IMG/VR virus record: IMGVR_UViG_3300028573_000050 | Location: 1 to 25,168 of that record | Length of the DNA stretch: 25,168 nt | Direction: 5' to 3' (one strand) | Origin: a virus | Part shown: positions 1 through 25,168 of the stretch, piece after piece | How the letters are laid out: every line of letters starts with the position of its first letter | How positions within the stretch are numbered: position 1 is the first letter of the stretch | Made by a program: the position numbers and the translations under genes | The notes under the pieces: generated by a model | The model's input: the letters and a program-made list of their open reading frames with translations, nothing else | The model's database searches: none | What the model was told of the DNA's origin: nothing

Positions 1-183
1 GGCGGTAATGGAGGTAATGGCGGTAGCGGTAACACAGTTAATGGCTCTGTAGGAACTGCTCCAGGAGGAGGCGGAGGAGCAGGAGGCAAGACCGCCAATG
101 GGGCTGATGGAGTTAGCGGGAGAGTGTCATTTACATACACTCCTCAATCAATAAATGGACAGATGTTTCTGTTGTTTAATTAA
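1..183 (+). CDS. Glycine-rich tail fibre/adhesin, C-terminal fragment (partial)
   Basis: Frame 1 is open from the left edge to a TAA at 181-183, so only the last 60 residues are present. The visible part is very rich in Gly with Asn, Ala and Ser (GGNGGNGGSGN, then PGGGGGAGG) and ends in a short beta-like tail (FTYTPQSINGQMFLLFN). Glycine-rich modules of this kind are common in receptor-binding tips of phage tail fibres and adhesins, where they form polyglycine-type sandwiches. The virion genes that follow fit that reading. The start and upstream domains lie outside the window, so the exact role is an inference from composition and context. Confidence 0.6.
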   Translation, partial: GGNGGNGGSGNTVNGSVGTAPGGGGGAGGKTANGADGVSGRVSFTYTPQSINGQMFLLFN

Positions 184-218
184 ACACTTTAAGCTATGGG
201 ATGTCCTGTAGCGTAAGC

Positions 219-244
219 CCATCTAAGTTCTAGCTCTTAGATGG
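219..244 (+). promoter_or_regulatory. Leader hairpin upstream of the virion gene at 277
   Basis: CCATCTAAG (219-227) and CTTAGATGG (236-244) form a perfect 9-bp stem with an 8-nt loop. No T-run follows, so it is a poor intrinsic terminator. It sits about 30 nt before an AAAGGA ribosome binding site and the ATG at 277. It is more likely a 5'-leader stabiliser, a processing site or a weak attenuator. Confidence 0.45.
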
Positions 245-276
245 TGAAAACCAGATGCTAGACAAAGGACAAACAA

Positions 277-957
277 ATGGCAAATAGAAGACTGACACAG
301 TTCATGTATTCATTACATGCAATGCCTGTGTTGTTAGACTGCAACTTCGTTGTAGATTCTACGAATGGCAATGGCTTAGGAATCCGATCTTTAAAAGGAC
401 CCGGCATTCAAGCTGTATATATGCACACAAGTGCAACTCCAGACCCTAAGAACCCTAATCCTGCTTCAGGAACGATTGTTGTACAACTCCAAGACAACTA
501 TAATCGCTCTTTCAGCGGATTTGATTCCAGAGTCTCTCCTGTAAGTGGATCTGCATTAAAGATCGACAACTCAGCTTTAACGGCTGGTGTTGCTTACATC
601 ATCACCACACTTGGCGATGCTACAGTGGCTCAATGGGTTGCTTTAGGCGTGCCAGTTGGTGTAACTCCTGCAGTGGGCGTAGCGTTCATTGCAGCTAGTG
701 TTGGCGCTGGATCTAATAGCTCTAGCTCGCGTGTTATGGCTACAGCAGCTTCAGGCACAGGCGTGGCTAGTATTGAGACAGTTGGTGACCCCAACCTCTC
801 TATTGCTCCTTTAGCTTCCGCTGGACAAGGATATGGCGCAAGCTTCATCCTCCAATGTCGTGATTATGCTGGTGCTTTAGTAGCTCCTGCAGATGGATCT
901 GTTATCAGCTTAGCCTTCTACCTCAGTAATTCGAGTGTAAAAGTACAAGGTGAATAA
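277..957 (+). CDS. Putative virion protein (226 aa, function unknown)
   Basis: The ATG at 277 has an AAAGGA ribosome binding site 7 nt upstream, the same style as other late genes here. The product has no signal peptide or membrane segment. It is rich in Ala, Gly, Ser, Val and Thr and reads as mainly beta, for example the stretch around residues 44-75 (IQAVYMHTSATPDP then GTIVVQLQDNYNRSF) and a C-terminal ISLAFYLSNSSVKVQ. That profile is typical of phage structural proteins such as decoration, head-fibre or minor tail proteins. It lies between a tail adhesin end and a connector gene. I do not recognise a specific family; the structural role is inferred from context. Confidence 0.6.
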   Translation: MANRRLTQFMYSLHAMPVLLDCNFVVDSTNGNGLGIRSLKGPGIQAVYMHTSATPDPKNPNPASGTIVVQLQDNYNRSFSGFDSRVSPVSGSALKIDNSALTAGVAYIITTLGDATVAQWVALGVPVGVTPAVGVAFIAASVGAGSNSSSSRVMATAASGTGVASIETVGDPNLSIAPLASAGQGYGASFILQCRDYAGALVAPADGSVISLAFYLSNSSVKVQGE

Positions 958-968
958 ATAGCTTCCCC

Positions 969-990
969 GATCTATCTTTACAGATAGGTC
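969..990 (+). other. Hairpin after the virion gene
   Basis: GATCTATC (969-976) pairs with GATAGGTC (983-990), 8 bp with one G-T wobble, around the loop TTTACA. It is the first of several consecutive hairpins in the 958-1129 spacer. The downstream bases are A-rich, so it is not a convincing terminator by itself. Confidence 0.4.
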
Positions 991-996
991 TAAAAT

Positions 997-1019
997 GCGT
1001 TTAAACCCCCTTTAGACGC
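997..1019 (+). terminator. Candidate terminator hairpin downstream of the 277-957 gene
   Basis: GCGTTTAAA (997-1005) and TTTAGACGC (1011-1019) form a 9-bp stem with one wobble and a CCCCC loop, followed by GTTATT. It is located about 40 nt after the stop of the preceding virion gene. The T-tract is short, so termination would be partial at best. Confidence 0.4.
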
Positions 1020-1030
1020 GTTATTGAAGT

Positions 1031-1079
1031 GGGGCCTGGGGTCCAGCTAATACTTAGCTGCTCTAGGCCCCTATAGGGG
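1031..1079 (+). other. Long GC-rich stem-loop in the leader of the homing endonuclease
   Basis: GGGGCCT (1031-1037) pairs with AGGCCCC (1065-1071). An inner 7-bp hairpin, CAGCTAA (1044-1050) with TTAGCTG (1054-1060), sits inside it. The right arm overlaps the palindrome CCCCTATAGGGG (1068-1079), so two mutually exclusive folds are possible. A further 5-bp hairpin, GGGCT/AGCCC, follows at 1097-1111 just before the ribosome binding site. This is much more structure than other spacers on this strand show. Confidence 0.45.
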
Positions 1080-1129
1080 GCTATAAAGGACTAAATGGGC
1101 TATATAAGCCCCGATAAGGAACTAAAGAT

Positions 1130-1528
1130 ATGTCAGCACCTGCAATACCCCGTAAGAACTGCAAGGCTTGTAATACAGAAAAGCCTATGTCTGAGTTCTA
1201 TTCTCACAAACGGGATGGATTTCAATCTAGATGTAAGCCGTGTCAAAGAGCGTACACTAAGCCAAACGATAGAAAAATACACTTAAGACGTAAGTTTGGT
1301 ATGAGTTTAGATCAATATAATAATCTATTTAGGAAACAATCAGGCAAATGTGCAATTTGTGAAGCGCATCAATCTAGTCTAAAAGTATCTTTATCAGTCG
1401 ATCATAACCATAATACTGGAACTCTTAGAGGATTGCTTTGTACTCAATGTAATTTTGCTCTTGGAGCTATGAGAGAAGATAAAGACTCTATTAAAGCTAT
1501 GATTACATATTTAGAAAGGTATCAATAA
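1130..1528 (+). CDS. Endonuclease VII-type HNH homing endonuclease, fused to the captured start of the connector gene
   Basis: The 132-residue product has two zinc-binding parts. The first uses C11, C14, C35 and C38. The second is the endonuclease VII/HNH core: C74-x2-C77, the DHNHNTG motif (D91, H92), the RGLLC segment, and C104-x2-C107 followed by N108. This is the recombination endonuclease VII family fold (Pfam Endonuclease_7), widely found as free-standing homing endonucleases in phages. An AAGGA site lies 9 nt before the ATG. Its stop overlaps the next ATG by one base (TAATG). Residues 1-8 (MSAPAIPR) are identical to residues 1-8 of the downstream FN3/connector protein but are written in different codons, and are not part of the nuclease family. 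I infer insertion into that gene near codon 8. It probably nicks or cleaves DNA of related phages lacking the insert; a resolvase role is less likely here. Confidence 0.88.
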   Translation: MSAPAIPRKNCKACNTEKPMSEFYSHKRDGFQSRCKPCQRAYTKPNDRKIHLRRKFGMSLDQYNNLFRKQSGKCAICEAHQSSLKVSLSVDHNHNTGTLRGLLCTQCNFALGAMREDKDSIKAMITYLERYQ

Positions 1529-2532
1529 TGAGTGCACCAGCTATTCCGCGAGGGCTCATAGCCCAACAGGGTAATGGCCAAGTGTGGCTCACTTGGGATA
1601 CTATTGCCGGGGCTACATCCTATAAGATCCAAAGATCATTAGATAATATTACCTATAGTTCATTAGCTACAGTCACAGTACCTCAGTACTTAGATGCATC
1701 TGTTGTCATAAATACTGAATACTTCTACCAAGTTGCATCAGATAATGGTACAACAAGTGCCTATTCTGAGGCTCAATCTGTTGTTCCTGTAGGCACCGGT
1801 AAGATGACCTTAGGCCAACTCAGAACATTATCCCAACAAAAGGCCGATAGGGTTAATAGCCAGTTCGTTACAGAAGCTGAGTGGAATACATACATTAATC
1901 AGTCTTATTTTGAGCTCTATGACCTTATGGTACAGAAGTATGGCAATGAGTACTTCATGGCTGAGCCTCTTCTTGTCACCACAGACGGTAATACACGCTT
2001 CCCCTTGCCTGATGGTGTTAATAATGGTGGTGCTAGACCATTCTATAAGCTATTAGGTGTTGACCTTGCATTAAACAACGCTTCTAATGCATTTCTCACT
2101 CTCAAACGATTTAGCTTTATAAATAGAAACCAATACATTTACCCTCAACTTACAACTAATATGTTAGGCTGGGGATCTCTCGCATATCGACTTGAGGGAG
2201 ATTACGTAGCTTTCATTCCCACACCCCAAGCAAATCAAATACTTAGGCTTTGGTATATACCGAGGATGCAGACTCTCCTAAAAGATACAGATGTAGCCGA
2301 TGGGGTCAGTGGTTGGGTTGAGTATATAGCTGTAGATGCTGCTATTAAGGCTCTTATGAAAGAAGAGTCTGATGTATCAGCTCTTATGGTGCAAAAGCAA
2401 GCTCTAATTGACCGTATTGAGGCTGCTGCTGAGAATAGAGATGCTGGAGAGCCTGAGCGTATCAGTCCCACCCGACAAGCTACAGACTATTATGGTTCTG
2501 GTCCCTTTGGCGGCCAATTTGGGGGCTATTAG
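1528..2532 (+). CDS. Head-tail adaptor/connector-like protein with N-terminal FN3 domain
   Basis: Residues 1 to about 88 form a clear fibronectin type III domain: the PAIPRGL entry, QVWLTWD, SYKIQRS, the EYFYQVAS strand and the SAYSEA end. From about residue 92 the sequence changes to an alpha-helical phage adaptor pattern (LGQLRTLSQQKADR, then TEAEWNTYINQSYFELYDLMVQ). Similar proteins sit below the portal of short-tailed phages. The C-terminus is Gly-rich. Translation starts at the ATG in TAATG, coupled to the endonuclease stop, with GAAAGG inside the endonuclease 3' end serving as ribosome binding site. The start codons repeat the endonuclease N-terminus with synonymous changes, so this start may have been supplied by the inserted endonuclease gene. 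The FN3 domain is clear; the adaptor assignment is moderate. Confidence 0.72.
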   Translation: MSAPAIPRGLIAQQGNGQVWLTWDTIAGATSYKIQRSLDNITYSSLATVTVPQYLDASVVINTEYFYQVASDNGTTSAYSEAQSVVPVGTGKMTLGQLRTLSQQKADRVNSQFVTEAEWNTYINQSYFELYDLMVQKYGNEYFMAEPLLVTTDGNTRFPLPDGVNNGGARPFYKLLGVDLALNNASNAFLTLKRFSFINRNQYIYPQLTTNMLGWGSLAYRLEGDYVAFIPTPQANQILRLWYIPRMQTLLKDTDVADGVSGWVEYIAVDAAIKALMKEESDVSALMVQKQALIDRIEAAAENRDAGEPERISPTRQATDYYGSGPFGGQFGGY

Positions 2533-2838
2533 GTGTTACCTAGCTTTAATACATCTGATACAGCTTTGGGAAGGATGCAGTCTACATGGGCTGCTATTCT
2601 TAATAAGTTTGTAGATCTTCCTTTGTTACAAGGGATTCAGCTAAAGAACATATCATTGGTAACAGGTGCTAATGTCATTAACCATAAGCTTGGAAGAGCT
2701 CCGCAAGGATACATCGTGACTAGATTCCAAGTAGCCGGGTCGCTTATATACGACACTCAAGCTACTAACCAAATGCCTGAACTTACTTTAAACTTAACTT
2801 CCAGTGCTAATACCACTGTTGACCTCTGGGTGTATTAA
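2533..2838 (+). CDS. Small virion-associated protein (101 aa, GTG start)
   Basis: The frame opens with GTG directly after the TAG of the connector gene, with a GGGGG tract about 10 nt upstream as the likely ribosome binding site. It ends in a one-base overlap (TAATG) with the fibre gene. The protein has a helical N-terminus (TWAAILNKFVDLPLLQG), then NHKLGRAPQGYIVTRF, and a beta-rich end finishing in TVDLWVY. I recall this layout from small proteins next to tail-fibre genes in podoviruses; no biochemical function is known to me. Position and tight coupling indicate a tail or connector accessory protein. Confidence 0.65.
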   Translation: MLPSFNTSDTALGRMQSTWAAILNKFVDLPLLQGIQLKNISLVTGANVINHKLGRAPQGYIVTRFQVAGSLIYDTQATNQMPELTLNLTSSANTTVDLWVY

Positions 2839-4010
2839 TGTCTTCAATCTCCTCTCCTAACATGGGCTTACAAATACCAATTGTAGGATCACAACCTGGA
2901 CCATTGTACGCAACAGACATAGACAATTCATTAAGCTTAATTGATGAGCATAATCATACATCTGGACAAGGTGTACAAATACCCACAGCTGGACTTAGCC
3001 TAGATGCAGACCTTACTATAAATGGATTCGGACTCTTTGATGCTTTAAGATTAGGCCTAGCCCCACAGTTATCACCTTTATCTGGAGTTACCTATCCAGC
3101 TAACTTATACGTTAGTGGTGTAGATTTGTACTACAATGATAACAATGGCAATCAGATTCAAATGACTGCCGCAGGACAGGTTAATAGTGCCGCTGGGTCT
3201 ATAGCTGGGTTGTCTGCTCCTGCATTAGCTGCATATAGCTCTGGTAGTGAAAAGTTCATTTGGCAAGCTAATAGTGGGAATCAAACGCCCGCTGATATGG
3301 ACTTTGGCTCAGCTATTATTAGAGAGCATGTACCAGCAGGGCACAGTGTAACACTCTCAGCATTCACGGGACTAGCAGCAGATTATACTATCACTCTCCC
3401 TAACAGTTTACCTGGATCTGACCTCCCAGTCTTCTTAGACAGTTCAGGACAACTGTCTAGCAATCAAATTGGTACAGCAGCCTTAGCTACTAATGCTGTT
3501 ACAACACCTAAGATTACTGACGGGGCGATACTTACAGCTAAGATAGCAGATGGACAAGTTACTAATGCTAAATTAGCCCCAGTTAACTATGCAAGTACTA
3601 GTGTACCAAACGTGCAGGCTACATCTTCTACTTTTGTTTCTTTGGGGACAGTAGCCCCCACGTTAGACGGATCTCGCCCTGTAATGATACAATTAATACC
3701 AGATGGTTCAGGTTCTGTTGGGTTTTTAAACTTAACTTCTTCGGTGCCTTTAACTACTTCCAAACGATTAACAGGCACTATTCAAGTAGAAGGCTCTAAT
3801 GGATATATATCTGCACAAGAGTTACAATATTACACGGCTATAGCAACTGGGGGCGATACCCCTCAAATCTTAATACCTTGCAGCTCCTTAACATTTATAG
3901 ATTTTAGTTTTACGGCAGGTGTTGTTACCTACAACATGAAAATTAATGCCGTAAGTTCTTTTACTCTAACTCAAGTAGCTAATTCAATTCTTATTGCACG
4001 AGAATTATAA
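2838..4010 (+). CDS. Tail fibre-like protein (390 aa)
   Basis: The N-terminus (NMGLQIPIVGSQPGPLYA, then LIDEHNHTSGQGVQIP) matches the pattern of phage fibre proteins that attach to the virion through a conserved N-terminal block. Residues about 205-255 contain the degenerate fibre-shaft repeat IGTAALATNAVTTPKI, DGAILTAKIADG, QVTNAKLAP. The remaining C-terminal half is beta-rich and probably forms the outer domain of a trimer. It starts at the ATG of a TAATG overlap with the preceding small gene and is followed 3 nt later by the 1005-residue tail gene. No chaperone or enzymatic domain is visible. It could equally be a head fibre. Confidence 0.7.
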   Translation: MSSISSPNMGLQIPIVGSQPGPLYATDIDNSLSLIDEHNHTSGQGVQIPTAGLSLDADLTINGFGLFDALRLGLAPQLSPLSGVTYPANLYVSGVDLYYNDNNGNQIQMTAAGQVNSAAGSIAGLSAPALAAYSSGSEKFIWQANSGNQTPADMDFGSAIIREHVPAGHSVTLSAFTGLAADYTITLPNSLPGSDLPVFLDSSGQLSSNQIGTAALATNAVTTPKITDGAILTAKIADGQVTNAKLAPVNYASTSVPNVQATSSTFVSLGTVAPTLDGSRPVMIQLIPDGSGSVGFLNLTSSVPLTTSKRLTGTIQVEGSNGYISAQELQYYTAIATGGDTPQILIPCSSLTFIDFSFTAGVVTYNMKINAVSSFTLTQVANSILIAREL

Positions 4011-4013
4011 AAC

Positions 4014-7000
4014 ATGCCCGTCCAGAAACAGAATCTACCTATCTCTTTTGCCTCAGGTGTAGACCAGAAGTCTGACCCTAAGCAGATTGATGCGCAGAGA
4101 TTTGCTAATTTAGAGAATGTTGTGTTCAATAAGAACAAACGTCTAGATAAGCGTAATGGATTTAATAAGCTCACTAGCTTATCATTGGGTGTCAATCCTA
4201 CCACACTCACTACTTTCGGTGGTAATCTAATAGCTATTGGAGATTCCCTACAATCTTATATAGCCCCAAGCAAGACATGGATAGACCGTGGTAGGTTCCA
4301 ACCTGTTAACATGTCTGTTCTTCCCGCTCAACGTAATAGCTTATCTCAAAGCTCACCTGATGTAGCATACTCAGGAACTGGACTCTCTTGTATTACATAT
4401 AAAGACAGTGACGGGGTTTGGCGTTATCAAGTTAATGATAGCACTAATGGCCAAGTACTTGTACCTCCTACAGTGCCTGAAACAGGGGCTGTTAACCTAA
4501 GATCGACCTTTCTACTTGGATACTTCCTTGTATCCTATACAGTTGTTGTATCTGCTACGCCTCGTATCAGGTTTGTAGCTGTTCCTATTGGTAATATTAA
4601 TAATCCCTCTACTCCACATGAAGTGAGTAATCTTGTATCTAGCGGTACAGCTTTACATGACACTTATAGCATTGGTAGTAGAGTATTCATAGCATGGAGT
4701 TCATCAGATGGCGGAGGAGCTACTCGAGTTTCTAGTATTGACAGCGCTCTTAACTTATATCCTAATACTGTATTGGTAGGGCAACATGCCGATCGTATAG
4801 CTATCACTGTAGATGAGATTAATAATGTTCTATGGGTATTAACCTATAGAACAAGCACTACAACTATTAAGGCTAATGCTTTAAGCGAGACATTATCCAT
4901 ATTGTTAGCGCCCACTACTGTTGATACAGCTGATACTATCAATGAGCTTACTTGTGTAGCTTTAGATAATGTATGTTATGCATACTTTCAAGTTACAAAT
5001 ACTTATTCTTATAGCGCTGTTCGTACAGATCTTATTAAAAAAGCAAATATTACTATATCTGGTACTGTGAGTTCTGTCACAACATCCGTACGTTCTTTGG
5101 GATTGGCCAGCAAAGCCTTCTTAGTTAATTCTAATATATACATGTTAGCTACAGAACAAACAGCCTATCAACCTACATACTTCTTAGTTGATGCTAATGG
5201 TAGTGCTGTAGCTCGTGTAGCTTATGGCAATGGGGGCGGATATGAGCTCAATGGTATTCTCTCTCAAGTAACTGTAGCTGGAACAGACGCCGCTACAGTG
5301 TACCTATTTAAAGATCTTCTATTAGCTGTTAACAAGTCCCAAGCCCCTGCTTCAGTTGGCGGGGTATATACCCAAACTGGGGTTAACTTACTTAACTTAG
5401 ATATGGCACGTAAAAACCTATCTACAGCTGAGATTGGCAACAATCTGCACATAGCTGGTGGGTTTGTGTGGGCTTATGATGGCACTAACCTCACAGAGCA
5501 GGGATTTAACTATTGGCCTGAAAACTCAGCTGTCACTACATCTACAAGTGGTGGAAATCTAGCTGATCAAACCTATTTCTATCAAATTACATACGAGTGG
5601 ACAGACGCTCAAGGTAACATCTTTAGAAGCGCTCCATCCATCCCATTAGAGCAAGTTACATCTGGTGGAAATACAAGCACCAACACCCTTAAAATTCCAA
5701 CACTTAGAGTTACATATAAATCTAAGGTACGCATTGTTATTTATAGATGGTCCACAGCTCAACAGAACTACTACCAAATAACCTCTATTACAAGCCCTCT
5801 CTTAAACGATCCTACGGTAGACTCTGTTACATATGTAGACACTGCTGCAGACAGCACTATCATTGGTAATCCTCTTATTTACACTACCGGAGGAGTTGTA
5901 GAGAATCTACCTGCTCCAGGTACGAGCTCGTTAAGTCTATATCAATCTCGCTTAGTGCTAATTACAAGCGAGAATAAGAATGTTGTATGGTATAGCAAAC
6001 AAGTGCTTCAAGGCACTCCTGTAGAGATGAGTGATCTCTTTACAATCTATGTAGCCCCTTCTATAGGAGCTCAAGGATCAACTGGAGATACTGAAGTACT
6101 ATATCCACTTGATGAGAAGCTTCTCTTCTTTAAGGCTAATGCCATATATTATATGACGGGTGTAGGTCCCGATGCTACTGGCGCTAATAATGACTTCTCT
6201 GAACCGGCCTTTATAACAGCTTCTGTTGGGTCCAGTAATGTTAATAGCCTATGCACTATACCACAAGGTGTAATGTTCCAATCCAATAAAGGTATTTGGA
6301 TGTTAGGAAGAGAGCTTAGTACCCAATATATAGGGTCTGATATTGAAACTGATACCCTATCAGCTGTTGTCACCTCAGCTACTAACATACCCGGCACAAC
6401 CCAAGCTCGTATGACCTTAGACAGCGGCAAAGCTGTAATGTATGACTACTTCTTTGGAAGATGGTGTACATTTACCAATTTACCAGCTATCAGTAGTACT
6501 CTATACACCTCTTTGCATACTTATTTAACATCTTTAAGTGAAGTAAGACAAGAGCAAGAAGGCTATTACAAAGACGGTCTTTCTAAGCCTGTTGGCATGA
6601 CTGTCGAGACTCCTTGGTATAACTTAGCGGGGCTTCAAGGCTTTCAAAGGGCTATGCAGGTATACCTATTAGGCACCTATGAAACCCCCCATACTATACG
6701 AATATCTGTATATTATGATTATGAGGATGGGGCCACTCAAGTCATAGATGTTACTCCAGAACAGATATATGATTATTGGGGTGACCCAAGTCCAAACAAT
6801 AGTCCTTTCTGGGGAGAGAGTTCTGTATGGGGTGGCGGGCAAACTCTAGAACAGGCCCGTATCTTCCTTAATAGACAGAAGTTGCAAGCTTTCAAGATGG
6901 TGATACAAGAAGTATTTGATCCTACACAAGGAACTCAACCTGGTGCTGGTCTATCTTTAAGCGGATTAAACGTGGTAGTAGCCTTGAAAAAAGGATATAC

Positions 7001-7031
7001 TACTATCAAAGCCGCAAGAAGTTTCGGCTAA
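4014..7031 (+). CDS. Tail hub/nozzle-type virion protein (1005 aa)
   Basis: This very large beta-rich protein begins with a characteristic block (ISFASGVDQKSDPKQID, FANLENVVFN, RLDKRNGFNKL). I associate this block with podovirus tail tubular B, nozzle or 'stabilisation' proteins, which open with a G-rich, 'made of parts, known by its lead-in' segment followed by a beta-propeller-like body. The interior has many short beta repeats, and around residues 520-600 a fibronectin-like stretch (TYFYQITYEWTDAQGNIF). No signal peptide or membrane segments are seen. The ribosome binding site is weak, so translation may be coupled to the fibre gene ending at 4010. Function is inferred from the N-terminal pattern, length and place in the tail module. 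Confidence 0.6.
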   Translation: MPVQKQNLPISFASGVDQKSDPKQIDAQRFANLENVVFNKNKRLDKRNGFNKLTSLSLGVNPTTLTTFGGNLIAIGDSLQSYIAPSKTWIDRGRFQPVNMSVLPAQRNSLSQSSPDVAYSGTGLSCITYKDSDGVWRYQVNDSTNGQVLVPPTVPETGAVNLRSTFLLGYFLVSYTVVVSATPRIRFVAVPIGNINNPSTPHEVSNLVSSGTALHDTYSIGSRVFIAWSSSDGGGATRVSSIDSALNLYPNTVLVGQHADRIAITVDEINNVLWVLTYRTSTTTIKANALSETLSILLAPTTVDTADTINELTCVALDNVCYAYFQVTNTYSYSAVRTDLIKKANITISGTVSSVTTSVRSLGLASKAFLVNSNIYMLATEQTAYQPTYFLVDANGSAVARVAYGNGGGYELNGILSQVTVAGTDAATVYLFKDLLLAVNKSQAPASVGGVYTQTGVNLLNLDMARKNLSTAEIGNNLHIAGGFVWAYDGTNLTEQGFNYWPENSAVTTSTSGGNLADQTYFYQITYEWTDAQGNIFRSAPSIPLEQVTSGGNTSTNTLKIPTLRVTYKSKVRIVIYRWSTAQQNYYQITSITSPLLNDPTVDSVTYVDTAADSTIIGNPLIYTTGGVVENLPAPGTSSLSLYQSRLVLITSENKNVVWYSKQVLQGTPVEMSDLFTIYVAPSIGAQGSTGDTEVLYPLDEKLLFFKANAIYYMTGVGPDATGANNDFSEPAFITASVGSSNVNSLCTIPQGVMFQSNKGIWMLGRELSTQYIGSDIETDTLSAVVTSATNIPGTTQARMTLDSGKAVMYDYFFGRWCTFTNLPAISSTLYTSLHTYLTSLSEVRQEQEGYYKDGLSKPVGMTVETPWYNLAGLQGFQRAMQVYLLGTYETPHTIRISVYYDYEDGATQVIDVTPEQIYDYWGDPSPNNSPFWGESSVWGGGQTLEQARIFLNRQKLQAFKMVIQEVFDPTQGTQPGAGLSLSGLNVVVALKKGYTTIKAARSFG

Positions 7032-7033
7032 GC

Positions 7034-7480
7034 ATGAACGGAGTATCCACTATTATGATAGGCGAAGGAATCAGACGTTACACGAGCAAGGATTATCCTT
7101 TAATCTCTAAATGGTATGTAAAGCATGGCATGAGCCCTCCAAAGCAAGAATGTTTATCAGACATGGGTTATATTGTAAATGAGCGGGTGGCGGGGTGGCT
7201 ATACGTCACTAATAGCAACGTAGCTATGATTGAGGGCGTTATATCGGATCCCGATACATTGAGCTCGGCCCGAAAACATGACCTTAAGCGATTGTGTGGT
7301 ACTTTAATAGATATGAGCATGGCTTTGGGTTGTACCCAAATACTAGCCATAACAGACCATCCTGGGATAGAACAGCTGTGCGATGACTTTGGGTTTAAAG
7401 AGATAGAGAAGAAAGCCTTCTTACTTAGGGATAAAGATGATAGTGACTACATTTCGGACGATCCTAAGAACGCTGATTAA
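7034..7480 (+). CDS. GNAT-like acyltransferase-fold protein in the tail module
   Basis: The 148-residue protein has the layout of phage GNAT-fold proteins often placed between tail and internal virion genes: IRRYTSKDYPLISKWYVKHG, a central strand pair (GYIVNERVAGWLYV, AMIEGVISDP), a helix rich in basic and Leu residues, and a final GF segment (LCDDFGFKE). The strict acetyl-CoA loop (Q/R-x-x-G-x-G/A) is not obvious, so activity is uncertain. The ATG at 7034 lies 2 nt after the preceding stop with a poor ribosome binding site. An internal ATG at 7055, with GGAG upstream, is a possible alternative start. Substrate unknown. Confidence 0.65.
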   Translation: MNGVSTIMIGEGIRRYTSKDYPLISKWYVKHGMSPPKQECLSDMGYIVNERVAGWLYVTNSNVAMIEGVISDPDTLSSARKHDLKRLCGTLIDMSMALGCTQILAITDHPGIEQLCDDFGFKEIEKKAFLLRDKDDSDYISDDPKNAD

Positions 7481-7485
7481 TACAA

Positions 7486-7707
7486 ATGATATCATACTAC
7501 TATAAAATACTTAAAATAAAGCTTGACAGCACCCTGACACTCTTAGTACAATTGAGTAAAGGAGTTCTTCAAGCATTGGTTACTCGCTTGGCTAATAAGA
7601 ATTATCACCCTAACCAACAAGCTATAAACCCACCTTCTACCCCCGTATCCGATTTAAGGATACGTGTATATAAACCCTCTTCTTATTTAAACAAAGGACA
7701 TTACTAA
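7486..7707 (+). CDS. Doubtful small ORF (73 aa) spanning a promoter region
   Basis: The frame runs from an ATG 6 nt after the GNAT-like gene to a TAA that overlaps the next start (TAATG). No ribosome binding site is seen before 7486. The first 35 residues are hydrophobic with scattered Lys; the rest is Pro/Asn-rich and low in structure. The same bases carry a strong sigma70-type promoter match (7523-7552) and a hairpin (7644-7664), which argues that this is mainly a regulatory spacer. I keep it because it exactly fills the gap and is overlap-coupled to the next gene, but it may not be translated. Confidence 0.3.
   Translation: MISYYYKILKIKLDSTLTLLVQLSKGVLQALVTRLANKNYHPNQQAINPPSTPVSDLRIRVYKPSSYLNKGHY
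7523..7552 (+). promoter_or_regulatory. Sigma70-type promoter candidate for the internal virion protein module
   Basis: TTGACA at 7523-7528 (perfect -35) is followed after 18 nt by TACAAT at 7547-7552 (5 of 6 to the -10 consensus). A very AT-rich stretch lies just upstream (7496-7520), resembling an UP element. Transcription would begin near 7559 and give a leader of about 150 nt before the ATG at 7707. Confidence 0.55.
7644..7664 (+). other. Hairpin in the leader of the first internal virion gene
   Basis: CGTATCC (7644-7650) pairs perfectly with GGATACG (7658-7664) around a 7-nt loop. It lies between the promoter candidate and the AAAGGA ribosome binding site of the gene at 7707, about 40 nt before the start codon. 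There is no T-run after it. Confidence 0.4.
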
Positions 7708-8636
7708 TGGGATTCATCGGTTCACTATTGGGCGGCTCTGCCGGCAACCCACAGTCTTCGGCTCTCTCTGATCCTAATCAGATTCAACAACAATTGACAC
7801 AGACACAAGGTGTATTAGGACAATATGGTCCATTATTACAAGCCTTACAAGCTCAGAATGGTTTACAAAACCAATCTAACTTGTATAATCAATATGGTCA
7901 GATTGCACAAGGACAAGGGCCTAATCCCGCCCAAGCAATGCTAGCCCAACAAACTGGAGCTAATACAGCTAATCAAGCAGCTCTTATGGCAGGACAACGT
8001 GGTGTAGCCTCTAATCCAGCCCTGGCCTCTAGACAGATAGCTCAGATGGGCGCGCAGAATCAACAGAACGCCGTTGGACAAGGCGCTACCTTACAAGCTC
8101 AACAACAATTAGCAGCTTTAGGACAACAATCAGGTCTTGCTAATCAAATGGTTGGACAACAATTACAAGGCCTTGGACAAGCTAATCAAGCTAATCAAGG
8201 ATTGTTAGGAATTCAACAAGGAGCTCTACAAGCGCAGAATACAGCAGCTCAACAAGCAGCTCAAAACAATTCTAAAACAGGATTAGGAGTTGTTTCAGGG
8301 CTTGGACAAGCTGTTGGCACGCTTGCAGGATTTTCTCAAGGCGGTGATGTTCAAGAGCCTAAAGAAATGCACATATTAGACTTTCTTCAAATGGATCCAT
8401 CTACTTCAGCTCAACAACCTATGAGCGGCATGAACATGGGCGGATACATGTCTAGTGGTAATTTCGTCCCAGGACAAGCTAGCATGAAAGGTGACAATAA
8501 GAAGAATGATACAGTACCTGCTATGTTGTCTCCTGGTGAGATTGTAGTGCCACGAAGCGCGGCTAAAGATCCTAAGAAGGCTGCAACCTTCGCAGCAGCT
8601 GTAGCAGCGCGTCATCGTAAAGCTACACATAAATAA
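7707..8636 (+). CDS. Ala/Gln-rich internal virion (DNA-ejection) protein, 309 aa
   Basis: Residues about 25-195 are a long Gln/Ala/Gly/Asn-rich stretch with repeated QAQ, LGQ and ANQ units, likely helical or intrinsically flexible. This is the profile of ejection proteins that leave the head to form a conduit in short-tailed phages. The C-terminal third has an FSQGGDV motif and the block NDTVPAMLSPGEIVVPRSAA, which also occurs near the ends of phage tape-measure and internal virion proteins, then a basic tail (ARHRKATHK). AAAGGA lies 8 nt before the ATG. A short N-terminal GFIGSLLGGS segment could insert into a membrane. Function is inferred from composition and the cluster of three such genes. 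Confidence 0.65.
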   Translation: MGFIGSLLGGSAGNPQSSALSDPNQIQQQLTQTQGVLGQYGPLLQALQAQNGLQNQSNLYNQYGQIAQGQGPNPAQAMLAQQTGANTANQAALMAGQRGVASNPALASRQIAQMGAQNQQNAVGQGATLQAQQQLAALGQQSGLANQMVGQQLQGLGQANQANQGLLGIQQGALQAQNTAAQQAAQNNSKTGLGVVSGLGQAVGTLAGFSQGGDVQEPKEMHILDFLQMDPSTSAQQPMSGMNMGGYMSSGNFVPGQASMKGDNKKNDTVPAMLSPGEIVVPRSAAKDPKKAATFAAAVAARHRKATHK

Positions 8637-8684
8637 TAAGGCTGTAACCTCATTATCACTATATAAGTTTAAGGATATATCCTA

Positions 8685-10484
8685 ATGGTTGATTTAAGTA
8701 AATTCAAAAAAGTCCATACAACTAAAGAACATACAATGCTTCAGCACGATGACGGACATTGTATATATCTTGCACATGGCGGACTCTCTAAAGAGCAAAT
8801 GTGTGACCTTTCAGCCTTGCCCTATCACAAGATGAACAAAGGCGGACAAGTTCCTCCTCCCCCTCCCCCTCAAGAACCTAAGCTAGATAAACAGAAGGTA
8901 TCTGACTTCCAAAAAGGCTTTGGGATGAGTAAAGGCGGGTCTGTAGGCAACGCTAAGTTATCACAGTCAAGAGTGAGAACAGAGCTACCACCCCCCAACT
9001 ATCACACTATCCAAGATTCTCAAGTACCAGCCTATGCTGACGGTGGTGAGGTAACTCAAAGGGATATGACACAAGCTGAGAAAGACTTTCCAGCACCTTT
9101 CATTGAAGCTGCTCCACAACAACCTTGGTATAACAGATCTATTGGGGAAATGCTTGGACCTGATCCAGTAGCCCAAGCTACAGCAGCCCTAAACACCCCT
9201 ATAGGCCGTTTAGTGCATGGGGATGTTAATAAGCCTGAACCTGCCCTAGAAGCTCCAGGACAACAAGAAGCCCTTCCACAAGCCCCTTTAAATCAACAGA
9301 ACAGCCCTTTAAACGCACAATCACCTCTAGACCTACCCCAATCCCCTAATTACACCCAACAAGGCTTTAATCAGGCCCTTTCTGCTGAAAAGGAAATGGG
9401 TAGACTAAGTAGTCAACAAGCTAAAAGAGAATTAGGGCTAGCTGAACAGCAAGGTAGGGATATTCAAACCCTACAGTCTGACTTTAAACAAACCATGGCT
9501 AGGCATGAAGAACAGAAAGCCTCCGCTTTAGAAGCTGCTTTACAAGGCAAGATCAATCCTAATCAATACATGGAGAACTTAAGTACTACAGGAAAGGTAT
9601 CTACCATATTTGGGCTAATCTTGGGTGGACTGGGAGGCGGGGCTACGGGCGGGGTAAACCTAGCAGCTAAGGCTCTTAATGAACAGATTGATCGTGATAT
9701 TAATTCTCAAAAAGCCAACTTAGATCAAAAGAATACTATCTATAAGTTCTATCAACAACAAACTAAAGACGATCAATCAGCTTATATATTAGCCAAGGAC
9801 TTTCAACAAGACTTATACGCTAATAAGCTTGTACAAGATGCCCTAAAGACTAAAGACCCTATGGCTATCCAAAGAGCTAATGAAGTAGCAGGAATGTTGA
9901 AGCTTAATAAAGGCCCTGAGGTACAACAGGCTTTAGCTAAGGCTACTCTCATGAAAGCAGCCCAAAAGGGTACAGCTAGCCCAGAGACTTTAGTGCCATT
10001 GCTTGTTCCTAAGGAACATCAAAATGCTGTATTTAAAGAGATTGAAAAGTCTCAGAATGCTGCTAGATCTCGTGATGAGATCTTAAAACAATTTGATTTA
10101 GCTAATAAAGAGAACACTATAGTTAAAACAGGAGCAGGTACTTTAAGAACTCCCCCCTCTGTAAAAATCTTAGACAATCTCTTGTTACCTCTCATTAAAG
10201 ATCAAGAAGGCCGGGTTACACCTATTGAGGTTGAGACAGCACAGAAATTAGTACCTAAACCTGGAGACCTTCCTTCTACTATTAAAGCTAAAAGAGAGGG
10301 AATGATTCAATTCATCAATTCTAAGCTAGCAGCCCCTACAGCTAAATCTTATGGTATTGACTTAGATAAATATAAGTCCACAACTAGAACACCCAAAGCT
10401 GAAGCAGCTCAAGGTAGCCAAGTTGAGTACAAAGGCGTACGCTATAATGTAGATGCCCACGGCAACATGACACCTGTGAAATAA
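8685..10484 (+). CDS. Internal virion protein (599 aa) with repeated GG-V motifs
   Basis: The N-terminal 130 residues carry three short motifs of the same form, NKGGQV, SKGGSV and ADGGEV, separated by Pro-rich linkers including a run of Pro (PPPPPPQ). The middle is Gln/Ala/Glu-rich and helical. A glycine-rich hydrophobic segment (FGLILGGLGGGATGG, about residue 310) could cross a membrane. The C-terminus is charged. AAGGA precedes the ATG and lies inside the palindrome GGATATATCC (8673-8682). The stop overlaps the next start (TAATG). It shares the GG-V motif with its upstream neighbour (FSQGGDV), suggesting both act in the same head-internal or ejection assembly. No enzymatic motif is visible. 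Confidence 0.6.
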   Translation: MVDLSKFKKVHTTKEHTMLQHDDGHCIYLAHGGLSKEQMCDLSALPYHKMNKGGQVPPPPPPQEPKLDKQKVSDFQKGFGMSKGGSVGNAKLSQSRVRTELPPPNYHTIQDSQVPAYADGGEVTQRDMTQAEKDFPAPFIEAAPQQPWYNRSIGEMLGPDPVAQATAALNTPIGRLVHGDVNKPEPALEAPGQQEALPQAPLNQQNSPLNAQSPLDLPQSPNYTQQGFNQALSAEKEMGRLSSQQAKRELGLAEQQGRDIQTLQSDFKQTMARHEEQKASALEAALQGKINPNQYMENLSTTGKVSTIFGLILGGLGGGATGGVNLAAKALNEQIDRDINSQKANLDQKNTIYKFYQQQTKDDQSAYILAKDFQQDLYANKLVQDALKTKDPMAIQRANEVAGMLKLNKGPEVQQALAKATLMKAAQKGTASPETLVPLLVPKEHQNAVFKEIEKSQNAARSRDEILKQFDLANKENTIVKTGAGTLRTPPSVKILDNLLLPLIKDQEGRVTPIEVETAQKLVPKPGDLPSTIKAKREGMIQFINSKLAAPTAKSYGIDLDKYKSTTRTPKAEAAQGSQVEYKGVRYNVDAHGNMTPVK

Positions 10485-13216
10485 TGAACATAAATGATTT
10501 AAATCCTAATGATGTTAAGCCTGTTCAAGTTGAGCAAGCTACTACACCCGCTCTTAATATTAACAATCTCAATGCTGAGGATGTAACAGTTCTCTCACCG
10601 GAAGAGGTTGCAGCGGAACCTTATCAAACTCCCGGACAGCAAGCTTTAGCAGGCTTAGAAGCTGCAGGTCGAGGAGCTAGCTTTGGGATATCTACAGCCA
10701 TAGAACGTGGATTAGGTGTTAAGGCTAAAGACATTAGAGCTCGTGAAGAGCACAATCCTGAAGTTGCACTTATTGGAGAAATTGCAGGTATTGGCGCGAG
10801 TTCACTTATCCCTGGAACAGGCCCTTTACAGTTATTAGAAAGAGCAGGAGCAGGAGCAGCAAAGGCTGTAGGACTGAGCACAGGGCTACATGCCTCAGCA
10901 CCTCTTATTCAAAAGATGGGCGCCTCAGCTGTTAATCAAGCTGTACAAGGAGCTCTCATTGGATCAGGCCAAGAAGTGCATAGATACTTCGCACAAGATC
11001 CAACCCAATCTGTAGCTTCAGCCTTGACTAATATTGGTACAGCAGCAGCTCTAACAGGTGGACTCGGTGCAGCTGGATCAGCAGCATTACATCCTCTCAG
11101 AGCAGCCGCTAATACTCAAAGAGTTAAAAGCTTATTAGAAGGTGTTAAGGGCAATCTTCAAAATCAAGCTGGATTAGAAGAAGTAAACAAACTCTCTCAA
11201 CAAGCGGGAGTAGAACTTCCACAAGCTGTTAAAGGAGCTATGAGTGGAGCTGACGCTAATCAATCAGCCGCTATATTAAAACACTCTAATAGCTTATCTG
11301 CCGATCAAGCCCGAGCAGAGCTTCAAATGTCTGAAAGAAACTTAGCAGACGCTGTTGTACAGAGTACAGGAAGAACAGCCGAAGAATTGCCTAGTTTAGA
11401 GCATTTGTCTGAATATGAAACAGGCAAAGAGCTTAAGGATTCAATGAAGGAAGGCTTAGAGCGTTATATAAAGCCTTTGTCTGAACAATTCAAACCTATT
11501 GAAGAAAAGTTCTCTACTGTAGCTCTTCCTGACACAGCAAAAGCTACCCTATCTGATAAGATCTCTCAAATAGGCCTAGAAGGCGGACATTTCTTAAGAC
11601 CAGATTCGGATGCCGCTAAAGAGCTAAACAACATCCTAAGAGATATTAAGAATATTAAAACACTTGAGGATATGAGAAAGTTCCAATCCAGTGTCAGAGA
11701 AGACTTGGGTGGAAAAGGACTTTACAATCTTAATAGACAAGTTATGGGTGCCTTAAGAGAATCTGAAGGCAATGTATTGACAGATGTTGTCTCTGCAGAG
11801 GCGCCTGAATTGTTACATAACCTAAAGAGAGCTCGCCGAAACTATGGTGAGGTTATGGACAAGCTTGATGACCTCAATGATAGAATCAAGGTTGGCAAGT
11901 ATTATGGTCCTGATTCCTTCCTTAAAGCTTTAGAAGAGATGGAACCTGAACAACTCCTTAGACGTTCCCAAGGTCTTAAGGATGTAGAATTTATTAAGTT
12001 TCTAGGAGACACACTTCCACAGGCCAAGTCTATAGTGTCTAAGTATCATGTAGACAAACTACTTAAGTCAGCTCATATGGCCCCCGGAGCTCCAGAAGGT
12101 GGTATCAATACACGCAAGTTCTTTAGCATGTATGATAAGCTCTCTCCTGAGCTCAAACAAAGTCTTTTAAGACCCGATCAATTGCAACAACTTGATTCCG
12201 CTCGTACACTATTAGAGAAGCTCCCGCATAACATGAACCCATCGGGCACCGCTCGTACACTAGATCAGATACAAAAAGCATCTAGTCATGGTATATTGTC
12301 CGCTGTAGTAGGATTGGTAACAGGGCACGTCGGGGCTGCTCTCAGTGTACCCTTAATAGCTAGATTGCTTAATGAAGCTCCTGATGCTGTACGTTTAGGA
12401 ATGCTTCGAATTGCAGGCACTACAGGAGAAGCTAGCGTACCAGGGTTTACAAACTTAGCTAAGTTTGCTAATAACATGCAAAAGGGGCACAACCTAATTA
12501 AGTCTGCTACAAGCGCCGTATTCAAAGACACAGCTGTTGATGTATTACCCAAATCTAAGGTCCCAACTCCCCAATCTAGAGCTAAGCTAGAGAGTATCTT
12601 AAAGAAGGTAGCTATGGACCCTGTAGGGCATAGTGATGCACTCTCTAAGTCCATGGGACAATACTTAGACACTGAAATGGGCGTTGTGGGAATGACAATG
12701 GCTAGAGCAGTTAACTTCTTAGCCCCTCTTAAGCCAGAACCTAAAAGATTAGGACCATTAGACCCGCCTGCTCCTATCTCTTCTACTGAACAAGCTAGAT
12801 ATGACAGAGCCCTTAATATCGTAGAACAACCTCTTGTTGTATTACAGCATATTAAACAAGGCTCATTAACTGTAGAAGATGTAGCCACTATTAATGCTGT
12901 ACATCCTGAGCTAGCTCAACAGTTTAGAGATAAGTTATTCGAGAAGATGACTGATCAACGTATGAGTGGGAAAATCCCTCATAAGGTAGCTATGAGCATG
13001 TCTCTCTTCCTAGGACAACCCCTAGAAGCCTCTTTACAACCCATGAATATAGCCTCTATTCAAGCTGTAGCACAACAAGTGACCCAACAGCGTAATCAAA
13101 TAGCCCAACAAGGCATGAAAGTCAATGGGCAACAAGGCAAAGCTTTAAACGACCTCCCTAAACTTGCAGCTACAGGAGCACAAGCGCGGGAACAAACTAA
13201 AGGCCAAAAGGCTTAA
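10484..13216 (+). CDS. Large internal virion/ejection protein (910 aa)
   Basis: The protein opens with a near tandem repeat (NINDLNPNDV at residues 2-11 and NINNLNAEDV at 25-34), a possible assembly signal. Residues about 60-210 contain several Gly/Ala-rich hydrophobic stretches (IGEIAGIGASSLIPG, NIGTAAALTGGLGAAG). Another lies near 610-640 (ILSAVVGLVTGHVGAALSV). Such glycine-zipper-like segments suit a protein that inserts into the host membrane during genome entry. Between them are long charged helical regions. The C-terminal 60 residues are Gln-rich. It starts in a TAATG overlap with the preceding gene. By size, order and composition it resembles the largest ejection protein of podoviruses. 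No lytic transglycosylase motif was recognised. Confidence 0.6.
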   Translation: MNINDLNPNDVKPVQVEQATTPALNINNLNAEDVTVLSPEEVAAEPYQTPGQQALAGLEAAGRGASFGISTAIERGLGVKAKDIRAREEHNPEVALIGEIAGIGASSLIPGTGPLQLLERAGAGAAKAVGLSTGLHASAPLIQKMGASAVNQAVQGALIGSGQEVHRYFAQDPTQSVASALTNIGTAAALTGGLGAAGSAALHPLRAAANTQRVKSLLEGVKGNLQNQAGLEEVNKLSQQAGVELPQAVKGAMSGADANQSAAILKHSNSLSADQARAELQMSERNLADAVVQSTGRTAEELPSLEHLSEYETGKELKDSMKEGLERYIKPLSEQFKPIEEKFSTVALPDTAKATLSDKISQIGLEGGHFLRPDSDAAKELNNILRDIKNIKTLEDMRKFQSSVREDLGGKGLYNLNRQVMGALRESEGNVLTDVVSAEAPELLHNLKRARRNYGEVMDKLDDLNDRIKVGKYYGPDSFLKALEEMEPEQLLRRSQGLKDVEFIKFLGDTLPQAKSIVSKYHVDKLLKSAHMAPGAPEGGINTRKFFSMYDKLSPELKQSLLRPDQLQQLDSARTLLEKLPHNMNPSGTARTLDQIQKASSHGILSAVVGLVTGHVGAALSVPLIARLLNEAPDAVRLGMLRIAGTTGEASVPGFTNLAKFANNMQKGHNLIKSATSAVFKDTAVDVLPKSKVPTPQSRAKLESILKKVAMDPVGHSDALSKSMGQYLDTEMGVVGMTMARAVNFLAPLKPEPKRLGPLDPPAPISSTEQARYDRALNIVEQPLVVLQHIKQGSLTVEDVATINAVHPELAQQFRDKLFEKMTDQRMSGKIPHKVAMSMSLFLGQPLEASLQPMNIASIQAVAQQVTQQRNQIAQQGMKVNGQQGKALNDLPKLAATGAQAREQTKGQKA

Positions 13217-13227
13217 GGAACAATAAA

Positions 13228-13605
13228 ATGCAACAAAACACACTAAAACCAATACCCATTCTAGTAGCTGGAGATATGTCTGGTAACTTGACTAGCTCTG
13301 TAATCAACGTTCAGTATTTGAACGAAGGTTACTTACAGATCATCTTCTCAGGCGCCCCAGTTGGTACATTCCAAGTACAATGTAGCTCAGATTATGTATC
13401 AGCTAGTGATCCATTCAGAAGTCTTCCTCCTAATGACGGACATTGGGATAACATGGACTTAGGTACTACACTCTCGGCTAGTGGCTCTGCAGGAACGATC
13501 TCTGTTGATATCACCTTAACAGGTGTTAGCTTCATTAGATTAGTTTACACATTCGCCTCAGGAACGGGTAGTGCAAGCGCTAACTTCTCAGGTAAACAAT
13601 TATAA
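13228..13605 (+). CDS. Small beta-rich virion protein (125 aa)
   Basis: An AAGGA site lies 8 nt before the ATG at 13228, right after the large ejection protein. The chain is beta-rich with aromatic and Gly/Ser patterning: YLQIIFSGAPVGTFQVQ, a GHWDNMDLG turn, SGSAGTISVDIT, and FIRLVYTFASGTGSA near the end. I recall this layout from small phage proteins found among tail or late genes of unknown function. It has a jelly-roll-like feel and no signal peptide. It is probably a virion accessory or decoration protein; the assignment rests on pattern and location. Confidence 0.6.
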   Translation: MQQNTLKPIPILVAGDMSGNLTSSVINVQYLNEGYLQIIFSGAPVGTFQVQCSSDYVSASDPFRSLPPNDGHWDNMDLGTTLSASGSAGTISVDITLTGVSFIRLVYTFASGTGSASANFSGKQL

Positions 13606-13614
13606 GAGGGTGTC

Positions 13615-14010
13615 ATGCCTACTTGGTTGCTACGTCTTATAGAATCTGTTATAGCTGCTCTTATAGCCATATTTGCCCCCATAGGTCCTATGCTCCTGAC
13701 CTGTGGGATGCTCGTCATTGTAGATATGATTACGGGTATGATGGCCGCTCGTAAGCGTAAAGAGCCTATTACATCTAGGAAGATGAAGTCTACAATTGTG
13801 AAGGGACTTGTCTATCAAGTAGCCATCGTAATGGCCTTTCTTGTAGAAACCTATCTAGCTCAGCACTCTATACCTGTTTTAAATATAACAGCTACTATAA
13901 TTGGGGTAACTGAGCTAAAATCAGTGTATGAGAATCTGGAAGTTATTACTAATAAGCGCTTGCTTAATAGCATTGTTAAAGCCATTAGTAAGCCCCAAGA
14001 CCCTACTTAA
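13615..14010 (+). CDS. Holin (phage holin family 4-like)
   Basis: The 131-residue protein has a hydrophobic N-terminus with two membrane segments (about residues 9-24 and 26-45), a positively charged loop (AARKRKEPITSRKMK), then a third segment (about 65-85, GLVYQVAIVMAFLVETYLA) and probably a fourth near 90-105. The motif VDMITGMMAARKRKEP and the later TELKSVYENLE match the toxin-secretion/phage-lysis holin group (Pfam Phage_holin_4). GAGGG precedes the ATG by 4 nt. It is directly followed by the lysozyme gene, giving a standard holin-endolysin pair that times host lysis at the cytoplasmic membrane. Confidence 0.85.
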   Translation: MPTWLLRLIESVIAALIAIFAPIGPMLLTCGMLVIVDMITGMMAARKRKEPITSRKMKSTIVKGLVYQVAIVMAFLVETYLAQHSIPVLNITATIIGVTELKSVYENLEVITNKRLLNSIVKAISKPQDPT

Positions 14011-14023
14011 GGAGATAGAAGAC

Positions 14024-14455
14024 GTGTTTGCCTCTGCTTTAGCCAAGCGTAAAATTAAAGAGTTTGAGGGATGTAAGTTAAAAGCCTACGTCGATCAAGG
14101 GGGTATCCTCACTATAGGATACGGCTATACTGGCCCTGAAGTCACGCAGGGGATGACTATAACCCAATTAGCTGCAGATTCTCTCTTAAGTGACAAATTG
14201 AGAATATTAGGGGTAGAAGTGACAAAGATTCTCACTGTACCGGTAACACAGAATCAGTTCGATGCTCTGATTAGCCTAGCCTACAACATAGGCATAGGCA
14301 ATCTTAGAGGATCTACTTTACTAAAGAAGCTTAATAATAGTGATTATAAGGGGGCGGCAGAAGAGTTCCTTAAATGGCACTTTGTTAAGGCCGTACCAAA
14401 TGAGGGATTACTTAAGCGGCGTGAGGCTGAGAAGGCGCTATTCCTATCACCATAG
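14024..14455 (+). CDS. Endolysin, T4-type lysozyme (GH24), GTG start
   Basis: The 143-residue enzyme cleaves the glycan backbone of peptidoglycan. The catalytic triad is visible with T4 lysozyme spacing: E15 in KEFEG, D24 in AYVDQGG and T30 in LTIGYGY (E-x8-D-x5-T). Later family signatures include NQFDALISLAYNIG and the C-terminal LLKRREAEKALF. I chose GTG at 14024 because a TAAGGAG site formed at the holin stop lies 9 nt upstream. The frame also extends to an ATG at 13928 and would add a hydrophobic, SAR-like N-terminus, but that start has no ribosome binding site and overlaps the holin by 83 nt. With the GTG start the enzyme has no export signal and would depend on the holin. Confidence 0.88.
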   Translation: MFASALAKRKIKEFEGCKLKAYVDQGGILTIGYGYTGPEVTQGMTITQLAADSLLSDKLRILGVEVTKILTVPVTQNQFDALISLAYNIGIGNLRGSTLLKKLNNSDYKGAAEEFLKWHFVKAVPNEGLLKRREAEKALFLSP

Positions 14456-14495
14456 GCTATAAATAGCAGCTTAAATTACATCATATAGGCAATAA

Positions 14496-14527
14496 AAGGC
14501 CCCCAACCAATAAAGGAAGGGGGCTTT
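14496..14527. terminator. Intergenic terminator hairpin between convergent blocks
   Basis: GCCCCC (14499-14504) pairs with GGGGGC (14519-14524). The stem extends by a G-T wobble and two A-T pairs, around a 14-nt loop. On the plus strand it is followed by TTTGTT; on the minus strand the left side reads TTTTATT. It can therefore stop transcription from both directions. It lies between the lysozyme stop (14455) and the last minus-strand gene (14546). Confidence 0.75.
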
Positions 14528-14545
14528 GTTATGTCTACTGTACCT

Positions 14546-14857
14546 TTACTTCTTATTCCTTAACTTGTGTAAAGCATCAACAAGTTGCTCTCGGGTCGCA
14601 TTAGCTATTGTAATCCTAGGCTCGGGTAATTCTCGCTCTAAAGACACTTCTCTCTCATTAAGTCTAGCATATACACCCCTAAGCTTTAATCTAAGCTGTT
14701 CAGCCTTAAAATAGGGTATATCCTGTCTATGGTCGTATTCCCAATTGCCTCTTTCATTGAGGATAAATCCCTCTCTTTTGGGTTTTCCCATAAGTGCCAA
14801 TTTAGCACTCCCACCGCTTAATGATTTCAATAACTTAGTATAACGCACCTTAGGCAT
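14546..14857 (-). CDS. Hypothetical basic protein (103 aa)
   Basis: Last gene of the minus-strand block, ending about 20 nt before the shared terminator. GGGG lies 6 nt before the ATG at 14857. The product is basic at the N-terminus (PKVRYTKLLKSLSGG, KPKREGF), has an aromatic middle (WEYDHRQDIPYFKAEQ), and a charged helical C-terminal half (LNEREVSLERELPEP, TREQLVDALHKLRNKK). No membrane segment, metal-binding cluster or known family is visible. It could be a small nucleic-acid-binding or host-interaction protein, but nothing in the sequence proves that. Confidence 0.6.
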   Translation of the reverse strand: MPKVRYTKLLKSLSGGSAKLALMGKPKREGFILNERGNWEYDHRQDIPYFKAEQLRLKLRGVYARLNEREVSLERELPEPRITIANATREQLVDALHKLRNKK

Positions 14858-14860
14858 ATA

Positions 14861-14908
14861 CTACCCCTTCTTATTACGCTTAAAGTCTTTTACATACCAT
14901 TGATTCAT
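14861..14908 (-). CDS. Possible 15-residue micro-ORF
   Basis: On the minus strand an ATG at 14908 opens a frame encoding MNQWYVKDFKRNKKG and stops at TAG 14861-14863. It fits between the stop of the gene ending at 14917 and the start at 14857. An AAAGG ribosome binding site (14918-14914) sits 5 nt before the ATG. The good spacing and exact fit suggest it may be translated as a leader or micro-protein, but a chance ORF of this size is quite possible. Confidence 0.3.
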   Translation of the reverse strand: MNQWYVKDFKRNKKG

Positions 14909-14916
14909 ATATACCT

Positions 14917-15186
14917 TTATTTTGCATTTAAAGGCCCCTTAGGCTTGCGTTTACGCTTTAGGCTGGGGTAGGGGTTGGACTTGCCACAGAACTCACGTCT
15001 AATGGCCTTATAAACGATATAATAGCCTCTTGTGTGGGGGTACTCAGGCAAATAACAAGGTCCTAGCGTACTACTCTTAGCTGCTACCTTTCCTGAGCCT
15101 AATACCCAGTTCTTGCCACACAGATTATCCTCTCTGATCCATAGGATGTCATGAGAGAACTTCTTATTTCTTCTTGTTTTTATCAT
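14917..15186 (-). CDS. Hypothetical basic protein (89 aa)
   Basis: The ATG at 15186 has GAGGT 8 nt upstream and overlaps the end of the preceding gene by 23 nt in another frame. The protein is strongly basic, with MIKTRRNKKFSHD at the N-terminus and LKRKRKPKGPLNAK at the C-terminus. Between them lie DILWIREDNLCGKNWVLG and an aromatic stretch (LPEYPHTRGYYIVYKA). Three Cys residues (C23, C44, C67) are too far apart to form an evident zinc finger. Its charge suggests nucleic acid binding; no family is recognised. Confidence 0.55.
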   Translation of the reverse strand: MIKTRRNKKFSHDILWIREDNLCGKNWVLGSGKVAAKSSTLGPCYLPEYPHTRGYYIVYKAIRREFCGKSNPYPSLKRKRKPKGPLNAK

Positions 15187-15418
15187 AGTTCACTACCTCA
15201 AAGGTGTATACTCTCTTTACACTATCCTGACCCATCTCCCTTAAGATAAGCTCCCATTTAGGCCATCTATAGGAATCCCCTGATCCTGGCTTCTCTAGCT
15301 CAGCACAGGTGCATTCAAAGATATTATGCTCTACGGCTATAGCATATGCTTTGTCCATGATATGTTTAATATCTAGACAATCATTATCATGTATTTCAAA
15401 CTTATATAGGATCATCAC
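15164..15418 (-). CDS. Hypothetical protein (84 aa)
   Basis: AGGAG lies 7 nt before the ATG at 15418, which overlaps the stop of the previous gene (ATGA). The product begins MMILYKFEIHDNDCLD. It has a helical stretch ending in a Cys pair (FECTCAELEK), a Trp-containing segment (YRWPKWELILREMGQ) and a Lys-rich tail. It looks like a small soluble phage protein of mixed alpha/beta fold. Tight coupling on both sides shows it belongs to the operon; its function is unknown. Confidence 0.6.
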   Translation of the reverse strand: MMILYKFEIHDNDCLDIKHIMDKAYAIAVEHNIFECTCAELEKPGSGDSYRWPKWELILREMGQDSVKRVYTFEVVNYDKNKKK

Positions 15419-15600
15419 TCTTCTCCTAGGATAAGTTCTTGCTCATGTTCATAGCTTTCCATCTCACATGAGAAGCATATCTCTTCTTCCCTTGGGGTCT
15501 TATAGCCACCACACATAGGACATGTAATATCTTCATATTCACAGTCTTGTAGGTTCGTATTAGGTCCCTTAATCATCCTATCGTCCTTAGTTTCCTTCAT
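15415..15600 (-). CDS. Small zinc-ribbon-like protein (61 aa)
   Basis: The 61-residue acidic protein carries a C-x2-C pair (C27, C30 in ITCPMCGGY) and a second C-x2-C pair (C42, C45 in ICFSCEME) 11 residues later. This is a compact zinc-ribbon pattern. An AGGGA site precedes the ATG at 15600. An internal ATG at residue 9 also has a plausible AAGGA site. It overlaps the previous gene by 14 nt and the next by 4 nt. Such mini zinc-binding proteins are common in phage accessory operons; what this one binds is unknown. Confidence 0.6.
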   Translation of the reverse strand: MKETKDDRMIKGPNTNLQDCEYEDITCPMCGGYKTPREEEICFSCEMESYEHEQELILGEE

Positions 15601-15886
15601 ATACTTCCCTTGTTAAGTCTGCTAGTTCTTCCATTAATACACTTGGATTAAACCCATTAACGTGAAACTTACCCCGAGCCTCAGCTGAGCAATAAGCTGA
15701 GATGGTGTAGGATTCTCCATCATGGGACATCTTTACAATCCACCCATCTCCTAACATTTCCATGAGAGGATCATATAATTCATCTGCTACATTAGGTTCC
15801 ATATTATCTCCTTTAAAGCAAGTATCACACCAACCTGGACATTCGTTAACTAAATTATTACAACTATCTGTAAAACATTTAAACAT
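15587..15886 (-). CDS. Small Cys-rich protein, alternative start at 15802 (99 or 71 aa)
   Basis: Two starts compete. The ATG at 15802 (M29, MEPNVADELYD) has an excellent AAAGGAGAT ribosome binding site and would give an acidic 71-residue protein. The ATG at 15886 has no ribosome binding site and lies only 8 nt after the closing helix of the structured element at 15895-16055. However, the extra 28 residues are not random-looking: they hold five Cys (C4, C9, C16, C20, C23 in CFTDSCNN and CPGWCDTCF) like a small zinc-binding domain. Either a zinc-finger domain precedes the body, or a short separate translation event occurs under control of the upstream RNA. The body (GDGWIVKMSHDGESYTI) resembles small phage proteins of unknown role. 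Confidence 0.55.
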   Translation of the reverse strand: MFKCFTDSCNNLVNECPGWCDTCFKGDNMEPNVADELYDPLMEMLGDGWIVKMSHDGESYTISAYCSAEARGKFHVNGFNPSVLMEELADLTREVYEGN

Positions 15887-15894
15887 AAAAATAT

Positions 15895-16055
15895 ATTGCT
15901 AGCCCAGGCTTGATTCTGGGTAAGTTTGGCAATCTACCTGTATTCTTCCATGGAAAGCCGATATGGAAGTCATAGTCTGCGTGTCCTCGGTGCCCCCTGT
16001 TAGAGACCAGGGCATTCCTTCGGTTGTCTCAGTTAACCTCCACGCCGCTAGCAAT
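15895..16055 (-). ncRNA. Predicted structured RNA element (about 161 nt), class unknown
   Basis: The gene-free stretch between the small genes ending at 16061 and starting at 15886 folds compactly. Its ends form a perfect 9-bp helix, ATTGCTAGC with GCTAGCAAT (16047-16055 with 15895-15903). Inside, read on the minus strand, are GCGTG/CACGC (16045-16041 with 15983-15979), a hairpin GGTT/AACC (16038-16035 with 16025-16022), a hairpin TGCCCTG/CAGGGGGCA (16014-16008 with 15999-15991, two extra G), CTTCCAT/ATGGAAG (15969-15963 with 15951-15945), and CCAG/CTGG (15919-15916 with 15907-15904). The GAGAC loop (16030-16026) can pair with the GTCTC loop (16007-16003), a kissing interaction. Some alternative helices need G-U pairs on the minus strand only, favouring that orientation. 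The helix is followed by ATATTTTTAT, a possible U-tract. No match to a known riboswitch, tRNA or ribozyme was recognised. Confidence 0.6.
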
Positions 16056-16060
16056 TCTTA

Positions 16061-16255
16061 TTAATTCACCAACTTACTTCTACTCTTAACATAGAAGTTA
16101 TCATAAGTCTTAGGAACATCATAAGATGTTACATCCTTATAGCTTACCACTCTCATATCTTTAATGATAGCTAATAGTTCTAATAAGGACTTTACCCTAT
16201 ACCCAATTGTTACCTCTTTACCACCTTCAATTACCCGCACTAAATAAGTCTTCAT
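16061..16255 (-). CDS. Hypothetical small protein (64 aa)
   Basis: GGAGG lies 4 nt before the ATG at 16255, and the start overlaps the stop of the upstream homing endonuclease (ATGA). The protein begins MKTYLVRVIEGGKEVTIGY, continues with a Leu/Ile-rich helix (LLELLAIIKDMRV) and ends with Tyr/Lys-rich residues. It resembles small phage proteins with a beta-beta-alpha start, but I cannot assign a family. Downstream is the predicted structured RNA, with no further gene for about 170 nt. Confidence 0.6.
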   Translation of the reverse strand: MKTYLVRVIEGGKEVTIGYRVKSLLELLAIIKDMRVVSYKDVTSYDVPKTYDNFYVKSRSKLVN

Positions 16256-16773
16256 TCTTCCTCCTTATGTTTATTTAAATATACTATAGCCTTTTGTAAT
16301 AAGTCTACTGAATCTTTTAGTTTGCCTAAACCAGAATTACAATGCCAACACAGTAAGCCTCTAATTCTACCTGTTTTATGGTCATGATCTACAGCTAGAG
16401 TCCTTGATACTTTTTGCCTAGAATCAAATAGAGTCTCTTCATTGAAACAAATTGCACAAGTATTATTCTGTTCTTTAAGAAGTTTATTAAAGTCTCCTAT
16501 ACTCAATCCAAAGTTCTTTTTAAGAGAGTATCCCTTAAATTTATCTTTATTAGCTTTTCTATAATCCCTAGCTCTTTTATTTATCTTATCTCTATTCATA
16601 ATGTAGTACTCCCTTCTAGGTTTATTGCGATTCTCTGGATTCTTCTTATGAAGAGAGGTCCTATAAACATTCCTACAATCCTCACAACGTTTTCTTATAC
16701 CGTCTGGTTTGATCGAAGGATGCTTATAGAACCTCGCATCATCTTTATCTAATTTACATACTGAACAGATCAT
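16252..16773 (-). CDS. Endonuclease VII-type HNH homing endonuclease (173 aa)
   Basis: This is a longer relative of the nuclease at 1130. The N-terminus has one zinc cluster (C3, C6, C30, C33), followed by a Lys/Arg-rich helical linker (about residues 42-88) likely to contact DNA. The endonuclease VII core then follows: TCAICF (C106, C109), AVDHDHKTGRIRGLLC (D129, H130) and CWHCN (C142, C145, N146). The ATG overlaps the collagen-like gene's stop by one base (TAATG) and no own ribosome binding site is visible, so translation is probably coupled. It overlaps the next gene by 4 nt. Family members act as homing nucleases or junction-resolving enzymes; a second copy of the same type in this window favours homing. 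Confidence 0.86.
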   Translation of the reverse strand: MICSVCKLDKDDARFYKHPSIKPDGIRKRCEDCRNVYRTSLHKKNPENRNKPRREYYIMNRDKINKRARDYRKANKDKFKGYSLKKNFGLSIGDFNKLLKEQNNTCAICFNEETLFDSRQKVSRTLAVDHDHKTGRIRGLLCWHCNSGLGKLKDSVDLLQKAIVYLNKHKEEE

Positions 16774-17399
16774 TAGTGACTTATAGAACAGTTAGGACCG
16801 ACGGTGAAATTGCAAGATGAGTTAATAGCGTTGCTTGAGTACGTTCCAGGAGGTATTTCTGTGAGAAAGGCCCCTGGGATACTGTAAACGGCGTACAGCT
16901 TATTATTGATGCATAAGCCAGCTTCTACGAACGTTGACGAATAGCTGGACGCTCCTGGGCAGAAATTAACTGGAACAATAACCGTTCCTGGACTTCCCGC
17001 TGCTCCTGTAGCTCCCGTAGAGCCTGTAGCACCGGTTGAACCAGTAGCCCCAGTAGCTCCTGTTGCACCCGTTTGTCCTTGTTCACCTTGCGATCCTGCG
17101 ACACCTTGCTCTCCTTGTACGCCCTGTGCTCCTTGAGCACCATTACAGACGTCAGTCATGTATTGTACTTCGCTTGTTTCTAGAATGTAGTCATTGTTTA
17201 CGTCAACACCTGATAGGATAGCAGTACCACCCGCATCTCCGCAATTAGGGTCATTAGCTACAGCTTTAATGAGACTTCCATCATAAATGGTAGTTTCATG
17301 TTTAGCGCACCCAAACATCGCTACAGTAGCGGCTGCCCAGAATAAGGCTAATCCAATATAAGTTAAGTTTAAGATTAAGTTAGCTTGTTTGTTTTCCAT
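16773..17399 (-). CDS. Collagen-like membrane-anchored/lipoprotein-like protein
   Basis: I place the start at ATG 17399 because AGGAG lies 8 nt upstream; an in-frame ATG at 17450 has no ribosome binding site. The 208-residue protein begins with a hydrophobic segment (residues 8-30) ending in MFGC, a possible but non-ideal lipobox with C31. Residues about 50-86 form a domain with a Ca-binding-like loop ([15 protein letters not shown]) and CNG. This type of domain often precedes collagen repeats in bacterial surface proteins. Residues 87-138 are 17 Gly-x-y triplets (GAQ, GVQ, GEQ, then GAT/GST units). The C-terminus has four Cys (C147, C163, C196, C204) that may form disulphides. Its place outside the tail module suggests a host-envelope or superinfection role rather than a fibre. 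Confidence 0.7.
16986..17141 (-). repeat. DNA repeats encoding collagen Gly-x-y triplets
   Basis: The 156-bp segment encodes 17 consecutive Gly-x-y triplets. The middle is the most regular, with repeated 9-bp units reading Gly-Ala-Thr or Gly-Ser-Thr on the minus strand. Such tracts can gain or lose triplets by slippage or recombination. Confidence 0.7.
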
Positions 17400-17544
17400 T
17401 TGTTTATCTCCTCTTAAGACTAATTTACTATACCTAATTGTGTTATTCAAGACTTTATTTATGTTATTTTACACACATCAAACACATTTTTCATTAATAT
17501 GCAAAATAGCTTTGATAAATAGTTATGTAAATATACATAAATAA
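17400..17544 (-). promoter_or_regulatory. AT-rich leader/promoter region of the second minus-strand unit
   Basis: This gene-free stretch lies between the terminator at 17545-17560 and the collagen-like gene. On the minus strand it contains TTTACA (17531-17526) with TATTTT 17 nt later (17508-17503), and closer to the gene TTGAAT (17450-17445) with TAAATT 17 nt later (17427-17422). The first leaves a leader of about 90 nt; the second would start almost at the ribosome binding site. Because a terminator precedes it, a promoter here is expected, but neither match is strong. Confidence 0.4.
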
Positions 17545-17560
17545 GGGGTTTCTGAACCCC
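17538..17560 (-). terminator. Intrinsic terminator of the replication operon
   Basis: Read on the minus strand, GGGGTT (17560-17555) pairs with AACCCC (17550-17545) around a CAGA tetraloop, followed by TTATTTAT. It begins 4 nt after the stop codon of the exported small protein at 17564. The stem is short but GC-rich, with the expected T-rich tail. Confidence 0.7.
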
Positions 17561-17563
17561 GAC

Positions 17564-17869
17564 TTAAAACTCAAAGCTATAACATAATCCCAATGCCGCA
17601 GCCTGGCCTAATAGGTTATATCCCATATCCTTAGCTGGATAAGGCTGTCCAGGGCCTGTACTTAACACGCTATACATAGATGTTAAGGAAAACGTCACCA
17701 CAGCACTAAAGAACATAGCCTCACCTGTCTTCATTTTAAGGGCCTTTTTAGAGAACCCATAAGTAGCGGTTTGTAGTAAAGCTGAGTTACCAAATTGACT
17801 CCAATCATGATCATCAGCTTTGAGTATAGTACTATGGATTAGCATTATAAAGACAAGTAGTAGTTTCAT
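17564..17869 (-). CDS. Small exported membrane protein (101 aa)
   Basis: The protein starts with a typical signal peptide (MKLLLVFIMLIHSTILKA, cleavage likely after residue 18). It continues with a short hydrophilic part (DDHDWSQFG), then hydrophobic segments at about residues 48-68 (GEAMFFSAVVTFSLTSMYS) and 80-97 (GYNLLGQAAALGLCYSF). The overall pattern, with Gly and small residues around D/K positions, is like small YfiM-type or envelope-associated proteins, but I would not name a family. It is the last gene before the terminator. A role at the envelope, such as lysis accessory or superinfection exclusion, is possible; no Rz-type coiled coil is seen. Confidence 0.6.
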   Translation of the reverse strand: MKLLLVFIMLIHSTILKADDHDWSQFGNSALLQTATYGFSKKALKMKTGEAMFFSAVVTFSLTSMYSVLSTGPGQPYPAKDMGYNLLGQAAALGLCYSFEF

Positions 17870-17870
17870 C

Positions 17871-18191
17871 TTAGCCCCAAAAGATAGAGAAGTAGGTTCT
17901 AGGATAGAACACTAATTGTTCTGAGATAACACCTTCTGATATCTTAACATAGGTTCTATAGCCTTTTGTGTGCAATAAAGCTACAATACCATTCTGTACA
18001 TCTACATCAAGTACTTCAGGAATACGCACTGTTGTATCAAAGCGGCCGTTCTCAATAGCTGTATCAATAGAGGCTTTAATGAGCTCGGCGGCCTTCATTA
18101 GATTAAAGGCTGTCTCAGGTTTCTTGAATTGTAATGACTTATCTTTGGCCTGTTCGGCCATTGGGATGGAAGTAAAATTAAAGTCTTGCAT
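17871..18191 (-). CDS. Hypothetical phage protein (106 aa)
   Basis: A strong GGAGG lies 6 nt before the ATG at 18191, and the gene ends one base before the next. The soluble product has an N-terminal helical half (AEQAKDKSLQFKKPETAFNL, MKAAELIKASIDTAIENG) and a beta-rich C-terminal half (TTVRIPEVL, GIVALLHTKGYRTYVKI, QLVFYPRTYFSIFWG). The alternating pattern and the KGYRTYV segment resemble small phage proteins of unknown function that carry one helical hairpin and a sheet. No catalytic motif is evident. Confidence 0.6.
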   Translation of the reverse strand: MQDFNFTSIPMAEQAKDKSLQFKKPETAFNLMKAAELIKASIDTAIENGRFDTTVRIPEVLDVDVQNGIVALLHTKGYRTYVKISEGVISEQLVFYPRTYFSIFWG

Positions 18192-18238
18192 ATATCCTCC
18201 TATAGCTATAGTGCCATAGGGTAGGATTCATGTCAATA

Positions 18239-18427
18239 CTATTTTTTAGAGGGGAACTTAGAATAGATCCACTTAGACACTACATCTAAGGTAGACAGAA
18301 GAGATTGTACGATAGAAGGGATATAAGAGATAATAAGGGGTAGTCCGCCCGTAAAGAGAGAACCAAGCACAAGGCCTGTTAGAAAGACTTTAGGGTGTCC
18401 GATAATAGATAAGATTAGTCCTAGCAT
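18239..18427 (-). CDS. Small membrane protein (62 aa)
   Basis: AAGGA lies 6 nt before the ATG at 18427, and the start overlaps the upstream gene by 7 nt. The chain is almost wholly hydrophobic, with a likely segment at residues 3-28 (LILSIIGHPKVFLTGLVLGS) and a second at about 28-47 (PLIISYIPSIVQSLL), ending in a basic tail (KWIYSKFPSKK). Two membrane passes with a charged C-terminus fit small phage membrane proteins, including holin-like ones, but a clear holin already exists at 13615. Function is unknown. Confidence 0.6.
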   Translation of the reverse strand: MLGLILSIIGHPKVFLTGLVLGSLFTGGLPLIISYIPSIVQSLLSTLDVVSKWIYSKFPSKK

Positions 18428-18690
18428 ACTCTTTCCTTTAATATGTTTATTTGTCTTTGGCTCTTTCTACTAACATCTAGACAAATTCTATAGTTAATAG
18501 TTCCTTCAATAATAACTTTTCTATGAATTATAGGTACTTTTATAGTTCTAGGTTTTTTAAAGTACGACTGTTTTAATAAAGAATCTTCAAAGACTATAAT
18601 ATGTGACCCGTGTAACTCACTATAGCTAAAGTAAAACCCAACTTGTTGCCCTCTATTGAGTAATTCATATGCATAAGGTCCAGGAGGCAT
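18421..18690 (-). CDS. Hypothetical protein (89 aa)
   Basis: A GGAT site lies 4 nt before the ATG at 18690, directly behind the stop of the preceding gene. The sequence begins MPPGPYAYELLNRGQQVGFYF and continues with a His-containing stretch (SELHGSHIIVFED), a basic segment (FKKPRTIKVPIIHRKVIIEG) and a Lys/Arg-rich end. It appears beta-rich and soluble. I do not recognise the family. Its overlap with a small membrane-protein gene suggests coordinated expression only. Confidence 0.55.
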   Translation of the reverse strand: MPPGPYAYELLNRGQQVGFYFSYSELHGSHIIVFEDSLLKQSYFKKPRTIKVPIIHRKVIIEGTINYRICLDVSRKSQRQINILKERVC

Positions 18691-18691
18691 A

Positions 18692-18943
18692 TTAATCCTT
18701 TAAACTTAGTGTACCGATACGTTTAACCTTCATACCCTTAACCTTAGCTATGTAGGTTGTTACATCACCTAGCTTACCTTGAGGCCTTTGATCAGGTCTG
18801 GCGTATACCCAATGAGCTAATACATAGCCCAGCTTAGTTTCTTCTACAATAGCGCCTATAGCTAAGAAGCTGTAGGGCTCCGCATGACCTTCTAAGTCCC
18901 CACTATGGTCTTGAAATGATATAATAACAATAGGTACTCTCAT
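18692..18943 (-). CDS. Hypothetical protein (83 aa)
   Basis: GGA lies 7 nt before the ATG at 18943, which overlaps the exonuclease stop by 4 nt (ATGA). The protein begins with a beta strand (MRVPIVIISFQDHSGD) and has a compact alpha/beta-looking middle (YSFLAIGAIVEETKLGYVLAHWVY). It ends with a basic part (KVKGMKVKRIGTLSLKD). No metal cluster or membrane segment is visible. Coupling to the exonuclease may indicate a role in DNA metabolism, but that is inference from position. Confidence 0.55.
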   Translation of the reverse strand: MRVPIVIISFQDHSGDLEGHAEPYSFLAIGAIVEETKLGYVLAHWVYARPDQRPQGKLGDVTTYIAKVKGMKVKRIGTLSLKD

Positions 18944-19686
18944 TCTGGTTTCCTTTTAATAGGAAGTGTCTTCATTAAAGGTCCTTTAGAACTAGCTCCA
19001 CACGCTATACACACATATCTATTATATATGCCGGATAGGGTTCGCTTAGCCCCATTACTATGCAATGCGTGTTTGCCGCAATTAGGACAAGCATCTGTAG
19101 TTCCGTTAACAATATTCATATTAGGATGACGATCCATCCAAGGTCTAAGCTTTAAATAGACACGTTCTAATAACTTAACATCTTGTTTATTATAGCTTGC
19201 CATGCGAGCAAAGGCTTTCTTATCCCCGGCCATACACCTAAGCCAAAGGTCAAAGCCCTCTGTCTTTTGTTTACGCCCTACTTTTAATAGATTACCCAGA
19301 TCATCCAGTTTGTTACTATTAAAGCCAAACTTAGCTCTTGCTACTTCAAGAGTATCCACTACTTGATACTTGTTTACAGGCTTTAGTCCATGCTCTATAA
19401 ACTTAGCATTAGCTTTTTTGTTATCAAACTTTCTACCATTATGAGCTACAACTATATCAGCTGTATTTAAGACAACCCATAAAGCTTTTACTAAAGACTT
19501 ATCCGTGCTATCCTTAAAGTCAGCTCTTGTAACTACCCTCGTTTCAGCCTTCCCAATCCATTTAAAAGCAAAGGATAGCAATTGCCATTCTTGCTTAAAA
19601 GCTATAACATCTTGCTCATACTTCCCCCAAGTATAACTAATATTAGGACTTGTCTCTATATCATATAACAATATATTTTGTTTCAT
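18940..19686 (-). CDS. DEDDy 3'-5' exonuclease with C-terminal zinc ribbon
   Basis: The 248-residue protein (start at ATG 19686) has an RNase H-like exonuclease domain. Exo I is D9-x-E11 in LYDIETSP, exo II is the HNGRKFD block (D88), and exo III is Y165 with D169 in YNKQD. This is the DEDDy arrangement of proofreading-type nucleases. The last 60 residues add a zinc ribbon: C200-x2-C203 (ACPNCGKH) and C226-x2-C229 (VCIACGAS). I use ATG 19686 rather than an in-frame TTG at 19692 because AAGG lies 7 nt upstream and the start forms an ATGA overlap with the phosphatase gene. Because the polymerase here has its own proofreading domain, a repair, recombination or nucleotide-salvage role is likely. 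Confidence 0.8.
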   Translation of the reverse strand: MKQNILLYDIETSPNISYTWGKYEQDVIAFKQEWQLLSFAFKWIGKAETRVVTRADFKDSTDKSLVKALWVVLNTADIVVAHNGRKFDNKKANAKFIEHGLKPVNKYQVVDTLEVARAKFGFNSNKLDDLGNLLKVGRKQKTEGFDLWLRCMAGDKKAFARMASYNKQDVKLLERVYLKLRPWMDRHPNMNIVNGTTDACPNCGKHALHSNGAKRTLSGIYNRYVCIACGASSKGPLMKTLPIKRKPE

Positions 19687-20159
19687 GGGCAAGCCTTAAG
19701 AAAGGTCCATCCATTACGTTTGCATACATCTGCTAGCGTATTTTCTGGATCATCATCTACTACAATTACTGTATCAGCGCTGTACTGATACTTCAACACA
19801 TTAATAGCTGTTTCTTTTAGGTCTGTAGAACTTCTAAAGTCTTCTTCATCCCTCATATAAAGAGTGAAAGGGGGGAATTGATGCTTATCTAGCCATTCTT
19901 GTGTAGTCTTCTCCCATTGCTGTTGTCTGGACGTGAGGTACACCCCAATACGGGGACTTTTGTCATATAAAGCTCTTAACAAATACGCCATTCCTGCAAT
20001 AGGCCTATCCTCGTGGAATATGAGTGGATTCGTAACACTCTTAACCCATTCTTCATACTCACCTTTATTAGCTCTAGAAGGTTCTTTTCCTGCAGCCTCT
20101 AAGCGAGGTGAGGCATTAGCTATGGTCTGGTCTATATCAAATACAAATAGGATACTCAT
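19683..20159 (-). CDS. HAD-family phosphatase (polynucleotide 3'-phosphatase-like)
   Basis: The 158-residue protein shows the HAD motifs in order: D8-x-D10 in FVFDIDQT (nucleophile and acid/base Asp), T76-S77-R78 in VYLTSRQ, K115 in TDLKETA, and D135-D136 in VVDDDPEN. The layout resembles the phosphatase half of phage T4 polynucleotide kinase/phosphatase, which removes 3'-phosphates from nucleic acid ends, but no kinase domain is present. A 5'-nucleotidase-type role is the main alternative. GGAG lies 9 nt before the ATG, which overlaps the upstream gene by 4 nt. It sits between a dNTP diphosphohydrolase-like gene and an exonuclease, fitting nucleic-acid end processing or nucleotide recycling. 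Confidence 0.78.
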   Translation of the reverse strand: MSILFVFDIDQTIANASPRLEAAGKEPSRANKGEYEEWVKSVTNPLIFHEDRPIAGMAYLLRALYDKSPRIGVYLTSRQQQWEKTTQEWLDKHQFPPFTLYMRDEEDFRSSTDLKETAINVLKYQYSADTVIVVDDDPENTLADVCKRNGWTFLKACP

Positions 20160-20473
20160 TTAAGTTTACTCCACCTATTGTCCAGTTCTGGTTTCTGGAC
20201 GATCATATTGCTTAAAAACGCTAAGTTACATAATGCATGATCTATATGACAAAGTCCACTCTCTGGATCTTTGTCTTCCCCGCTAGAGTAGGCGGACAAA
20301 TGGCGGAAAGCGGCCGCTATAAGCCTATTATACTCAATACCCTTAGCCCAATTTCCTTCAGAATACTTATTAGCTCCATAAGAAAGGGCCCTTCCCATAG
20401 CTTCTAGGGCTTCTCTTGGGATAAGGTCTAATCTAGGTTTATTAGAATCGTATTTTATACCCTTATCACTCAT
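20156..20473 (-). CDS. dATP/dGTP diphosphohydrolase-like protein (MazG-like, DUF5664 type)
   Basis: The 105-residue protein has the conserved block YDSNKPRLDLIPREALEAMG, then RALSYGANKYSEGNW, a RHLSAY helix, and the CHIDHALCNLAFL helix. I recognise this as the small all-alpha phage family annotated as dATP/dGTP diphosphohydrolase N-terminal domain (DUF5664), which would hydrolyse deoxynucleoside triphosphates to monophosphates. Some relatives (MazZ) take part in replacing adenine by 2-aminoadenine in phage DNA, but the required PurZ is not in this window. GGAG lies 9 nt before the ATG; both ends overlap neighbours by 4 nt. Catalytic activity is inferred from the family. Confidence 0.75.
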   Translation of the reverse strand: MSDKGIKYDSNKPRLDLIPREALEAMGRALSYGANKYSEGNWAKGIEYNRLIAAAFRHLSAYSSGEDKDPESGLCHIDHALCNLAFLSNMIVQKPELDNRWSKLK

Positions 20474-20832
20474 TTCTTAGCTCTCCTCTTCTTGCCTTCT
20501 CTGCCTGTCTTCTGTAGATGACAGCTGCTACAGATAACACTCCAGCCCGAAGTAGATACAAAGAGATTTCTAATGAATAGATCCCACGATGTAAAACCCT
20601 CAGGACCCACCACAGGATTCTTATGGTCCAACTGCTTCTCTTTATTACCAACTTTAGATCCGCATGTTTCACAGAGATATATTCCTCGTTCTATTCTAGC
20701 TACTTGTGTAGCTATATTTCGCCAAGGCCATCTATAAGATGCTCTTCTAAGCGTCGACCTTACAAATTGTTGTCTATACTTAGCTACTTCTTCTTCAGTG
20801 TAGTCTTTAAACAGTTTCTTAACTTTAGCCAT
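20470..20832 (-). CDS. HNH nuclease in the replication operon (120 aa)
   Basis: The C-terminal two thirds form an HNH/beta-beta-alpha-metal site. C54-x2-C57 (YLCETCGS) is paired with C101-x2-C104 (ICSSCHLQKTG). The catalytic parts are D69-H70 with N72 (QLDHKNPV) and H105. The N-terminal 50 residues are basic and helical, likely DNA binding, and the tail is Lys/Arg-rich. The gene overlaps the primase gene by 8 nt and the dNTP-hydrolase gene by 4 nt, with a poor ribosome binding site. This fits a resident operon gene, perhaps a replication or recombination endonuclease such as a junction resolvase; a mobile homing nuclease is the alternative. Confidence 0.78.
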   Translation of the reverse strand: MAKVKKLFKDYTEEEVAKYRQQFVRSTLRRASYRWPWRNIATQVARIERGIYLCETCGSKVGNKEKQLDHKNPVVGPEGFTSWDLFIRNLFVSTSGWSVICSSCHLQKTGREGKKRRAKK

Positions 20833-21616
20833 AAATAGTTTTAATAATGTGATCTAATTCATTGTCTGACTTAAGCTCTTCACACATTTTATTAACTTCA
20901 CCAATCCACCACCTAGCTATATTAACATCAACTCCCTTGTCTCTCAAAGCATATGTAAGCTTAACAAGAGTTGGATGCCTACTACCATTATTAGTGGGAA
21001 CAGAATTGCCCATAATACGGATAGTTTCAAATACAGATTGCCCTTGAGATTCTGCAAAAGGACGACTAGGGCGACTGTTAATATGGCTAGAAATATTCCT
21101 ATAAGGTTCATAGCTAATAGCCTTTCCTTGTGCCTTATTTACAAGGACTTTAGGTTTACCTGTCTTTGAATGGAGGGTTCCCGGAAGCCTGAACAAGTGC
21201 AGGTGCGTGTAGATGCTATCGTCAGCTTCCGGGAAGTGCGCTCTTACCCATTCCCTATCTTGAAGAGGGAGGAGGTGAGAGGGAGGGGATAAGCGCAAGA
21301 TGCCAAAATGTGCTCCTCTATTGCCTGTGAAGTAAGCGACATAGTTAAGACCCATGTCTATTAGCTTCTGTTCTACTTTTTCGGCGGCTTCGAGGGAGTC
21401 AATGTCGAGCCAGAGCCTTTGAGACCAGACAACACCTTGATACTTCGCCGTAGTTCCAGCCTCGATAATCGCCTTGGAGACTTCTTTGGTAACCAAATAT
21501 AAACTACCAAAACCTCCATTATCAAGCCTGCTAACATGAGCAAAAGTAGGACTAATGCCATAAGAGAGGGTAGGAGTAATAATACTAAAGCAATATTCAT
21601 TTAGATATCCCAACAT
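20825..21616 (-). CDS. Archaeo-eukaryotic-type (AEP/PrimPol-like) primase
   Basis: The 263-residue protein shows the AEP catalytic pattern. Motif I is D71-x-D73 in LWLDIDS. Motif II is a GNRGAH block ending in H103 (FTGNRGAHFGI). A later region, HLFRLPGTLHSKTGKPK (about 140-156), matches motif III and the conserved Arg/Lys/His end of DNA primase small-subunit-like folds. The C-terminal 60 residues (KLTYALRDKGV, IARWWIGEVNKM) look like a PriCT-type helical domain. It would make primers for the adjacent DNA polymerase. GGAG lies 5 nt before the ATG, and the start overlaps the ClpP-like gene by 20 nt. No helicase domain is fused; a helicase may lie outside the window. Confidence 0.8.
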   Translation of the reverse strand: MLGYLNEYCFSIITPTLSYGISPTFAHVSRLDNGGFGSLYLVTKEVSKAIIEAGTTAKYQGVVWSQRLWLDIDSLEAAEKVEQKLIDMGLNYVAYFTGNRGAHFGILRLSPPSHLLPLQDREWVRAHFPEADDSIYTHLHLFRLPGTLHSKTGKPKVLVNKAQGKAISYEPYRNISSHINSRPSRPFAESQGQSVFETIRIMGNSVPTNNGSRHPTLVKLTYALRDKGVDVNIARWWIGEVNKMCEELKSDNELDHIIKTIYG

Positions 21617-22445
21617 GGGCTCTCCAGCGTGTGATAATGCTGTTAGGCACTAATTGTTCAATAAAGAATTGGAAGGCATTACGAATAGCTTTTTCATCAC
21701 CGCCGTCAGAGCTTAATTTTGGGTCTGTAAACAGCGGGCACTTCTTAAATACAACATTAAGACTTCCAAATGGGGTAGCGATCTTAATAGGGCTATCATC
21801 ACCTTGTAAGGATGAATCACATTGCACTTTTACAACTTTATCTGCAAAATGCATATTAAGAGATATATTTCCCGTCATCCATAACTCATCAGCTATAAGC
21901 CTATCATATGTTTGGGGGTCCATCTTAGCTCTATCTGTAATATGCTTACTAATCTCTGCAATCTCATTATGTAAAGCTAAGGCCTGTGAAAGGAGAGTTC
22001 CTGGGATAGATCCATTCATTCCTTTAACATAAGCTCTATGACTCATAAGGGTAGAACTATCTAACACGTATCGTGTATCTAGATATTGGGAAATAATGAA
22101 GCTCATTGAAGCGCTAAACATACTGATGGTATGAACTGGGATTCCTAATCCTTTAGCTGTTTCAATTAAGGTACGTCCAGCTGAGATAGACCCTCCTGGG
22201 CTATTAAGCACTAAGAATAACTCTTTAGCGCCTGCTCTCTTTTTATTGATCATAGCTTCTTGTACAGCCTCTACAGTTTCATCTGTAACAGGAAGCCGAA
22301 GACTAACAGTATTATTACTAGATAATAATACAACATTAAGGTCTTTGGGAGCGGCATCTGCTTCTCCCATTACGAGCTCTCCTAAAAAGTACCCAAATGC
22401 TAATCCAATCAGCATCGCTGCTATTACCTCTAATACTGGTTTCAT
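21597..22445 (-). CDS. Membrane-anchored ClpP-like serine protease
   Basis: The 282-residue protein has an N-terminal hydrophobic segment (about residues 5-24) likely to anchor it or act as a signal peptide. A ClpP/crotonase-fold protease domain follows. NSPGGS (81-86) is the oxyanion loop, S113 in FSASMSF fits the ClpP nucleophile, and H136 in LMSHRAYV fits the catalytic His. A helix carrying D181 and D186 (YDRLIADELWMTG) ends in HFADKVV, as in ClpP/SppA-type enzymes. It starts right after the polymerase stop, with GAGGA 4 nt upstream. Phage ClpP-like proteases usually process capsids near head genes, so this replication-operon position with a membrane anchor is unusual. A host-envelope or SppA-like role is possible. 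Confidence 0.8.
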   Translation of the reverse strand: MKPVLEVIAAMLIGLAFGYFLGELVMGEADAAPKDLNVVLLSSNNTVSLRLPVTDETVEAVQEAMINKKRAGAKELFLVLNSPGGSISAGRTLIETAKGLGIPVHTISMFSASMSFIISQYLDTRYVLDSSTLMSHRAYVKGMNGSIPGTLLSQALALHNEIAEISKHITDRAKMDPQTYDRLIADELWMTGNISLNMHFADKVVKVQCDSSLQGDDSPIKIATPFGSLNVVFKKCPLFTDPKLSSDGGDEKAIRNAFQFFIEQLVPNSIITRWRAHVGISK

Positions 22446-24416
22446 CTATTCCTCGCCTTTTAAGCCGGCCATTGTTTTAAAATACTTAGTTTCAGCCTTT
22501 ATTGTTACACTTAACTCTAATTCGTCATTAACCATCTTTAGCGCATCATCAAAGATCTTTCTACCTTCTAGTTTTTGATCTTCTCTAACACACCAGGAAG
22601 TACTATCATGACAATCTATAAGTATAGGTCTCATATCTATACTACGCTCTTTTCTAAGTTTGTCAATGTTTAATATCCATTTGATCAAACAATCATGAGC
22701 GCTAGACTGAACGAACCTATTCATAAGATCTTTATACTCAGGGTCAGGTACTCTTATAACCCTACCTATTACATTACGTAATAGACCATTTCTACGATTT
22801 ACTTCCTTAAGTTGATACCCCCACTGAGCTACTCGTCTGAATTTAGCCCAGTATGCTTTAACATAGCCAGTTGCAACTTCCTTTGAAGTAGGTATACCCA
22901 TCTTGGTAAGATTCCTAGCAACAGTTGTACCAGTTCCAGTGTATTGTACAGCCAGCTGTATAACCTTAGCAATCTTACGCTGCTTCTCGAAAGCCTCTTT
23001 AACTCTTTTTGTGATAGGGATATTAGGATCATATCCCATTTGTAAGTCTTTATCATTTGGAAATAACTCCAATGCTAGGTCTAAGTAGATATCCCCAAGT
23101 CCCTTACCAAAGACCTTTGTTAAGTAAGGATCTTCACTATAATGAGCTGTTATAGTAGGCTCAATAGCAGATAAATCTGAGTGTATACCCACAGATCCTT
23201 GTGGTACACAGAAATGCTTCATTATAACTTTCTCATCAAAAGGTGCGTTAAGTAAATAAGGCTTGAACCCAGAAAGACGATAGGAAACAGTACCACAAAT
23301 GTTAAAGCCTGGACGCAAAATTCCATTGTCCCCAACACTAGCAAGATAAGGCTTAAGAAAAGAAGACACAAGCGTATTAAAATGTTCATATTTTAGATAG
23401 GACTTAGTCCAGTCTCCTTGCATCTGTTTCACGCTATCTGCATCTGTAGCTGGTTTCTTAGCCTCAGTTAAATAGACTACTGGGTTCTTTAGCTTATCGT
23501 AGAACAGTTCTCTCTTATGATTGTCGCTATTCCAGTTAAATCTCTCCCACTTCTCTGGGTGGGCGGCATATAAGTCTTTGTTATACTGGCGTTTATAGGC
23601 TGCAATTCGCCTATCTGCCCAATCATGCTCAATCTCCGCAATACTTGAGGCTAATTGCTTATCTAATCTCCGCTTAGCTGCATCCCTAGCTCCTGTTATA
23701 CGTTTTAAGGCCCCTTCTAGCCCTTTTCTATCGCAAGGCACCCCTAGGTATGTATTTTCCTCTAAAAGCTCGTTATAGGCCATTATATCACTTAATAGGG
23801 GCCAGTAATCCCATCCATCAAAGGTTGGGGCTAATTTATGATATAGCAGAAGAGTAGAGTAAGTATCGAGACAAGCATACTTGCCCAAAGTATCCACGCT
23901 AGCAAGATAATGGTCCCCGTTAGAAAGCTTTCCTCCTTTAGCCTCAACTTCTCGCTTAAGTTCTTGATCTCCCTTTTCAGACCAGCCCAATAGCTCTTTT
24001 TGGGCATCTTTGAGACCATATGGACGAGGCCCTGTGGGGGCTGAAGCCATGTGCCACATGAGTCGGGTATCTGCGGTCCAGTTTGTGGAGATTCCTGATG
24101 CAAAAAGCCACCGTTTGTCATACGTAAAATTGTGCCCGATAGCGTGTTTACTCGATAACCATTGTTTAACAGCGTTGTGCAAAGAGCATAACATTCTGTT
24201 GCTCCATACACCTTCAAAGAAAACCCATCCTGGTATGAAAATAGACTGTATGCGAAGATTTCCATAGGATATTGAAACTCCAAGAAGATGTCCTGTTGCT
24301 GGGTCTTTTCCGTGAGTTTCAACGTCAACCGCGATTGGACCTTCTTTGTACGACGAGACTGCTTCTTGGAATTCTTCTTCCGTCGTGATGATCTTGTATG
24401 TAAATTCTTCATGCAT
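22446..24416 (-). CDS. DNA polymerase, family A, with 3'-5' exonuclease domain
   Basis: The 656-residue enzyme copies the phage genome. The proofreading domain (about 1-200) has D31-x-E33 (VDVETHG), the HNFTYDKRW block (N96, D100) and Y180 with D184 (YACLDTY). The polymerase domain (about 370-656) has motif A with D414 (SDLSAIEP), motif B RKIAKVIQLAVQYTG (R480, K484, Y492) and motif C H603-D604 (IDCHDSTS). Two positions differ from the common form. L488 sits where E. coli Pol I has F762 and T7 has Y526, and S605 replaces the Glu after the catalytic Asp (HDE becomes HDS). There is no 5'-nuclease domain. The ATG directly follows the preceding stop; the gene leads the replication operon with protease, primase and nucleases downstream. 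Confidence 0.93.
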   Translation of the reverse strand: MHEEFTYKIITTEEEFQEAVSSYKEGPIAVDVETHGKDPATGHLLGVSISYGNLRIQSIFIPGWVFFEGVWSNRMLCSLHNAVKQWLSSKHAIGHNFTYDKRWLFASGISTNWTADTRLMWHMASAPTGPRPYGLKDAQKELLGWSEKGDQELKREVEAKGGKLSNGDHYLASVDTLGKYACLDTYSTLLLYHKLAPTFDGWDYWPLLSDIMAYNELLEENTYLGVPCDRKGLEGALKRITGARDAAKRRLDKQLASSIAEIEHDWADRRIAAYKRQYNKDLYAAHPEKWERFNWNSDNHKRELFYDKLKNPVVYLTEAKKPATDADSVKQMQGDWTKSYLKYEHFNTLVSSFLKPYLASVGDNGILRPGFNICGTVSYRLSGFKPYLLNAPFDEKVIMKHFCVPQGSVGIHSDLSAIEPTITAHYSEDPYLTKVFGKGLGDIYLDLALELFPNDKDLQMGYDPNIPITKRVKEAFEKQRKIAKVIQLAVQYTGTGTTVARNLTKMGIPTSKEVATGYVKAYWAKFRRVAQWGYQLKEVNRRNGLLRNVIGRVIRVPDPEYKDLMNRFVQSSAHDCLIKWILNIDKLRKERSIDMRPILIDCHDSTSWCVREDQKLEGRKIFDDALKMVNDELELSVTIKAETKYFKTMAGLKGEE

Positions 24417-24872
24417 TTATACACCTGAACAAGTGCATCCTTGTTTCATTAGCTCTGTTATTTCACACCTACACTTATGCATAGATGCTGGCTTTTCTAT
24501 CCCTTGTTCAAGACCATTATCTGTACTCCACACAATCCCATCAGCGGTATAAGCTGAGCCTTCCGTAGGATACCAACTAGCAGCCAATTCATCTGCTAAA
24601 GGTTGTAAAGGGGCTGTTCCTGGATACTCTACTTTTGTATAGCCTGGTCGTTGAGGGACGTCATTCTTACCTGTAGCTACCAATTCTAAATATTGTTTAG
24701 AGAAATATAATAGCTTTGGAGAATTATCTAGTTGTACGAAAGCCATATCCATATATGGCATTTCCACGATGTATCCCTCACGACCGTCTAAGCGATCTGG
24801 TGAATTTCCAGGTATTACACGAACCCTATCTCCGACCTGAAACTGAGTCTTCGAAGATTCAACCTTAAACAT
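24417..24872 (-). CDS. SH3/KOW-like small protein with Cys-rich tail
   Basis: GGAGG lies 5 nt before the ATG at 24872. Residues about 10-65 form a beta-barrel-like segment (FQVGDRVRVIPGN, GREGYIVEMPY, MAFVQLDN) similar to KOW/SH3 folds that bind nucleic acid or protein. The middle (65-130) is probably flexible. The C-terminus has two C-x-C pairs (C134, C136 and C146, C148 in HKCRCEITELMKQGCTCSG), a likely metal site. It ends one base before the polymerase start, so it is co-translated with it. A DNA- or polymerase-associated role is reasonable but unproven. Confidence 0.6.
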   Translation of the reverse strand: MFKVESSKTQFQVGDRVRVIPGNSPDRLDGREGYIVEMPYMDMAFVQLDNSPKLLYFSKQYLELVATGKNDVPQRPGYTKVEYPGTAPLQPLADELAASWYPTEGSAYTADGIVWSTDNGLEQGIEKPASMHKCRCEITELMKQGCTCSGV

Positions 24873-24948
24873 TACATCCTCCTAAAAATATACAGGGCTG
24901 GCTACTGACCATTTAACACACCTACACAAAAGGGGCACCCTATATTAA

Positions 24949-25167
24949 TTATGCGCTTTGTTGTTCGCCATCTAACGGGAACACAGAAGCTACCTCTAAC
25001 TTAGGCTTACCCATGTATTCTGCATCACGAGTATAGATTGCAACACCAGTTCCAATAATAGGAGAGAGGTTAAATTCACTCTTAACTGTTACTGGGGTGC
25101 CGATTTGGTTTACTTCATCAGCTGTTAAGCCGAATGCTTGTAAACGCCGTTTAAGCGTTGCAGCGCC
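24949..25167 (-). CDS. C-terminal fragment of an unidentified phage protein (partial)
   Basis: The minus-strand frame is open from the right edge to TAA at 24949-24951, giving the last 72 residues. The sequence begins GAATLKRRLQAFGLTADEV, then NQIGTPVTVKSEFNLSPIIG, TGVAIYTRDAEYMGKPKLEV and ends FPLDGEQQSA. It is helical at first and then beta-rich. As the first visible gene upstream of the polymerase it may be part of the replication module, for example a DNA-binding protein. It lacks the acidic tail expected of a T7-type single-strand-binding protein, so I leave the function open. Confidence 0.55.
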   Translation of the reverse strand, partial: GAATLKRRLQAFGLTADEVNQIGTPVTVKSEFNLSPIIGTGVAIYTRDAEYMGKPKLEVASVFPLDGEQQSA

Positions 25168-25168
25168 G

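Follow-up and report, generated by a model that had tools for sequence, protein, structure and literature searches.

In the window analyzed here, a complete IMG/VR record of 25,168 bases, an Endonuclease VII-family nuclease gene and the virion gene directly behind it begin with the same eight residues, MSAPAIPR, written in different codons. These residues appear to be the start of the virion gene, which the nuclease would have taken over together with the leader in front of it. The nuclease gene (132 aa) occupies positions 1130..1528 and the virion gene, which encodes a protein of 334 aa with an FN3 domain (about residues 1-93) and an SU10-type adaptor domain, positions 1528..2532, both on the plus strand. 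We consider it probable that a homing-like nuclease gene captured the adaptor start, that a second, orthologous start lies behind it, and that two lineages were joined there by repair. The same arrangement is found in IMGVR_UViG_3300031240_000051, with a single difference in 3,755 bases.

The first copy of the start (copy A; 1130-1153, plus strand) is of adaptor type and is fused in frame to the nuclease. It reads ATG TCA GCA CCT GCA ATA CCC CGT. The second (copy B; 1528-1551, plus strand) is the functional adaptor start and reads ATG AGT GCA CCA GCT ATT CCG CGA. Both code for MSAPAIPR, so that ATG plus seven codons agree at 8 of 8 residues and at 16 of 24 bases. Six of the seven codons after ATG differ synonymously, with serine encoded by TCA in copy A and by AGT in copy B. 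On recount, we obtained the same coordinates at 1130 and 1528, residues, base and codon counts and serine switch as an earlier sequence-only reading of this DNA.

The nuclease matches PF02945 at 8e-23 (80.6 bits, against a cut-off of 23.6) and the PHROG endonuclease VII at 8.8e-38. The Pfam match covers residues 51-129, the C-terminal part of the protein, where the conserved catalytic motif VDHNHNTG (residues 90-97; 1397..1420, plus strand) aligns with that of the T4 Endo VII and Hpy99I structures. The D-H-x-H motif and two zinc-binding C-x2-C pairs are invariant in one alignment of relatives and nearly so in another. By sequence, the best match with a solved structure is the restriction enzyme Hpy99I (residues 8-132), with T4 endonuclease VII behind it. 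DHHRN homing endonucleases such as F-CphI carry the Endo VII motif in their C-terminal part, behind an N-terminal region, and Fang et al. found this C-terminal arrangement in the homing/restriction clade, not in the resolvase clade (PMC6083498). The window nuclease has the same C-terminal motif, and Hpy99I belongs to that clade. Unlike F-CphI, it has no associated group I intron that we could find, and cleavage and homing, which are properties of F-CphI, are putative here. Neither a group I intron nor an intein is indicated: positions 900-1700 gave no Rfam match, the nuclease ORF ends at a stop codon of its own, and the next gene has a separate start.

The relatives of the nuclease begin to align at its residue 9 (K-N-C), which places MSAPAIPR outside the nuclease family and bears out the earlier suggestion that these residues are foreign to it. 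The reading frame holds no ATG, GTG or TTG between codon 1 and Met20; the nuclease protein therefore needs the start at 1130. Its closest annotated relatives (about 40-45%) are the gene 13.5 Endonuclease VII proteins of T7-like phages, Yersinia phage phiYeO3-12 and its relatives among them, and like these the window nuclease lies between virion genes. In contrast to it, T7-like 13.5 opens at once with M/V/L-K-x-C, close to where gene 13 ends, and has no copy of the next gene's start. Another Endonuclease VII-family gene of the window lies in its early region (16252-16773, minus strand) and has no N-terminus in common with its neighbor.

The adaptor gene product matches FN3 structures by profile at 1.6e-11. 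PF24175 (SU10_adaptor) is matched by 5 of 13 aligned relatives, at best with 2.5e-8, and not by the window protein itself; the label "FN3/connector" given from sequence alone was thus right in substance. Because INPHARED phage records held no relative of the adaptor (nor any of the 1005-aa gene), its relatives, about a hundred, were all taken from IMG/VR; an adaptor-profile scan of prokaryote genomes gave weak FN3-type matches and nothing more. Most of these relatives have no nuclease ahead of the adaptor, and their first residues follow the pattern M-x-x-P-x-x-P (MAAPATP, MAIPATP, MPAPSTP). The sister of the window adaptor in the adaptor tree, L196 (support 100/99), begins with MSAPAIPSNL and is preceded by a trypsin-like gene, not a nuclease. 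Since nuclease-free relatives, L196 included, natively begin in this way, comparison of the sequences indicates that the nuclease bears the adaptor gene's start and not the reverse, in line with the earlier assignment of the eight residues to the FN3 domain. At the DNA level, the relatives' starts match copies A and B at only 10-18 of 24 bases, these relatives not being close. Copy A scored higher than copy B against 23 of 39 relatives' starts, lower against 9 and equal against 7, but the comparison is confounded by the serine codon and we draw nothing from it.

Several relatives (L003, L143, L152, L159, L182 and L261-L266) have the adaptor domain without an N-terminal FN3, which makes FN3 an optional addition at the N-terminus. 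The virion gene upstream of the nuclease in the window (277..957, plus strand; 226 aa, no family match) stands before the adaptor gene in most relatives. It is tandemly duplicated in L141 (3652-5018), L270 (4001-6083), L257, L296 and L003, and the tandem copies can be recognized by identical or near-identical N-termini, e.g. MANRNWAS.

Judged by sequence, the takeover of an adaptor leader is clearer in two of these relatives, L145 and L146, than in the window. In nuclease-free L144, the leader ACAAGGAGTTAGT-ATGGCTGGA (fuller, GGCGAATAACTCCACTAATTACAAGGAGTTAGT-ATGGCTGGAGCC) stands directly before the adaptor. A leader matching that of L144, TCAAGGAGTTAGT-ATG (TCAAGGAGTTAGT-ATGGCTAGA), precedes an Endonuclease VII gene (PF02945) in L145, and the same TCAAGGAGTTAGT-ATG leader precedes a nuclease of a different type, HNH, in L146. 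The L145 adaptor starts with MAGAPGIPQG, as in L144, and lies behind the nuclease with unrelated sequence upstream of it. The leader folds into a hairpin over the ribosome binding site, and compensatory changes in it are seen among L144, L216, L356 and L249, all nuclease-free (pairs were counted by script on hand-aligned arms). In L145 and L146, the hairpin over the ribosome binding site is found before the nuclease and is absent before the adaptor. As it stands in the four nuclease-free genomes, this hairpin looks like a translational control of the adaptor gene.

A nuclease is present at the adaptor junction in the window, L041, L145 and L146, and absent from it in L144, L249, L216, L105, L196 and many others, a distribution of the kind known for free-standing homing endonuclease genes. 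Nuclease-free L249 adjoins L145 in the adaptor tree, so the nucleases were gained separately. The nuclease of L041 is without a captured start. Beyond the ATG, L146 took no adaptor codons and L145 at most a few; a long capture is therefore seen once. Within about 6 kb of virion genes, L041 (681-6285) carries three Endonuclease VII genes and one GIY-YIG/NUMOD3 gene.

In the window itself, the intergenic leader that now lies ahead of the nuclease (958..1129, plus strand) is structured, with at least three strong hairpins. Its fold z is -4.2 as a whole and -3.3 over the last 110 bases, while the stretch before the window adaptor is unstructured (+0.5). Among 37 nuclease-free adaptor leaders, the median fold z was -3.1 and 78% fell below -1.5. 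The window leader aligns to no relative at the DNA level. The hairpins could instead be the 3' end of the upstream gene; a leader is favored because L197-L204 have another upstream gene and keep a hairpin before the adaptor nonetheless. We found no RNA family (Rfam) or terminator in 900-1700, a range that takes in the very stable multi-hairpin structure at 958-1129; structured adaptor leaders are common in relatives.

The nuclease start at 1130 is preceded by AAGGA (1116..1120, plus strand), its probable Shine-Dalgarno sequence. It had been proposed that the nuclease kept the old ribosome binding site and start. This stands insofar as leader and start are of adaptor type; either copy could be the one native to this genome. 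For the adaptor, the probable Shine-Dalgarno sequence is GAAAGG (1514..1519, plus strand), and the nuclease stop overlaps the adaptor start in TAATG (1526..1530, plus strand), which may couple the translation of the two genes. The further proposal that the 3' end of the nuclease supplies the new adaptor start agrees with this layout, in which the site (GAAAGG being putative) lies inside or overlaps the nuclease reading frame.

In the account that we favor, a free-standing, homing-like nuclease gene of Endonuclease VII type entered at the start of the FN3/adaptor virion gene. The nuclease would cut nuclease-free adaptor genes near their start and would then be copied into them by repair. It would have been joined in frame after the eighth codon of an adaptor start, and its translation would use the adaptor's start codon (copy A), together with the ribosome binding site and the structured leader before it. 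The adaptor would keep its full-length frame through a second, orthologous start (copy B) directly behind the nuclease, and would be translated from GAAAGG at 1514-1519 with the help of coupling at TAATG. The likeliest source of copies A and B is a pair of diverged parental lineages that recombinational repair joined here. Phage nucleases have been described at boundaries of genetic exchange (PMC10448857). The nearest relatives of the window adaptor, L196-L204, lack the upstream gene, and the nearest relatives of the upstream gene (L141, L144) have distant adaptors, which suggests a mosaic breakpoint at this junction. Of the two gene trees built for a mosaic origin, that of the adaptor gives a clear sister, that of the upstream gene has low support, and the breakpoint is unproven; the L141 adaptor falls near the window's group in the adaptor tree.

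The divergence between the two copies is of an ordinary kind. One of seven codons is identical between A and B, where 2.4 of seven are expected from independent draws on phage codon usage (P(<=1)=0.25); where adaptor orthologues have the same residue, they use the same codon in 37-44% of cases. Codon usage is alike in the two copies, each of which contains common and rare codons. Since the codon identity fits both independent choice and the level seen among orthologues, the synonymous differences amount to ordinary orthologous divergence, and no selection against a repeat or a cleavage site is needed to account for them.

Two readings would derive both copies from one genome. An old duplication of the start at insertion, repair-generated or target-site-like, could have been followed by synonymous drift under selection on both N-termini. 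This would require one genome only and would presumably yield both copies at once, but it needs nuclease residues 2-8 to be under selection, although nuclease relatives lack them and adaptor relatives vary at several of these positions. We consider it unlikely: two-lineage joining is preferred because synonymous divergence is saturated while not one residue has changed, in a segment on which the nuclease family places no constraint, and this disfavors an old intragenomic duplication. We give as little credence to the explanation offered by the sequence-only reading, in which the nuclease gene inserted after codon 8 in one genome and selection then recoded the copy downstream, doing away with the direct repeat or with the cleavage site. 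The residues are unchanged although six of the seven codons differ, and serine moves between TCN and AGY, as such recoding would have it. However, a single codon in common out of seven is what independent choice can be expected to give (P=0.25), orthologues are at a similar level (37-44%), and insertion at that point could not alone have put a new set of eight codons behind the nuclease. On these comparisons, the takeover appears better supported than the sequence alone had allowed, and its recoding part is not supported.

We then compared N-termini across neighboring genes. The fetched loci gave 922 distinct pairs of adjacent genes, of which four agree at 7/7 residues after Met: the pair in the window and three pairs made up of tandem paralogues. 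When the next gene was compared for 73 distinct Endonuclease VII-type genes, the window's alone exceeded 3/7. The sharing of eight residues between non-homologous neighbors goes beyond chance. The shared N-terminus might have been acquired or kept because it is functional in both proteins, e.g. as a virion-targeting or translation-efficiency tag, and all eight residues are indeed kept despite divergent codons. Yet no other of the 73 nucleases has its neighbor's N-terminus, and adaptor genes without a nuclease ordinarily enter FN3 with these residues, which makes such a tag very improbable. Likeness by chance or convergence, to which the shortness of the stretch would lend itself, can practically be set aside, as 0 of 2 million random N-terminal pairs matched at 7/7 and all other 7/7 neighbors were paralogues.

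The capture of a host gene's end by a mobile nuclease has a counterpart in fungal mitochondria, where endonuclease-carrying mobile ORFs are found in Allomyces macrogynus atp6 and in Glomus sp. atp6, atp9, cox2 and nad3 (PMC3630166). These ORFs bring along a foreign C-terminus that is close to the displaced copy in protein but far from it in DNA (63.5% DNA identity for Glomus atp6), the differences being largely synonymous. The piece on the element makes the protein whole again, and the native copy ends up behind the ORF (PMC3630166). In the window, too, an endonuclease ORF is flanked by the host gene's terminal coding piece twice, alike in protein and diverged in DNA. Unlike the fungal cases, it is an N-terminus that is duplicated, in a phage and over 24 bp only; the nuclease would be driven by the displaced start, and a foreign source for one of the copies, a feature of the fungal elements, is putative here. 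By analogy, the window arrangement appears to be the 5'-end counterpart of these C-terminus-carrying ORFs. In the literature searched, which left most subscription journals outside, we came across no phage nuclease described as bearing the start of its neighbor, and no 5'-end case. In another virus group (L059, L062, L070, L074 and L081), a gene ending in ...AWKC has at its stop the start of an Endonuclease VII-type gene, which itself ends in ...KWKC, with a flanking direct repeat around TGGAAATGTTGAGT. This is possibly a 3'-end version of the same behavior.

Among the free-standing seg/mob nucleases of T4, 6 of 12 have no discernible translation initiation region and 5 overlap the upstream ORF (PMC2988022). 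The window nuclease resembles them in lying between conserved phage genes, and spread by double-strand-break repair with co-conversion would be expected (PMC2988022). Its stop-start overlap, TAATG, is like the UAAUGA of T4 nrdA/mobE (PMC2988022). In the window, by contrast, it is the nuclease that has a well-formed leader, and coupling would fall to the gene that looks essential.

Start takeover at virion genes may even be a recurrent strategy of phage nucleases, as the window, L145 and L146 could illustrate, a generalization that we advance tentatively and regard as doubtful. The nuclease would occupy the target gene's regulated leader, and this essential gene would come to depend on a stop-start overlap and on a ribosome binding site that lies within the nuclease ORF; late-gene expression would thereby be borrowed, and clean loss or frameshift of the nuclease would be costly. 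Mobile nucleases between phage genes are often coupled behind the upstream gene. Here, the order would be reversed: a virion gene would lose its regulated leader and its start to the nuclease and begin anew behind it. The arrangement offers a searchable signature, a nuclease with its neighbor's N-terminus in diverged codons, and, if the proposed takeover is true, it would explain how nucleases gain expression and persistence without splicing.
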